This document shows positions 1 to 64,000 of a stretch of DNA of 64,000 nucleotides, in pieces. The stretch's first letter is position 1. The number at the start of each line of letters is the position of its first letter. The stretch covers positions 1 through 64,000 of the forward strand of contig JADLFO010000326.1 of the NCBI GenBank assembly GCA_020845455.1. Direction: 5' to 3'. Under the pieces are notes generated by a model. The model did no database searches. It was not told the DNA's origin and was given only the letters and a program-made list of their open reading frames with translations. A program made the position numbers and the translations under genes. The DNA comes from Caldilineaceae bacterium (GTDB lineage Bacteria; Chloroflexota; Anaerolineae; Caldilineales; Caldilineaceae).

Positions 1-42
1 ACCCCAGGCCGCATGTGACTGATCTGGGCCGGCGTCCGGACC

Positions 43-2910
43 TCAGTCGTGTTCACCTGCCGGCGATGCCATCATCAAGCCGCTGCTCAACAATTCTATA
101 GAAATCTGTGCCAGACGCGCATTTCCTTCGCGGCCTCGGATGATCAATTCGTGTTCACCTTGATCGAGACGGAAGATCTGTTGTATGCCCTCTTCCCGCC
201 AAGAAACCGCCCTTTCTTCGAATCCCTTGGTGGGCGGAATGTCCCATATCATCGTTGGGTCCGGCTCGGCGTCAATGTTGACAAAGAAGGAGTTCGATCC
301 GTCGTTGGGCGCATCTACCAGCGCTGTCACCAGGTAGTCTCCTGGCTCAGGCAGATAAAAGCGGTAGGATGCTTTTCCGCCATCGCCAGGGGACAACGTT
401 TCAGTGGTCTGCATCAGGCTGTCTTTGCTGGTTTTGAATGGAGGTTCGATTGCGCCCTGGTCGACCGCCCAAGCGAACGTCGTGACTGTGGAAGAAAAGG
501 TGATGGAGTCGCCCAACCGGACAAAAGGATGGGGCGTGCCGTTGACAGCTAGGGAATCCACGTCGGGGGCGTAGAGTGTGATCATCGTATTCGTTTTGCC
601 CTGAACCTCGACAGATAGCGCCTGTCCGGTGTAGACAGCCTCGATGAGGGACTCGGGGTCGTCTGTGGTGACCCAGGTGATGCCGGTTGTCCGTTCGAGT
701 AGAGATCGGCCCCTGTACATGAACAGTCTCTGCGGATCATTGTCTGCACGGCGCGAGACGACCGCTGCCAGACCATCATATGTGTAAGCTCCGGCGACGC
801 TCGACGACGCCGTGTCGTGATGGCGGATCACGATATCGTCGCGGCCCTGGCCTTTGCCCTCCCATTGCACTGTTACGAGGGTAGCCTCGTCTGTGTCATC
901 GTCCAGTGTGATAATGGGTCTAGCATCCCAGCCGTTCTTATCCGTGGGATACAGCAGGTTTACAAAACGGACGGCAGCCACAGGCGCTGCTGGGCGCATG
1001 CGCACATAGGGGCGACCATCGTCGCCGATAGAGGTCAGGAAGGCCTGTGGAGAGGCTACGCCGACCCCCAGAATCTGGCCGTCGCCTACATCTCCGCGCA
1101 ACCAGTTGCCGTCTATCGATGCGTCTGCGCCAAAATGTACGATCCATTCGTATTCGTGCGCCGCATCTGCGGCCACGTCATCCAACATGATGAGATAGTT
1201 CGGGCGCACGAAGAGCACATAGCGAGTGATATTTTCAATACCGACAGTGTTCCGGTAGCGCCCGGTCGTGTCGGCGACGACAAGGTTAAAGCGAGACGTG
1301 TTGGCGGTTGCTGCCAGGGAACCGGTAGACCCTTGAACGTCGCTGGGGTCGCGCCAATCCTGTGGGCGATATTGGCCTTGACCATCGATCAAGAGCGTGT
1401 TATGGAGGGCAGTTTCATACCGGTCATATCCGGTAGATTCAGGCGCCAACCACTGCCCGGCGCGCCAGATGTAGAAGCCGTTGTTGTCGTCATGCTCGTG
1501 GCCGATGTTAAACTCGCACCCTAGCGCCGTGCAGTTCCAAGGGGGAAGTTGCCGTGTAAACGTGTCGAAGGCATAGCGCCCGCCATAGGTTCCGCTTTTG
1601 AGGCCAAAGACCAGATCCTCTGATCCCCATCCGGTACGCCAGAGTACTGCACCTAGATCGGAAAAGGTGCGCGCCATCACCCTGTCGGTGGGGATGAGCA
1701 CCGGAATCTGGGGATCGAAGTAGAGAAATTCGAATACATACCAGGGCATCGTCTGTCGATCTGCGCGGCGGCCCATGGCCGCCGTGATCTGCTGCGCTGT
1801 CCATTCGGCATAGCCATCTTGATACTCGCTTGCGACAAAGCGCAGCAGGCTTTGCGGCCCATAGTCATTGTTCCAGGAGGTTTCAAAATTACCATAGGGT
1901 AAGGCGAACTCAGAACTGCCGGGCAGTAGATTCCAGAGACGCCAATCGCTATATTGGCGCAAATAATCGTGTGGGAAAATATCGACACCCCGGATGTCTC
2001 GTAGATTAACGAGAAAAGGCAGCATCATCGTCAGGGCATAGTTCTGGTACGGGATACCTTCATGCCAAGTGCCGTCACCGATCCCATCGAGCAATTGCTG
2101 GGATTTGGTCATATTGTTCTGTGCATGGGCAATCCAATCGGGCGCCCGGCTATCTTCTCCGAGCAGGGCTAATCCGACGAGCCCTAGCGCGCTGGTGTTG
2201 GTTGAGTAATGGTTCTGAATGTAGGAGTTGCGCCACCAGTTTTGCCAACGCTCGTCATTGTATTGGAGCGCGCCGGCCGCATACATGTCTGACGCCCGGT
2301 CTGCCAGACTCTCCCGCACAAGTCGCCGTTCGGGTTCACTCAGCAGCGGGTGTAGCCAATCATAGGCGAGCGCATTGCCCATCAGCATATGGGCAAGCCC
2401 CAGGTCGCGGCGGTCGTTCTTATCCCACTGGGGCCAGGTTGCATAGGCCAGCAGATATTGTTTGGCAGCCGTACAAATAGCCGGCTCTGCGCTGACTACA
2501 CAGGTAAACGCGGGCACGATGAGTTGGTTGCCGGCCAGCCGGAACGTTTCGAGGTCGTTCTCTGAGGGCGTTGACAGGGGCGGCGACGTTTTTACTAACT
2601 CAGTCGCGTAGGTGTAGATCGGCTGCCAGATCGCTGCATGCGTTGTATCTGCCTTCTGCTGCAAATATGGAATATCCTCCGCTTCGAAAAAGAGACGAGG
2701 ATGACCTAACTCGTCTCTTGTGAGGATCGGTAGGCTCGCTTGCTTCCCTTGGGCCGAACCGGGGCTGGCTTGGGGAATGGTTAGCCCCAGCAGGATGAGC
2801 GTCACGATCAAATGCGCCGTTTTACGCTGAAGAAACGTTTTGCGGTGAAAGAACTGTAGTTTGGCGTACGCTGTGTCTAGCGGCATGATGAAGTGTGTAT
2901 ACCGGCCCAC
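43..2910 (-). CDS. Heparinase II/III-family (alginate-lyase-like) secreted polysaccharide lyase
   Basis: 955-aa ORF, N-terminal hydrophobic signal segment, alpha/alpha barrel-like N-half and GHEHDDNNGFYIWRAGQWLAPESTGYDRYETALHNTLLIDG motif typical of Hepar_II_III. Confidence 0.8.
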   Translation of the reverse strand: MGRYTHFIMPLDTAYAKLQFFHRKTFLQRKTAHLIVTLILLGLTIPQASPGSAQGKQASLPILTRDELGHPRLFFEAEDIPYLQQKADTTHAAIWQPIYTYATELVKTSPPLSTPSENDLETFRLAGNQLIVPAFTCVVSAEPAICTAAKQYLLAYATWPQWDKNDRRDLGLAHMLMGNALAYDWLHPLLSEPERRLVRESLADRASDMYAAGALQYNDERWQNWWRNSYIQNHYSTNTSALGLVGLALLGEDSRAPDWIAHAQNNMTKSQQLLDGIGDGTWHEGIPYQNYALTMMLPFLVNLRDIRGVDIFPHDYLRQYSDWRLWNLLPGSSEFALPYGNFETSWNNDYGPQSLLRFVASEYQDGYAEWTAQQITAAMGRRADRQTMPWYVFEFLYFDPQIPVLIPTDRVMARTFSDLGAVLWRTGWGSEDLVFGLKSGTYGGRYAFDTFTRQLPPWNCTALGCEFNIGHEHDDNNGFYIWRAGQWLAPESTGYDRYETALHNTLLIDGQGQYRPQDWRDPSDVQGSTGSLAATANTSRFNLVVADTTGRYRNTVGIENITRYVLFVRPNYLIMLDDVAADAAHEYEWIVHFGADASIDGNWLRGDVGDGQILGVGVASPQAFLTSIGDDGRPYVRMRPAAPVAAVRFVNLLYPTDKNGWDARPIITLDDDTDEATLVTVQWEGKGQGRDDIVIRHHDTASSSVAGAYTYDGLAAVVSRRADNDPQRLFMYRGRSLLERTTGITWVTTDDPESLIEAVYTGQALSVEVQGKTNTMITLYAPDVDSLAVNGTPHPFVRLGDSITFSSTVTTFAWAVDQGAIEPPFKTSKDSLMQTTETLSPGDGGKASYRFYLPEPGDYLVTALVDAPNDGSNSFFVNIDAEPDPTMIWDIPPTKGFEERAVSWREEGIQQIFRLDQGEHELIIRGREGNARLAQISIELLSSGLMMASPAGEHD

Positions 2911-2988
2911 GGATCCCGCCCTCTTGGTGGCTAAGCACGGATGTACCAGAGGGGGATGCGGCTGCTATACAGCGTACTACATAAAGAA

Positions 2989-4086
2989 CTATACAAAAAA
3001 ACGGTAGAGGAGTTCCCCCGCCCTTTCGGTAACGATGTCGGGGACGGTTGGGTCTGTGAAAAGCGCCGTTAAGGTCGGCAAGAGGTCCGGAGGAAGCTGT
3101 GACCGGTTGATAGAGATCTCCGGTCTATACTCTAAGAATGAGATCGTCTTTTCCTCCCCCCCAAATTTGCGTTTAAAGGCTATCAGCCCCTGCTGATCCC
3201 AGTCGCTGAGTCCGAAATCGAAATAGCGGTCTCCAGACTGCTGGGCATCTTGGATGGCTGTCCACAGCAACAGATCGTTTGGACGTAGGGATAGAAACTC
3301 TGGTTTGGAGGCGCCAAACTTATACACGGATTTACCCTGCCGGCGCAAGAAGATGGCGCCGCTGATCATCTGTCCTTGGTGGTGGATGGTCATCAGCGTG
3401 CCATGGCCTGGCTCAATAAAATGCTGCCAGATATGCTCGAAGAAGCGGTAGGGTTGTGCAAGTAGACGGTATTTCTGCTTGCGCAACCCGAGGTGCATCT
3501 CAAAGAACTCGCGCAGCAGCGCCGGGTCTGTGGCGCGACGCACTGTCAATCCGGCGCGTTGGGCTTTTTGCACGGCGCGCCGGCACTCCGGGGCGAGCTG
3601 CCGCCAAAGGCTATCTGGGCCGGGCGTGAGATCCAGCCCATGCCATTTTGCCCGGTTGAAGAGTATAAATCGTGGGTCATGAAGAGGGACTTCGTTGTGC
3701 AGGCAGCGGAAGCGGATGGGCAAGGCTTGCTCTAATAGCGGATGGAGCAGCAGTTCCCACTGTTCCGGCGTGGCGACGAGCGGGTCATAGTAGTCTGAGA
3801 ATGGGAAGACAACCAGCCGTTTTCCGCGTAGGTCAGAGATGTTGCAGACGGGGAAGCCGGCGATAGGGCGGCTGCAAGCGTCGAGCAGCAGATAGGCCTT
3901 CACCTCGAAGCTGTAGGTCTCTGCGACGACCCGTATCCATTCGGGCGAGTGAAAGACGCTGCTCTCCTGCGCATCCACGAACGATTTCCAGAGAGGATCA
4001 GCGCATGGATCAATACAGCAGATGTTCGTGCCCATTCTGCAAAGACCTGTGTCGTTCGGCAATGTAGTCCTTAGGTTGGCGTTCAA
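2989..4086 (-). CDS. FemAB/BioF2-like GNAT-fold acyltransferase
   Basis: 365 aa; ...RRAVQKAQRAGLTVRRATD...LRKQKYRLLAQPYRFFEHIW...GAIFLRRQGKSVYKFGAS...FDFGLSDWDQQGLIAFKRKFGG pattern. Confidence 0.8.
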   Translation of the reverse strand: MNANLRTTLPNDTGLCRMGTNICCIDPCADPLWKSFVDAQESSVFHSPEWIRVVAETYSFEVKAYLLLDACSRPIAGFPVCNISDLRGKRLVVFPFSDYYDPLVATPEQWELLLHPLLEQALPIRFRCLHNEVPLHDPRFILFNRAKWHGLDLTPGPDSLWRQLAPECRRAVQKAQRAGLTVRRATDPALLREFFEMHLGLRKQKYRLLAQPYRFFEHIWQHFIEPGHGTLMTIHHQGQMISGAIFLRRQGKSVYKFGASKPEFLSLRPNDLLLWTAIQDAQQSGDRYFDFGLSDWDQQGLIAFKRKFGGEEKTISFLEYRPEISINRSQLPPDLLPTLTALFTDPTVPDIVTERAGELLYRFFV

Positions 4087-5288
4087 TGGGGCAGTCCTAT
4101 TACCTTTTCGTAGGCGCTTAAGAGATTGGGTATGGCGTGATGCCAGGCTAACTCTGTAATCACTCGCCGTCGCCCAAACTGTCCCATTGTCTCGCGGCGG
4201 CAGGGCGCGTCCATCAACTCGACAAGTTTCCTAGCGAAGTCTAGTTCGTCGTTTGGCCGAGCATAGAGGCAGGCTTCCTGTGCAGATGCCCGGTGTTCCG
4301 TCAGATCAAAAGCTACAATTGGCTTGCCCAGCGCCATATATTCTGTCATCTTGATCATGGTGCTGCGATCTGTAAAGGAGTTCTTGGGATCGGGGTCTAC
4401 GCAGATGTCGGCGGTAGAAAGATAGCGCAGCAGGTCTTGATCAGACACCCAGCCTGTGAACCAGACATAGGGCGTTAGTTCTAGAGCTACGGCCTGCGCT
4501 TTGAGGTCGGCCCAGGCGTTGCCCACGCCGATGATCACACAGTAGAAGTCGGTACGGCCCAGGTCAAACACGACATGGTGGAGGGCGCGTAGCAGATAAT
4601 CGACGCCGTCGTGCCGGCCCATGTCACCCACATAGCCGATAATCGTATTGGCTTTGTCTTGCAGCGCGGCGTCCGGCTCTACCAACCGGGTGCGTGTAAG
4701 ATTCGGCCCATTGCGAACGACGGTAATTTGCGCTTCGGAGATATTGCCCCGCTCCATTTCCAATCGCTTGTACGATTGGTTGGTCGCGATGATGTGATCT
4801 GCTTGCCGGAGTGAGAGCCGCTCGAAAAAGCGCAGAATGTGGTAGATAAACCGGTGACCGTTGTCGCCATAGAGCGCCAGATACATGTCTGGCGCCAAAT
4901 CGTGATGGTCGTAGATGAATTTCTTGCCGAAGAGTCTGTAAAACATGGTTATGGCGACGAAAAAGTCCGGCGGGTTGTGCGTGTGGATCACGTCAAAGCC
5001 ATGTCTCAAGAGCACAAGGAGCGAGAGCACGAACGCTGCGGCCATCGAGTAGCCATACTCGACCATATAGCCGGCAAACCCATCTAGGGAGGGGGGCGCT
5101 GGATAGCGATAGGCGTGTACGCCCTGGTAGAGTTCGTACCAGAGCTGCGGGGGCTTTCGTTGGCTGATGACCGTCACCTGGTATCCGGCCTCAGTTAGGG
5201 CCAATGCTTCGCGCCGTACCCGCCCATCATTGGGAAAGGGATAGTTTTCCAGCAGCATCAGCACGCGTTTAGGAGCAGTTGGCTTCAT
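4083..5288 (-). CDS. Glycosyltransferase family 4
   Basis: 401 aa GT-B fold; RVLMLLENYPFPNDGRVRREA, HTHNPPDF, EYMALGKPIVAFD. Confidence 0.88.
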   Translation of the reverse strand: MKPTAPKRVLMLLENYPFPNDGRVRREALALTEAGYQVTVISQRKPPQLWYELYQGVHAYRYPAPPSLDGFAGYMVEYGYSMAAAFVLSLLVLLRHGFDVIHTHNPPDFFVAITMFYRLFGKKFIYDHHDLAPDMYLALYGDNGHRFIYHILRFFERLSLRQADHIIATNQSYKRLEMERGNISEAQITVVRNGPNLTRTRLVEPDAALQDKANTIIGYVGDMGRHDGVDYLLRALHHVVFDLGRTDFYCVIIGVGNAWADLKAQAVALELTPYVWFTGWVSDQDLLRYLSTADICVDPDPKNSFTDRSTMIKMTEYMALGKPIVAFDLTEHRASAQEACLYARPNDELDFARKLVELMDAPCRRETMGQFGRRRVITELAWHHAIPNLLSAYEKVIGLPH

Positions 5289-5318
5289 CGATCTTTCGCT
5301 TCTTCACTAGTGAACAGT

Positions 5319-6359
5319 TCATGCAACGCTGAAATCCATTTGATAGCGCGATTCATCCTCATGTTCTACAAATATCCGGGGGAATATCGAGACAGCGGGA
5401 ACCATGCTCGGTTGGATGGGTCCCGAAGTTCGCTTGATATCGAACGCGGCCGGCGTCTTGGCGTGATTTAACCCGGTACGATAAGAGTAGGCTAACTTGT
5501 ACCCTGCAGACTCTGCGAGCCGCTGTGTCTCCTTTGTAAAATGGCGCGTTCCGCCTACGGGGTAGGCGATTGCGCGCACCGGCTTCGCTATATGTGTTTC
5601 GAGAATGGCCTTTGAGGTCGCCAGTTCATCTTGTTGCGCATCCGTATCGAGTGTTGCCAATACACGGTGGGTGTGTGTATGGGAACCGATGGTAATGACA
5701 CCCTGTGAAACCACCCTGATCTGATCCCAGGTCATGAGTTGGCTATCCTGTAAGGCGTGGGGTGGCAGGTCGACGGCGCACGCCTCCGCCAACCGGGTCA
5801 CTAGGTCGTGCGTAGTCTCCTGTTTTTGCAACTTCATTTTCTGCGCCATGAACCGGATGATCTCCTGGCGGTGATTTTGTAGTGGCAGAGTTGCCCCTTC
5901 AAACGTGATGGTCTGCCGCGTGCTGCGTTTGACCAGATAGGCGATAATGTCCCACCAACCAAGTTGGCGAGAGGAAATCAGGTGGGTCGAGATAAAGAAC
6001 GTTGCGGGGATATCGAGTGCTTCTAAGACCGGGTAGGCCAAGGTGAAATTGTCGCGATAGCCGTCGTCAAAGGTGATCAGGACGCAGCGCCGGAACGAGC
6101 GATGTTTGGCTTGTATCAAGTCAAGCAATTCGTCTTCGGAGAGTACCCTTCGATATTTCTTAAGCCATTCGAGTTGGGCAGCGAAGTCTGACACAGTTGG
6201 CCCATAGACGCTTTCGTCAAATGGGGTCGTAAAGCCGGGATCGTCAGGTCGAATACGATGGTAGTTGAAGACGATCAGGGTATTGCCGGCGAGTGGCGCA
6301 AGCAGGGTCAACAGCCGAGCACTGGACAGGAATTGGATAAGCCGTTGTTTTTTTTGCAT
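5319..6359 (-). CDS. Polysaccharide deacetylase family protein (NodB/CE4)
   Basis: LITFDDGYRDNFTLAYPVLEALDIPATFFIST and SHTHTHRVL motifs. Confidence 0.9.
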   Translation of the reverse strand: MQKKQRLIQFLSSARLLTLLAPLAGNTLIVFNYHRIRPDDPGFTTPFDESVYGPTVSDFAAQLEWLKKYRRVLSEDELLDLIQAKHRSFRRCVLITFDDGYRDNFTLAYPVLEALDIPATFFISTHLISSRQLGWWDIIAYLVKRSTRQTITFEGATLPLQNHRQEIIRFMAQKMKLQKQETTHDLVTRLAEACAVDLPPHALQDSQLMTWDQIRVVSQGVITIGSHTHTHRVLATLDTDAQQDELATSKAILETHIAKPVRAIAYPVGGTRHFTKETQRLAESAGYKLAYSYRTGLNHAKTPAAFDIKRTSGPIQPSMVPAVSIFPRIFVEHEDESRYQMDFSVA

Positions 6360-6369
6360 GGGCAGCCTT

Positions 6370-7473
6370 CTAGCGGCGCAACGATTGGAGACTCTGCTTC
6401 AGCGCTTTGAGACCCGTTTCCAACTGGAACTGGAGCCTTGGCTTTTGTACTTTCGCCCAGATCAGCCGCTGTTGGTGGGTACACAACCGTTGCTTATACG
6501 CTGCATCGCTGCCCATGAAATCAAAGTGGGTGAGGCCGAGCGCCGCACAATATTTGATCGCTTCGACTAGGCTGACATATCCCGGCGTAAGACGGTTGTC
6601 CATCTCAAAGTGAAACCCGCTTTGATAGCTGTAGACTTTGCCGTTGTATACAAAATCGTACAAGCAGCCGATGATGGTATTGCCCACTTTGATGCGCAAC
6701 AACTGGATTTCTCCATACTCAAAGCGTTTGCAGATCAAGGCGCGATGGAATTGCCGCATAAAATTCGATGCAAAGGCGCCTTCCTGGCCCTTGGCCTGCC
6801 ATGCCTTCTGATGCATTGATACCATTTCGTCGAATATCTCAAGCGCCATGTTTGGATTGCATGCCGCTTCAAGCGAGATCGGGCCGCGTGACTCGTATGC
6901 CCTTTGTGAACGTTTGACATGAGCACGCATGTGGCTGCTGAGCAAAGAGAGATAGTTCCCATCTTTTTGCCGAACTAGTTCTAAATCTACATAGGGAGAA
7001 GGTACGTCCCGTTCGATCTGAATTTCGCCCAGTGACGTTGTCTGCTCTAGCATGTTGCCAGGGAATGCGTTTGCATCCAGACCCGGCATCCAGAACTCAT
7101 CCCAGTGATCGGGCAGGAGCGCCAGAAGCTCATGCAGCGAGAACAAGCGGCTACTTGAGTGGAGGATGGCGTTATACTCGATATGCACTCGGTCGACCAG
7201 GGGAATGCCGGTTGCATTGAGAAACATGCCGCGACTGCGGATGGCATTGTGCCGCACGAGCGCGGTCTGTCCGAGAAAAAAGGCCGCCACCGGCTGTTCG
7301 CCTTCGACAAAGACAGCCAGTTGTACGGCCGCATTGGTGGGCAAGAAACTGATCCAGTTTTCGATCCACCCCCACGAGAGGAAGTAAGAAGGAGTGGAAG
7401 ACTGGGCGAGTTTGCCCCAGATTGTCCGGATGCGCTCGAAATCTTGCTTGATGTCCAGCAGCATGAGGTTCAT
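6370..7473 (-). CDS. FemAB/BioF2-like GNAT-fold acyltransferase (second copy)
   Basis: 367 aa; YFLSWGWIENWISFLP, LTHFDFMGSDAAYKQRLC. Confidence 0.8.
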   Translation of the reverse strand: MNLMLLDIKQDFERIRTIWGKLAQSSTPSYFLSWGWIENWISFLPTNAAVQLAVFVEGEQPVAAFFLGQTALVRHNAIRSRGMFLNATGIPLVDRVHIEYNAILHSSSRLFSLHELLALLPDHWDEFWMPGLDANAFPGNMLEQTTSLGEIQIERDVPSPYVDLELVRQKDGNYLSLLSSHMRAHVKRSQRAYESRGPISLEAACNPNMALEIFDEMVSMHQKAWQAKGQEGAFASNFMRQFHRALICKRFEYGEIQLLRIKVGNTIIGCLYDFVYNGKVYSYQSGFHFEMDNRLTPGYVSLVEAIKYCAALGLTHFDFMGSDAAYKQRLCTHQQRLIWAKVQKPRLQFQLETGLKALKQSLQSLRR

Positions 7474-7482
7474 CCTAAGCTC

Positions 7483-8799
7483 CTACCAACAGATGCCTTC
7501 ATAGCTGCCGTTTGTCGCTCTGTGCGCCTTATTCGCACCGGTAAAGTCGATGAGGATCTGTTCCGGGCGCAGGTGGTGCGATAGATTCCGAAAAGCTTGG
7601 CTGCGGTTCATGACTGCCAACACGTCCGCCTCCTGCAAGACTTCGGCAATGGTGGGTCGCATTAAGGTAGCGATGTGAGGCAATTCTCGTTCCAAGAACG
7701 CCTTGTTTGCACCGATCAGTTGGTCCGGCTTTACCGTTTCGTCATAGATATTGACTTGGTAGCCTCGACCCACCAGCGTTTCTACGAGCAGAACGGTGGG
7801 GCTTTCGCGGACGTCGTCTGTGCCGGGTTTGAAACTTAAACCGAAGACGCCCACCTTCTTGCGCCCTGTCCGCTCAACCATCTCAACACCCCGCCGGATC
7901 TGGTGTTCGTTGCTTGTCAACACGGCCTCCAATAGGGGAAGCGCGAGATCACATTCTTTGGCACGGTGGAGTATGGCGCGCAGATCTTTGGGCAGACAGG
8001 AACCGCCAAAAGCAAATCCCGGTCTGAGATAGGCAGATGAGACATTCAGTTGTCTGTCCTGGACAAAGATTTCCATCAGCTCTTGTCCATCGATGCTGTG
8101 TAGCTTGCAAAAGTTGCCGATCTCATTGGCAAAGGCTACTTTCAAGGCATGGAATGCGTTGCTGGCATATTTGACCATCTCTGCCGTTTCAAGGGTCGAG
8201 TGGGCAATCGGCGCATCGATGGTGTCATAGAGTTGGGCGATCAGCCCCCTGCAGACCAAATCCGTCGCCCCGATTACGATCTGGCTTGGGCGATCGTAGT
8301 CCTGGATGGCGCTGCCCTCGCGCAGAAATTCCGGATTGATGCCGACGCCCAAATCCACGCCTGCGCACCGGCCTGACAGTTGTTCGAGCAGTGGAATGCA
8401 TCGCTTCTGGATAGTGCCGGGCAACACGGTGGAGCGAACTACCACAGCATGGTAGCCTTGTTTGGTAGCCAGGATCGAACCGATCTCGCTGCAGACCTTC
8501 TCGACAAACCGTGTCTCGAGGCTGCCATTGCGCCGGCTGGGTGTGCCTACGCAGATCAGGCTTATCTCGCTGTTGAGCACGGCTGGTTGGCTGTCCGTTG
8601 TGACTTTCAGTCTGCCGGTCGCAACCGCCTCGCCGAGCAGTTCGTCCAACCCCGGCTCTACAATCGGGGAGCGCCCTGTTTCTAGGATGGCTATTTTCTG
8701 CGGGTTAACGTCGACGCCGATGACCTCATGGCCGTCACGCGCCAGGCACGCAGCCGAAACGCAGCCGACGTAGCCAAGCCCGAAGATGCTGATTCGCAT
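7483..8799 (-). CDS. UDP-glucose/GDP-mannose dehydrogenase family; closest in style to GDP-mannose 6-dehydrogenase (AlgD)
   Basis: MRISIFGLGYVGCVSAACLARDGHEVIGVDVNPQKI...SPIVEPGLDELL; FAFGGSCLPKDLRAI catalytic Cys motif. Confidence 0.9.
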   Translation of the reverse strand: MRISIFGLGYVGCVSAACLARDGHEVIGVDVNPQKIAILETGRSPIVEPGLDELLGEAVATGRLKVTTDSQPAVLNSEISLICVGTPSRRNGSLETRFVEKVCSEIGSILATKQGYHAVVVRSTVLPGTIQKRCIPLLEQLSGRCAGVDLGVGINPEFLREGSAIQDYDRPSQIVIGATDLVCRGLIAQLYDTIDAPIAHSTLETAEMVKYASNAFHALKVAFANEIGNFCKLHSIDGQELMEIFVQDRQLNVSSAYLRPGFAFGGSCLPKDLRAILHRAKECDLALPLLEAVLTSNEHQIRRGVEMVERTGRKKVGVFGLSFKPGTDDVRESPTVLLVETLVGRGYQVNIYDETVKPDQLIGANKAFLERELPHIATLMRPTIAEVLQEADVLAVMNRSQAFRNLSHHLRPEQILIDFTGANKAHRATNGSYEGICW

Positions 8800-8802
8800 G
8801 GT

Positions 8803-10140
8803 TCACTTGTCCATTTGGATCGTAGATAGATAAATATCTGGGGGTATCACCGGTGCGCTTGTGCGGTGGGGTTTGCCGAGTCGCCGGAAGATTGCCGCCA
8901 GTTTTGCCACGTTTTGCCCGCTCTGGAACTCCTGTACGATCAAGCAGCGTGCGGCACGGCCCAGTCTTCGCCGCAGTTCTGGATCGGCGATCAACTGCGT
9001 CAAGGCGTTGGCTAAGCCGGCCGTGTCGCGTTCGGCCACCAACAGGCCCGTGTCGTTATGCCGGACGAGTTCGGGAATCCCAGCCACTGGCGTAGAAATT
9101 ACAGGGCGTTCGCACGCCATTGCTTCCATGAGGGCAACCGGTATCCCGTCGCGGTCGCCATCTTGCGCGTGGATACAGGCCAGCGCGAAGACATCGCTTT
9201 CCTGATAGAGCGTGATCAATTGATCTTGCCGCAAGGCGCCGGAAAGCGTAACCTGCCCTTGCAGATGATGGTGGTCAATGCGCGCCTGCAGCGCTGCCTG
9301 ACGGGGGCCGGCGCCGGCAATTTGACATTGGAAGTCGATCCCCCGCTGCGCCAATAAGGCGCATGCGTCGATCAGATATTCGTGCCCTTTCTTCTCGACT
9401 AACTGGCCTACCGACAGGATGCGTGGCGGGGTATGAGGCGCTTGGCTCGCGAGCGGGCGAAAATTGTCGGTGTCAACGCCGCAGTAGACGACTTCGATGT
9501 CGGTTGGACGAATCTGGGGGCACAGAGCGGCAATATAGTCACGGTTGAATTTGGAAATGGTGATGATAGACGGCGCGGCTTCCAGGGCATACCGGACGCT
9601 GCGTTGGTCGCGCTGAAAGAGATCGAAGGCGTGCGGATGAACCGAATGGGAGATCCCCAAAAGGTCGGCGGCCACGCCTGCGGCGAGCGCCGCCAGCCAG
9701 ATAAAATGGGAGTGAATATGGTCGATCCTGAGCGTTTCGATCCGTCGCGCAAAATAGACGCTTTTGGGGAACAAGGCCAGCGCCATCAAACATACTTTTG
9801 GTTCGCGATAGGTCTGCCACAGCGTCTTGACGAGCGCGGCCAGATAGCGCCTAGGGGAACGCTTGAGGAAGTGAATCTGCGCCTGGATAATTTCACCGGA
9901 TAGCCAGGGGCTATAGTGGGTGACAGGCAGCAGCGCTTCGGCTTGCTTGTGGATTACGCTGTGCTTAGGCGGTAACAAGGAGAAGATCACGATCTCCACA
10001 CCTTGTTGGCGCATACTTTGCATCTCCTGCAGGATGAACGTTTCAGTCAGGTGCGGAAAGCGATGCAGGACATATGCGACTTTCAAGGGATTTTCGCCTT
10101 GCGAGACCGGCATGCTCTCTGTTTTTGTAGAATGACTCAT
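8803..10140 (-). CDS. Glycosyltransferase family 4
   Basis: 445 aa; VAYVLHRFPHLTETFILQEM, GVPVALMEAMACERPVISTPVAGIPELV. Confidence 0.9.
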   Translation of the reverse strand: MSHSTKTESMPVSQGENPLKVAYVLHRFPHLTETFILQEMQSMRQQGVEIVIFSLLPPKHSVIHKQAEALLPVTHYSPWLSGEIIQAQIHFLKRSPRRYLAALVKTLWQTYREPKVCLMALALFPKSVYFARRIETLRIDHIHSHFIWLAALAAGVAADLLGISHSVHPHAFDLFQRDQRSVRYALEAAPSIITISKFNRDYIAALCPQIRPTDIEVVYCGVDTDNFRPLASQAPHTPPRILSVGQLVEKKGHEYLIDACALLAQRGIDFQCQIAGAGPRQAALQARIDHHHLQGQVTLSGALRQDQLITLYQESDVFALACIHAQDGDRDGIPVALMEAMACERPVISTPVAGIPELVRHNDTGLLVAERDTAGLANALTQLIADPELRRRLGRAARCLIVQEFQSGQNVAKLAAIFRRLGKPHRTSAPVIPPDIYLSTIQMDK

Positions 10141-10179
10141 GGCATTTCTCTATGGATGGCGCTTTGCCGCTAACTCTCG

Positions 10180-10407
10180 CTAGAAGGGATAGGCGACGAC
10201 CCCGACAAGCTTCACACGGCGCATCAGAATCTGCATTCCTGCTATGATCTCTCCGTCGTTGGCAGCGATGAGGCGGATCGCCTGCCAGCCTAAAGGCCGC
10301 TTGACTTGTGCCCATAGGCTCGACTGCACATGGCTGCCGCCGCATTGTTGGACGAAACGGTCCCAGGCTGTGCATTCCGGGTCAGCACATATATATACTT
10401 GAGGCAC
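10180..10407 (-). pseudogene. Truncated FemAB-like (lipid II:glycine glycyltransferase-like) N-terminal fragment, 75 aa
   Basis: MPQVYICADPECTAWDRFVQQCGGSHVQSSLWAQVKRPLGWQAIRLIAANDGEIIAGMQILMRRVKLVGVVAYPF resembles the first ~75 aa of ~340-aa FemAB-like proteins and ends abruptly; GTG start preceded by AGGAGGAG. Confidence 0.65.
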
Positions 10408-11575
10408 GGCTCTCCTCCTGGTGGCCTAATTGGGCAGTGTGTTCTGTCTGCTCCGCCTGGCCTGTCTGATATTCACGCAAGAGATGATTGAGAATCATGG
10501 CTAAGTAGCGGGGATAGACGCGGCGATCGGATAGGATGCGATAATTGGCGCGCGAGTAGAATTCGAATCTGCCGTCTGGGCGCTGCCGCGACATCACATG
10601 ACGAAAACCCCAGGCCGCCAGTGCGCGGAAGTCGCCAAGCCCAAGCGCCGTCGCTTGGCTAAGCGCCTGCGCGATGGCGCTTGTGTAATAGAGCACTTCG
10701 GGGGTTGCCTGGTCGCAGGCATAGCGCCCGACCCCGGCCGCGGTCAACCCATTGGCAAGATAGATAGCCAGTTGTCTTAGTATTGGCAGTGCATGTTGAT
10801 CGTTGGTGATACGATAGTAGTGGACTAGATCCATAAATTCGAACGCATTGTATTGGTAACATAAAAAGTGGAGGCGGCCGTTGCGGTCATCTGAGCCAAC
10901 CTCATAGGGCAGTTCGCCACTTTCACATTGCACATGCGCCAACCAGGCAACCAGAGATGCGCAGTGCGTCAAGAAACGGTCGTCCTGCGTCACTTCTGCC
11001 AGCCTGGCCATCAACCACAGCACGAGGGTAGAGTTGTTCGGCACGCCGCCGCCATATGTGCCGGATTCGTGGGCAAAGTAGTTGATGGCGGACATGCCGG
11101 CCTCTCGCTGACGACGGAAACCGATCGTGTTGGTCAAGTAGTGATACCAGTTTTCGGCGCCGGCGAGATAGCTCTTATCGCCAACACGCGCGTAACACTC
11201 CAGCAGGCCGAGCGCGGCGAAACAGCCCTCGACGGTTGCCACGCGGCCTCTCCATTCAGGATTCGGGTACTCCCAATACCCTTCGGGGCGCTGGCATCGC
11301 AAGATGTGATGCGCCGTGGCGATCGCCAGCAAGCTATGGCTTTCCTCGTCGAGCGCATCGGCGAGGAGCCATTGATCCATGATCCAGTAGCCCTGCGCTT
11401 GCATATAGGTCAAGCGGTCGGGCCAAGGTACGAAGCTCAAATAGCTCTTCACAAATCGGCCAATTCGGGCGTTGAAGCGGATGCCTGGGTCCGACCCGAC
11501 AAGCGCGTGTCCTGTCCAACACTGTTCAAACAGGTAGGTATGTAACTTGAGAGCACTATCCAGCAATACATCCAT
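10382..11575 (-). CDS. Six-hairpin (alpha/alpha-barrel) glycosidase/epimerase-like protein of unknown specificity
   Basis: 397 aa with recurrent helical-hairpin patterns (CQRPEGYWEYPN, RQRPDGRFEFY) inside the EPS operon. Confidence 0.5.
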   Translation of the reverse strand: MDVLLDSALKLHTYLFEQCWTGHALVGSDPGIRFNARIGRFVKSYLSFVPWPDRLTYMQAQGYWIMDQWLLADALDEESHSLLAIATAHHILRCQRPEGYWEYPNPEWRGRVATVEGCFAALGLLECYARVGDKSYLAGAENWYHYLTNTIGFRRQREAGMSAINYFAHESGTYGGGVPNNSTLVLWLMARLAEVTQDDRFLTHCASLVAWLAHVQCESGELPYEVGSDDRNGRLHFLCYQYNAFEFMDLVHYYRITNDQHALPILRQLAIYLANGLTAAGVGRYACDQATPEVLYYTSAIAQALSQATALGLGDFRALAAWGFRHVMSRQRPDGRFEFYSRANYRILSDRRVYPRYLAMILNHLLREYQTGQAEQTEHTAQLGHQEESRASSIYMC

Positions 11576-11581
11576 GAGTAT

Positions 11582-12688
11582 TTATTGCCGCTCCTTGGAA
11601 ACTTGTCGTAGCAGTTGCTCGATGCGTGGCGTAATTAAGTCCCAGGAGTACTCGGATACGAGTTCTCTACTGCGTTGGGCCATGCAGCGCCATTGTGAAT
11701 CGTCTGTCAGCAGCCGTCGCATAAATCCGGCCATCTGGGCGACATCCCCAGGCGTGAAGAGGAAACCGGTCTTACCATGGTGAACCAGATCGGGGATCCC
11801 TGCTATGTGGGTGGCTACGGCAGGTACACCACAGGCCATGGCTTCCAAGATCACATTGGGCAGACCATCACCGAGGTGAGAGGGCAGCACAAGCAGCCGT
11901 GCCTGCTGTAGATAGTCCGCCACTTGGGAAGGTCTCACCTGACCGATAAAGGTGACCGGCAGCCCAGCGGCAAGTGATTCGAGACGTTGGCGGTCGGGAC
12001 CGTCGCCCACAATTAGGGTTTCGGCAGTAGGCAAGCATTTGAGCGCCTGGAGTAGGTCGGCAACTCCTTTCTCTCGGATCAGCCGCCCGACATAGACGAT
12101 CTTTGTCCCGTTGGAGGGTGGACCCGGCGTTAGATCGATTCCATTTGGAATCACCACGATCTTTTGGGCGATCTGTTTGCTAAGGGCTGTCTGCCCATTG
12201 AGCCGCAGCTGTTCATTTAGGTCGGAGCCGATCCGTGACGACTGAACGATGATGCGCCGCACTCGCCGGTAAATGGGCGGGGTCAACAGGCGATGTGCCA
12301 ATGAGCAATCCAGGTGATATTCCTGGCTGCCGCGGATCGAGACGATGGCCGGGATGCCCAGCACCGCCTGCGCGGCAGCGCCAATCAGACCACTGCTCAA
12401 GGTCTGGTAGCAGAGCAACACATGCAGGCGTGGGCTATGGCGCGCGAAATCGGTTAGGGTGGGAACGATATCCCAGGCCATCCGCACGCCAGGGAGCGGG
12501 AGTTCGTTATGGCGGCAGATCCGATAGCCGTCTTGCTGTTCCATGAAGGGACGGCCATGGTAGCGCCGGGTGAAGACCGTTACGTTGTGTCCGCGTTGAG
12601 CCAAGGCGGTGGCTAACTGTTTTGCCTGTAATTCAGCGCCTCCGATCTGATCGGGGGGGAAGCGCGTGATCAGCAGTCCAATATTCAT
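11582..12688 (-). CDS. Glycosyltransferase family 4
   Basis: MNIGLLITRFPPDQIGGAELQAKQLA; NVILEAMACGVPAVATHIAGIPDLV. Confidence 0.9.
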   Translation of the reverse strand: MNIGLLITRFPPDQIGGAELQAKQLATALAQRGHNVTVFTRRYHGRPFMEQQDGYRICRHNELPLPGVRMAWDIVPTLTDFARHSPRLHVLLCYQTLSSGLIGAAAQAVLGIPAIVSIRGSQEYHLDCSLAHRLLTPPIYRRVRRIIVQSSRIGSDLNEQLRLNGQTALSKQIAQKIVVIPNGIDLTPGPPSNGTKIVYVGRLIREKGVADLLQALKCLPTAETLIVGDGPDRQRLESLAAGLPVTFIGQVRPSQVADYLQQARLLVLPSHLGDGLPNVILEAMACGVPAVATHIAGIPDLVHHGKTGFLFTPGDVAQMAGFMRRLLTDDSQWRCMAQRSRELVSEYSWDLITPRIEQLLRQVSKERQ

Positions 12689-13896
12689 ACATCACCCCAG
12701 CGTCGTCTAGCGTGCGTATGGAGGAGGCGCTCGTATAGGGCCATATATTCGGCCGCTTGCTTTTCCACGCTGAAAGATGCGGCAACGCGGCGTCGGGCCG
12801 ACTCGCCCATGGCGCAGGCTCCGGCGTCGAGTTGCGATAATACGTCGCAGATGGCTTGGGCCAGCGCAGGTGCATCTCCCGGCGGCGTCAAAATGCCGTT
12901 TTCCTTGTCAATGATCACCTGGCTTGTGCCCGATACGGCTGTGGCGACGATCGGTTTTGCAGCAGCCATTGCTTCCAAGAGCGCCATCGAAAGCCCTTCC
13001 CAGAGAGAAGGCAGAACAAAGACGTCGCTTGCGGCAAGCAGATCGGGGATGTCTTGGCGACTACCCAAGAAATGGATCTTCTCTGTCAGGCCACAAGCGG
13101 CGGTCTGAGATTCTAGAGGGTGTCGCAGTTCTCCGTCGCCCACGAACAGAAAATGAGTCTCTGGGAAGCGCCGCAGGACATCGGCGGCAGCCTGAATCAG
13201 ATAACGATGTCCCTTGGCCGTGCGTAATGTGCCCACCGTAATGAGCACCGGCGCTTGAGGGGGGAGGCCCAATTGACGGCGCAGCCGCTCACGGTCTGTC
13301 GGCTGTCGATAGCGGTCGATATCCACGCCATTGCCAATGGCTGTGATCTTGCCTTCGCCGAGGCCCAAGAGGCGTACCATCGCCTGTTTGATTTCGTTCG
13401 ATACCGCTACATAGTCGCTGGTCCAATGGCGGGCCAGCCGGTAGGCAAGGCAGTAGAGACGGTTTTTTAGGCTCCGCCCCTCAGTTGTAGGCAGGAATCT
13501 TTGGCTGTGGAAGGTAAAGGTGACGACAGGGATCTTCATCGCTTTGGCCAGCGCCAAAACGAGGAAGCTATTGCTGCCGAGGATATTGGTCTGAATTATG
13601 TTGATCTTGTGTTCAAGCATAAAATGCCACAGGGCGCGCCACATCCGGATCAGATCGGCCAGAAACCAGGGAAGCGCCAGGACGCTGCGGCGCGAAAGAT
13701 AGAGAACCTTGACCTGGCTGCCCTGTTGGGCTAGGTCATGAAGCAGCGGCCCATCTGCAAACAGTGCGCAGACGATTGGCGTACACCGATCCGACGCCAA
13801 GTGTTTCGCTAGCGTGCGTGCGACCTCTTGCGCCCCGCCAATCTGTAGATTGGGCAGCAGGATTGCAACTCGGAGCTGTCGATCGTGGCTTTGCAT
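12685..13896 (-). CDS. Glycosyltransferase family 4
   Basis: RVAILLPNLQIGGAQEVARTLA; LSMALLEAMAAAKPIVATAVSGT; start re-assigned from 13965 to MQSHDR at 13896. Confidence 0.9.
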   Translation of the reverse strand: MQSHDRQLRVAILLPNLQIGGAQEVARTLAKHLASDRCTPIVCALFADGPLLHDLAQQGSQVKVLYLSRRSVLALPWFLADLIRMWRALWHFMLEHKINIIQTNILGSNSFLVLALAKAMKIPVVTFTFHSQRFLPTTEGRSLKNRLYCLAYRLARHWTSDYVAVSNEIKQAMVRLLGLGEGKITAIGNGVDIDRYRQPTDRERLRRQLGLPPQAPVLITVGTLRTAKGHRYLIQAAADVLRRFPETHFLFVGDGELRHPLESQTAACGLTEKIHFLGSRQDIPDLLAASDVFVLPSLWEGLSMALLEAMAAAKPIVATAVSGTSQVIIDKENGILTPPGDAPALAQAICDVLSQLDAGACAMGESARRRVAASFSVEKQAAEYMALYERLLHTHARRRWGDV

Positions 13897-13900
13897 CTGC

Positions 13901-15439
13901 TTAAGCCCTTCTCCACCGGGGGAGGCGCTCTTGGACAATTGCCAACTCCGGCGCCCGCACGGCAATGGACAAGACGGCGTAGAGCGCCGCTGTGATGAGT
14001 GAGCCGAACAGGATCAATGCCAGCGGCGGCAGCGCTAGATAGAGGGTGATGAGATAGACGGGGCTGACGGCCACAAGAGAAACGATCAGGGCCCTGCCGA
14101 ATGCTGTTGCCAAATAGAAACCATCCAGGCCTTGTAGACGCCGCAGTTGCAACAGCAGGAGGGTGGCGGAAACCACATTTTTCAGAGACGTGGCCAGCGC
14201 AAGTCCGACTGCGCCCAAGGGGGTGATGAGAATGAGGCTGAAGACAAGTTTTGCTATGAAGCTGCTGCCGGCTCCCCAAATGGTTGGCGTCTTTGTATCT
14301 TCGAGCGCAACAAACACAGAGGAGAGCGTGACGCCGACCGCCATCGGCAAGAGCCCTATGACGAGCGCTGCAAAGATATTGGCGGTCATCTGAGTCGCAG
14401 CCGCATCAAACTTGCCCCGTTGGAAGAGCAACTGGATGATCGGCATCCGCAGCGTGATCAGGAGCAGGCTCAGCGGTATGAGCACAAACAGGAGCATGTT
14501 CAGAATTTGAACTATGTTGGCCTTGAAACTCGTCTGGGTGGCCGTAACCCTCTCCCAGGAGAGGATCGGCAGCAGCGCCGTCACGAAAGAATAGACCGCA
14601 ATTCGTGTTAGGATTGCCATGGGTCTGCCTGCAAATCGAATCGCGGCGATACTGCCTTCGGCAAGATGCGAGGCAAGCGTTATTTCGATGATCGGTTCGA
14701 TATAGCCGATCAGGCTGCCGACCAGGCTTGGGCCAAGTAGAAGGAGATATTGGCGAAACCGTGGGTCACGCAGCGCGATATCAAAGGTGTATCGGAAGCC
14801 TTTCCGGTTGAGGGTATGGCCGGTCCACGCGACCTGGAGTACCGAGGCAATCAGAATCCCGACCGGCAGCCCATAGATCCCCATCTGCGGCGCCAATAGG
14901 AGCACGGCGCCAATGATGCCCAGCGACTGTAGCGCCTGGGAGAAGTTGGAGATGAAAAATTCTCTCTCGGCGTTCAGCATAGCCTTGAGCACACTCCAAA
15001 CTCCGGTCAGCACGACCGTGGGGGCGAGCAGTCTGACCATCGTGCTGACGAGTTGCCGGCCTGTTGCATCAAAACCCGAGGCCAGTCGCGCCGCGATCAA
15101 TGGCGCAGCCGCAAAGAGCCAGACTGCTATGACGATGAGAAGCAACAGATAGACATTGATGATCGTATTGACGAAGAGCGCGGAGGCGCCTTCCTGTTTG
15201 CTGCGTGTATAGATAGGGATGAGACATGCGCCGATGGCGGATTGTAGAAATTCCGGCAAGCTTGCCACCAGATCAAACGAGAAAAAGTAGGCATCGGTCG
15301 CAACCGATGTGCCAAAGTGCGCCGCGACCATGGCTTCGCGTACGAGACCGAAGAGAGAAGCGGCGAGGGTGGCGGCCATCACAACACTTGTCGCCCGAAC
15401 AAGGCCACCGGTCCTGGGCAGCGATTGGCTAATTGACAT
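13901..15439 (-). CDS. murJ: MurJ/MviN-family lipid II/polysaccharide flippase
   Basis: 512 aa polytopic; AATLAASLFGLVREAMVAAHFGTSVATDAYFFSFDLVASLPEFLQSAIGACLIPIYTR. Confidence 0.88.
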   Translation of the reverse strand: MSISQSLPRTGGLVRATSVVMAATLAASLFGLVREAMVAAHFGTSVATDAYFFSFDLVASLPEFLQSAIGACLIPIYTRSKQEGASALFVNTIINVYLLLLIVIAVWLFAAAPLIAARLASGFDATGRQLVSTMVRLLAPTVVLTGVWSVLKAMLNAEREFFISNFSQALQSLGIIGAVLLLAPQMGIYGLPVGILIASVLQVAWTGHTLNRKGFRYTFDIALRDPRFRQYLLLLGPSLVGSLIGYIEPIIEITLASHLAEGSIAAIRFAGRPMAILTRIAVYSFVTALLPILSWERVTATQTSFKANIVQILNMLLFVLIPLSLLLITLRMPIIQLLFQRGKFDAAATQMTANIFAALVIGLLPMAVGVTLSSVFVALEDTKTPTIWGAGSSFIAKLVFSLILITPLGAVGLALATSLKNVVSATLLLLQLRRLQGLDGFYLATAFGRALIVSLVAVSPVYLITLYLALPPLALILFGSLITAALYAVLSIAVRAPELAIVQERLPRWRRA

Positions 15440-16901
15440 AACGGCTCTGAGGGTGCGTGACTACCCAGATGTCGGGCTGATCGTCTTGAACCAACGTCTG
15501 CAAACGTTCTAGGGCAGCGCCTGCGATCCAAAAGAGCGCATTGAGATAACCAAATAGTTTTAGCTCGAGGGCGAACCCAGAGATGAGGTAGATCGTCATG
15601 CAGCCCACTATCACCCCGACGGCGCTGCGCTCCCAACTCTGCGCTAGACTCTGCCGGTAGATTTGAACGGTCTGAATACCCCAATGGGCGATGAGCGCCA
15701 TAAAGCCGGCGAATAGAACTAGGCCGCCATCGACCAAGAGGGTAAGATAGGTGCTGTGGGAGGTGTTGAACCCACCCTGTGGAAATCGCCTGCCGGTCAA
15801 GGCATCGAGTGCGCCGGCTCCCCAACCCAGGGCCGGTTGTTTGATAAACTGCTCCCATGCGTAAACCATGCGGTCAATGCGCCCACTCACATTCTGACTC
15901 TGGAGAACCCGGTTTTGGAGAGTCTGCTGGTCGATCAGTTGGAGATCGATTCCAGCTATCACCAGCAACGCCGCAGCCAGTAGACCCAGGAGCGCCAGGC
16001 GGATCAGCGCACTTGACAAGCCTTTGACCGAGAATTGCGCTATGGCTATGCCGGCCAGCGCAGCCAGCCAAGCAGACCTTGTAAAAGAGACGAAGATGCT
16101 GTAGCTGAGCAATGCAATCGCCGGCGCCAACAGAAGTTTATGGCGTGTTTGCTTTATGTGGGCGTAGCAGCCTAGGCTTGCCAAGAGGCCCATGCCGGCG
16201 AGCGCGCCATAGATGGCCGGATTGCCGGCAACGCCGGCGGCTCTGCCGCCGGGCACATCCAGATAGCGTTCGCCCGACGCTGTTCCCGTCGAAATCGGAA
16301 AGGGACTTTCACGAAGGTCGAGAGTGCGTTCGTATAGGCCGCTCACACTGACCACGACGCCGGCGATGATCAACGCGTACAGTACCTGCTTTAGGCGCGC
16401 CCTCGACGTGATGAAGACCTTGGTGAGCCAGTAGAGAGTGATGGGCACAAGGACGGAGTTGAGCAGGATCACTACATCCGGCGCAGACGGTCCGCCCCAG
16501 AATTGGCGTCGGCTATAGGAGAGTGTTTGGGCTGCGATGTAGACCCAGACCCACCGGTTGAGCGTTGGAACGCCGGCGTTTTCTCTGCGGACAAGCGCGG
16601 GAACCAAGACAAAGGCTACAATCAACAGCACGATGACTCGTTCGTAGTTCAGATCCGGCATTCCTGCGGGCAGTGGGATATGCAGATAGAGGCTGAGTAC
16701 AGGCCAGGTCGCCAGCAACCAGAGATAGAGCCGGAAAGGCTGGCGCATAAACCACGGCAGGAGACAGAGCGCAATGACCGCGCCAAGTCCCAATAGGCCC
16801 AGTTTCAACACCATGGCGGCTACCCCTGCCCCAATGAGCAGGGGTAGGGCCAGGGTGAAGAAGTAGACGGATATCGAGCGAGGTGGAAGCGTCAGCGCCA
16901 T
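15429..16901 (-). CDS. O-antigen ligase/Wzy-like polymerase, multi-TM
   Basis: 490 aa; FVSFTRSAWLAALAGIAIA, GWGAGALDAL...FNTSHSTYLTLLVDGGLV. Confidence 0.85.
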   Translation of the reverse strand: MALTLPPRSISVYFFTLALPLLIGAGVAAMVLKLGLLGLGAVIALCLLPWFMRQPFRLYLWLLATWPVLSLYLHIPLPAGMPDLNYERVIVLLIVAFVLVPALVRRENAGVPTLNRWVWVYIAAQTLSYSRRQFWGGPSAPDVVILLNSVLVPITLYWLTKVFITSRARLKQVLYALIIAGVVVSVSGLYERTLDLRESPFPISTGTASGERYLDVPGGRAAGVAGNPAIYGALAGMGLLASLGCYAHIKQTRHKLLLAPAIALLSYSIFVSFTRSAWLAALAGIAIAQFSVKGLSSALIRLALLGLLAAALLVIAGIDLQLIDQQTLQNRVLQSQNVSGRIDRMVYAWEQFIKQPALGWGAGALDALTGRRFPQGGFNTSHSTYLTLLVDGGLVLFAGFMALIAHWGIQTVQIYRQSLAQSWERSAVGVIVGCMTIYLISGFALELKLFGYLNALFWIAGAALERLQTLVQDDQPDIWVVTHPQSRYVN

Positions 16902-16925
16902 GGTAAAACCGCGATCACCAGTGCA

Positions 16926-18149
16926 TCATCGAAGGAAGGGAACGCCGGATGGAGAGTGGCGCGAGATAGACGGTGGCGTGTCCGCCGGCATGTGCATATA
17001 TTCAGCGATGGTCTCGACGACATAGTGCAGCGCGCCCAAGGGGAGTTCGGCGTACATCGGCAATGAAAGGATTTGCTTGGCTGTTTGCTCGGTGACGCCG
17101 TATGCGCCTGCCGGCGCGTTCAGATGACGGTAAGCCGGTTGCAGGTGAATTGGAACCGGGTAGTGGATGCCGGTGGCAATTCCTTTGGCTTGGAGATGGG
17201 TCTGTAGCGCGTCGCGTTGGGCAGATCGGATCACATAGAGATGGTAGACCGGCTCGGTGTCAGGGTTATCCGTGGGGCATTGCAGATCCAAGTGATGCAA
17301 CCAGCGGGTATACGCGCTTGCATGGGCGCGCCGCGCCGCGTTCCAGGAATCCAAGTGACGCAGTTTTACGCGCAGCACAGCCGCATGCAAGGTGTCTAGG
17401 CGGTGATTGAAGCCGCAGATCTCGTGGTGATATTTTTGGGTCGAACCGTAGTTGCGCAGCAGCCGCAGCGTGTGTGCGACTTGGGCGTCGTCGGTGACGG
17501 CGATCCCTCCATCGCCCGCGGCGCCGAGATTCTTGGCCGGATAGAAGCTGAAGGCCGCGCCGTGCCCCAATGAACCTGCGCGGCGGCCTTTGTAGCGCGC
17601 GCCATGCGCCTGGCAAGCGTCTTCGATGACGATCAGGCGATGGCGCTGCGCAATGGCCATGAGGCCGTCCCACTCTGCGATCTGGCCGTATAGATGCACC
17701 GGGATGATGGCGCGTGTACGCGGGGTGATGGCGGCTTCGAGCTGCGCCAGGTCGAGCATGTAGGAGCGCGGCTCAATGTCGATCAACACCGGCGTTGCGC
17801 CCACGCTGCTGACGGCCAACACGGTAGCGATGAAGGTGTTGGCCTGCACAATGACTTCATCGCCAGGCCCGACCCCGTAGGCGCGCAGCAGCAGTTCTAG
17901 CGCCGACAGGCCGGAATCGACGCCAACGGCGTGCTTGACGCCGCAGTAAGCGGCAAACTCTTCTTCAAAGGCAGCGACTTCCTGACCCAGGATAAAATCG
18001 CTGCGCTTCAGGACGCCGGCGATTGCCTGATCGATCTCGTCCTTGATGGCTGTGTACTGTGCAGCCAGGTCTACAAACGGCACCGGCTGCGACCAGCTAT
18101 CAACTGTGGGAGTTTCAGGCCGCGACAAGGGCGAGTGTAGCATTGTCAT
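16926..18149 (-). CDS. DegT/DnrJ/EryC1/StrS aminotransferase
   Basis: VPFVDLAAQYTAIKDEIDQAI, EDACQAHGARYKGRRAGSLGHGAAFSFYPAKNLGAAGDGG. Confidence 0.93.
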   Translation of the reverse strand: MTMLHSPLSRPETPTVDSWSQPVPFVDLAAQYTAIKDEIDQAIAGVLKRSDFILGQEVAAFEEEFAAYCGVKHAVGVDSGLSALELLLRAYGVGPGDEVIVQANTFIATVLAVSSVGATPVLIDIEPRSYMLDLAQLEAAITPRTRAIIPVHLYGQIAEWDGLMAIAQRHRLIVIEDACQAHGARYKGRRAGSLGHGAAFSFYPAKNLGAAGDGGIAVTDDAQVAHTLRLLRNYGSTQKYHHEICGFNHRLDTLHAAVLRVKLRHLDSWNAARRAHASAYTRWLHHLDLQCPTDNPDTEPVYHLYVIRSAQRDALQTHLQAKGIATGIHYPVPIHLQPAYRHLNAPAGAYGVTEQTAKQILSLPMYAELPLGALHYVVETIAEYMHMPADTPPSISRHSPSGVPFLR

Positions 18150-19179
18150 ATATGATCTCCTCTAAGAATACAGGCGCGCCTCTCCGCTGGATCGAGCGGT
18201 CGATAGCGTCCATGGCCCGTACTACCTCAAGCCCGGACTGTCCATCGGTACGCGGGGTTTGATTGTGAACGATGCAATTGATAAAGTGCCGGCACTGGTT
18301 CTTTAACGGCTCGGCACTATCGACACGCGGGCTGAGGATGTTGCCATCACGCATCTGATACTGGAACTCACCGAAGTTGGCGACCTCCGGCTGGATTGCA
18401 CTGATTCCCTTCTCAAAGATTCGAATGCGCTCCATCGTGTTCAGATCGTCGAAGACGATCCGCATGTTGCTGCCGACGACAACTAGTTCGCGTACCTTAT
18501 TGGGTTCTGCCCAACTGACATGAATATGGCCGAGGATATTGGGGGCATAGCCGACTGAAATGAAACCAACATCCTCACGTTGGTTCTTGAGTACATTGGC
18601 GGCAACGGCGCTGACCCATTGGGGTGTACTGCCCAACAGATAGTTGAAGATGGAGATATCATGCGGTGCCAGGTCCCACAGGGCGTTGACGTCGTGGCGA
18701 ATCGGCCCAAGGTTGGTGCGGCGAGAGTAAAGATAGTAGACTTCGCCCATCTCCGGCCCGTTGGCATACGCCCTGAGCGTTTGGATTGCGGGATTGTGGA
18801 GAAAGGTATGGCCCACCATCAGCTTTACGCCATGCAGGTCGGCCAACTCAATCAACCGCTCTGCCTGCGCCGGTGTGGTAGTCAGGGGCTTTTCCACCAA
18901 CACATGTTTGCCGCCTGCAATACAGCGGCTCGCCAGGTCAAAGTGGGTTGCAGCCCCGGTGGCCACCACCACCGCGTCCAGATCGTCCAGTTGCAGCAGC
19001 GTGTCGAGCGAATGAGTGACGAACGTGCCCGGAAAGCGTTTGTTTATCTCGGCCAGACGTTCGGGACGTTGATCACAAACTGCGACGATTTCGGCATCTG
19101 GAAGTTCATTGAAGACGCGTACATAATTAGCGCCCCAATAGCCGGCGCCAACCACGGCGATACCTATCTTATCGAACAT
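18115..19179 (-). CDS. Gfo/Idh/MocA-family NAD(P) oxidoreductase (sugar-nucleotide type)
   Basis: IGIAVVGAGYWGANYVRVFNELPDAEIVAVCD; EKPLTTTPAQAERLIELA. Confidence 0.92.
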   Translation of the reverse strand: MFDKIGIAVVGAGYWGANYVRVFNELPDAEIVAVCDQRPERLAEINKRFPGTFVTHSLDTLLQLDDLDAVVVATGAATHFDLASRCIAGGKHVLVEKPLTTTPAQAERLIELADLHGVKLMVGHTFLHNPAIQTLRAYANGPEMGEVYYLYSRRTNLGPIRHDVNALWDLAPHDISIFNYLLGSTPQWVSAVAANVLKNQREDVGFISVGYAPNILGHIHVSWAEPNKVRELVVVGSNMRIVFDDLNTMERIRIFEKGISAIQPEVANFGEFQYQMRDGNILSPRVDSAEPLKNQCRHFINCIVHNQTPRTDGQSGLEVVRAMDAIDRSIQRRGAPVFLEEIIYDNATLALVAA

Positions 19180-19256
19180 GCGGCAACCTCCTTATCATTC
19201 CTTAGAAGAGGACATAGCATCAGAAAAAGGCCGGGACCGGGCGCTGCCGGCCTGGG

Positions 19257-20000
19257 CTAGGCTGCACCTCGACCCCGAAGAACCACCGGAATGGTCTGCA
19301 CCAAGATCAAAAAATCCAGGAGGAACGAACGGTGGCGGACATATCGAATATCAAGGCGCATCATCTCCTCAAATGTCACCTCGCCCCGACCTTCGACCTG
19401 CCACAGCCCCGTGAGACCGGGCACGGCCATCAGCCGCTCATAGTGTTCCGGCTGGTAGAGCGCGGCTTCATAGAGCGGCACGGGTCGCGGGCCGACCAGA
19501 CTCATCTCACCCCTGAGCACGTTTATCATCTGCGGCGCTTCGTCGAGGCTGGTCTTACGCAGGAATCGTCCAACGCGTGTGATACGCGGGTCATCCGTTA
19601 GCTTGAATTTGGCGCTGCCATCGTTGCCGTCGTCCAGGAGGCCGGAGACATAGGCTTTGATATGTTCTTCATGCAGTGACTGATCGGCATTGTGGGCCAT
19701 GGATCGAAACTTCACCATGGGGAATGGCTGAATCTCCCACACTGTTTCGCCGTTGTACACACGGCGTCGCGCCCCTACCCGTTGCTGAACGAAGAAGACC
19801 GGGCCAGGGCTTTCGACTTTGATCAGTGCCGCGATGAGTAGCAGGAGCGGCCAAAGAAGGAGCAGCGCCAGGATGGTGACCCCTACGTCGATAACTCGTT
19901 TGGCGGCGTAGTAAAGCAGGTCAGCCTGTTGCGGCTGGTGCGTTTCAAGACGGCGCTGTTGGAAAAAGTGTGAGCCGGATTGCGCTGAGAGGTTCTGCAT
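19257..20000 (-). CDS. Priming sugar transferase (bacterial polyprenyl-phosphate hexose-1-P transferase)
   Basis: [68 protein letters not shown]; start MQNLSAQ at 20000. Confidence 0.93.
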
Positions 20001-20004
20001 CGGA

Positions 20005-21516
20005 TTAGTTCCTGCCGGGGCGATAGACTGCCGATTGGGTGGTGTGCGATACAACGATACCCATCAGCTTGGCGGGTGTGTTGGCTAACTCCCGGCGCGC
20101 CCGTTCGACTGCCTCTTTGTGCGCAATGGATTGGCCGACTACGAATACGATGCCATCGGCAACAGCGGACAACGCCGGCGTCTCTGCGGATGTGAGCAGT
20201 GCGGGCGTGTCGAGCAAGACAATATCGGCGCGCCGGCGCAGTTGTTCCATCAACGGAGCCAGCCGTCCCGGCGTGAAGAGCGCCAAGGACCGGCCGGAGT
20301 GTTCCCCATAGGGAATGACGCGCAGGTTCGGCACCGAACTTGCGTGGCTGATCTGGTCGAGGCGTGCATGGGCGAGCAGGGCATCGCTTATGCCAAGCTC
20401 GCTGGGGATGTTGAAGATGGTATGCAGGCTAGGGTGGTGGATATTACAGTCGACTAGGATGACGCTGTGGCCGAGCTTGGCGAGCGCCACGCCGAGATTG
20501 GCGACTACGGTGGATTTGCCTTCACCTGGTTCGGCGCTGGTCACGAGCAGGACGAGTGGCGATGTATCTTTGGCTCGTGCGGCCAGGTTGACGGCTGCAC
20601 GAGCGAACGCAGCTTCGTGGGGTGAATGGCCGTTCATGACGACGTTCGGCCATTTGGTATGGGGAGAAACCGGCACGCCTGCCAACAAGGGCGACTGGGC
20701 CGCCATCTCGATCTGGTCTACAGAGTGCAGCCGGTTGTCCAAGTTTTCAACCAGCAATGCCACACCCAGCCCCGCGGCCAATCCTGCGATGAGTCCTGCC
20801 ATCAGATTGAGCCGCACATTTGGCCGGGTCGGTTCTGTGGGCGGGGTTGCAGGGTCCATCACCGAGAGCAAACTGGTTTGAATCAACGCGCGCGTGCGCA
20901 GGGATTCGCGTTGCGCCCGAAGCTCATCATATTGGCCGCGTTTTCGATCAAGCTCGTCACGGATGGCGGCCAAACCCTCTGCATCTGCCGGAGAGAGTAT
21001 CGACAGTTTTGCATAGTCTTGTTCGACTGTCCGCAGTTCGGCTTCGAACTGGCCCAGTTGTCGCGTCAGTTCCTGCTGTCGTTTTTGCAGGTCTGCGTTG
21101 ACCCTCTCCTCCCCCCTCGCGACTAGGATGGCGGCAAGGGCATTCGCCATCTCGCCGGCCAGTGAGGGGTCGTCGGCCTCGACTGTTAATACAATCAGTT
21201 CGGTATTGGCAAGAACCTGCGCTTCGATTGAGGGAGGTTCCTGCAAATTGAAGCGTTCCATGAGTTCATGCCGGATAAGCCCGCTTTGGGCAGTCTGTGA
21301 ATAGGTGTTCATCAACCGGTCGGCGTATGCCACATCGTATTGCACTTCGTCGAGCATACCGCGCGCCGGCGTCGAGACCTGGAGCGTGACCGATGCCGTA
21401 TAGACAGGGGTCATCACTTTGCTTGCAAGGCCGGCGATGGCGAGCGTAGTGAGAGCGGTGAGTCCTATGGAAAGCCTGTGCCGCCAGAGAAAAAGAAGAT
21501 ATGCGTTTAGCTCCAT
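20005..21516 (-). CDS. Fused Wzz chain-length determinant / CpsD-like P-loop ATPase
   Basis: Wzz N-term; VTSAEPGEGKSTVVANLGVALAKLGHSVILVDCNIHHPS. Confidence 0.9.
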   Translation of the reverse strand: MELNAYLLFLWRHRLSIGLTALTTLAIAGLASKVMTPVYTASVTLQVSTPARGMLDEVQYDVAYADRLMNTYSQTAQSGLIRHELMERFNLQEPPSIEAQVLANTELIVLTVEADDPSLAGEMANALAAILVARGEERVNADLQKRQQELTRQLGQFEAELRTVEQDYAKLSILSPADAEGLAAIRDELDRKRGQYDELRAQRESLRTRALIQTSLLSVMDPATPPTEPTRPNVRLNLMAGLIAGLAAGLGVALLVENLDNRLHSVDQIEMAAQSPLLAGVPVSPHTKWPNVVMNGHSPHEAAFARAAVNLAARAKDTSPLVLLVTSAEPGEGKSTVVANLGVALAKLGHSVILVDCNIHHPSLHTIFNIPSELGISDALLAHARLDQISHASSVPNLRVIPYGEHSGRSLALFTPGRLAPLMEQLRRRADIVLLDTPALLTSAETPALSAVADGIVFVVGQSIAHKEAVERARRELANTPAKLMGIVVSHTTQSAVYRPGRN

Positions 21517-21679
21517 AGAGATCCACCGATTCAGTACGCTTATGGTTTGGAAAGGGTGCAGTTGACAAAGAACAGCCTCGATACAAGCCCATCAATATTC
21601 TATGAATATCCTGCGAATACGAGGTTGGACCTGGCATTGCCCATGCCCTGCGGTACAATCACATGCACAAGATCCTACG

Positions 21680-21707
21680 GTTACAATCGTGAAAACCATG
21701 CTATAAT
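21680..21707 (+). promoter_or_regulatory. Candidate sigma70-like promoter GTTACA-N16-TATAAT
   Basis: GTTACA 21680-21685, TATAAT 21702-21707, in a non-coding gap. Confidence 0.4.
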
Positions 21708-21856
21708 GCAGCAGGGGATAGCTCCCTGCGTCAAAAGACACAGGAAGCATACCTGGTGGGAATGCGCTACTCGTGCTGCGAACCCGTCTAGCGCACCCCT
21801 GCTCTGCATGTGGGGAGGGTTTGTTCCTTCGTGGGCAAACCTTCCCTTTTGTTTTT
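21708..21856 (+). ncRNA. Candidate structured non-coding RNA ending in an intrinsic terminator
   Basis: Pairing 21708-21717 with 21796-21807; TGCGCTA/TAGCGCA 21763-21769/21789-21795; CAGG/CCTG 21741-21744/21752-21755; terminator 21813-21856; no plus-strand gene nearby. Confidence 0.35.
21813..21856 (+). terminator. Rho-independent terminator
   Basis: GGGAGGGTTTG ... CAAACCTTCCC (11 bp, one G.U) then TTTTGTTTTT. Confidence 0.75.
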
Positions 21857-21883
21857 CGCTCTATCGTGCTGAGTGGTTACGTT

Positions 21884-21928
21884 TCTGTGACACGCACCTC
21901 TGTGACACACATCTCTGTGATATACATC
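21884..21928. repeat. Three tandem 15-bp repeats
   Basis: TCTGTGACACGCACC / TCTGTGACACACATC / TCTGTGATATACATC. Confidence 0.8.
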
Positions 21929-22433
21929 TGCCGGCCTATGGCCCGTTCCATCGTACGCGCCCCTCACATCTCGCTGCCGCCGTCCACTGCATCTAGAGCG
22001 CGCACAACTTAAGTAGGCTGTTGCGGGCCATTTGTCTGCAACAGCACTGCTAAACAGGGGGCGTGACGTCTCTCAATACTGCTGCCTACTTGTGTTGGCG
22101 TGGATAACAACAGACGCGCGGCCCTTTAGAACCGCCTGGGCCATACCAGAGGATGTTCAGAGACCTCTGGAACGTAAACGCAGGCGTCAAGGGGCAGTTG
22201 ATGTGTAAGTGCTGACCACTCAGCAAGCACCTTTTCGTTGACAGACTGTGATCTGTGGTCGGCGATGAGGCGTCAGGCGCTGTGGTTGGGCGCCACTGTT
22301 TGCAAAGCGTGGTCTGCACCCTGCATAATGTCCGTTCGATTTGTAAGAGAACCTACATGGCTTGTTTCACTTTTCACTATAGGCCCGCCATGCAGCGATG
22401 TCAATAGAGATCATGACAAATCTGGCTGACAAT

Positions 22434-22467
22434 GATGACAGATTCCAGGATGACAGATTCCAGGATG
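22434..22467. repeat. Perfect 15-bp tandem duplication (2.3 copies)
   Basis: GATGACAGATTCCAG x2 + GATG. Confidence 0.9.
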
Positions 22468-22512
22468 TGCGGGGTATAGGTTGGGGTGCTGTACGCTGGA
22501 TGTGGGCAGCAA

Positions 22513-22539
22513 AAAGCCCTTCCGGTGTAGAAGGGCTTT
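22513..22539 (-). terminator. Intrinsic terminator downstream of fabI
   Basis: AAAGCCCTTC-7 nt-GAAGGGCTTT, T-run on the minus strand. Confidence 0.75.
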
Positions 22540-22585
22540 GAGATCCGTCGTTGTGCGGGAGTTGGCTGAGATAGACAACCCCGTC

Positions 22586-23392
22586 TTAAGCGTCGGCAGC
22601 GAGGTCAGTCTCCATCTTGGCGGGGTCGGGTGCGCCCATGATGTTGTAGCCGCCGTCTACATAGAGCACTTCGCCGGTGATGCTCGTCGCCCAGTCGCCG
22701 AGCAGGAAGCGGGCGGCATCGCCGATATTTTCCTGTGTGACATTGCCCAGGGGCGCGACCGAACCGACGTAGTGCAGGCTCTTGCGAAAGCCGCTGACGC
22801 CAGAGGCCGCCAGCGTCTTGATGGGGCCGGCGCTGATGGCGTTGACACGGATGCGCTGCGGGCCGAGGTCCCAGGCAAGGTAGCGCACCGACGCCTCGAG
22901 CGCGGCCTTGGCGACGCCCATGACATTGTAGCCGGGGGTCACCTTTTCGGCGCCGAAATAGGTGAGGGTGAGAATGCTGCCGCCGTTGGGCATGACGTCG
23001 CGGGCGCGCCTGGCAAGCGCGATCAGGCTGTAGCAGCTTACGTCCAGCGCGATTTTGAAGCCATTGCGGCTGGTGTCGCTGAAGCGTGCGCTCAGGTCCT
23101 CACCCGGCGCAAAGGCCACGGCGTGAACTAGGAAGTCGAGGCCGCCAAAGTGGGACTGGGCGCGGCGAAAGACTTCGTCAATCGCCTCATCCTGGGTTAC
23201 GTCGCACTCCTCGACAAATTGACTGTTCACGCTTTCGGCCAACGGCTCGACGCGTTTCTTGAGGATCTCGCCGGCATAGCTGAAGCCGAGTTCTGCGCCT
23301 TCTTCATGCAGGGCCTGGGCGATGCCCCAGGCAATGGAGTTTTTGTTGGCGACTCCGAAGATGAGGCCCTTTTTGCCTTCAAACAGTCCCAT
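22586..23392 (-). CDS. fabI: Enoyl-[acyl-carrier-protein] reductase (NADH)
   Basis: [64 protein letters not shown]. Confidence 0.95.
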
Positions 23393-23517
23393 TGTTTCCC
23401 TCCTGGGTAGCTCTTTGACGATACATACTGTCCGCTGCGTAGGGGTTTGCGAGACCTGCGTGTCTATTGCGTAGGGTAAACGGCGGAAATTGATAACGAA
23501 TTCTCATCTTTCCCTAC

Positions 23518-23546
23518 TTTACAAGCGCCAAACTTCGTGCTATTAT
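23518..23546 (+). promoter_or_regulatory. Candidate sigma70-like promoter TTTACA-N17-TATTAT
   Basis: TTTACA 23518-23523, TATTAT 23541-23546. Confidence 0.5.
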
Positions 23547-23552
23547 CCTAAG

Positions 23553-23626
23553 CATGAACTGACCGTTCATTGCGGTGCGGCCTAGCCGCTATCGGGGGAA
23601 CCGCAATGGACGGCAGTTCTTTTTTT
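23553..23626 (+). ncRNA. Candidate ~74-nt small RNA: 20-bp stem-loop plus U-tract
   Basis: GAACTGACCGTTCATTGCGGT (23556-23576) pairs with ACCGCAATGGACGGCAGTTC (23600-23619), one A bulge and one G.U; GCGGC-CTA-GCCGC hairpin in the loop; TTTTTTT 23620-23626; promoter-like hexamers just upstream. Confidence 0.45.
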
Positions 23627-23630
23627 ACCC

Positions 23631-24866
23631 CTAAGACACCAGGCGCAAAAACTTGCGTTTGCCGGCTTGCAAGGTGCGTTCCTGCGAGTCGGGTTCCACC
23701 ACGAAATCGACCTCTTTGATTGTCTCACCCTGCAAACGCACGCCGCCTTGCTGCACCAAGCGGCGACCTTCACTCTTGCTGGTCACGGCTCCGGCGGCAT
23801 GCAAAAGGTCCACGATCCCGACCGGGGCGCGCACCTGGAAGGCGGGGGCATCGCTGGGCGCTTCACCCTGGTGCATGCGTGCGGCGTCTTCGGCGGCCTT
23901 GCCGGCCTCGGCATCGCCATGGAAGATGCTGACGATCTCCCAGGCCAGCCGGTGCTTGAGTTCGCGCATGTCGATGACGCCGGTCTCTGCGTCGTGAAAG
24001 AAGCGGTCGATCTGCGCTTGCGGCCAGCGCGTGACCAACTCCGCATAGTTGCGGACGGCGGAATCGGGTATGTTAAGCACCTTGGTGAACATGATGCCGG
24101 GCGGGTCGTTGACGCCGATGGTGTTGCCGGTCGATTTGCTCATGCGCTGCACGCCGTCGGTGCCGACCAGGATGGGCGAGGTGAGCACGATCTGCGGCTT
24201 GAGGCCAAACGCTTCCATCAGCTTGCGCCCCGCCATCAGGTTGAACAGTTGATCCGTGCCGCCCACTTGGACATCGGTGTTGAGGGCCACGGCATCGTAG
24301 CCCTGCATCAAGGCGTAGAAGAACTCATGCAGCCAGATGGCATCGCCGGTGGCATAGCGCTTGCTGAAGTTGTCGCGCGCCAAGAACTGTTGGACGGTGA
24401 AGTTGCTGGCAAGCTGCACGATCTGCTCAAAGCTGAGTTCCTTCAGCCATTCATGGTTATAGCGAACGGTCGTGCGCGCCGGGTCGAGAACCGCCCAAGC
24501 CTGGTCGGCATAGGTCTGGGCTTTTTCCAGCGCCTCGGTCAGCGACTGCTGTTTGCGCGCGCTCTCCTTGTCGCTGGGGTCGCCGATGATACCGGTAAAA
24601 GTGCCGATCAGGAAGATGACATCGTGGCCCAAGTCTTGAAATTGGCGCAGTTTGCGCATGCTGATGGTGTGGCCCAGATGCAGGTCGGGCGAGGAGGGGT
24701 CATAGCCGCAGTAGACGCGTAAGGGGCGGCCTGTGGCGGCGCTCTCCTCCAGGCGGGCGCGCAGTTCGCGCTCCATATTGGTATAGGTGAGCGGGTCGCC
24801 AAAGTCGACGCCGCGCATCAGGATTTGCATCTGCTCGTCAACAGGTGGAAAAGCTGCCATAGTCAA
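23631..24866 (-). CDS. tyrS: Tyrosyl-tRNA synthetase
   Basis: [51 protein letters not shown]. Confidence 0.95.
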
Positions 24867-24963
24867 CTCCGGTGTGGCTGGTCACAGAGACGCTTATCGA
24901 AAAAATGAGGCTGTGAAAACAACGTGAAAAGATAACAGTCATGAAACAACGATCAGAAAACAA

Positions 24964-24992
24964 CAACGCGTGGCGGGCAGTTCCACGCGTTG
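24964..24992 (-). terminator. Hairpin terminator after the zinc-ribbon gene
   Basis: CAACGCGTGG / CCACGCGTTG perfect 10-bp stem; T-rich on the minus strand; second hairpin CCGGGT-CCTG-ACCCGG at 25001-25016. Confidence 0.6.
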
Positions 24993-25065
24993 GGATGATG
25001 CCGGGTCCTGACCCGGTATAATACCTGGAGCAGACGTGCCGGTCAATCCATTGGGGGAGGCTGCG

Positions 25066-26142
25066 CTAGTTGGCGGGCTGGGCGCTGACCACATGTCCAC
25101 CGGCGGTGATTTCCAGGTTCCAGACCGAGCCTTGGGTACACCGTTGGTAGTCGGCGTAGTTGGCGGCATCGTAGACGACTTGCCGCCCGTCTACCTGGAA
25201 AACACATTGATAGCGTTCGCCGCGGTCGCCCTCGCGCTGACGGTCGCTCAGGCTCAGGGCCGGCCATTGAGGGCTGAAGCCGGCGCCTTCTTGGGTGAAC
25301 TGGTCGACCACGCGCCACTCGTTGACGGTGTATTCGCAGCGCTGATCGACGACCTCATAGACGCAGTCCTGCACGACTTGGGCATAGCCTGTGCCTTGGT
25401 CGATGGCATAGGGCGTGCCGCAGACCTCGCGCGCGCCGGGCGCCGGTTGATCGACCACGCTGCGCACGTCGTCATAACACGCACCGATGCTTGCATCGCC
25501 GGGGATCTGATCATGCCAGGCGGTGCGCTGCACGGGGACCAGCCCCACGACGTCCACGCTGCGCGTCCAACGGGTGTCCACGACTTGGCCGGTGGTGGCG
25601 GTGGCGCGTGCGCCGTTTAGGAAAAAGACCGCAGCCAGAATAAGAACGAGCACGCCCAGGCCCACGGCTGCCCAGAGACAGCCGCGCGAGGAGGATGCTG
25701 CGGCGGGTGCAGGCGGTGCGACGGGTCTGACGGCGGGCAAGGGCGCGCCGCAGTTTTTACAGACGCGCGCGCCGGCGGGGTTGAGCGTGCCGCAAGCGGC
25801 GCATTTGACCTCTTCCGGCCGCGCCGCACCAAAGCCTTGGACAAGCTGGCCCGCTGGGCGCGCTTGGCCGCCGGTCAGATTGCCGCCGCACTGTTTACAT
25901 ACCTTGGCCGATGCCGGGTTGCGCGTGCCGCAGTAGGGACAGTGGATGTCGGGGCCGGCGGTAGCCTGTTGGACGGTGGCTTCGCCGGTCTCGATCTTGG
26001 CCTGGGCAGGCGCTTCGAATTTGACGTCGTCCGGCTGTGGGGAACCGCAGTTTTGGCACAGACGCCGGCTTCCCGGGTTGCGCGTGCCACAGGTGGGGCA
26101 GGTCCATTCAAGCTCGATATAGCCGAGGGTTTGTTTCGCCAT
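25066..26142 (-). CDS. Triple zinc-ribbon membrane protein with secreted C-terminal domain
   Basis: CPTCGTRNPGSRRLCQNCG, CPYCGTRNPASAKVCKQCG, CAACGTLNPAGARVCKNCG then TM CLWAAVGLGVLVLILAAVFFL; start MAKQTLG at 26142. Confidence 0.75.
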   Translation of the reverse strand: MAKQTLGYIELEWTCPTCGTRNPGSRRLCQNCGSPQPDDVKFEAPAQAKIETGEATVQQATAGPDIHCPYCGTRNPASAKVCKQCGGNLTGGQARPAGQLVQGFGAARPEEVKCAACGTLNPAGARVCKNCGAPLPAVRPVAPPAPAAASSSRGCLWAAVGLGVLVLILAAVFFLNGARATATTGQVVDTRWTRSVDVVGLVPVQRTAWHDQIPGDASIGACYDDVRSVVDQPAPGAREVCGTPYAIDQGTGYAQVVQDCVYEVVDQRCEYTVNEWRVVDQFTQEGAGFSPQWPALSLSDRQREGDRGERYQCVFQVDGRQVVYDAANYADYQRCTQGSVWNLEITAGGHVVSAQPAN

Positions 26143-26148
26143 AGATGG

Positions 26149-26178
26149 AGTGTAGTGGCGGTAGAGCGGCACTGTCAA
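26149..26178 (-). promoter_or_regulatory. Promoter TTGACA-N18-TACACT giving a probably leaderless transcript
   Basis: -10 ends 6 nt before the ATG at 26142. Confidence 0.5.
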
Positions 26179-26208
26179 ATTGCCTGGAGGAGCATCGGGC
26201 GCGAGGTT

Positions 26209-26237
26209 TTGCGCGGGGCGCGTGCCTTCATTACAAT
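26209..26237 (+). promoter_or_regulatory. Promoter TTGCGC-N17-TACAAT giving a probably leaderless transcript
   Basis: -10 ends 6 nt before the ATG at 26244. Confidence 0.5.
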
Positions 26238-26243
26238 AGCGCC

Positions 26244-27761
26244 ATGGCGACGCAAGCGGGACGCAAGCAGGGTAAACGCCGGTCAGACGGCAATTCCACC
26301 TGGGGCGACGAGAATTCCACGTTTGAATGGGAGTTCGACACCGGCGCGCCCGCCGATGCGGCGCAGCCGCGACCGGAAAGGCGGCCCGCGGCGCTTCCGC
26401 CGCTGCGCCCCAGCAGCCAGGGGCCAGAGCCAGAACCAAAGCAGCAGGAGCCCGTGGCGGGTGTTGCGTTCGAAACGCCGCATCCGGTGTCGCCGTTGGC
26501 AGCCAAGTATTCTGGAAGTGACGGCCTGCGCCGGGCGCGCTCCGTGGCGCAGTTGCTCGACGCAGCCTTGGAACGCTGGTGGCGGTTGGAGGAGGTAGCC
26601 GGCCGTGGCCTGCTGCGCGAGGGGCTGCTGGTCTTGGAGGCCGGCCACGATTTGGACGGGGCGCAGCGTACGCTGCTGCTGCGTTCGGCGCTGGCGCATG
26701 GCACGGGTCAACTCACGGCGCTGCATTACCAGACTGATCCAGAGCGGGTGGCGCTGGTGATCCAAGAGGCGGCGTTGATTTGGGACCCGCCGCTGCCGGC
26801 GGCGACGGTGGCATGGCTGGCCGTGCAAGACCCGCGCCGGGTGGAGTGGTGTGCGCCGCTCATCCACGATCTGCAAACCGTAGCTGCTGCGGCGGCGGGA
26901 GTGCAGCGGGAGCGGGCCGAAGCGCTGTTGGCGGCGTTGGACGGGCGCAGTTGGGAGGGTGAAATCCTGGGGCGAGCGCCGGAGCCGGCCGGGCAGCCCG
27001 GCACGGCTGGGGCGGTGCGGTCGCGCTGGGGGGTGGCGGCGGCGCTGGCGCTGGTGGTGGGGGGGCTGATCTGGTGGCAGATGGTCATCCACCGGCCCTT
27101 GGGGATGGTGGAAGTGCCGCCGGGCAGCTATCTGGCACGAGACCCCGCGCTCGACGCGGATCGCCGCGTGGCGCTGGACGGTTTTCTGATCGACCGCTTT
27201 GAGGTCGCCAACCGGGAGTATCGGCGCTGCTACGCCCGCGGGGACTGTCCCTGGCCGAGCAGTATACAGAGCGCGACGCGTCCGAACTATTTTTTGGAGC
27301 GGGCGTTTGCCGGGTATCCGGTGGTGAATCTCGACCACGCGGCCGCGGCGGCGTATTGCCGCTGGGCGGGCAAACGGCTGCCGACCGCCGAGGAGTGGGA
27401 GGTGGCGGCGGGCTATGCGCCGGCCACCAACCGGCAGTACCGCTATCCCTGGGGTGAACTGTTCGAGCCGCAGCGTGCCAACAGCGCCGCGGCGGGTTTG
27501 GGCGATACAGTGGCAGTGGGCAGTTATCATCCGGCGGGGGACAGCCCGCTGGGCGCGAGCGAGATGGCGGGTAATGTGGCGGAATGGACGAGCACCCAGG
27601 CGCAGCAGGGTGAGCAGGCGGGCTATGTGGTCAAGGGTGGCAGCTTTTTGGATGGACCCGACCGCATGAGGGCCTCGGCGCAGATGGTGTTGGCGGGGGA
27701 GCAGGCCTCGGCGTGGGTGGGGCTGCGCTGCGCACGCACATTGCTGCTAGATCGACAGTAA
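26244..27761 (+). CDS. SUMF1/formylglycine-generating-enzyme-like domain protein with internal TM, likely non-catalytic
   Basis: GMVEVPPGSYLA...AAAAYCRWAGKRLPTAEEWEVAAGYA...EMAGNVAEWTS...VVKGGSFLDGPDRMRAS...WVGLRCART. Confidence 0.85.
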   Translation: MATQAGRKQGKRRSDGNSTWGDENSTFEWEFDTGAPADAAQPRPERRPAALPPLRPSSQGPEPEPKQQEPVAGVAFETPHPVSPLAAKYSGSDGLRRARSVAQLLDAALERWWRLEEVAGRGLLREGLLVLEAGHDLDGAQRTLLLRSALAHGTGQLTALHYQTDPERVALVIQEAALIWDPPLPAATVAWLAVQDPRRVEWCAPLIHDLQTVAAAAAGVQRERAEALLAALDGRSWEGEILGRAPEPAGQPGTAGAVRSRWGVAAALALVVGGLIWWQMVIHRPLGMVEVPPGSYLARDPALDADRRVALDGFLIDRFEVANREYRRCYARGDCPWPSSIQSATRPNYFLERAFAGYPVVNLDHAAAAAYCRWAGKRLPTAEEWEVAAGYAPATNRQYRYPWGELFEPQRANSAAAGLGDTVAVGSYHPAGDSPLGASEMAGNVAEWTSTQAQQGEQAGYVVKGGSFLDGPDRMRASAQMVLAGEQASAWVGLRCARTLLLDRQ

Positions 27762-27845
27762 CTTGCCGCGCCTGGGATCTGTTGCTACAATCGTACCGCC
27801 TTGGACCGGCGACGAGACCAGAGGAAATTGGGAAAGAAACTTCGT

Positions 27846-28712
27846 ATGACGCATGAATCGGTAGATGTGACCGATCTGACGGCAGAACTGCAGTTTGCCT
27901 GCAAGGTGGCGCGCGAGGCGGCGACCATTGTCAACACGTTCTACGTTGGATCTTCGGAAGTGCGCTATAAGACCGATCGAGAGCCGGTGACCGAAGCGGA
28001 CCGCTCGGCCAACCAGCATATCGTGGCGCGCGTTAAGGCCATGTATCCGGATGACGGGGTGCTATCGGAGGAATCGAAGGACGATCTGGTACGGCTTGAA
28101 AAGGAGCGCGTCTGGATCATCGACCCGTTGGACGGAACAAAGGAGTTTATCGCGCGCAACGGCGAGTTCTCGATCATGATCGGGCTGGCCATCGGCGGGC
28201 GGGCAGCGCTGGGGGTGGTGATGCAGCCCGAAAGCGGCCTGCTCTATGCGGGGGCCGCGGGGCTGGGCGCTTTTTTGTATGAGGCGGAGGAGCGAATCAC
28301 GCTGCGCGTCAGCGACCAACACAAGACCAACCGCATGACTATGGTCAGCAGCCGCAGCCATCGGCAGCAGATCGCCGACAAGATCCGCGGGACGCTGCGC
28401 ATCACCAGCGAGCGTGTGTCGGGCAGTGTGGGGTTGAAGGTCGGGCTGATCAGCCGCCAACTGGCCGACCTCTATATTCACCCCAGCCCCGGCTGCAAAG
28501 AATGGGATCTGTGTGCGCCGCATGCCCTTTTGGAGTCGGCGGGGGGGCGGATGACGGATTGCTGGGGAAATCCGCTGCGCTATAATAAGCGTGATGTGCG
28601 CGCCCACAACGGGCTGATCGCCAGCAACAGCCGCGCCCATGATCAGGTGGTGGACGTTGTGGCCCGTATCTGTGAGGAGTTCGGCTACAACGAGGACGAC
28701 GGCTTCTGGTAA
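27846..28712 (+). CDS. Inositol monophosphatase-family / 3'(2'),5'-bisphosphate nucleotidase-like
   Basis: EPVTEADRSANQHIV, LSEES, WIIDPLDGTKEFIARNGEFSIMIGL. Confidence 0.9.
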   Translation: MTHESVDVTDLTAELQFACKVAREAATIVNTFYVGSSEVRYKTDREPVTEADRSANQHIVARVKAMYPDDGVLSEESKDDLVRLEKERVWIIDPLDGTKEFIARNGEFSIMIGLAIGGRAALGVVMQPESGLLYAGAAGLGAFLYEAEERITLRVSDQHKTNRMTMVSSRSHRQQIADKIRGTLRITSERVSGSVGLKVGLISRQLADLYIHPSPGCKEWDLCAPHALLESAGGRMTDCWGNPLRYNKRDVRAHNGLIASNSRAHDQVVDVVARICEEFGYNEDDGFW

Positions 28713-28806
28713 TACGGTTTTTCGTGATACGGCTTTTCATCGTCTGATGCTGGCAGTCATAGGGTTGTCCTCTCCACTCTGGGTTTAACGCGCTGAAAGC
28801 CATGTG

Positions 28807-31773
28807 ATGGCATCCAATCGATTTGAGAGCCGCTGGCTGTATGGGCTGCATGATCCCGGCGGCGAGTCTTTGATGCTGGAGGCTCGCAAGCCTGGCTGGA
28901 TCGTGTATTCCGCGGCTATCGGCCATGAACCAGGCAACCAGGCGGGCGTGGATTTTCGCCCCTTGAGCGACCGTGGGGTGGGGGTGATCTGCCGCTTGAC
29001 CCACGGCCATTTCCCGCACGGCACGCTGCCGCACAGCAGCCAGTATGCCAATTTTGCGCGGCGCTGTGCGAGTTTTGTCGCGTCCAGCCCCGGCTGCCAT
29101 ATTTGGATCGTCGGCAACGAACCCAACGCCGCACTGGCGCGGCCGCAAGGCGGGGCGGTGGTGATGCCCGAGCGCGCCCGTACACGCGCCGCGCAACAGG
29201 CGCTGTTGATCGAGGCAGCGCAGGCACGGCGCGGCTGGTGGGTGCGGCTGGTCGACTGGGTTAAGCGCCTGTTTAGGCGCGGCACGGCGCGCGTCGTGCC
29301 CGCCGAAGCTGAACCGCTGCCTGCGGCCTATCCTGCGCCGGAGGCCGACGACCCCTTGCGGCGCGGTGCGCCGGAGCGTTTCAACGCGCTCTATGGCATC
29401 TATGGCGAGGAGGCGGGGCATACTGCGGCAGGCGAGGTGATAACGCCTGCGCTGTATGGCAAGTGCTACCACCTGTGCCGGAGCGCCATCCGCCAGACGC
29501 CGGGCCATGAAACCGACCTGGTGTTGGTGGCTGCCGTTGCACCCTGGAACAGCCAGACGACCTACCCTGGCAACGCGCGCGGCGATTGGGTGCAGTATTT
29601 CGTCGATATTTTGCGGATTGTGCAGGATACGGGCTGTGATGGGTTTGCGCTGCATACGTTTGCGCACGGCTCGAATCCGGCGCAGATCGCCGGCGATACG
29701 CACATGCAGCCGCCCTTCGCAGACCGGCGGATTGGTTTTCGTGTCTATCAAGATTTCCTGGCGGCTGTGCCCGACGGGATGCGGCATCTGCCGGTCTATA
29801 TCACCGAAACCGATCAGGTGGAGCCGTGGGCAGATGTCAACTCGGGGTGGGTGCAGCGCGCCTACGCTGAGATCGACCGCTGGAACCGCCAGCCGGGTAC
29901 GCAGAAGCTGCGCGCTTTGGCGCTGTACCGCTGGTCACGCGCCGACCGCTGGTATTTGGAGAGCAAGAGCGGGGTCATCGCCGACTTTCAACTGGCGCTG
30001 GCGCATGATTATCGCTGGGACGATACGGTCGAAGAGGCCGCGCCGCTGCGTGCGGGCGACCGGGCAGCGGTGAAGGGCTATGCGAGTCTGCGTAGGGCGG
30101 CAGGGTATCTCAACAAGGCGGATGACGACCTGGTGCATACCTTGACGCCGGGGACGCAGATCACGCTCTTGGACGATGCGCCGCAGGTGCTGGATGGGCT
30201 GGTCTGGTGGCATATCGGCGTGGTCGATGCGCCGGAGATCCAGGGCTGGCTGGCGCAGTTTGGGCCGGACGGCGCGCCGCTGTTGGAGCGCGTGGAGACG
30301 CCGGAACCCGCCGTCGCAGCGACTGCCGCGCCCGGCCCGGAACCGGCCTCGGCGGCGCCGGCCGCGTTCAAGGTGGGCGACCGTGTGCGCACTACGACGA
30401 TTGTGAATGGCCGGCGCACGCCGGGGTTGACTAATAAACCGGCGGATGATGTGGTGCGCGAGATTCCGCGCGGCACGCCACTGGTGATCCTGGACGGGCC
30501 GGAGCACCGCGATGGGCTGGTCTGGTGGCTGGTGCGCTGGAAGCTGGACGGGATGCCAGGCGAGGGCTGGGTGGCGCAACGACTGGCTACGGGCGAGGCG
30601 CTGCTGGAAAAGATGCCCGCGAAGACCGCGCCGCCGCCGCGTTATCGACCGGGCGACCGGGCGATGACGGTGAACTTTGTGCGGCTGCGCCGCTCGCCGG
30701 GCTATATGAACAAAGCGGCGGACGACGTGATCGCCGAGATCTGGCAGGGCACTGCGGTCGTATTTACCAGTGGGCCGCGGGTGGTCGACGACCTGACCTG
30801 GTGGGAAGTGGAGACGAGCGATACTCAGGGGCGCAAGGTGCGCGGCTGGATGGCCGAGACTGCGCCGGGCGGCATCCCGCTGTTAGGTCCATGGGTCGAA
30901 GCAGACCGGACGCCCTTCAAGGTGGGAGAGCTGGCGACACTGGGGGCAGTTGGGGTGCGTGTGCGCCGCTCGCCGGGCTATCGCGGCAAAGGCGATGACG
31001 ATGTGCTGGGTGAGTTTTTGCCCAAATCGACGCTCTATCTGGCGGGCGGGCCGGTGACGGCGGACGACCTGCGCTGGTGGCGGGTGTCGGGCGTGCTGCA
31101 GGTGGGCGAGGTGCTGGGCTGGGTGGCAGAGTCGGCGCCCAACGGCGGCCCGCTGCTGCGCCGTGCGCCCAGGCTGCCCGGCACGTCGATCCCCGATCTG
31201 GCGGGGCGCAAGTTTTTGGGCCGGCCGTTTGCCGGGACGTTTGGGATTTCGCAGTTGTGGGGCGAAAACGCGGCATTCTATGCCCGCTATTCCTATGAGG
31301 GCGTGGCGCTGTGGGGGCATAACGGCGTGGACTTTCTGACGCCGTCCGGAACGCCGGTGCTTGCCACGGAGGCCGGTGAGGTCGCCCAGGCCGGGTTTGA
31401 ACCGGGCGGGTTCGGCAACTATGTGCTGCTGCGCCATGCGTGGGGGGAATCGGTCTATGCCCACTTGGAGGCGATCGCGGTGCAGCCGGGGCAAGCGGTA
31501 GGGCGCGGGGAGATAATCGGGCGATCGGGCAACACCGGGGGCAGCACGGGGCCGCACCTGCATGTTGCGATCCGCATCAACCCATACGCGCGCACCGATG
31601 GTTGGGGCGGGTATTCAGACCCGCTGCCCTATCTGGACCCAAAGGCGGTGGTTTGGCCGCCCTATATGCTAGAAACATCGGCGCTCTCGACCGCCGGTGG
31701 GCCTGCGCCTGTGACGGAGCGCCGCCCACCTTCCCGCATGGCCGAGGATGCGCCTGGCTTGATACGACCATAA
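28807..31773 (+). CDS. GH-like TIM-barrel domain + four SH3b-like repeats + M23 metallopeptidase (LytM/LAS)
   Basis: GLHDPGGESLM..., IWIVGNEPN, YITETDQVEPW; four repeats with (L/R)RRSPGYxNKxxDDV; HNGVDFL...YAHL...GPHLHVAI M23 motif. Confidence 0.75.
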   Translation: MASNRFESRWLYGLHDPGGESLMLEARKPGWIVYSAAIGHEPGNQAGVDFRPLSDRGVGVICRLTHGHFPHGTLPHSSQYANFARRCASFVASSPGCHIWIVGNEPNAALARPQGGAVVMPERARTRAAQQALLIEAAQARRGWWVRLVDWVKRLFRRGTARVVPAEAEPLPAAYPAPEADDPLRRGAPERFNALYGIYGEEAGHTAAGEVITPALYGKCYHLCRSAIRQTPGHETDLVLVAAVAPWNSQTTYPGNARGDWVQYFVDILRIVQDTGCDGFALHTFAHGSNPAQIAGDTHMQPPFADRRIGFRVYQDFLAAVPDGMRHLPVYITETDQVEPWADVNSGWVQRAYAEIDRWNRQPGTQKLRALALYRWSRADRWYLESKSGVIADFQLALAHDYRWDDTVEEAAPLRAGDRAAVKGYASLRRAAGYLNKADDDLVHTLTPGTQITLLDDAPQVLDGLVWWHIGVVDAPEIQGWLAQFGPDGAPLLERVETPEPAVAATAAPGPEPASAAPAAFKVGDRVRTTTIVNGRRTPGLTNKPADDVVREIPRGTPLVILDGPEHRDGLVWWLVRWKLDGMPGEGWVAQRLATGEALLEKMPAKTAPPPRYRPGDRAMTVNFVRLRRSPGYMNKAADDVIAEIWQGTAVVFTSGPRVVDDLTWWEVETSDTQGRKVRGWMAETAPGGIPLLGPWVEADRTPFKVGELATLGAVGVRVRRSPGYRGKGDDDVLGEFLPKSTLYLAGGPVTADDLRWWRVSGVLQVGEVLGWVAESAPNGGPLLRRAPRLPGTSIPDLAGRKFLGRPFAGTFGISQLWGENAAFYARYSYEGVALWGHNGVDFLTPSGTPVLATEAGEVAQAGFEPGGFGNYVLLRHAWGESVYAHLEAIAVQPGQAVGRGEIIGRSGNTGGSTGPHLHVAIRINPYARTDGWGGYSDPLPYLDPKAVVWPPYMLETSALSTAGGPAPVTERRPPSRMAEDAPGLIRP

Positions 31774-31783
31774 TGGGGAACGA

Positions 31784-34700
31784 ATGACTCGTCCGTTGTT
31801 CGATTCGGAGTATCTCTTCGGTTTCCACGACCCAGGGGGCGAGCAGATGTTGCTCGACGCGGGGAAGCCGGGGTGGATTGTCTGCGCCGAGGCGATTGGC
31901 TGTGATCCGGCAAACCAGGAAGGGGTGGATTTCACGCTGTGGAGCCGGCACGGGCTGGGCGTGATCTGCCGGATCAACCATGGGTTTCCGCCGGAGGGGA
32001 CGCTGCCGCACAGCAGCCAGTATGAGGAATTTGCGCGGCGTGCGGCCAGTTTCGTGGCGGCCAGCCCCGGCTGCAAGATCTGGGTGATCGGCAATGAGAT
32101 GAACTACGCGGTGGAGCGGCCTGGCGTGCAGGTGGATTGGTCGCGCCACGCTTCGACGCGCAGCAGCGAGCCGGCGCAGGCCGACCCGCGGCGGCGCGGT
32201 CTGGTGGTGCGCTTCAACGTACTGCCCGACCATTCGACCGAGATCCGCACCACGCGCGGTGCGTTGGTCAGCCCCGGCGAGGTGATCACGCCGGAGATGT
32301 ATGCGCGCTGCTACCGGCTGTGCCGCGACGCCATCCGCCGGCTGTCCGGCCATGAGGACGACCAGGTGTTGGTCGGCGCGGTGGCGCCGTGGAATTCACA
32401 GACGATCTATACGGACAACGCCAACGGCGATTGGGTGCAGTATTTTCGTGATATCTTGGAGGCGCTCGGCCCAACGCAGTGCGACGGGTTTGCGCTGCAC
32501 ACCTATACACACGGCGGCGACCCTGAACTGATCACCAGCGAGGAGAAGCTGACTGCACCGTATCAGAACTACCACAGCGAGTTTCGCGCCTATACCGATT
32601 TCATGGCGGCTGTGCCGCCAGCGATGCGCCATTTGCCGGTCTATATCACCGAAACCGACCAAGGCGGGCCGTGGCTCGACGTCAACAGCGGTTGGGTGAA
32701 GCAGGCCTATGCCGAGATTGACGGCTGGAACCAGCAGCTCAGCAATCAGCAGATCCGCGCCCTGGTGCTGTATCGCTGGCCGAAACAGGACCGCTGGCAT
32801 ATTTCCGGCAAGACAGGCGTCATGGAGGATATCCGCGACGCGCTGCAGCAGGACTATCGCTGGCGCGGCAGCGGGGGCGGCCGGCCTGGGTCGGCGCAGG
32901 GTCGCGCAGCCAGGCCGGCGGTCAAAGCGCCGCAACTTCCCGCCTATCGTGCGCAGTGGATCGAGGATCGCTTTCCCAGCCGCATGACCGCGGGGCAAAC
33001 GGTGACCGTACCGATCAGCTTGAAGAACACGGGGACGGAGACGTGGACGTCCGAAGGCGGCCGGCCCGTGGAGGTGGCATATCGCTATTACCGCAACCGG
33101 CGTGTTCTGGCCCTGGGAGACGACAAGGATGTGCGCACACCGCTGGGGCAGGTGGTCGCGCCGGATGAAACGATAACGGTGGCTGTGCGGGTCGCGCTGC
33201 CCGACCAGCCAGGCAATTACACGCTTGAGGTCGACCTAGTAGCGCACGAGGTGGGGTCGTTTAAGGCGCAGGGGTCGCCGGTGCTGACACGTTGGTTGAC
33301 GGTCGAAGCGCCGCGGTCCGAACCCAAGCATGATGGGAGCGATGGCGCGGCGCTGCCCGTGCCGCTCTTCTCGGACTTGAGCACGACGCTGCCGCGCGCC
33401 GGGACGCCGTATGCGCGGCGTGGGCTGAACCAGATCAAGCAGATTGTGATCAGCCACACGGGCGCAAACCCGCGCGTGAGCTTGGAGCGGATCGCCGAGA
33501 CACACGTCCAATATGGCTATCCGGGCATCGTGTACCAGTTTGTGGTGGATGGATCGGGGCAGGTCTATAAGGTTAGCAGCCTGGAGGATGTAGCGCAGCC
33601 GGATCAACTGTGGTCGGAGCAGGGCGTCAATATCTGTCTGGCCGGCAATTTCAGTGTGCAAGCGCCGCCGCTGGCGCAGTTGGATGCCACGGGGCGGCTG
33701 TGCGCCTGGCTGGCGCAGAATTTGGGGTTGGCTGCTGACGGCATTGTCGGGCTAGGCGAACTGACCAAGACCGAAAGCCCCGGCGAGACCTTCTACAAAG
33801 GGCCGGCGTGGAAGCAGATCCTGAGCCGGCAGGTGCGGCTGCATCTAGCGGCGTTTAGTGGAGCAGGCGACACCAGCAAGATCAAGGATCTCCAGTTCTC
33901 GCTGGAGGACGCGCGCGCCAAAAACCGCGAGCTGTCAACCCAACTTCGGTTTGCCGAAGACGAGCGCGTCCGGCTGGACGCCGCGCATCTGCGGCTGCAG
34001 GCCGAGATGGCGGAGATGGCGCATCAACTGGACACGCAGCAGAGCGCCGAGACTGCGGGAGGGATCCGCATCTATCGTTGGATCGACCGGCTGCCGCGCG
34101 ACCCGGAGCGCTACCGTCCGCGGCGGGCGGACGAGGTGCGCCATTTTGTGATTCACCACACGGGGGCGGATCCCGGACTCTCGCTGCATGAACTGGCGGC
34201 AGTGCATCGCCAGGAATGGCCGGGGCTGTTGTTTGACTTTGTGATCGACGTGATTGGCGATGTCTACCAGACGCAGCCGCTGGATCAGACGGTGGAGGGC
34301 GCGGAGGAGTATCTGGCGCACGGCATCCACGTCGCCTTGGCGGGCGACCTGATGGGCGTTGGGCCGACATCGGAGCAGATCACAGCGGGCGGGAAGCTGC
34401 TGGCCTGGCTGATGGAGCGGTATCCCCAGGTGGGGCTGAACGACATCCAGGGGCTGTGTGAGTTCGCCGAGCATCTGTCGCCGGGGGACCAGTGGCAGGG
34501 GGGCCAAGCTTGGAAGGAGAAGCTGCTGGCGGCGGTGCAGCGGGCGCGCGGGGTGGCCGAACCGAGCGTGACGGAGGGACAACTGCGCGCCAAGGTCGGC
34601 CAGTTGGAGCATGAGGCGGTGGTTGCGCAGCGCGCTGCCGAGCTGCTGCAAGAGCAAAAGGCCAGGCTGCAGGCCGAGCAGCAGAAGCTGCAGGCGCAAC

Positions 34701-35599
34701 TGGCCGAGCGCCAGCAGGAGACAAAGGCCTATGTGATCCCGCGTCCGGCGATGCGGGTGATCGTGGACCAGCTGCCCAAGCACCCGACGCTGCGCTATGA
34801 GCGGCGACCCTTGAGCCAGATCACGCATCTGGCGATCCACCATACGGCGACGCCGCCGACGGTCAACCCGGCGCGCATCGCGGAATTGTATGTGTCGTCC
34901 GACGTCAGCCGCGGCAAGGAGGCTTGGCCCGGCATCGGCTATCATTTTTTCATTCATGCCGACGGCACGATCGACCAGACCAACCATCTGGAGACGGCCA
35001 GCTATCATGTTCACCGGCACAACATCTATTCGGCGGGGATCGTGTTTGCGGGGAGCTTTATGAACGGCAAGATTCCGACGTCGGCGCAGTTGCGCGCCGG
35101 CGGGCATCTGGTGGCATGGCTGATGCAGGAGCTGAATATCCCACTGGCGCGCGTGTGGGGACATCGGGAGTTCCCGGACAACACGACCGTCTGTCCTGGC
35201 AGCGAGTGGACGCTGGGCAACCGCTGGCGCGACCTGCTGTTCGAGCGGATCGAGCAGATTCAGGCGGGGGTGGGGGTCAAGAATATCCGCCACTATGTTT
35301 TGTTCTGGCAGCGGGCCTATCCCGGCCCGCTGGCGCGCCAGGACTTTGTCAACGCCATCAACTATATTGTGCGCTTTCGGCCTGCGTTGGGCTTTAGCGT
35401 GCAAGATGCGCGCAACGCCGAATATGTGACGATCGTGGGCAACGAGGCCGGGATCAGCAGCGCCGAGGAGCGGTCGCTGCGCAACGCGGGGTGCAAGGTG
35501 GAGCGGGTAGCCGGGCGCGATGAGGAGGAGACCAGCCGCATGTTGGCGGAGTTGGCGAACCTGGGGCGACGCTTCCGCACGTTCGACGCGGACTTTTAG
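31784..35599 (+). CDS. Paralogous GH-like domain + Ig-like domain + three PGRP/Amidase_2 domains separated by coiled coils + C-terminal domain
   Basis: GFHDPGGEQML, IWVIGNEMN, YITETDQGGPW; amidase-like segments VISHTGANPRVS, VIHHTGADPGLS, AIHHTATPPTVN; WGHREFPDNTTVCPGSEW only in the third. Confidence 0.75.
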   Translation: MTRPLFDSEYLFGFHDPGGEQMLLDAGKPGWIVCAEAIGCDPANQEGVDFTLWSRHGLGVICRINHGFPPEGTLPHSSQYEEFARRAASFVAASPGCKIWVIGNEMNYAVERPGVQVDWSRHASTRSSEPAQADPRRRGLVVRFNVLPDHSTEIRTTRGALVSPGEVITPEMYARCYRLCRDAIRRLSGHEDDQVLVGAVAPWNSQTIYTDNANGDWVQYFRDILEALGPTQCDGFALHTYTHGGDPELITSEEKLTAPYQNYHSEFRAYTDFMAAVPPAMRHLPVYITETDQGGPWLDVNSGWVKQAYAEIDGWNQQLSNQQIRALVLYRWPKQDRWHISGKTGVMEDIRDALQQDYRWRGSGGGRPGSAQGRAARPAVKAPQLPAYRAQWIEDRFPSRMTAGQTVTVPISLKNTGTETWTSEGGRPVEVAYRYYRNRRVLALGDDKDVRTPLGQVVAPDETITVAVRVALPDQPGNYTLEVDLVAHEVGSFKAQGSPVLTRWLTVEAPRSEPKHDGSDGAALPVPLFSDLSTTLPRAGTPYARRGLNQIKQIVISHTGANPRVSLERIAETHVQYGYPGIVYQFVVDGSGQVYKVSSLEDVAQPDQLWSEQGVNICLAGNFSVQAPPLAQLDATGRLCAWLAQNLGLAADGIVGLGELTKTESPGETFYKGPAWKQILSRQVRLHLAAFSGAGDTSKIKDLQFSLEDARAKNRELSTQLRFAEDERVRLDAAHLRLQAEMAEMAHQLDTQQSAETAGGIRIYRWIDRLPRDPERYRPRRADEVRHFVIHHTGADPGLSLHELAAVHRQEWPGLLFDFVIDVIGDVYQTQPLDQTVEGAEEYLAHGIHVALAGDLMGVGPTSEQITAGGKLLAWLMERYPQVGLNDIQGLCEFAEHLSPGDQWQGGQAWKEKLLAAVQRARGVAEPSVTEGQLRAKVGQLEHEAVVAQRAAELLQEQKARLQAEQQKLQAQLAERQQETKAYVIPRPAMRVIVDQLPKHPTLRYERRPLSQITHLAIHHTATPPTVNPARIAELYVSSDVSRGKEAWPGIGYHFFIHADGTIDQTNHLETASYHVHRHNIYSAGIVFAGSFMNGKIPTSAQLRAGGHLVAWLMQELNIPLARVWGHREFPDNTTVCPGSEWTLGNRWRDLLFERIEQIQAGVGVKNIRHYVLFWQRAYPGPLARQDFVNAINYIVRFRPALGFSVQDARNAEYVTIVGNEAGISSAEERSLRNAGCKVERVAGRDEEETSRMLAELANLGRRFRTFDADF

Positions 35600-35617
35600 C
35601 CGGGCCAGGGCAGAACT

Positions 35618-36484
35618 GTGGCGACAGGCTCGGCCGGCGCGGCAGGCGTCGGCATCACCAACCGGGACCAGGCGCATGGCGCGGCCTATGCGGTCACGCT
35701 GCCGGTCTTTGAAGGCCCGCTCGACCTGCTGCTGCACTTGATCGAGAAGGAAGAACTGGATATCAGCGAAGTGAGTCTGGTGGCGGTGACCGACCAGTAC
35801 TTGCAGACGCTGGAGCAGTTGGAGGAGATCCAGCCCGGGGCGCTGGCGGATTTTCTGGTGGTGGCGTCGCGCTTGCTCTACATCAAGTCGGCGCGGCTGC
35901 TGCCTAAGCCGGCGGCGCGGGCGGGTGGGGAAGAGGAGGAAGAAAGCAGCGACAGCCTGATCCGCCATCTGCTGGAATATCGCCAGTTCAAACGGGTGGC
36001 GGGCGACCTGCGCACACGCGAGGATGCGGGGCTGCGTGCCTTTGGACGCACGCCCGGCGTGGTCGATCTGGGGGCGCAATATGTCAGGCCGCTGGACCTG
36101 GATGGCTTAGAGCTTGCCGGGCTGCATGCGGCGCTGCGCCACGCGCTGCGAAGGATGCCGGTCGATCCGCCGCAGCCTAAGGTGCATCCCTATACGGTGA
36201 CGGTGGCGGAGCAGATCGAGATGGTGCGGCGCGTGGTCGCGGGGCAGCAGGCGCAGGTGCGCTTTGCCGACCTATTGGGCGGGAGCGCGTCGCGGCTAGA
36301 GGTGCTGGTGACCTTTTTGGCCGTGCTGGAGTTGATCAAGCAGCGCGAACTGCACGCCACGCAAGAGATGACCTTTGGCGAAATTCTGTTGACCCCGGCA
36401 GAGGGCGATCCTGCCCCTGCAACCTCGCCTGATTCAGAAGCTGCGGCGAATGATAGGGTTGAACCCTCTAGTGACGCCGTCTAA
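35618..36484 (+). CDS. scpA: Segregation and condensation protein A
   Basis: [50 protein letters not shown]. Confidence 0.92.
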
Positions 36485-37532
36485 TCCACAGCAGCGAACC
36501 GCCGAATAGACCGGCTCCCCAGATACTGAGCAGCCCCAAGACGAGCAGCCCGCGCGGGCGGCTGCTGCGCGCCAGCGTCAACAGTTGATCCTGCGCGCCG
36601 TCGAGCGAGAGCGACGCGCCGGGCGGCGTGAGGGTGGGCCACGGTGTCCAGGTGGGGGTGGCCGTGGGGGTGGGCGATGGCGTGGGGCGGGGGGTGGCTG
36701 TAGGGGTGGCCGTTGGCGATGGGGTGGCGGTCGGCGTCTCGGTGGGCGTGGCCGTTGGCTCCAGGGTCGGGATGGCGGTGGGGAGCGGCTCGGCGGGCGC
36801 TGCGGCAATCGCCGCCATGGCCGGGGCCGGCTCCGGGGTAGCGGTGGGTTCTGGGGTGGGTTCGGGTGTCGGCGGGATCTCGACCTGGGGCGCGCTTTCG
36901 TCGGGGTAGAGGGCGATGACGTCGATAAAGATGAAGTCGTTACCGGTGCTTGTGGGATGATCGACCAAGAAAAAGACCGTGACGGTGTTGTTGAGGGCGC
37001 GCGCTTTGACGTCGATGTTGACGTCGGGGGGTGGGTAGTTGAGCATGCGCCCTGGTCCCCAGTGCGTTGGCCCCCAGATGATGCTGGGGCTGTTGGGGTC
37101 GGCGCCGCCGGTGGGGTCGATACCCAACTGCCGTCCAAAGGTATCCGGCGAATTGGGCGCACCCCAGCCGATGCTGGCGCGGTAGCCGGCGCCCGGCGTC
37201 ACCTGAACCTGTGTAAAGATGCCGGCCTTGAAGACGCCGCCGCTGTTTTGCATCCGCAGACTGGGCGGCCCAAAGACAGTGTGCGCGGCGGAGTCGGATG
37301 TCTCGACGTTGTAGGAGGCATCGCCTGCCACGACAAACGGCGTCCATCCGTTCGGCACTTGGCGTGGTGGACTTCCGGTGGGGTTTTCCATGTCGCAGAC
37401 CGGCTGCGAGATGACGTTGGGCGGGTTGCACAAGTCGGAGGCGACTGCCGGCAGCGGCAGCAGCCAGACCGCGGCGAGTGCAGCCAACAAATAGACAAGC
37501 GGGCGTGGGAGGCTCGCAAAAGCGCTGTTCAT
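36468..37532 (-). CDS. Secreted, C-terminally anchored protein with long PT-rich linker
   Basis: Signal peptide [34 protein letters not shown]...[14 protein letters not shown]-term TM + RRRH; start re-assigned to 37532. Confidence 0.65.
36654..36694 (+). other. G-quadruplex-capable G-run cluster
   Basis: GGGGGTGGCCGTGGGGGTGGGCGATGGCGTGGGGCGGGGGG. Confidence 0.6.
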
Positions 37533-37539
37533 GTTCTTC

Positions 37540-37568
37540 AGTATATGCTGCCAGAAGGTGAGAAACAA
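37540..37568 (-). promoter_or_regulatory. Promoter TTGTTT-N17-TATACT, leaderless geometry
   Basis: -10 ends 7 nt before the ATG at 37532. Confidence 0.45.
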
Positions 37569-37662
37569 ACTGACAAATGGCGTAAAATAGCGCTTAGCCA
37601 TCTCTAAGAAAAGGTTAATGCCGGATTAATGTCTTCCGACGATACTGATTATGCGCTGTTGT

Positions 37663-39879
37663 TCAGATGCCAATGAACCCCTCCTCGGCGGCATCTAGAG
37701 GGGGCCTCGGAGAAACGCCAGTTGATCCGAGGCCCTCGTTTTGCAGCAGCAGCCGGTTGATGAGGTTGAGCAGCGCGCCGCGCTGTTCTAGGCCGTTTTC
37801 CCCATAGTCGCTGATCCCCAGATAGACCTGCCGCCGCGTGCGGCGCATCAGACCCAGCAGCAAACGGCGCATGGCGTCTTGGCGCGAGGTAAATTCGTCG
37901 AGTTCGGTCCACGGCTGTCCCGCGGGCCACTGCGGCGACAGCACATAAGGATGCGTCAGCGGCTGGTAGAGCCGTTCCCACCAGCCGGTGGAGCCGATGT
38001 CAAGCCAGAACTGCACGTCGACGGCGCGGTTGCGCATCAGAAAGGTATAGGCGGGGGCGATGAAGACGGCGTCGGCGGGCGTCTGCCATCCGGGGTAGTA
38101 GAGCGCGCCGAGCGCGCCACTGCCGATCAACCCCAGGTAGTCACGGCCCAGGCGCACCGCCTGCGGCATGTCTGCGCTGCCGCCTGCCAAAGAGGTGTCT
38201 TCGAGCGCCCAGCGGAAGTTGCGCGCCGAATCGGCCAATTGGTTGGCGACACGCGCCGCGTCGAGGTCGGCGTGAAAGCCGAAGCCGGGCTGGCTCAAGA
38301 CTTCGCCAAAGAGGCGTGCAAAGAATTGGTCGAGCGGGAGCAGTTCACCGCCGGCACGGTAGGCGTAGAGCCAATCGCGCAGCCGCTCGTAGGCTTCGCC
38401 GATGGCGTAGGTGATGCGCTGCTGCCGGTCGGGGCGCAGGTCGCCGAAACGACCCAGTTCGATGGTAGGCCGAGTGGCGGGAAAGGCGCTTTGAGCCAGG
38501 ACGGCGGCGCGGATAGGGTCCAACGGGTCAACGGCCAGCATGAGCGCTTGCGCCACGTCGGGCTGGGTGGGGCGGATGTGCCAGTCGGGGTGGGCGAGCG
38601 CCGCCAAGGTGAGCAGACAGCGCGCGGCGGGTTCGTCTTGCAGCGCGCGGCTGGGGCGGTGGGTGGCGGAGGGGATGTTGCGGCCATCCAGCCCGGTTTG
38701 CAGGCTGAAGCGCAGGGCATCGCTGACAAAGGGCGCAATGATGGCAATGGACCCGACCTCTACCCCCTCATGGACTACTAGGCGTTCGATCTGGTCGATC
38801 ACCCAGCGGATCATCTGTGGGTAGTAGCGGAAGCCGCCTTGCGGCATCTGAAAGGCGGGCAGGCCGAGGTCTTCTCCGGCACAGGCGAAGGCTGTTGGGA
38901 CGGTCGTGGCGGTGGGTGGGCGGCGGCCGCGCACCGCCCGGTCGACGCGCCGAGTCATCGCGCCCAGTTGGGGTGACATAAAGTAGCAGGTGTCCAGGCG
39001 GATGGCGTCGGCGCAGAGCGCGGCCAGTTCGGCGGCGCCGGCGGGGTCGGCCCCCAGGAAGAGGCGCAGCCCGGCGTCTTCGTCCATGACGATCAGGGCG
39101 CTTTCCAAGTGGGGCAGCCATTGGCGCACTAGGTTGTGCGCGGCGGCGACGCCTTCTTCGGCATTGTCGACGATCAGATGGCGATGGTTGCGGAAGAGGT
39201 GGGCGCGACCCCAGTCGTTGGCGAGGATGTGGCGCGAAAACAACTCGATCTGGAGGCTGAAGTCGATCAAGGTTTCACGCAGGCAGAGGGCGCGGAACTC
39301 GTCGCTGATGCGCCGCGCGGCACGCAGGGCGTTGAGCCGGCCGGTATGGGTTTCGCCCAGGGGAACCGCCAACTCCAGCCGCGTATAGGCCTCTTCGACG
39401 GAAAAGTCGTTGAGCGCGGCCTTGTTGAGATTGTCCAACACTTGGCTAATGATGCGGTTGCGCTCGACGCGTATGCCGTCGAAGTCGCCGCTGTTGAGGG
39501 CGTGATCAACAAGCGGGGCCATGTGATACTGCGCGGTCTCCAGGTTGAGAAAGGCCGGTTCGCGCCGCGGGTTGGCGAAGCCGGCGGAGGCCGCCAGCAG
39601 CGGCCAGTAGAGTTCGATAGCGCTGCGCGAGAGGCCCGCCAGGGTGCTGATCTGAACCGGCGCGCCGGGCCGGCTGTTGCGCCCGCGCAGGGCTTGGGTG
39701 TAGGGCAGGGCGAGCGTGCGCTGCGGCGCCAACACCAGGATTTCGTCGCCGCGCGTGCGCTCGCGGCCCAGCAGCCAGCGAATGCGTTCGAGGGCGAGCG
39801 TGGTCTTGCCGCTGCCAAAGGGGCCGGAGAGAAAGAGTTTGGTCGTGGAGTGGAGCGCAGTTACAATGGTGTCGTCCAT
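37663..39879 (-). CDS. UvrD/AddB-like superfamily I helicase-related ATPase
   Basis: SGPFGSGKTTLALERIRWLL Walker A; HLIVDNAEEGVAAAHNLV Walker B-like position. Confidence 0.65.
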   Translation of the reverse strand: MDDTIVTALHSTTKLFLSGPFGSGKTTLALERIRWLLGRERTRGDEILVLAPQRTLALPYTQALRGRNSRPGAPVQISTLAGLSRSAIELYWPLLAASAGFANPRREPAFLNLETAQYHMAPLVDHALNSGDFDGIRVERNRIISQVLDNLNKAALNDFSVEEAYTRLELAVPLGETHTGRLNALRAARRISDEFRALCLRETLIDFSLQIELFSRHILANDWGRAHLFRNHRHLIVDNAEEGVAAAHNLVRQWLPHLESALIVMDEDAGLRLFLGADPAGAAELAALCADAIRLDTCYFMSPQLGAMTRRVDRAVRGRRPPTATTVPTAFACAGEDLGLPAFQMPQGGFRYYPQMIRWVIDQIERLVVHEGVEVGSIAIIAPFVSDALRFSLQTGLDGRNIPSATHRPSRALQDEPAARCLLTLAALAHPDWHIRPTQPDVAQALMLAVDPLDPIRAAVLAQSAFPATRPTIELGRFGDLRPDRQQRITYAIGEAYERLRDWLYAYRAGGELLPLDQFFARLFGEVLSQPGFGFHADLDAARVANQLADSARNFRWALEDTSLAGGSADMPQAVRLGRDYLGLIGSGALGALYYPGWQTPADAVFIAPAYTFLMRNRAVDVQFWLDIGSTGWWERLYQPLTHPYVLSPQWPAGQPWTELDEFTSRQDAMRRLLLGLMRRTRRQVYLGISDYGENGLEQRGALLNLINRLLLQNEGLGSTGVSPRPPLDAAEEGFIGI

Positions 39880-39993
39880 GGCTTCTCGGCGTCTGGCAGG
39901 ATGCCTGGCCTGGCAGCCTGTATCGGGACCGCGTGCGGTCGAGAATCCTTCAGATTGTCATTGGAACCCTCACGATTGTCAAGGAAGTGACCC

Positions 39994-41085
39994 ATGGAGA
40001 CTTATGCGATTCCGCTTGTGCCCGGCCCCGTCGCGATCCCGGCGGCGGTGCGCGCGGCCTATCAGACGGATTACGGCAGCAGCGATCTGGAAGAAGAGTT
40101 TTTCGGGCTGTACCAGCACTGCGAGCAGGGCTTGCAGCAGGTGTTGACGACGCGCAATGACATCGTGATCTTGAGCGGTGAGGGGATGTTGGCGCTGTGG
40201 GCCGCGCTCAAGGGCGTGATCCGCCCCGGCGACCGTGTGCTGGCGGTGGCGACGGGCGTGTTCGGCTACGGCATCGGCGAGATGGCGCAGGCGCTTGGCG
40301 CGGAGGTGGAGACGGTCGGGTTTGGCTATGACGATATCGCGGATGCAGAGCAGGTGCGGGCGGCGGCACGACGCTTCCGCCCGCGGCTGGTGACGGCAGT
40401 ACACTGCGAGACGCCGAGCGGCACGCTCAACCCGTTGGCCGAGTTGGGCGCGATCTGCCAGGAGGTGGATGCGCTCTTCTATGTCGATTTTGTGGCGAGC
40501 GCGGGCGGCACGCCGGTGCGGGTGGATGAGTGGCAGATCGACCTGGGGCTGCTGGGCAGCCAAAAGGTCTTGAGCCTGATGCCGGACCTGTCGATGGTGA
40601 GCATCAGCGCGCGCGGGTGGGAGGCGATCGACGAGACGGGGTACGCCGGGTATGACGCGCTGAAGCCGTGGCGCACGGCGGTCGAGGCGCGCTATATGCC
40701 GTATACGCACAACTGGCAGGCGATGGCCGGTCTTCGTGTAGCGATAGATGGGCTGCTGACAGAAGGTCTAGAGCAGGCCTATGCGCGGCATGAGGCGGCG
40801 GCGGCGCTCTGCCGCAGGCGGCTGGGCGAGATGGGGGTAGCGCTGCTGCCAAAGCGCGAGGAGATCGCGTCGCCAACCGTGACCGCGGCGCTCGTCCCGG
40901 AGGGCTGGGCGTGGCGCGACCTGGACCGCGCGCTGCGCGCCCAGGGGATGGTGGTAGGGGGGAGCTATGGGCCGTTGGCAGACAAGGTCTTCCGCGTCGG
41001 CCACATGGGTTCGCAGGCGGACGTGGGATTGGTGCAGCGGGGGATGGATGTGCTGCAAGGGGTGCTGGCGGCGGTGAAGGCATAG
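39994..41085 (+). CDS. Class V aminotransferase (alanine-glyoxylate/serine-glyoxylate type)
   Basis: LVPGPVAIPAAVRAAYQTDYGSSDLEEEF; DFVASAGGTPVRVDEWQIDLGLLGSQKVL PLP-Lys context. Confidence 0.9.
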   Translation: METYAIPLVPGPVAIPAAVRAAYQTDYGSSDLEEEFFGLYQHCEQGLQQVLTTRNDIVILSGEGMLALWAALKGVIRPGDRVLAVATGVFGYGIGEMAQALGAEVETVGFGYDDIADAEQVRAAARRFRPRLVTAVHCETPSGTLNPLAELGAICQEVDALFYVDFVASAGGTPVRVDEWQIDLGLLGSQKVLSLMPDLSMVSISARGWEAIDETGYAGYDALKPWRTAVEARYMPYTHNWQAMAGLRVAIDGLLTEGLEQAYARHEAAAALCRRRLGEMGVALLPKREEIASPTVTAALVPEGWAWRDLDRALRAQGMVVGGSYGPLADKVFRVGHMGSQADVGLVQRGMDVLQGVLAAVKA

Positions 41086-41257
41086 CCCCCGGCATCGATA
41101 CCAAAGCTCGCGCCGGCGCGCGGGGTTTGTAGCAGGACGGTGTGGGGAACTACAATAACGCTGGTGGTCCGATGGTGCACAGCCTGTGTTTGGCGAATGC
41201 TCTCCGTTTCCACCGCCTGGCTATCACTGCAAAGCCTGCCACTTAGAAAGTCTGTCT

Positions 41258-42046
41258 GTGAGTCTACCCGACTATCCTACGCTCTTTTGGGTGACGGCAG
41301 TCCTGGCGATCATTTTGATTGGGGTCTCGAAGGCGGGGTTTGGCGGCGGGGTCGGGGCGATTGCCACCCCGCTGATGGCGCTGACGATTCCGGTGGCAGA
41401 TGCCGCTGCGATCTTGCTGCCGCTGTTGATCGTGGCGGATATCTTTTCGCTGCGGCACTATTGGGGGATTTGGGATCGGCGCAGCCTGCGGGCGATGCTG
41501 CCCGGCGCGCTGGTGGGGATCGCGCTGGGCGCGGCCTTTTTCGGCTATTTCAGCGACAACGAGCGCATCCTCAAGGTGGGGCTGGGCGTGATCTCGCTGG
41601 TGTTTGTGGCGTATCAGGCCTTTCGCACGCTGATTTTGGGCCGGTTGGCCGAGGCGCATCCGCCCGACAGCGCGGGCGTGGCGCTGGGCGCGGCGGCGGG
41701 GTTCACCTCGACGCTGGCGCATGCCGGCGGCCCGCCGGCGACGATGTATTTGCTGCCGCAGAAGCTGCCACGCCATATCTTTGTGGGGACCAATGTGACC
41801 TTTTTCTTCACTCTGAACCTGGTGAAGCTGATCCCGTATGCGTTTTTGGGGCTGCTGCGCGTGGGCAACCTGACGACGATCTTGGTGCTGGCTCCGCTGG
41901 CCTATGTGGGCGTCACCCTGGGCGTCTTTTTAAACAAGCGGTTTTCGGACCGCTGGTTCAATGTGTTGATCTATACGATGCTGTTTGTCACCGGGATGGA
42001 ACTGATCTCGGGGCGCAGCATTATCCATTGGATCGCCGGGCGGTGA
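41258..42046 (+). CDS. TauE/SafE-family sulfite exporter-like permease
   Basis: VSKAGFGGGVGAIATPLMAL; LAHAGGPPATMYLLPQKLPRHIFVGTN. Confidence 0.9.
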   Translation: MSLPDYPTLFWVTAVLAIILIGVSKAGFGGGVGAIATPLMALTIPVADAAAILLPLLIVADIFSLRHYWGIWDRRSLRAMLPGALVGIALGAAFFGYFSDNERILKVGLGVISLVFVAYQAFRTLILGRLAEAHPPDSAGVALGAAAGFTSTLAHAGGPPATMYLLPQKLPRHIFVGTNVTFFFTLNLVKLIPYAFLGLLRVGNLTTILVLAPLAYVGVTLGVFLNKRFSDRWFNVLIYTMLFVTGMELISGRSIIHWIAGR

Positions 42047-42110
42047 TGTGGCGCACACTGGTCCGGACCCTCTCCCCTCTGCAACCCTCAACCAAAAGGA
42101 GTAAACGGCG

Positions 42111-43193
42111 ATGCTAATTGTGGACGCGCATTTGGATCTGTCGATGAACGCGCTCCAGTGGAATCGCGATCTGCTGCGCTCGGCCTATACGATCCGCACG
42201 ATGGAGCAGACCGTGCCGGGCAAAGGGCGGGCGCAGGGCACGGTGGCCTATCCTGAGATGCGCCGCGGGCGCATCTTTCTGTCGGTGGCGACGCTGATCG
42301 CACGCTCTACGGGCAAACCTGCCCCGCATATCGACTATGCGACCGAGGCCCAGGCCTATGGCATGGCGCACGGCCAGCTTGCCTATTATCGGGCGTTGGA
42401 GCAGCAGGGGCATGTGCGTATCCTGACCGACACGGCGGCGCTGGAGGCGCATGTGGCGGAATGGCAGGCGTGGGACGCTGCCCACACCGAGCTGACCGAA
42501 GAGACGCCGCCGTTGGGGTTTGTGATCAGCATGGAGGGGGCCGACCCGATCCTGTGGCCGGAGCAGTTGGGTGAGTGGAAGGCGGCGGGGCTGCGGCTGC
42601 TGGGGCCGACCCATTACGGCACGGGCCGCTATGCCGGGGGGACGGCAACCGAACTGGGGCTGACGGAGATCGGCGTGCGGCTGCTGCAGGAGATGGATCG
42701 GCTGGGGGTGCTGCTGGACTTGACTCATTGTTCGGATCAGTCGTTCTGGCAGGCGCTGGAACACTATCACGGCCCGGTCCTGGCCAGCCATAACAACTGC
42801 CGCGCCCTGGTTCCCCATCAACGCCAGTTCAGCGACGCGCAGTTGCAGGCGATCTTCGAGCGCGACGGCGTGGTCGGCGTGGCGTTGGACACCTGGATGC
42901 TGCTCCCCGGCTGGGTGGTCGGCCAGTCGACCAATGAGCAGGCGCCGCTGGCGAAGGTAGTCGATCACATCGACCATATGTGCCAGTTGGCGGGCAACTG
43001 CCGGCATGTTGGCATTGGGACTGACCTAGATGGCGGCTATGGCCGCGAGCAGTCGCCGGTCGATTTGGATACGATCGCCGACCTGCAGCATTTGACCGAC
43101 CTTTTGAGCAGGCGCGGCTATGCGGATGCGGATATCCGCGCCATTATGCATGGGAACTGGCTGCGTCTGCTCGGCGTGGCGCTCGCCAAGTGA
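42111..43193 (+). CDS. Membrane dipeptidase (peptidase M19)
   Basis: DAHLDLSMNAL; SMEGADPI; VLLDLTHCSDQSFWQALEHYHGPVLASHNNCRALVPHQRQ; GIGTDLDGGYG. Confidence 0.92.
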   Translation: MLIVDAHLDLSMNALQWNRDLLRSAYTIRTMEQTVPGKGRAQGTVAYPEMRRGRIFLSVATLIARSTGKPAPHIDYATEAQAYGMAHGQLAYYRALEQQGHVRILTDTAALEAHVAEWQAWDAAHTELTEETPPLGFVISMEGADPILWPEQLGEWKAAGLRLLGPTHYGTGRYAGGTATELGLTEIGVRLLQEMDRLGVLLDLTHCSDQSFWQALEHYHGPVLASHNNCRALVPHQRQFSDAQLQAIFERDGVVGVALDTWMLLPGWVVGQSTNEQAPLAKVVDHIDHMCQLAGNCRHVGIGTDLDGGYGREQSPVDLDTIADLQHLTDLLSRRGYADADIRAIMHGNWLRLLGVALAK

Positions 43194-43272
43194 CCAATTT
43201 TGCAGCGTTTGGACCTGGATGCGGCGCTATCTTGGCTGCGCCGCATCTCCTAAGCCAGCAAGGAATGGATGC

Positions 43273-44178
43273 ATGAATCAACTGCCCTTTGCCCTGCCGG
43301 GCCGCTTTTGGCGCGGCAATCTGCACACACATTCGACGCGCTCTGACGGCGGTCTGACCCCAGAGGAGGCGGCGCGGCGCTATGAAATCAACGGTTACGA
43401 CTTTTTTGCGTTGACCGATCACTTTTTGGAACGCTACGACTATCCGATTGTCGATACGCGCTCCTTCCGCAACGAGCGATTTACGACACTGATCGGTGCG
43501 GAACTGCATGCGGGGCAGACCGAGTTGGGTGGGATGTGGCATATCCTGGCCGTGGGTCTGCCGCTGGATTTTGCCGTTCCCGCCGAGGGCGAGACAGGGC
43601 CGGAGTTGGCGGTGCGGGCGCTGGCGGCGGGGGCCTTTGTGGCCGCGGCGCATCCGCAGTGGTATTCGCTGACCGAGCGCGACCTGGAGGCGCTGGGACC
43701 GGTCGACGCCATCGAGGTCTATAACGGGGTGGCGATCGACCACAACGACCACGCCGATAGCTGGCACATCACCGATATCCTGTTGGGGCGCGGCCAGCGC
43801 TATCTAGTCTGCGCGGCGGATGATTTTCATCACCAGCGCAACCGGCACGACTTTGGCCGCGGCTGGGTCTGGGTCAAGAGCGAGCGGTTGGAGCCGGATG
43901 CGCTTTTGGCGGCGCTCAAGGCGGGGCATTTCTACTCCAGCAGCGGGCCGCAGATCCATGATGTGCAGATAGAACCGGGGCGGCGCGCCGTGGTGCGCTG
44001 TTCGCCCGCAGAGTGGGTATTTGTCACGGGCAAGGGGCCGGCAGCGCTGGCCGTGGAAGGGCATGGGTTGATGGAAGCTGAGTTTGACTTGGAGAAATTC
44101 AGCAGCCCTTACTGCCGGATCACGGTACGCGACGCTCACGGCGGGCGGGCCTGGACCAACCCGATTTGGTTCGACTAA
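43273..44178 (+). CDS. PHP-domain phosphoesterase
   Basis: RGNLHTHSTRSDGGLTPEEAARRYEINGYDFFALTDH; start re-assigned to 43273. Confidence 0.88.
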   Translation: MNQLPFALPGRFWRGNLHTHSTRSDGGLTPEEAARRYEINGYDFFALTDHFLERYDYPIVDTRSFRNERFTTLIGAELHAGQTELGGMWHILAVGLPLDFAVPAEGETGPELAVRALAAGAFVAAAHPQWYSLTERDLEALGPVDAIEVYNGVAIDHNDHADSWHITDILLGRGQRYLVCAADDFHHQRNRHDFGRGWVWVKSERLEPDALLAALKAGHFYSSSGPQIHDVQIEPGRRAVVRCSPAEWVFVTGKGPAALAVEGHGLMEAEFDLEKFSSPYCRITVRDAHGGRAWTNPIWFD

Positions 44179-44211
44179 GCCACACCACAGATTGATCAAT
44201 AGACAGGGGGC

Positions 44212-45300
44212 ATGATGAGCGAGATCGGGCTGCTCAAGGAGGAGCTAGATACGCCTGCGCTGTGGGTCGACCTGGAGAAAGTAGAGCGCAACATCGCCAA
44301 TATTGCCGGTGAACTGGCGGCGGCAGGCGTGAGTTGGCGGCCGCACACCAAGGGCATCAAGACGCCGGCCTTGGTACACAAATTGCTGCAGGCCGGGGCC
44401 TTGGGCGTGACCTGCGCCAAGCTGAGCGAGGCCGAGGTGATGGCCGCGGCGGGTATGCGCGATATTCTGGTCGCCAACCAGGTTGTCGGGCCGCAGAAGA
44501 CGGCGCGGCTGGCCGCGATCCAGCGCCATGCCGACGTGAAAGCGGCGGTGGACAGCGCGGCCAACGTGGCCGAGATCGGCGCGGCGGCGGCGGCGATTGG
44601 GGTGGAGGTCGGGCTGCTGATCGAGGTGGATACGGGGATGCATCGGGCGGGCGTGCAGCCGTGCGAGCCGGTGCTGGCGCTGGCGCGCATGATTGAGGCG
44701 ACGCCGGGGGTGCGTTTCCGCGGGGTGATGACCTGGGAAGGTCACAATTTAGGGTTTGACGATGTCGAAGAAAAGCGCCGCGGCATCGAGGCCAGCATTG
44801 GGCAGTTGTTGGACAGCGCCGAACTATGCCGGTCTGCGGGCGTGCCAGTCGAGATCGTCAGCGCGGGGGGGAGTGGAACCTATCGCGTGACGGCGCATAT
44901 TCCGGGTGTGACCGAAGTGCAGGCGGGGGGCGCAATCTTCTGCGATCAGTCCTATCAGGCGTGGGGCGTAGAGTTGGAGCCGGCGCTGTTTCTGCGTGCA
45001 CGGGTGACGAGCCGGCCCGCGCCGGACCGGATCATTTGCGACTGTGGGTTCAAGACGGCGACGCGCGGCTTCCCCGCGCCGCGCCCGGTGGATTTTGATG
45101 TGGCGAGCGTGGCGTTGTCGGCTGAACATGGCATCATCACGCTGCCGGGTCCCGACGACCGGCCGGCGGTCGGCGATACGTTTGACATGGTCATCGGCTA
45201 TGGCGATGCGACGGTCTATCTGCATGATACGCTGTATGGGGTGCGCGCCGGGCGCGTAGAGACGGTATGGCCGATCGCATCGCGCGGCAAGCTGCGCTGA
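44212..45300 (+). CDS. DSD1-family PLP enzyme (D-threonine aldolase / D-serine dehydratase-like)
   Basis: [21 protein letters not shown]...[41 protein letters not shown]. Confidence 0.92.
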
Positions 45301-45319
45301 TGGTGTGTGGAGAGTGACG

Positions 45320-47389
45320 ATGTTGCCGTTCAATTCGATCTACCGGCATGGCTTTGTGCGCGTGGCGGTGGGTGTGCCGCAGCTCAAGGTCGCCGACCCC
45401 GGCTATAACACAGAGCGCACGCTGGGCCTGGCCGAGCGCGCTTCGGCCCAGGGCGCGGCGGTAGTGCTCTTTCCGGAACTGGGCATCTCGGCCTATTCAA
45501 ATGACGATCTGTTTCACCAGGACGCGCTGCTGGATGCGACACGCCAGGGGGTGGCGCGCGTGGTCGAGGCGAGTACGGGGCTGTCGCCGGTGGTGGTGGT
45601 GGGCGCGCCGCTGCGCTTTGAGCAGAAGCTGTTTAACTGTGCGGTGGTGATCTACCGGGGCGCGGTGCTGGGGATCGTCCCCAAGAGCTATCTGCCCAAC
45701 TATCGGGAGTTCTATGAGAAGCGGCAGTTCAGCGCGGCGCGCGATGCGGTGGCGCGTGAGGTGGAGTTTTTGGGGCAGCAAGCGCCCTTTGGCAACGACC
45801 TGATCTTTGACGCGGCCAACGTGCCGGATTTTGCGCTGCACGCCGAAATCTGCGAAGACGTGTGGACGCCGATCCCGCCGAGCACGCTGGCGGCGCTGGC
45901 GGGGGCGACGGTGCTGGTGAACCTGTCGGCCAGCAACATCACCGTGGGCAAGGCGGAGTATCGCCGGGCGTTGTGTGCAGGCCAGTCGGGCAAGTGTATT
46001 GCGGCCTATCTCTATTCGGCGGCGGGGCCGGGCGAATCCACGACGGACTTGGCCTGGGACGGGCACGCGCTGATCTACGATGACGGCTATCTGGTCGTGG
46101 AGTCGGAACGCTTTGCGGCGCAGGAGCAGGTGATCTTGGCCGATATTGACCTGGAGCGGCTGGCGCAGGACCGGATGCGGCAGACGAGCTTTATCGACAC
46201 GGTAGGCGATCATCGCGAGCAACTGCGCGGGCTGCGGCGTGTGCCGTTTACGTTTGACGTGCCGCAGGCCGAACTGCCGCTGCTGGCCGCGGTCGACCGT
46301 TTCCCCTATGTGCCGAGCGACCCGGCGCTGCTGGACGAACGCTGCTATGAGACCTATAACATCCAGGTGCATGCGCTGATGAAGCGGCTGCGGGCTACGG
46401 GGATCGAGCGCGTTGTGGTCGGCGTGTCGGGTGGGCTGGATTCGACCCAGGCGCTGATCGTAGCGGCGCGCACGATGGACCGGTTGGGGCTGCCGCGCAG
46501 CAATGTGCTGGCCTATACGATGCCGGGGTTTGCCACCAGCACGGTGACCAAGGGCAACGCCCACCGGCTGATGTCCAGCCTGGGCGTGAGCGCATCGGAG
46601 ATCGATATCCGGCCCTCGGCGCAGCAGATGCTCAAAGACATTGGGCATCCTTATGCCGGGGGACAGCCGGTGTATGATGTGACGTTTGAGAACGTGCAGG
46701 CGGGCGAGCGTACCTCGCATCTGTTCCGGCTGGCGAATTTCCATAACGGCTTGGTATTAGGGACGGGCGACCTGAGCGAACTGGCGCTGGGCTGGGCGAC
46801 CTATGGCGTGGGGGACCATATGTCGCACTATAATGTCAACGCCTCGGTGCCCAAGACGCTGATCCAGCATTTGATCCGCTGGGTGGCGCAGACCGGGCAG
46901 TTTGGCGACGATGTGTCGGCGACGCTCCGTTCGATCTTAGAGACGGAGATCTCGCCGGAACTGATTCCGCACGAAAACGGCGAAAACGATCGGCCGGCGC
47001 AGAGCACCGAAGCCAAGATCGGCCCGTACGAACTGCAAGATTTCAACCTCTACTACATCACGCGCTTTGGCTTTCGCCCCGGCAAGGTGGCATTTCTGAG
47101 CTATAGCGCCTGGCGCGACGCGTCGCTGGGAACATGGCCTCCGCTGCTGCCGGAGGCCAAACGCCATGTATATGATCTGGCGACGATTAAGCATTGGCTG
47201 GAGGTCTTTTTGTTTCGCTTCTTCCAGATCAGCCAGTTCAAGCGGTCGGCAGTGCCGAATGGGCCGAAGGTGGGGTCGGGCGGCAGCCTATCGCCGCGCG
47301 GCGACTGGCGCGCGCCGAGTGATTCAGAGGCTACCGTCTGGCTGAACGAGTTGCGCGCCAACGTGCCGGATAGCAGGGCAGACCGATGA
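45320..47389 (+). CDS. nadE: Glutamine-hydrolysing NAD+ synthetase
   Basis: Nitrilase domain [17 protein letters not shown] + [54 protein letters not shown]. Confidence 0.95.
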
Positions 47390-48456
47390 GTAGGCAGGTA
47401 TGTAGTCTGATCGCGGTGCAGGCCGAGTTTGATGCGACCTGGCCCTTTGCCGCCGACCACTGGCGCAGCCGCTGGCAGGAAGAAGGTCCGACTCGCTTTG
47501 TGCGGCTGGTGCGCGATGACAGGCGCACCCTGGGTGAAGCCCTGGGAGAAGACGTAAGCGGCGCCGGGAAAGAGACCTGCGAGGTGACGCGCGCGGCGGT
47601 GTTGGGCGTGCCGGTTACGCCGGGCTGTCTGGACGCGCTGCCGAACCTGCGCGAGGCCGTCATCTTGGACCCCTATCATCCGGCGCTTTCGCCGGAGGTA
47701 GAGGCCCGCCTGGCGGCGCGCGGCGTCGAACTGTATCGCCAGCAGAGTGAGGGGTTTTGGGGGCAGTCTGTGGCGGAGTTTGCGCTGGCGTTGACGCTCT
47801 GCGCGCTGCGCGGGATTCCACAGCAGCATCGGGCGATGCTGGAGAGCCACGAGGTCTGGCGGCGCTATGGCGCGGCGCGCAACCGCGGCCCCGGCCAACG
47901 GGGCGCACAGTTTAGCGATGACGTGCGCTTTACGCATGGCACGTTGGCGGGCAAACGCGTGCGGGTCGTTGGCGTGGGGAACATCGGCAGCCGGTATGCG
48001 AGCTTTGCCCACTGCCTGGGTGCGGAGGTGGCGGCCTGGGACCCCTATGCGCCTGAGCCAAGTTTTCACCGGGCGGGGGCGCGGCGTGTCTGGCGGCTGG
48101 AGGAGTTGGTACAGGATGCGGAGATCTTCGCGCCCATGCTGCCGCTGACGGAGCAGACGCGCGGGCTGGTGACGGCGCAGCATATTGACGATCTGCCCAA
48201 GGGGTGTCTGGTGGTATTGGCGACACGGGCAGGCATCTGTGACATGGCCGCGCTGCGGCGGCGCGTGCTGGCGGATGAAGTGGCGCTGGCCGCCGACGTG
48301 TTTGACGTGGAGCCGCTGCCGCTGGACGATCCGCTGTTGGGGCGCGAGAATGTGGTGCATACGCCCCATTTGGCGGGGCGCACGCGCGATGCCAACATCG
48401 CCTGGGCGGAGGTGCTGCTGGCGCAGTTCCGCCGTGACCCGGCGGCGGGCGGGTGA
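47386..48456 (+). CDS. D-isomer-specific 2-hydroxyacid dehydrogenase
   Basis: [41 protein letters not shown] overlaps the upstream stop. Confidence 0.88.
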
Positions 48457-49476
48457 GTGCGTCCGATAGCGCCGGCAGACGCCCTGGCCGCGGCCTACGA
48501 TTTGGGAGCTGCGCCCGCGGTTGATCCGCTGCACGGGCCGGGCATCAGCAACCGGGTGTGGGCAGTGAGCGCGGGCGATGCGGCCTATGTACTCAAGCAA
48601 TATCAGACGCACAGCCGCGGCGGGACGATCCTCTATGAACACCGGCTGCTGGCGTGGCTGGCGATGCGGTCGCTGCCCTTTCAGGTTCCCACGGTACAGT
48701 ACACGCGTCGCGGCGAAACCCTGTGGTGGTATGAGGGGGTGGGCTATGCGCTGTTCCCGCGGTTGGGCGGGGCTGCGGTCTGGCCGCCGACATTGGGGCA
48801 TCTGGAGCAGATCGGCGCGGCGCTGGCGCATCTGCACCAAACGTTGGTGGACTATCCACGGGAGCCGCGCCCGGGTCTGTACGGCTATGGCGACCTGGGG
48901 CGTGTCCACCCGGCGCTGCCCCAGCCGGAACAGTTGGGTGCGGCCATGCTGGGGCTGGACGAGACCGGCGTTGTGCGGGATGATTTGAGTTGGTGGCAGG
49001 GCGAAGTGGGGCGGCTGGCGCGCTTTGCGGACACCGTCTACCGCCGTCTGCCCCAGCAGGTGATCCACGGCGACTATGCGCCTTCGAACACGCTGTTTGT
49101 GGGGGATCGGCTGGCCGCGGTAGTGGATTTTGATATGGCGCTGCCGGATGTGCGGGCGATGGACGTGGCGGCGGGGCTGACCTTTGCCCTGCGCGTGGAC
49201 GAGATGCCCAGCCCGCTGGCGCGCGCGGCTGCGTTTTGCGGCGGCTATGGCGCTGTACAGCGGCTGACCGCGGCGGAGGTGGCGGCGCTGCCCGATTTGA
49301 TGGCGCTGCGCGATGTGGTCTCGACGGTCTGGTGGCTGGGACGAGGGCTGGCCGCGGGCGATGTGCGCGGTGCGCTGGGGCGGATCGTGCAGGCGCGCCG
49401 GCGGCGGCGTTGGGGCATTGAACACCAGGCCGATCTGGTCGCCTGTTGTGAGGCTGGGTTGGGCGAGGGCGGATAA
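48457..49476 (+). CDS. Aminoglycoside phosphotransferase/choline-kinase-like
   Basis: VIHGDYAPSNTLFVGDRLAAVVDFDMALPDVRAMDVA. Confidence 0.88.
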   Translation: MRPIAPADALAAAYDLGAAPAVDPLHGPGISNRVWAVSAGDAAYVLKQYQTHSRGGTILYEHRLLAWLAMRSLPFQVPTVQYTRRGETLWWYEGVGYALFPRLGGAAVWPPTLGHLEQIGAALAHLHQTLVDYPREPRPGLYGYGDLGRVHPALPQPEQLGAAMLGLDETGVVRDDLSWWQGEVGRLARFADTVYRRLPQQVIHGDYAPSNTLFVGDRLAAVVDFDMALPDVRAMDVAAGLTFALRVDEMPSPLARAAAFCGGYGAVQRLTAAEVAALPDLMALRDVVSTVWWLGRGLAAGDVRGALGRIVQARRRRRWGIEHQADLVACCEAGLGEGG

Positions 49477-49506
49477 CTGTTTGTGGCTAGAATGGGATTG
49501 GGGATC

Positions 49507-50463
49507 ATGCAACGGCAGTTGGGCAGGAGCGGGCAGATCGTCAGCGGGCTGGGGTTGGGCTGCTGGGCGATCGGCGGGCCGTTCTGGCGCGGGGACCGGC
49601 CGGTCGGCTGGGGCCAGGTGGATGACCGGGATTCGCTGGCGGCGTTACAGCGGGCGCTGGAGCTGGGCATCAATTTCTTTGATACATCCGATGTCTATGG
49701 CTGCGGCCACAGCGAGCGCATCTTGGGCCAGGCGCTGGCGGGGCGGCGCGACGAGGTGGTGATCGCTACTAAGTTTGGCAATCTGTTTGACGAACAGACG
49801 CGGCGCATCACCGGCGCGAGCGGTGAACCCGACCATATCCGCCGCGCTTGCGAGGCGAGTTTGCGGCGGCTGCGCACGGGTTGGATCGACCTCTATCAGT
49901 TTCACATCGGCAACTATGATTTGAGCCGTGTTGACGAGGTGTTGGAGACACTGGAGGATCTGGTAGCCGAGGGCAAGATCCGCTGGTATGGCTGGAGCAC
50001 CGACGACCCCGCGCGCGCGGCGGCTTTTAGCCGTGGCGAACACTGTGCCGCGGTCCAGCAGCGGTTTAACCTGTTTGAAGGCAACGCCGAGACGTTGGCT
50101 GTCTGTGAGCAGGCGGGGCTGGCGAGCGTGGTGCGCGGTCCTCTGGCTCAGGGGCTGCTGACGGGCAAGTTCTCGCATACGTCGACGCTGCCGGCGGACG
50201 ATGTGCGGCACGGCTGGGATCTGCAGGGCGGGGAGCAGGCGCGGCGGCTGGACGTGCTCGGCGCGCTGCGCGAAATCTTGACGGCGGGCAAGCGGAGTTT
50301 GGCGCAGGGCGCGCTGGGCTGGCTGTGGGCGCGCAGCGCGGCGATAGTCCCGATCCCGGGCTTCAAGACGGCGGCGCAAGTGGAGGAGAACGCGGGGGCG
50401 CTGCGCTTTGGCCCGCTTTCCGACGACCAGATGGCGGAGATTCAGGGGTTGATGGCGGCGTAG
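49507..50463 (+). CDS. Aldo/keto reductase
   Basis: MQRQLGRSGQIVSGLGLGCWAIGG; INFFDTSDVYGCGHSERILGQAL. Confidence 0.95.
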   Translation: MQRQLGRSGQIVSGLGLGCWAIGGPFWRGDRPVGWGQVDDRDSLAALQRALELGINFFDTSDVYGCGHSERILGQALAGRRDEVVIATKFGNLFDEQTRRITGASGEPDHIRRACEASLRRLRTGWIDLYQFHIGNYDLSRVDEVLETLEDLVAEGKIRWYGWSTDDPARAAAFSRGEHCAAVQQRFNLFEGNAETLAVCEQAGLASVVRGPLAQGLLTGKFSHTSTLPADDVRHGWDLQGGEQARRLDVLGALREILTAGKRSLAQGALGWLWARSAAIVPIPGFKTAAQVEENAGALRFGPLSDDQMAEIQGLMAA

Positions 50464-50466
50464 GCG

Positions 50467-51738
50467 ATGGGGCACGATCGCGGTGTATTGGAGGCGTTTG
50501 AAGAAGTGGTGTTGGTCAACGTGACCGGGCGCGACCGGCCCGGCCTCAGCGCGCGGCTGATGGGCGCGCTGGCCGAACACAAGGTCCGGGTGCTCGACAT
50601 CGGGCAGGCGGTGATCCACGATTATCTGGCGCTGGGGGTGCTGGTCGCCGTGCCCAATGCGGCGGTGTGGGCGGCGACGATCAAGGATCTGTTGTTTGCG
50701 GCGCATGAACTGGACGTACGTGTGCGGGCCACACCGGTGCCGCTGGATCACTATGAGCGTTGGGTTGACGAGCAGGGCAAGGAGCGGCGCATCGTCACGG
50801 TGATGGGCCGGCGGCTGCACGCGGGGCAGATCGCGGCGGTGGCCGCGGTGTGCGCCGAGTTCGGGCTGAACATCGACGTGATCACCCGTTTGTCGGGCCG
50901 CGCCTCTCTGACCCGGCCCGACATGCTGCCCAGAGCGTGCGTGCAGTTTTCGGTGAGCGGATATCTGGCCGACGAACAGGCCATGCGCCGCCGGTTGATG
51001 GATCACGCCCAGCAGATGGAGATGGACATTTCGTTTCATTTGGACGATATTTACCGGCGCAACCGGCGTCTGGTTGTGTTCGACATGGATTCGACGCTGG
51101 TCCAGGTCGAGGTGATCGACGAACTGGCACGCATCGCCGGGGTGGGCGATGAGGTAGCCGCCATCACGGCGGCGGCGATGCACGGTGAGCTGAACTTTAA
51201 GGAGAGCCTGACCCGGCGCGTGGCGCTGTTGGCCGGGCTGGACGAGGCTGTGTTGGCGCAAGTAGCCGAGGCGCTGCCGTTGATGGAGGGTGCGCAGCGG
51301 GTGGTGACGACCTTGAAGCGGCTTGGCTACAAGCTGGGCATTCTGTCGGGTGGGTTTGACTTCTTTGGGCGCAGGCTGCAGGCGCAGCTTGGCTTTGACT
51401 ATATGTTTGCCAATCAGCTTGAGATTGTCGACGGCAAGCTGACAGGGCGGCTGGTGGGCGAGATCGTGGACGGCGAGCGCAAGGCGGGCTTGCTGCGCCA
51501 GATCGCCGCGCTTGAGCATCTGTCGTTGGAACAGACGATTGCGGTGGGGGATGGGGCCAACGATATTCCGATGCTGACGATTGCAGGCATGGGGGTGGCG
51601 TTCCATGCCAAGCCGATTGTGCGTGAAAAGGCGGGGCGGGCCATCTCCAATCTAGGGCTGGATGGGCTGCTGTTTTTGATCGGCGTGCGTGAGCGGGAGA
51701 TCGAGCACCGGCCTGGCGAGGTGTCGAGGAGCGCTTAA
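50467..51738 (+). CDS. serB: Phosphoserine phosphatase with N-terminal ACT domains
   Basis: VVFDMDSTLVQVEVIDELARIAGVGDEVAAIT; GILSGGFDFF; AVGDGANDIPML. Confidence 0.95.
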   Translation: MGHDRGVLEAFEEVVLVNVTGRDRPGLSARLMGALAEHKVRVLDIGQAVIHDYLALGVLVAVPNAAVWAATIKDLLFAAHELDVRVRATPVPLDHYERWVDEQGKERRIVTVMGRRLHAGQIAAVAAVCAEFGLNIDVITRLSGRASLTRPDMLPRACVQFSVSGYLADEQAMRRRLMDHAQQMEMDISFHLDDIYRRNRRLVVFDMDSTLVQVEVIDELARIAGVGDEVAAITAAAMHGELNFKESLTRRVALLAGLDEAVLAQVAEALPLMEGAQRVVTTLKRLGYKLGILSGGFDFFGRRLQAQLGFDYMFANQLEIVDGKLTGRLVGEIVDGERKAGLLRQIAALEHLSLEQTIAVGDGANDIPMLTIAGMGVAFHAKPIVREKAGRAISNLGLDGLLFLIGVREREIEHRPGEVSRSA

Positions 51739-51740
51739 CG

Positions 51741-53906
51741 GTGAACGAGGTATCGCAGGCGCTGATCGCAAACCTGTTGCTGGTCTATTTCTTCTATGGG
51801 TTGGCCTTCTTTACGCTGGGCGTGGCGCTGGCGCTGGCAAGCCGCCAGGAGTCGGAGTTCCATTTTGTCGAGGCCATTCGTCCGCTGAGCGCGTTTGGCC
51901 TGCTCCATGCGGCGCATGAATGGGTCGAGATGTTTCAGCAGTTCCGGCTGCGCAGCACGGGCGTGACGCCATCGGCGGCGGAGGAATGGCTGCGGCTGGC
52001 GGTGCTGGCGTGGTCGTTTGCCATGTTGGTCTATTTTGCCGTGCTGCTGCTGGCGGGGCCATCGGCGCGGCGTTGGCCTGTGGTCGCGGTGGTCGTCGGC
52101 GCGGCGGCGCTGTGGGCGGGAGCCAGCGCGGCGGTGGGGCGCGTCTATGGGTTTGCTGCGCCGGAGACATTGGCGGCAGCGGATGTCTTGGCGCGCTATC
52201 TGTTGGGGATTCCCGGCGCGCTCTTGGGCTGTTGGGCGCTGATGGTGCAGCAGCGCACGTTTCGCCGCTTTGACATGCCACAGTTTGGCCAGGATCTGGT
52301 TTGGTCGGCGACGGCGCTCTTTCTCTATGGCGCGGTGGGCCAGATCTTCGTGCGCACCTCGCCGATTCCGCCCAGCGGCATCCTCAACAGCGGCCTGTTT
52401 CTGCTCTGGTTTGGCGTCCCGATCCAGCTTTTCCGTGCGTTGACGGCGCTGGTGTTGACCTTTTTTATGCTGCGCGCGCTGCAGGCGTTTGGCGTGGAAA
52501 ATCAACGGCGGCTGGATGCTGCCGTGCAAACGCAACTGGCGGCGCAAGAGCGCGCGCTGACTATCGAACGACAGAGCCTGCAGGAGACGGAACGCCTGAA
52601 CCAGGAGCTGCATGCGCGGGCGCGCGAATTGGCGCTGCTGCTCGACCTGTCCAATCTGCTGGCGGCGCCTGCCGGCTTGTCCAGCCGGCTGGAACAGGCG
52701 TTGCGCCAGGTTGTGCAGAATCTCGGCTTTGCCGATGCGGGCATGGTTCTGTTGGGAACACCAGGGGATGCGGCGCCTGCGGTGGCGGCGCAGACGGGCT
52801 TTGCCACGCAGAATCCGCTTGTACCGGGAGCGCGCTATGCGCCGGCTTGGGAACTGGGGCGGCGTGCCCTGCAATCGGGGCGGGCGCTGTGCCGCCACGC
52901 CGACGGGACGGTGATCGAGATCGACCTGGATGCGGTGTTGGTGGGCAAGGAATGCTGGCAGCATATCATCCCGACCGTGACGATTGCGCTGCCGCTGGCG
53001 GCGCAGCAGGACGCCATCGGCGCGATTGTGTTGGCGCGGGCGAAGGGGGTTACGCAGCCGTTGGGGCTGGCCGACGTGCGTCTGCTCTCTGGGATCGCGC
53101 AACAGATGGGTTTGTCGATCGAAAATGCGCGGCTCTATCAGGACGCTCAGCGGCGCGAGCGGGTGTTGGGTGAACTGCTGTATCAGGTGGTGGGCGCGCA
53201 GGAGGCGGAGCGCCAGCGCATCGCCCGTGACCTGCATGACGCCACCGGCCAATCGTTGAGCGCGATTGGGTTGGGGCTGCGCGGGCTGGAGAATGCATTG
53301 GCGGAGCATGGCCTGCCCCATTCTGTGCAGTTGCGCGCCATCCAGTCGTTTGCCAACGATGCAATGGTGGAGTTGCGCCGTATCATCGAGGACCTGCGCC
53401 CGCCGCAACTGGACGAGTTGGGGCTGGCGCCGGCGCTCCGCTGGTATTTCCGCACGTTCCAGGCGCGCTATCCGGAGATCGCGCTGCGCTTTGAGGTGCA
53501 AGATGAGATGGCCCGGCTATTGCCTGAATATGAGACCTTGCTCTTTCGTATCGTTCAAGAGGCGTTGACCAATATCGCCAAACACGCCGATGCACGCAAC
53601 ATCGAAGTGGGGTTGGATATTGCACCTGAGGAGTTGATGATCTATATCTCGGACGATGGGATCGGGTTCGACGCCGAGGCGGTGATGGGCGGTCGCTCTC
53701 CAGGTTGGGGACTGGTGGGGATCCGGGAACGCACCCAGTTGTTGGGCGGCGAGTTGCAGATCCGGTCGCAGCCAGGGCGTGGCACGGATGTCACCGTGCG
53801 GATGCCGGTGCGGCCCAGCATGGCCCAGCCGGCGTTGACCGGCACACAACCAACGGAGGGGGGAGAGGATGGCAAGCGAGCGGATTCGCCTGCTGCTGGT
53901 GGATGA
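51741..53906 (+). CDS. NarL-type membrane sensor histidine kinase with GAF domain
   Basis: Polytopic N-term; ERQRIARDLHDATGQSLSAIGLGLRGLE; ISDDGIGFD...GWGLVGIRERTQLLGGEL. Confidence 0.92.
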   Translation: MNEVSQALIANLLLVYFFYGLAFFTLGVALALASRQESEFHFVEAIRPLSAFGLLHAAHEWVEMFQQFRLRSTGVTPSAAEEWLRLAVLAWSFAMLVYFAVLLLAGPSARRWPVVAVVVGAAALWAGASAAVGRVYGFAAPETLAAADVLARYLLGIPGALLGCWALMVQQRTFRRFDMPQFGQDLVWSATALFLYGAVGQIFVRTSPIPPSGILNSGLFLLWFGVPIQLFRALTALVLTFFMLRALQAFGVENQRRLDAAVQTQLAAQERALTIERQSLQETERLNQELHARARELALLLDLSNLLAAPAGLSSRLEQALRQVVQNLGFADAGMVLLGTPGDAAPAVAAQTGFATQNPLVPGARYAPAWELGRRALQSGRALCRHADGTVIEIDLDAVLVGKECWQHIIPTVTIALPLAAQQDAIGAIVLARAKGVTQPLGLADVRLLSGIAQQMGLSIENARLYQDAQRRERVLGELLYQVVGAQEAERQRIARDLHDATGQSLSAIGLGLRGLENALAEHGLPHSVQLRAIQSFANDAMVELRRIIEDLRPPQLDELGLAPALRWYFRTFQARYPEIALRFEVQDEMARLLPEYETLLFRIVQEALTNIAKHADARNIEVGLDIAPEELMIYISDDGIGFDAEAVMGGRSPGWGLVGIRERTQLLGGELQIRSQPGRGTDVTVRMPVRPSMAQPALTGTQPTEGGEDGKRADSPAAGG

Positions 53907-54522
53907 CCATCAGATTGTGCGGGCTGGGCTGCGGATGTTGTTCGCCGCCGAGCCGGATATGGAGATCGTCGCCGAGGTGGGCAGCGGTCTCGAAGCCTTG
54001 GAGGCGGTGGCCGCGGTGCGGCCCGACGTGGTGATCATGGACGTGGCGATGCCGGGCATGAACGGCATCGAAGCGACGCGCAAGATCAAGGAACTGGACC
54101 CCAATGTGACGGTGCTGGCGCTGACGATGCATGAGGATGAGCAATACTTCTTCCAAATGTTGGATGCCGGCGCGTCGGGCTATATCCCAAAACGGGCTGC
54201 GCCGGACGATCTCGTGGCGGCGGTACGGGTGGTGGCGCAGGGCAATGTGTTTTTGCATGCGACCCTGGCGCGCTTCTTAATGCATGATGTGCTGCAGCGC
54301 GGCGGCCCGGAGACCCATGAGGAGGATGCGCTCTCGGCGCGGGAGCGCGAGGTGTTGACCTTGACGGCAGAAGGCATGACCAGCCGCGAGATCGCGCAGC
54401 GGCTGGTCATTAGCCCAAAGACGGTGGATCGGCATCGGGAGAACATCATGGCTAAGCTGAACCTGCACAGCCGAGCCGAACTGGTGCGCTATGCCATTGA
54501 GCGCGGCCTACTCAATGCCTAG
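53869..54522 (+). CDS. NarL/FixJ-family response regulator
   Basis: RLLLVDDHQIVRAGLRMLFAAEPDMEIVAE; LSAREREVLTLTAEGMTSREIAQRLVISPKTVDRHRENIMAKL; overlaps the kinase stop. Confidence 0.95.
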   Translation: MASERIRLLLVDDHQIVRAGLRMLFAAEPDMEIVAEVGSGLEALEAVAAVRPDVVIMDVAMPGMNGIEATRKIKELDPNVTVLALTMHEDEQYFFQMLDAGASGYIPKRAAPDDLVAAVRVVAQGNVFLHATLARFLMHDVLQRGGPETHEEDALSAREREVLTLTAEGMTSREIAQRLVISPKTVDRHRENIMAKLNLHSRAELVRYAIERGLLNA

Positions 54523-54539
54523 GCCGGTTATCTGCTGGG

Positions 54540-54929
54540 TCAGTCGCCCGCCAGGGTGGCGGCGGTATGGCCGGTCGCAAAGATCGAGCAGCAGCGGCAG
54601 CCGCCGGTGAGCCGGCCATCGCAGCGCAGGCGGGCCAGCCAGCAGGGGAGTTCGGGCTGGAGATAGGCGGGGCACTTGTCACGCACTTGCTCGGGGCAAG
54701 CCCGATAGACCCAACAGGGTTCGCCGATGATGCGGCTGTGGGCGTCAATGGCGCGCGCGGCGGGGGTATCTGTGGGGGAAGTGGCGATCACCGGCGCTGC
54801 GCCGCGCCATTTCACGTCCAGCCGGTAGAGCCACCAGGCCACGCCTGCGGTGATGAGAAACGGCACGCCGAAGCGCAGCAACGCAATTCCGATCAGGACA
54901 AGGAGTTCGACGAACTGTGGGCTGGGCAT
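54540..54929 (-). CDS. Small membrane protein (RFGVP motif) with Cys-rich C-terminus
   Basis: MPSPQFVELLVLIGIALLRFGVPFLITAGVAWWLYRLD... + CWVYRAC, C, C, C, GCRCC. Confidence 0.6.
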   Translation of the reverse strand: MPSPQFVELLVLIGIALLRFGVPFLITAGVAWWLYRLDVKWRGAAPVIATSPTDTPAARAIDAHSRIIGEPCWVYRACPEQVRDKCPAYLQPELPCWLARLRCDGRLTGGCRCCSIFATGHTAATLAGD

Positions 54930-54987
54930 AGGTGAGACCTCCACGCGTACAGCGCGTTGCGGGCGGCAGTCGGCGAATGAACCGGGC

Positions 54988-56139
54988 TTAGTGCTGCTCG
55001 AACTTCACCAGATAGCGCATGGCGAGATACCAGACCAAGGCCACGCCCGACAAGATGCCGATGGTCGAAAGCCATTCAAGCAGGTGCGGTGAGTAGATGG
55101 CGGATTGGTTCCACGGGGGTGTTTGGCCGGTGAGCGTGGCGTTGAATCGATTCATGCCGACACCCAGGATGACCAAGAGCGGCGCCACCCACTGGACAAC
55201 GCTTTGGCGGCGCAGTTGGGGGATGAGCAGCAGGAAGAGCGGAATGAGCACGCCGACGATCACTTCGAGCCACCAGGCCGAAGTGACGTCGCTTGCTGCG
55301 AACAAGAGCGGGAGTTTGCCTTCCCACCAGAGCAGCCCCAGCTTGACCAGGAGATAGACGACGGCTGCGCCCCCCACGCCGACGCTGAGTCCAGTACAGA
55401 CGCCCAAGTCCTCGTCCTTGTTATGGATCCTGACGGTGATGCGGTAGACGACGATGGCGACGCTGAGACCGGCCATGACCGACGATGTGAAGAAAAGCAC
55501 CGGCATGAAGGGGGAATACCACAATGCATTCAACCGGTGAGGCATATTGACATAAAGCGTGCCCAGGGTGGATTGATGCAAGGTAGAGAGGGTCACGCCG
55601 ATGATGCACACGACCGGCATGATGGCGAGCGGGATGCGGCGCAGCCGCTGCCAACCCAGCCGGTCGAGGAGATCGGGGCTGACCTCGATGACCAGAACGG
55701 TTGCATAGAGCAGCACACACCAACAGATTTCAAACAGCGGCGAGTGCAGGTTCCAGTATAGGAGGAAGTTGTAGAAGCGGTCGGGACGGCCCAAGTCGAG
55801 TAGGAGCAGCATGAGCACAGCCACATAGCCCAGGAAGCCGGCAAACAGCGCAGGGCGAACCGCCGCTTCGAAGCGATGGAGATGTAGAATGTGACCGACG
55901 AAGGCCATAGTGAACCCGGCCCCTGAAAAGGCGATCAAAGCGAAGTCGAAACCGATCCAGACGCCCCAGGGGACGCTGTCGGTAAGCGAGGTCGTCATAC
56001 CCATCCCGGTCAGCAGACGGGTTACGCCTGCTACTACGCCGATCACCGTCAAGCCGGCAAGGATGCCCAGGACGGGAAAGGCGGTGGGGGGTGCAGATAG
56101 CTGCCAGGTCGGGCGGCGGTAGGTTACGGTGGTTGCCAT
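54988..56139 (-). CDS. NrfD/PsrC/HybB-like polytopic quinone-interacting subunit
   Basis: ~9 TM; VTRLLTGMGMTTSLTDSVPWGVWIGFDFALIAFSGAGFTMAFVGHILHLHRFEA; start MATTVTY at 56139. Confidence 0.88.
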   Translation of the reverse strand: MATTVTYRRPTWQLSAPPTAFPVLGILAGLTVIGVVAGVTRLLTGMGMTTSLTDSVPWGVWIGFDFALIAFSGAGFTMAFVGHILHLHRFEAAVRPALFAGFLGYVAVLMLLLLDLGRPDRFYNFLLYWNLHSPLFEICWCVLLYATVLVIEVSPDLLDRLGWQRLRRIPLAIMPVVCIIGVTLSTLHQSTLGTLYVNMPHRLNALWYSPFMPVLFFTSSVMAGLSVAIVVYRITVRIHNKDEDLGVCTGLSVGVGGAAVVYLLVKLGLLWWEGKLPLLFAASDVTSAWWLEVIVGVLIPLFLLLIPQLRRQSVVQWVAPLLVILGVGMNRFNATLTGQTPPWNQSAIYSPHLLEWLSTIGILSGVALVWYLAMRYLVKFEQH

Positions 56140-56167
56140 GGTTCGCTCCCAAGCGCGAGGTTTCAGG

Positions 56168-57082
56168 TTAAGCGTCGTGGCGGCCAGAAGCGTGCGCGGA
56201 GGCCGCAGCCAGTTCATGATGCCGCCGCGTGATCAGATGCAGCGAGGTCGCCAACGCGGCCATGCCTAAGGCGATGATAGGCGTGCTCTGCATGATGGAT
56301 TCGCCGTGTTCGGTAACGGGTCGGCCGTCGAGCACGGGAAAGCCAAGCTGGACAAAGGGGACAGCGGACAGATACAGATTGGATGTGCCGCCAGCTTCGA
56401 ATTCGCCATAGACATGGTCGACATAGCGACCTGGGTTCGTCTGTATCTGAGCGTGCGCCTGCGCCAGGAGGGCGGACCGTTTGCCAAAGCGCAGCGCGCC
56501 ATTGGGGCATGCTCCCACACAGGCCGGTGATTCACCGATGGCGATTCGTGTGGCACACATATCACATTTGTGGATCAGCCCGAGCGCGTTGTTCCACTCA
56601 TAGGTGGGCACGCCAAAGGGGCACGCGTATTGGCAGTAGCGGCAGCCGATGCACTTGGCGGAATCATAGACGACCGGGCCATTGGCTTGCTTGCGCAGCG
56701 CGCCAACGGTACAGGCGGATGCACAGGCAGGATGGAGGCAATGCATGCACTGGCGCTTGATCGCGATGTCGGCGAGCGAGCCATCGTGCAGGGTGATGGT
56801 CTTTCGCTCGAGGGCGCAGTAGGCGTCGCTTGAGAGGCGATCTGCGGCGACCGTGGGCTGGTTGCGGTTGTTGGCCTTTTTGCAGGCCAGCACACAGGAT
56901 TCACAGCCGGTGCAGCGGGTCAAGTCAATGAGTACGCCGTACGGTTCAATGGCGTCCGTGGTATCTGTGAGGCCGGTATTGGCCTGGACGGGGGTGAGTT
57001 GGCTGCTGACGGCGACCAAGCTCAAGGCTCCGGCTCCAAGCCCCTTGAGGAACGTCCGGCGCGAGGTGTTTGGCGAGGTCAT
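56168..57082 (-). CDS. HybA-like Tat-exported 4x[4Fe-4S] ferredoxin subunit
   Basis: SRRTFLKGLGAGALSLVA; CTGCESCVLACKKA, CMHCLHPACASAC, CIGCRYCQYACPFGVP, CDMCATR..CVGACPNGA. Confidence 0.92.
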   Translation of the reverse strand: MTSPNTSRRTFLKGLGAGALSLVAVSSQLTPVQANTGLTDTTDAIEPYGVLIDLTRCTGCESCVLACKKANNRNQPTVAADRLSSDAYCALERKTITLHDGSLADIAIKRQCMHCLHPACASACTVGALRKQANGPVVYDSAKCIGCRYCQYACPFGVPTYEWNNALGLIHKCDMCATRIAIGESPACVGACPNGALRFGKRSALLAQAHAQIQTNPGRYVDHVYGEFEAGGTSNLYLSAVPFVQLGFPVLDGRPVTEHGESIMQSTPIIALGMAALATSLHLITRRHHELAAASAHASGRHDA

Positions 57083-57084
57083 GG

Positions 57085-57927
57085 CTACTTTCTCCCCCAA
57101 TGATAGCTGCCGGCGACCAGCATGAAGACGATGCCGAGGATGCCGCCGATGCCAAGGCCGAAGCCGAGGTTGGCGGCGGAGAGCGTGGCAAAGTTGCGCG
57201 CGTCGCGACGGGTGTTCACGTTTTCAGAGGCCATCGTCTGTTCTGCAATAGGCTTGGTCGAGGCTGTCTCGGTGATGGCGACGGTCTCGCGGTGACAGTC
57301 GAGACAGTTTTGCCCAGAGACTGTGACAAAGTCGTGGCTGGGCGCAGCGGTGACTCCCATGGCGGGGTCCTGGCCGGCGACCATTTGCATGTGCGGTGTG
57401 TCGGCCAAGTGACAAGAGGTGCAGGTGACATCGCCCTGCCAATGGGCCGTGTGAAAAGGATCGTCCAGGGACTCGCGGTGACAGCTCTGGCACAGGGTTT
57501 CGTCGGTGAGACGGAGCTGCTGCGAGTGGGGTTTATGGCAGCTAATGCACTGCACACCCTCGCTGGCGTGATGGCTGTCGTCCCACTGGGCAAAGGTGTC
57601 GGCGTGGCAGTCTTGGCATGACGACGAGTCAACGCTGAGCGACATCGGCCCTTCGGCGGGATGACCTTTGACATACTCGCCGTGGCAGTCGACACAGGAT
57701 GCGCCGCCGGTTTCGCCGGCACTTTCCGGCGCAACAGTGCCGTGCGGGGAGATCTCCCAGGCTTCGCTCTCTTCCTGATGGCACGAGACGCAGGTTTCAG
57801 CGTCGTCGAGGGCGGGGGATTGGGCCAGGAGAGAGGATGGGGTCCAAGCGGAGAGACAGGCGGCCATCAAGCCGGCTGCCGCGATGCGGGCGACCCACAG
57901 GGTGAAATGGAACCGATTATAGTCCAT
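57085..57927 (-). CDS. Membrane-anchored heptaheme cytochrome c (cytochrome c3/NrfH-like)
   Basis: Seven CXXCH motifs (CVSCH, CVDCH, CQDCH, CISCH, CQSCH, CTSCH, CLDCH), signal peptide, C-term TM. Confidence 0.9.
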   Translation of the reverse strand: MDYNRFHFTLWVARIAAAGLMAACLSAWTPSSLLAQSPALDDAETCVSCHQEESEAWEISPHGTVAPESAGETGGASCVDCHGEYVKGHPAEGPMSLSVDSSSCQDCHADTFAQWDDSHHASEGVQCISCHKPHSQQLRLTDETLCQSCHRESLDDPFHTAHWQGDVTCTSCHLADTPHMQMVAGQDPAMGVTAAPSHDFVTVSGQNCLDCHRETVAITETASTKPIAEQTMASENVNTRRDARNFATLSAANLGFGLGIGGILGIVFMLVAGSYHWGRK

Positions 57928-57972
57928 GAGAAAGCCTCCAGAGTGATGTGGACAGCCAGGGAGGGATGTCCC

Positions 57973-58101
57973 TTACGCCTCGGGGTTGATGAGGCGCAGC
58001 ACTCGGCAGCAGGTCCAGGTAAGGGCTATAGGAATGCCGAAGCGGACAACGCCAATGGCGACAAGCATGCCGGCCACAAGTACGAGTTCATTGAGAGACA
58101 T
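57973..58101 (-). CDS. 42-aa small membrane protein with RFGIP motif (not in supplied ORF list)
   Basis: MSLNELVLVAGMLVAIGVVRFGIPIALTWTCCRVLRLINPEA*; GAGGGGGA upstream; related to the N-terminus of the 54540-54929 protein. Confidence 0.6.
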   Translation of the reverse strand: MSLNELVLVAGMLVAIGVVRFGIPIALTWTCCRVLRLINPEA

Positions 58102-58222
58102 GGTATCCCCCTCATGGTGGAGAACGTGTCGACATCAAGACCTGATATGACCATAGCACGGCGGCTATGCGCGGGCATCGGGGGGGCAGCCCAAGTTATT
58201 CCCATTTTGGAGTTTGGGCAGT

Positions 58223-58323
58223 GGGGAAATGCATATGGGTCGATATCCCAAGAGGAGGGTGAATCTCCCCAATGCGCGCCCGGCAGTTTGGGTGAAACCC
58301 CCAACCGGATGGGGAAATCTCCC
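58223..58323. promoter_or_regulatory. Phased cluster of related GGGGAAAT / GGGTGAAWCYCCC motifs
   Basis: 58223 GGGGAAAT, 58257 GGGTGAATCTCCCC, 58290 GGGTGAAACCCCC, 58311 GGGGAAATCTCCC in a divergent intergenic region. Confidence 0.5.
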
Positions 58324-58456
58324 ATTGACAAAGCGCCGATGGGGTGGTCATGCCGGCGGTTTACCCCTGAAGCCATTGTGATGTTACTCTTATGTATGCA
58401 ATGATCGTGTGTGTGCGATTGTGGTTGCAGCAACACCCATCAGAAGGATTGCAGAG

Positions 58457-59806
58457 ATGACTCAGACTGGGTGGAAGCGCCGCTATGCCGTGGTCGGCAC
58501 GGGCGGACGCGCCAAAATGTATGTGGATGCGATTGCCGGCGCCTATGCGGCGGAGAATGAATTGGCGGCGCTGTGTGATCTCAGCCCGACGCGCATGGCC
58601 TGGTATAACGCGCAACTGCGTGATGAGCATAGCTTGGAGCCGCTGCCGACTTTCCACCCGGATGAATTCGATAGGATGGTGGAGACGACCCGACCCGATG
58701 TGGTGATTGTCACGTCGATGGATTCGACGCATCATCAGTACATCATCCGTGCGATGGAATTGGGCTGCGATGTGATCAGCGAGAAGCCGATGACGATCGA
58801 CGATGCGAAGGCCAGGGCGATCTTTGCGGCGATCGAGCGCACGGGCCGTTCGCTGCGCGTGACCTTTAACTACCGCTATGCGCCGTTGAGCACCAAGGTG
58901 CGCGAACTGCTGATGCAGGGCGTGGTCGGACGTCCGCTGCATGTCAATTTCCAGTGGGTGTTGGATACCTATCACGGTGCGGACTACTTCCGCCGCTGGC
59001 ATCGCGAGAAGGACAAGTCGGGCGGGCTGTTGGTACACAAGGCGACGCACCACTTTGACCTGATCAACTGGTGGTTACAGTCGTACCCGGCGGAGGTCTT
59101 TGCCATGGGCGACCTGCTCTTCTACGGCGAGGAGAACGCGGCGCGGCGCGGCGAGCACTACAGCTATGCGCGCTATACCGGCCAGCCTGAGGCCGTCAAC
59201 GACCCCTTTGCGCTCTTCTTGGATCGGCATCCAGTGCTGCGCGCTCTTTACTTGGAGGCGGAGGCGGACAGCGGCTATGTACGCGACCGCAATGTCTTTG
59301 GCAGCCATGTGACGGTAGAAGACACGATGAGCGTCACGGCGCGCTATCGCAACCAAACAGTGCTCACTTACTCGTTGGTCGCCTACAGCCCATGGGAGGG
59401 CTATCGCGTCGCCATCACGGGCGACAAGGGGCGGCTGGAGATCGAACTGGTGGAGCAGGTCGGCAAACAGTTTGTGGCCGGGCAAGAAGAGAGTTTGCGC
59501 CGCGACGAGGAGGCCGAGGCTGAGTTTGGCGGCAAGCATATCCGCGTCTTTCCGCTGTTTGGCAAGCCGTATACGGTCGAGATCCCGGAGGGAAAGGGCG
59601 GGCATGGCGGCGGCGATGCGGTGATGCTGGAGCAGATCTTTAGCTCTGATCCGCCGGCAGACCCGTTTGCGCGTGCGGCCTCGCATATCGACGGGGCGGC
59701 GTCGATCTTGATGGGCATCGCCGCCAACCACGCCATGGCGACGGGAAAGCTGGTGTGCGTGGACGATCTGCTGCCTCTGCCCGATGGGCCTGCGGTACAC
59801 GCATAG
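58457..59806 (+). CDS. Gfo/Idh/MocA-family oxidoreductase
   Basis: [55 protein letters not shown]. Confidence 0.92.
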
Positions 59807-59817
59807 AACGCAGCGTC

Positions 59818-60375
59818 ATGGAACAGTCAGGTCATCAACCAGGGCCGCTATTGGCTATTTGTCTGGACAGCGGCGACACCTTGGTGGACGAAGGTACAGA
59901 GATCAAGAACGCGGCGGGGGAGACGCAGATAGCCGACCTGATCCCCGGCGCGGCGGAGTTGGTGCGGGCGCTGCATGCGGCGGGCTATGCGCTGGCGCTG
60001 GTGGCGGATGGGCCGCGCGCCACGTTTACCAATGTGTTGGGCCATTTTGGACTGTTCGACCTGTTCAGCGTCCACGCTATCTCGGGTGAGGTCGGGGTGG
60101 AGAAACCACACCCGGCGATGTTTCGCTATGCGCTGGACGCTCTGGGGATCGCGCCCGCAGACTATGGGCGCACGATCATGGTGGGGAACAATCTGGAGCG
60201 CGACGTGGCGGGGGCTAATGCGTTGGGGATGGTGAGCGTCTGGATCGACTGGGCGCCGCGGCGCAGCAAGACGCCTGCCAACGCACTGGAGCGGCCCGAC
60301 TATCGGATCAAAACGCCGTTGGAACTGCTGTCGCTTATCTCATTGATTGAGCCGCGCGACCATGAACCGAGTTGA
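59818..60375 (+). CDS. HAD-family hydrolase
   Basis: AICLDSGDTLVDEGTE; GVEKPHPAMFRYALDALG; MVGNNLERDVAGANALGM. Confidence 0.88.
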   Translation: MEQSGHQPGPLLAICLDSGDTLVDEGTEIKNAAGETQIADLIPGAAELVRALHAAGYALALVADGPRATFTNVLGHFGLFDLFSVHAISGEVGVEKPHPAMFRYALDALGIAPADYGRTIMVGNNLERDVAGANALGMVSVWIDWAPRRSKTPANALERPDYRIKTPLELLSLISLIEPRDHEPS

Positions 60376-60377
60376 AC

Positions 60378-61985
60378 ATGAGCCAAGTTGAGATCGTCTG
60401 TCACAAGGGCGCAAACGAGTACGCGCCGGAAAACACCTACGCCGCGGCGCGGCGCTGTATCGAGTGGGGCGTAGACTATGTGGAAATCGACGTAAACCTT
60501 AGCCGCGATGGGGTACACTACATCCTGCACGGGCCATCGGTGGAGCAGACAACCAACGGCCGCGGCGATTTTCATGCGCTATCATCCGCCGAGATCGATG
60601 TGCTGGATGCGGGCAGTTGGTTTCATGTGGACTTTGCGGGCGAGCGGGTGCCGCGGCTGGAGCCGTTTCTACGCTGGATCAAGGGCAAGGCCAAGGTGTT
60701 TTTGGACGTGAAGCGCGCCAATCTGCCGGAGTTGATCGCGCTGATCTACGCGCTGGGGCTGGAGGATGAGTGTTTCTTTTGGTTTGGCGATGACGCCGAT
60801 GCGCGTGAGTTCCGACGGCTGGACGGCAAGCTGGCGCTCAAGATCAACGTGGCGGCGGTGGCCGATGTGGCGCGCGCCGACGAGGTATATCGCGCCAACT
60901 TGGTCGAGGTCGGCCTCAAGGACTTGTCGCAGCCGCTGGTAGATGAATGCAGGCGGCGCGGTCTGCGCATCATGGTCTATCACCCGCACAAGGACCCCGG
61001 CGCGTTTCGCCAGGTGTTGCGCTGGGGGGTGGACTTGATCAACCTGGACCATGGCGATCTGTTTTTGCAGGTCGCGGCGGAGTTTGCAGCGGGCGCTTCG
61101 GCGCAGACGGAGCCGCTGCCGCGTGCCAAGCGTGTGGTGTTGTTTATGCTGGATGGCTGCCGGCCCGATGCGCTAGAGACAGCGCATACGCCGGTGATCG
61201 ACCGGCTGCGCCGCGAAGGGGTTTGGACCGCGCAGGCGCGCACGGTTATGCCCTCGATTACGCTGCCCTGCCACACCTCGCTGTTCTATTCGGCGCATCC
61301 AGAGCAGCATGGGGTCACGACCAACGATTGGACGCCGCCGGACCCGCCGCTGCCGAGCCTGATCGAAGTGATCGGCGACAGCGGCTATGGGACGGCGGCC
61401 TTTTATTCGTGGGAGCAGTTGCGCGATATGGCGCCTCCGGGTACGCTGGATACGAGCGTTTATCGGCGTTATTCGGAGCAGGCTTTTGAGGAACTGGGGC
61501 GTGCGGCGGCCGGCGAGATCGCGCGGCAGCGCCCGACTTTTGCGTTTGTCTATCTGGAGGCCACTGACGCCATCGGCCACCGCTATGGCTGGATGTCGCC
61601 GGCCTATCTGGAGGCGGTGGCCAAGTCGGACCGGATCATCGGCCAGGTGATCGACGCGCTGACGGCTGCGGGCGATCTGGACGAGACCGTGTGCATGGTG
61701 ATGGCCGACCACGGCGGGCATGGCCACGGGCATGGCACGGAGCAGCCGGAGGATATGACGATCCCCTGGATCGCATGGGGGGCCGGACTGCGCCGCAATT
61801 ATTGCATTCAGGGGCCGGTACACATCACGGATGTGGCGCCGACCGTTCTCTATTTGCTGGGGATTCCGATCCCTGAGCAGTGGCAGGGCCAGGCGATCGG
61901 TGAGATTTTGGCGGAACGGCCTGCGGTCTTGCCGCAGGCGGATTCCGCGGCTTTATCTTCTATGGTTTCATCGCAAGACGTGTAA
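60378..61985 (+). CDS. Fusion: glycerophosphodiester phosphodiesterase (GDPD) + alkaline phosphatase/nucleotide pyrophosphatase superfamily domain
   Basis: VCHKGANEYAPENTYAAARRCIEWGVDYVEIDVNLSRDGVHYILHG (GDPD); VVLFMLDGCRPDALETAHTPVIDRL...MPSITLPCHTSLFYSAHPEQHGV...VMADHGGHGHGHG (AP superfamily). Confidence 0.88.
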   Translation: MSQVEIVCHKGANEYAPENTYAAARRCIEWGVDYVEIDVNLSRDGVHYILHGPSVEQTTNGRGDFHALSSAEIDVLDAGSWFHVDFAGERVPRLEPFLRWIKGKAKVFLDVKRANLPELIALIYALGLEDECFFWFGDDADAREFRRLDGKLALKINVAAVADVARADEVYRANLVEVGLKDLSQPLVDECRRRGLRIMVYHPHKDPGAFRQVLRWGVDLINLDHGDLFLQVAAEFAAGASAQTEPLPRAKRVVLFMLDGCRPDALETAHTPVIDRLRREGVWTAQARTVMPSITLPCHTSLFYSAHPEQHGVTTNDWTPPDPPLPSLIEVIGDSGYGTAAFYSWEQLRDMAPPGTLDTSVYRRYSEQAFEELGRAAAGEIARQRPTFAFVYLEATDAIGHRYGWMSPAYLEAVAKSDRIIGQVIDALTAAGDLDETVCMVMADHGGHGHGHGTEQPEDMTIPWIAWGAGLRRNYCIQGPVHITDVAPTVLYLLGIPIPEQWQGQAIGEILAERPAVLPQADSAALSSMVSSQDV

Positions 61986-61997
61986 AGGACTGCGACT

Positions 61998-62867
61998 GTG
62001 AAGACTCGAACCGGCAATTTCCCGATTGGCTTCCGCCGTGGGGGCGGTGATTGGCAGCAGGATTTGGCGGCCCTGTTGGCGTGGGCCAAGCAACAGGGGC
62101 TAGAGGTGATCGACCTGCGCCCGGATGGCGACGCCACTGGGCAAGCGGTCTTGGATGCGGGGCTGCGCATCGGCAGCGTGGACCTGCCCGATAACAAGGG
62201 GATGATCGCGCGCGACCGGGGGCGGCGGGCCGAGGCGATCGCACGCAATGCCGAGTATGTGCGCGCCTGCGCGGCTTTTGGCCCGGTGAATCATTTTTTG
62301 GTTATGCTGCCGGAGGACCCGGCGCTGCCGCGGGCGGAGAATTTCGGTTATATGGTGGAGAGCTTCTCCGAACTGGCTCCGGTGCTGGAGCAGCACAGCG
62401 CCAAGTTGGTGATCGAGGGTTGGCCTGGTCCAGGCGCGCTCTGCTGCACACCGGAAGGGTATCGGGCTTTTTTTGAGCAAGCGCCCTCGCGGGCGATGGG
62501 GATCAACTATGATCCGTCGCATTTGATCCGGATGCGGATCGACCCGCTGCGCTTTCTGCGTGAGTTTGGCGACCGCGTCTATCATGCGCATGGCAAAGAC
62601 GCGATGCTGCTCGACGAGAACCTGTATGAATATGGCACGGAGCAGCCGGCGACTTTTGCCAAGCCGCGGCCTTTTTCCGGCATGACGTGGCGCTACACCA
62701 TTCCGGGCCATGGCGTGGCGCGCTGGACGGAGATTTTTCAGATCCTTCAGGAATTCGGCTATCAGGGCGCGGTGTCGATTGAACTGGAGGATGCCAATTT
62801 CCATCGGGACCCCGGCGCCGAGCAGTTGGGCATCGTTCGGGGAGCGCAGTTCCTGACCGGCTGCTGA
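61998..62867 (+). CDS. Sugar phosphate isomerase/epimerase (xylose isomerase-like TIM barrel)
   Basis: GINYDPSHLIRMRIDPLRFLREFGDRVYHAHGKDA; GAVSIELEDANF; GTG start. Confidence 0.85.
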   Translation: MKTRTGNFPIGFRRGGGDWQQDLAALLAWAKQQGLEVIDLRPDGDATGQAVLDAGLRIGSVDLPDNKGMIARDRGRRAEAIARNAEYVRACAAFGPVNHFLVMLPEDPALPRAENFGYMVESFSELAPVLEQHSAKLVIEGWPGPGALCCTPEGYRAFFEQAPSRAMGINYDPSHLIRMRIDPLRFLREFGDRVYHAHGKDAMLLDENLYEYGTEQPATFAKPRPFSGMTWRYTIPGHGVARWTEIFQILQEFGYQGAVSIELEDANFHRDPGAEQLGIVRGAQFLTGC

Positions 62868-62868
62868 T

Positions 62869-62922
62869 CGTGCTCACGCACGCACTGCGTGACCGTGCTC
62901 ACGCACGCACTGCGTGATCGTG
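62869..62922. repeat. Tandem 25-bp repeat, each unit containing the palindrome TCACGCA-cgcac-TGCGTGA
   Basis: CGTGCTCACGCACGCACTGCGTGA repeated at 62869 and 62894, immediately after the stop at 62867. Confidence 0.85.
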
Positions 62923-62994
62923 TGGGCCGGGAGAGCGTTGATCGAACTTGTGGTGACCGCCTTATCTACGTTTTGAAAACAAAGGAGCTGATGA

Positions 62995-63630
62995 ATGGAC
63001 GAGCAGATTAGCGCCGTACGCGAGGCTGTGATTGCGGGCAATGCGCCGGAGACCGAAGCGGCGGTGCATGCGGGGTTGGCAGCGGGTCTTTCGGCCAAGC
63101 GTCTCTTGGATGAAGGCTTGGTCGAGGGGATGCGCCATGTGGGGCAACTGTTTGAGGAAGGCGAGTACTTTGTGCCGGAGATGCTGGTGGCGGCGCGCGC
63201 CATGAAGACGGGGCTGGCGATCCTGCGCCCGCAGTTGATGGAGGCGGCGATCGAGCCAAAGGGCAAGGTGGTCATTGGCACGGTGCGCGGCGACATGCAT
63301 GACATCGGCAAGAATCTGGTGGGGATGATGTTGGAGGGCGCGGGGTTTGAGATCCGCGACTTGGGGGTCAACGTCGCGCCGGAGCGTTTTGTCGAAGTCG
63401 TACAAAACGAACACCCTGACATCGTGGCGCTGTCGGCGCTGTTGACGACCACAATGCCCAATATGGCGGCGGTCATTGAGCAGTTGACGGCCGCCGGGGT
63501 GCGTGAGCGGGTGAAGGTTTTGGTGGGCGGCGCGCCGGTCACCGAGAGCTTTGCCCAGCGCATCGGCGCCGATGGCTTTGCGCCGGACGCCAGCCAGTGC
63601 GCGACCTTGGCCTCGAGCCTGGTCAGTTAG
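62995..63630 (+). CDS. Corrinoid (B12-binding) methyltransferase protein
   Basis: GTVRGDMHDIGKNLVGMMLEGAGFEIRDLGVNV (DxHDxG motif), MtaC/MtbC-like helical cap. Confidence 0.93.
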   Translation: MDEQISAVREAVIAGNAPETEAAVHAGLAAGLSAKRLLDEGLVEGMRHVGQLFEEGEYFVPEMLVAARAMKTGLAILRPQLMEAAIEPKGKVVIGTVRGDMHDIGKNLVGMMLEGAGFEIRDLGVNVAPERFVEVVQNEHPDIVALSALLTTTMPNMAAVIEQLTAAGVRERVKVLVGGAPVTESFAQRIGADGFAPDASQCATLASSLVS

Positions 63631-63641
63631 GGGTTCGAGCC

Positions 63642-64000
63642 ATGGCCCGCGAGAGCATGACCCCGCGTGAGCGGTGGCAGGCAGTGCTGGCGCGGCGCAT
63701 ACCGGACCGGGTTCCCATGGACTACTGGGGGACGGTCGAGGCAACCGACAAGTTGATGCACCACCTTGGCGTGGGCAACCGTTGGGAGATGTATGAGCGG
63801 CTGCACATTGACAAGGTGGTGTCGGTGGCCCCGCGCTATGTGGGTCCGAAGCTGCCGCGGCTGCAGGATATGTATGGGCGGCGCTTTGAGTGGGTGAGCT
63901 ACGGCAGCGGGCGCTATCGGGAGTGCGCCAATGCGCCGCTGGCGCGCTATGCCACGGTGGAAGAGATCGAGGCCAACTACACCTGGCCGGCAGTGGAGTG
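63642..64000 (+). CDS. Uroporphyrinogen decarboxylase-family (MtaA/CmuA-like) methyltransferase, partial at window end
   Basis: Open frame from ATG 63642: MARESMTPRERWQAVLARRIPDRVPMDYWGTVEATDKLMHHLG... no stop before 64000. Confidence 0.8.
   Translation, partial: MARESMTPRERWQAVLARRIPDRVPMDYWGTVEATDKLMHHLGVGNRWEMYERLHIDKVVSVAPRYVGPKLPRLQDMYGRRFEWVSYGSGRYRECANAPLARYATVEEIEANYTWPAVE

Follow-up and report, generated by a model that had tools for sequence, protein, structure and literature searches.

A 42-aa open reading frame (ORF) that is passed over by ordinary gene finders forms the first gene of a minus-strand operon for a multiheme cytochrome, a 4Fe-4S protein, and an NrfD-like membrane subunit. 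This raises the questions of whether the ORF is a gene and what its product does in the window, by which we mean the whole stretch of 64,000 nucleotides that was analyzed. A preliminary description of the locus had given the position, strand, and 45-nt gap to the cytochrome gene exactly as we find them (Table 1). The RBS-like sequence that it reported is a Shine-Dalgarno-like element, and an AAAGGAG-like counterpart lies shortly 5' of the ATG in all nine of the other family members. It had also staked the gene on conservation of the ORF and of the motif RFG[IV]P at orthologous loci; that comparison was run, and conservation was found in 10/10 cases.

Table 1. Positions of the 42-aa gene, the operon that it heads, and neighboring elements in the window
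Feature	Position	Strand	Remarks
Membrane histidine kinase (HisKA_3), conserved neighbor of the module	51741..53906	plus	
NarL/LuxR-type response regulator, conserved neighbor	53869..54522	plus	
Type II RGP-helix protein, 129 aa, TM helix and Cys-rich two-CW-like domain predicted to be cytoplasmic	54540..54929	minus	
NrfD/HmcC-like 10-TM quinone subunit	54988..56142	minus	Profile and AlphaFold model
Tat-exported 4Fe-4S protein, HmcB/HybA-like	56168..57082	minus	NF045715 HmcB, 250 bits; HybA model, 219 bits
7-CxxCH multiheme c-type cytochrome, signal peptide and C-terminal TM tail	57085..57927	minus	
Type I RGP-helix protein, 42 aa	57973..58101	minus	Start ATG, stop TAA, read from 58101 down to 57973; precedes the cytochrome gene in 10/10 family members having the operon
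Shine-Dalgarno-like GAGGGGGA of the 42-aa gene	58106..58113	minus	4 nt from the ATG
Putative extended -10 element (TGCTATGGT)	58150..58158	minus	10 upstream regions compared by eye
TGGG-N7-CCCA palindrome, putative operator copy 1	58236..58250	.	
TGGG-N7-CCCA palindrome, putative operator copy 2	58289..58303	.	
TGGG-N7-CCCA palindrome, putative operator copy 3	58310..58324	.	

When 46 genomes of the order were searched with the 42-aa protein, most matches were weak, but seven of them (E values of 1e-5 to 0.06) lay directly upstream of independently found orthologous cytochrome genes. Orthologs of the cytochrome (E < 1e-60) were found in 10 genomes of the family, the window included. When the DNA upstream of them was read, all 10 had an ORF of 42 to 43 aa with the motif RFG[IVL]P at the equivalent position, and one relative outside the family had an ORF there with the motif RLGVP. 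The length was 40 to 43 aa across the 10 family members and this relative. In an alignment of 11 members, which includes a lone copy from another genome of the family (L064, 44 aa), M1, R20, G22, and P24 were invariant and F21 was nearly so. Three pairs of moderate divergence had dN/dS ratios of 0.28, 0.36, and 0.36, indicating that the ORF is under purifying selection in these pairs; a very close pair (dN/dS of 1.13 at a dS of 0.10) carries little information, and synonymous sites were saturated in one further pair. Two longer overlapping ORFs, of 247 aa on the plus strand and 136 aa on the minus strand, were rejected as coding frames, as they showed no conservation, unlike the 42-aa frame. 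The very small size of the 42-aa ORF and the longer ORFs overlapping it on both strands could suggest a frame that is open by accident. However, conservation is confined to the 42-aa frame, about one in five of the genomes sampled from the class has a profile match, and the family HMM is free of decoy matches, so that the chance of a spurious ORF is negligible. The 42-aa ORF is a genuine, conserved gene, and a likely respiratory-complex subunit would escape gene calling at a 60-aa cutoff in many genomes.

The likeness noticed earlier between the 42-aa protein and the N terminus of the 129-aa protein encoded last in the operon proved to be homology, as the two helices were aligned profile to profile with an hhalign probability of 97% and an E value of 6.9e-11. 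The 42-aa and 129-aa proteins belong to one undescribed one-helix family, which we name "RGP helix" here. Its signature is R-[FLI]-G-[VLI]-P in the middle of the helix, and the family is defined by R-x-[GAV]-x-P and a predicted N-out/C-in orientation; the 42-aa protein of the window belongs to it by its invariant R20, G22, and P24, by the HMM, and by its charge asymmetry. The helix occurs in three forms: alone, in proteins of about 42 aa (type I); as the anchor of a two-CW-like protein that is rich in Cys (type II); and as an N-terminal fusion to NrfD. In type II proteins, it is followed by a conserved R-x-L-D-x-x-W stretch and then, in most cases, by a Cys-rich tail. The tail has the Cys/Trp pattern CW..C..C..CW..C..C in common with the two-CW domain (NF045718), but that model gave one match among 12 members, at an E value of 0.83 and below the curated cutoff, and the domain is not assigned. 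In the type II proteins of one genus (L052, L056, L057, and L058), the Cys-rich tail is lost and the helix remains with a short tail.

Lysine and arginine residues averaged 0.18 per copy before the helix and 2.30 after it in 116 copies, and the C terminus of the RGP helix is therefore predicted to be inside. A combined HMM built from 116 segments gave 166 matches of at least 20 bits in the examined loci, which is not an independent count because the model was trained on copies from the loci searched; the reversed-sequence decoys, which do test specificity, gave no match of at least 12 bits. Among 396 genomes of the class, 81 matched the type I profile at an E value of ≤0.05 and 102 matched the type II profile at an E value of ≤0.001, with the two profiles partly matching the same proteins and the weaker matches including false ones. 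In a wider sample of the phylum, type II matches were obtained in 23/350 genomes and included some clear ones from beyond the class (G418 and G560). The family is thus spread through a large, mostly uncultured class, both as a tiny gene and as a fusion to NrfD. No family was found for the 42-aa protein in Pfam, NCBIfam, or PHROGs; Pfam and NCBIfam gave nothing convincing for the type II family, and PHROGs gave nothing for the type II protein of the window. A PDB sequence search with the type I and type II profiles likewise returned nothing convincing, and the literature consulted, mostly outside subscription journals, described no NrfD-associated small protein for Chloroflexota.

We additionally compared the regions upstream of the operon. 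A TGGG(G)-N5-8-(C)CCCA palindrome, GATGGGG repeats, and a TGCTATTGT-like element are common to most family members 5' of the 42-aa gene, and an element similar to TGCTATGGT occurs at a like position in most family relatives. The palindrome was also present as TGGG-N5-8-CCCA (often TGGGG-N6-CCCCA) 5' of both the type I operons and the type II/second-cytochrome operons of L052, L054, and L056 to L059; these elements were compared by pattern and by eye. The palindrome is a candidate operator of the adjacent NarL-type regulator, which in turn is a candidate regulator of the operon. The upstream elements are consistent with a regulated operon that starts with the 42-aa ORF.

The NrfD-like subunit of the window scored 90.5 bits with PF03916 (cutoff, 25.8 bits), and its profile match, fold, and 10 TM helices, within the 8 to 10 expected, place it in the NrfD superfamily. 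Its AlphaFold model has 10 helices at a mean pLDDT of 84, and the best PDB matches of this model were to ActC of alternative complex III (TMq of 0.71 to 0.77). The nearest described complexes to the operon as a whole are Hmc and Nhc. Hmc of Desulfovibrio (HmcABCDEF) contains a multiheme cytochrome, the Tat/C-tail FeS protein HmcB, the NrfD-like HmcC, and the small hydrophobic HmcD (PMC10924467). The window operon likewise encodes a multiheme cytochrome, an FeS protein, an NrfD-like subunit, and a small hydrophobic peptide. However, its small-peptide gene precedes the cytochrome gene, whereas HmcD follows HmcC, and its cytochrome has 7 CxxCH motifs compared to 16 hemes in HmcA. The scores are below the curated NCBIfam cutoffs (250 versus 420 bits for HmcB and 217 versus 550 bits for HmcC), as is that of the 4Fe-4S protein with the HybA model (219 versus 263 bits). 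Neither HmcE (NarI-like) nor HmcF adjoins the operon, which is flanked by the convergent kinase/regulator pair downstream and a divergent GFO/IDH oxidoreductase gene upstream. Because of the heme number, the model cutoffs, HmcE/HmcF, and the small peptide, the operon falls outside the definition of Hmc.

ORFs of about 46 to 51 aa that resemble HmcD were found 3' of HmcC in L040, L041, L045, L047, and other loci. Homology to HmcD was rejected, as hhalign comparison of the two RGP-helix alignments with an alignment of the HmcD-like proteins gave probabilities of 0.25% and 0.17%; HmcD is an analogue of the 42-aa protein by size and operon only. Nhc of Desulfovibrio (NhcABCD) consists of a nine-heme cytochrome, an FeS protein, an NrfD-like subunit, and a fourth subunit, NhcD (PMC8076601). 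The window operon has the same four-part layout, with the FeS and NrfD genes directly after the cytochrome gene as judged by general rather than Nhc-specific profiles, but its cytochrome has 7 hemes instead of nine, and the likeness to NhcD is one of layout. A three-gene module of a C-tail FeS protein, a HybB-like protein, and an octaheme cytochrome has equivalents of the three large components of the window, but the accessible part of its description mentions neither RGP-helix proteins nor such NrfD fusions (PMC10924467). Another small respiratory protein, CydX, is a component of a quinol-linked oxidase with 37 aa and a single hydrophobic helix (PMC4325964 and PMC6005532). The likeness of CydX and similar tiny respiratory subunits to the 42-aa protein is an analogy with a different enzyme, and homology is not claimed.

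Type I genes were within 4.5 kb of an FeS or NrfD gene in 65/75 cases, within 350 bp of a multiheme cytochrome gene in 40/75, and within 4.5 kb of a regulator in 25/75, and type II genes were within 350 bp of a response regulator in 26/68; as the loci were partly chosen by small-protein matches, these counts are biased rates. To lessen this bias, 60 further loci were drawn from a class-wide NrfD profile search. An RGP helix was then scored within 4.5 kb of 70/117 NrfD entries, namely, 47/59 with an adjacent multiheme cytochrome gene versus 23/58 without one, with some of the negatives at contig ends. The 12/59 entries that have an adjacent multiheme cytochrome and no detectable RGP helix, some of them also at contig ends, indicate that the helix may not be universally required.

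The 42-aa protein could act as an assembly factor or membrane chaperone, giving transient help in the insertion or maturation of the cytochrome or NrfD and being absent from the finished complex. The type I gene does lie most often directly before the cytochrome gene, and a helper that is made early might well be encoded first in the operon. However, the helix is also present in modules without an adjacent cytochrome gene, and its covalent fusion to NrfD in 22 loci (see below) makes it a permanent part of the enzyme there; we consider a chaperone unlikely.

Even less probable is a role as a redox-signaling partner, in which the RGP-helix proteins would signal the state of the complex or of the quinone pool to the neighboring histidine kinase and the Cys-rich domain of type II would serve as a sensor or relay. 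The proximity of type II genes to response regulators would fit such a role, as would L158, L162, and other loci, where a type II gene adjoins a kinase/regulator pair and NrfD is missing from the vicinity. Type I proteins, however, are without a sensor domain, their genes track the cytochrome, FeS, and NrfD genes more than the regulator, and the fusions observed are to NrfD and none to a kinase. The type II genes beside a kinase/regulator pair without NrfD nevertheless indicate that type II may have another or additional, regulatory role. Three genomes of one genus (G051, G123, and G322) have type II matches and no NrfD among the listed matches at an E value of ≤1e-20, hinting at a separate signaling role.

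In 22/117 NrfD entries, from 22 loci in four families, the RGP helix lies inside the NrfD open frame, N-terminal to the core, and five of these 22 fusions contain two scored copies. On the NrfD tree, the fused label needs at the fewest three changes, two of which are forced by well-supported branches. The loop charges of the NrfD core predict an N-in/C-in orientation, and since the helix is C-in and the core N-in, direct fusion keeps both orientations. In the model of a double fusion, helices H3-36, H54-79, and H82-121 precede the ten core helices, and the extra predicted helix between the two copies (H54-79) keeps both RGP helices parallel. The added helices have low confidence (block pLDDT of about 57 to 74), so that the packing site of the helix is only proposed. 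A fold search with the fusion model gave NrfD-type chains (ActC and ActF) as the top matches, which do not inform on the added helices. The fusions favor the NrfD/HmcC-like subunit, rather than the cytochrome, as the partner of the RGP helix. They also bear on whether the small ORF, lying directly upstream of the cytochrome gene, is a leader peptide whose translation, and not its product, controls that gene. This explanation was set aside as very improbable because of the fusion of the equivalent helix to NrfD elsewhere and six loci in which the type I gene and the cytochrome operon are divergently transcribed (L131, L166, L173, L179, L222, and L233). The conservation of the amino acids amid synonymous drift argues against it as well.

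We consider it likely that the 42-aa protein packs against NrfD as an accessory TM subunit in a menaquinone:multiheme-cytochrome oxidoreductase like Hmc or Nhc. The earlier suggestion of a small assembly or anchoring subunit is retained in part: a small membrane subunit is well supported by synteny, the shared putative operator, and the NrfD fusions, and this subunit may help in assembly, anchor the cytochrome, or act as a structural or functional helix of the quinone subunit. The protein crosses the inner membrane once, with its N terminus predicted in the periplasm and its C terminus in the cytoplasm; an Arg lies within the membrane and is followed by a helix break at G-x-P. The periplasmic multiheme cytochrome and the Tat-exported 4Fe-4S protein would exchange electrons with menaquinone via the NrfD/HmcC-like subunit. 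The RGP helix would pack on NrfD, most likely beside the NrfD N-terminal helix, and may stabilize NrfD or help to shape its quinone or ion path, while the type II protein would supply a second copy of the helix with a cytoplasmic Cys-rich domain. The computations establish the conserved gene, the homology of the two terminal proteins, the NrfD fusions in other families, and the predicted orientation, and from these we infer that the separate peptide binds NrfD, what the complex does in electron transfer and in which direction, and whether the Arg has a role.

In many anaerobic respirations, it is the NrfD-type subunit that links the chemistry of quinones to the conservation of energy, by a mechanism that is not yet agreed on. 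The RGP-helix family is a direct, testable lead on an extra part of these enzymes. A broader proposal, which is tentative and which we would sooner doubt than accept, is that the RGP helix serves NrfD-type quinone enzymes as a modular, detachable membrane element, one that Hmc, Nhc, and alternative complex III lack. Each complex would contain about two to four copies (separate, tagged with the Cys-rich domain, or fused), and the Arg and G-x-P would lie in the ion or quinone path or tune the coupling.

The modules also varied in their cytochromes. A second multiheme cytochrome gene, mostly for 8 hemes, was found 3' of the type II gene in L052, L054, L056 to L059, L063, L067, and L129; no second multiheme cytochrome follows the type II gene in the window operon. 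In L151 (3357-4751) and L153 (171-1523), a gene for a 14-heme cytochrome comes after the RGP-helix gene, in place of that for a 7- to 8-heme one. A more distant RGP-helix ORF (L157, 7375-7569) adjoins a gene for a monoheme cytochrome c (Pfam Cytochrome_CBB3), with no NrfD nearby. NrfD-like frames of about 600 aa with six CxxCH motifs, apparently fusions of NrfD with a multiheme cytochrome, were found in L245 (3450-5291), L241 (4651-6453), L035 (5965-7830), and L037 (5965-7827).
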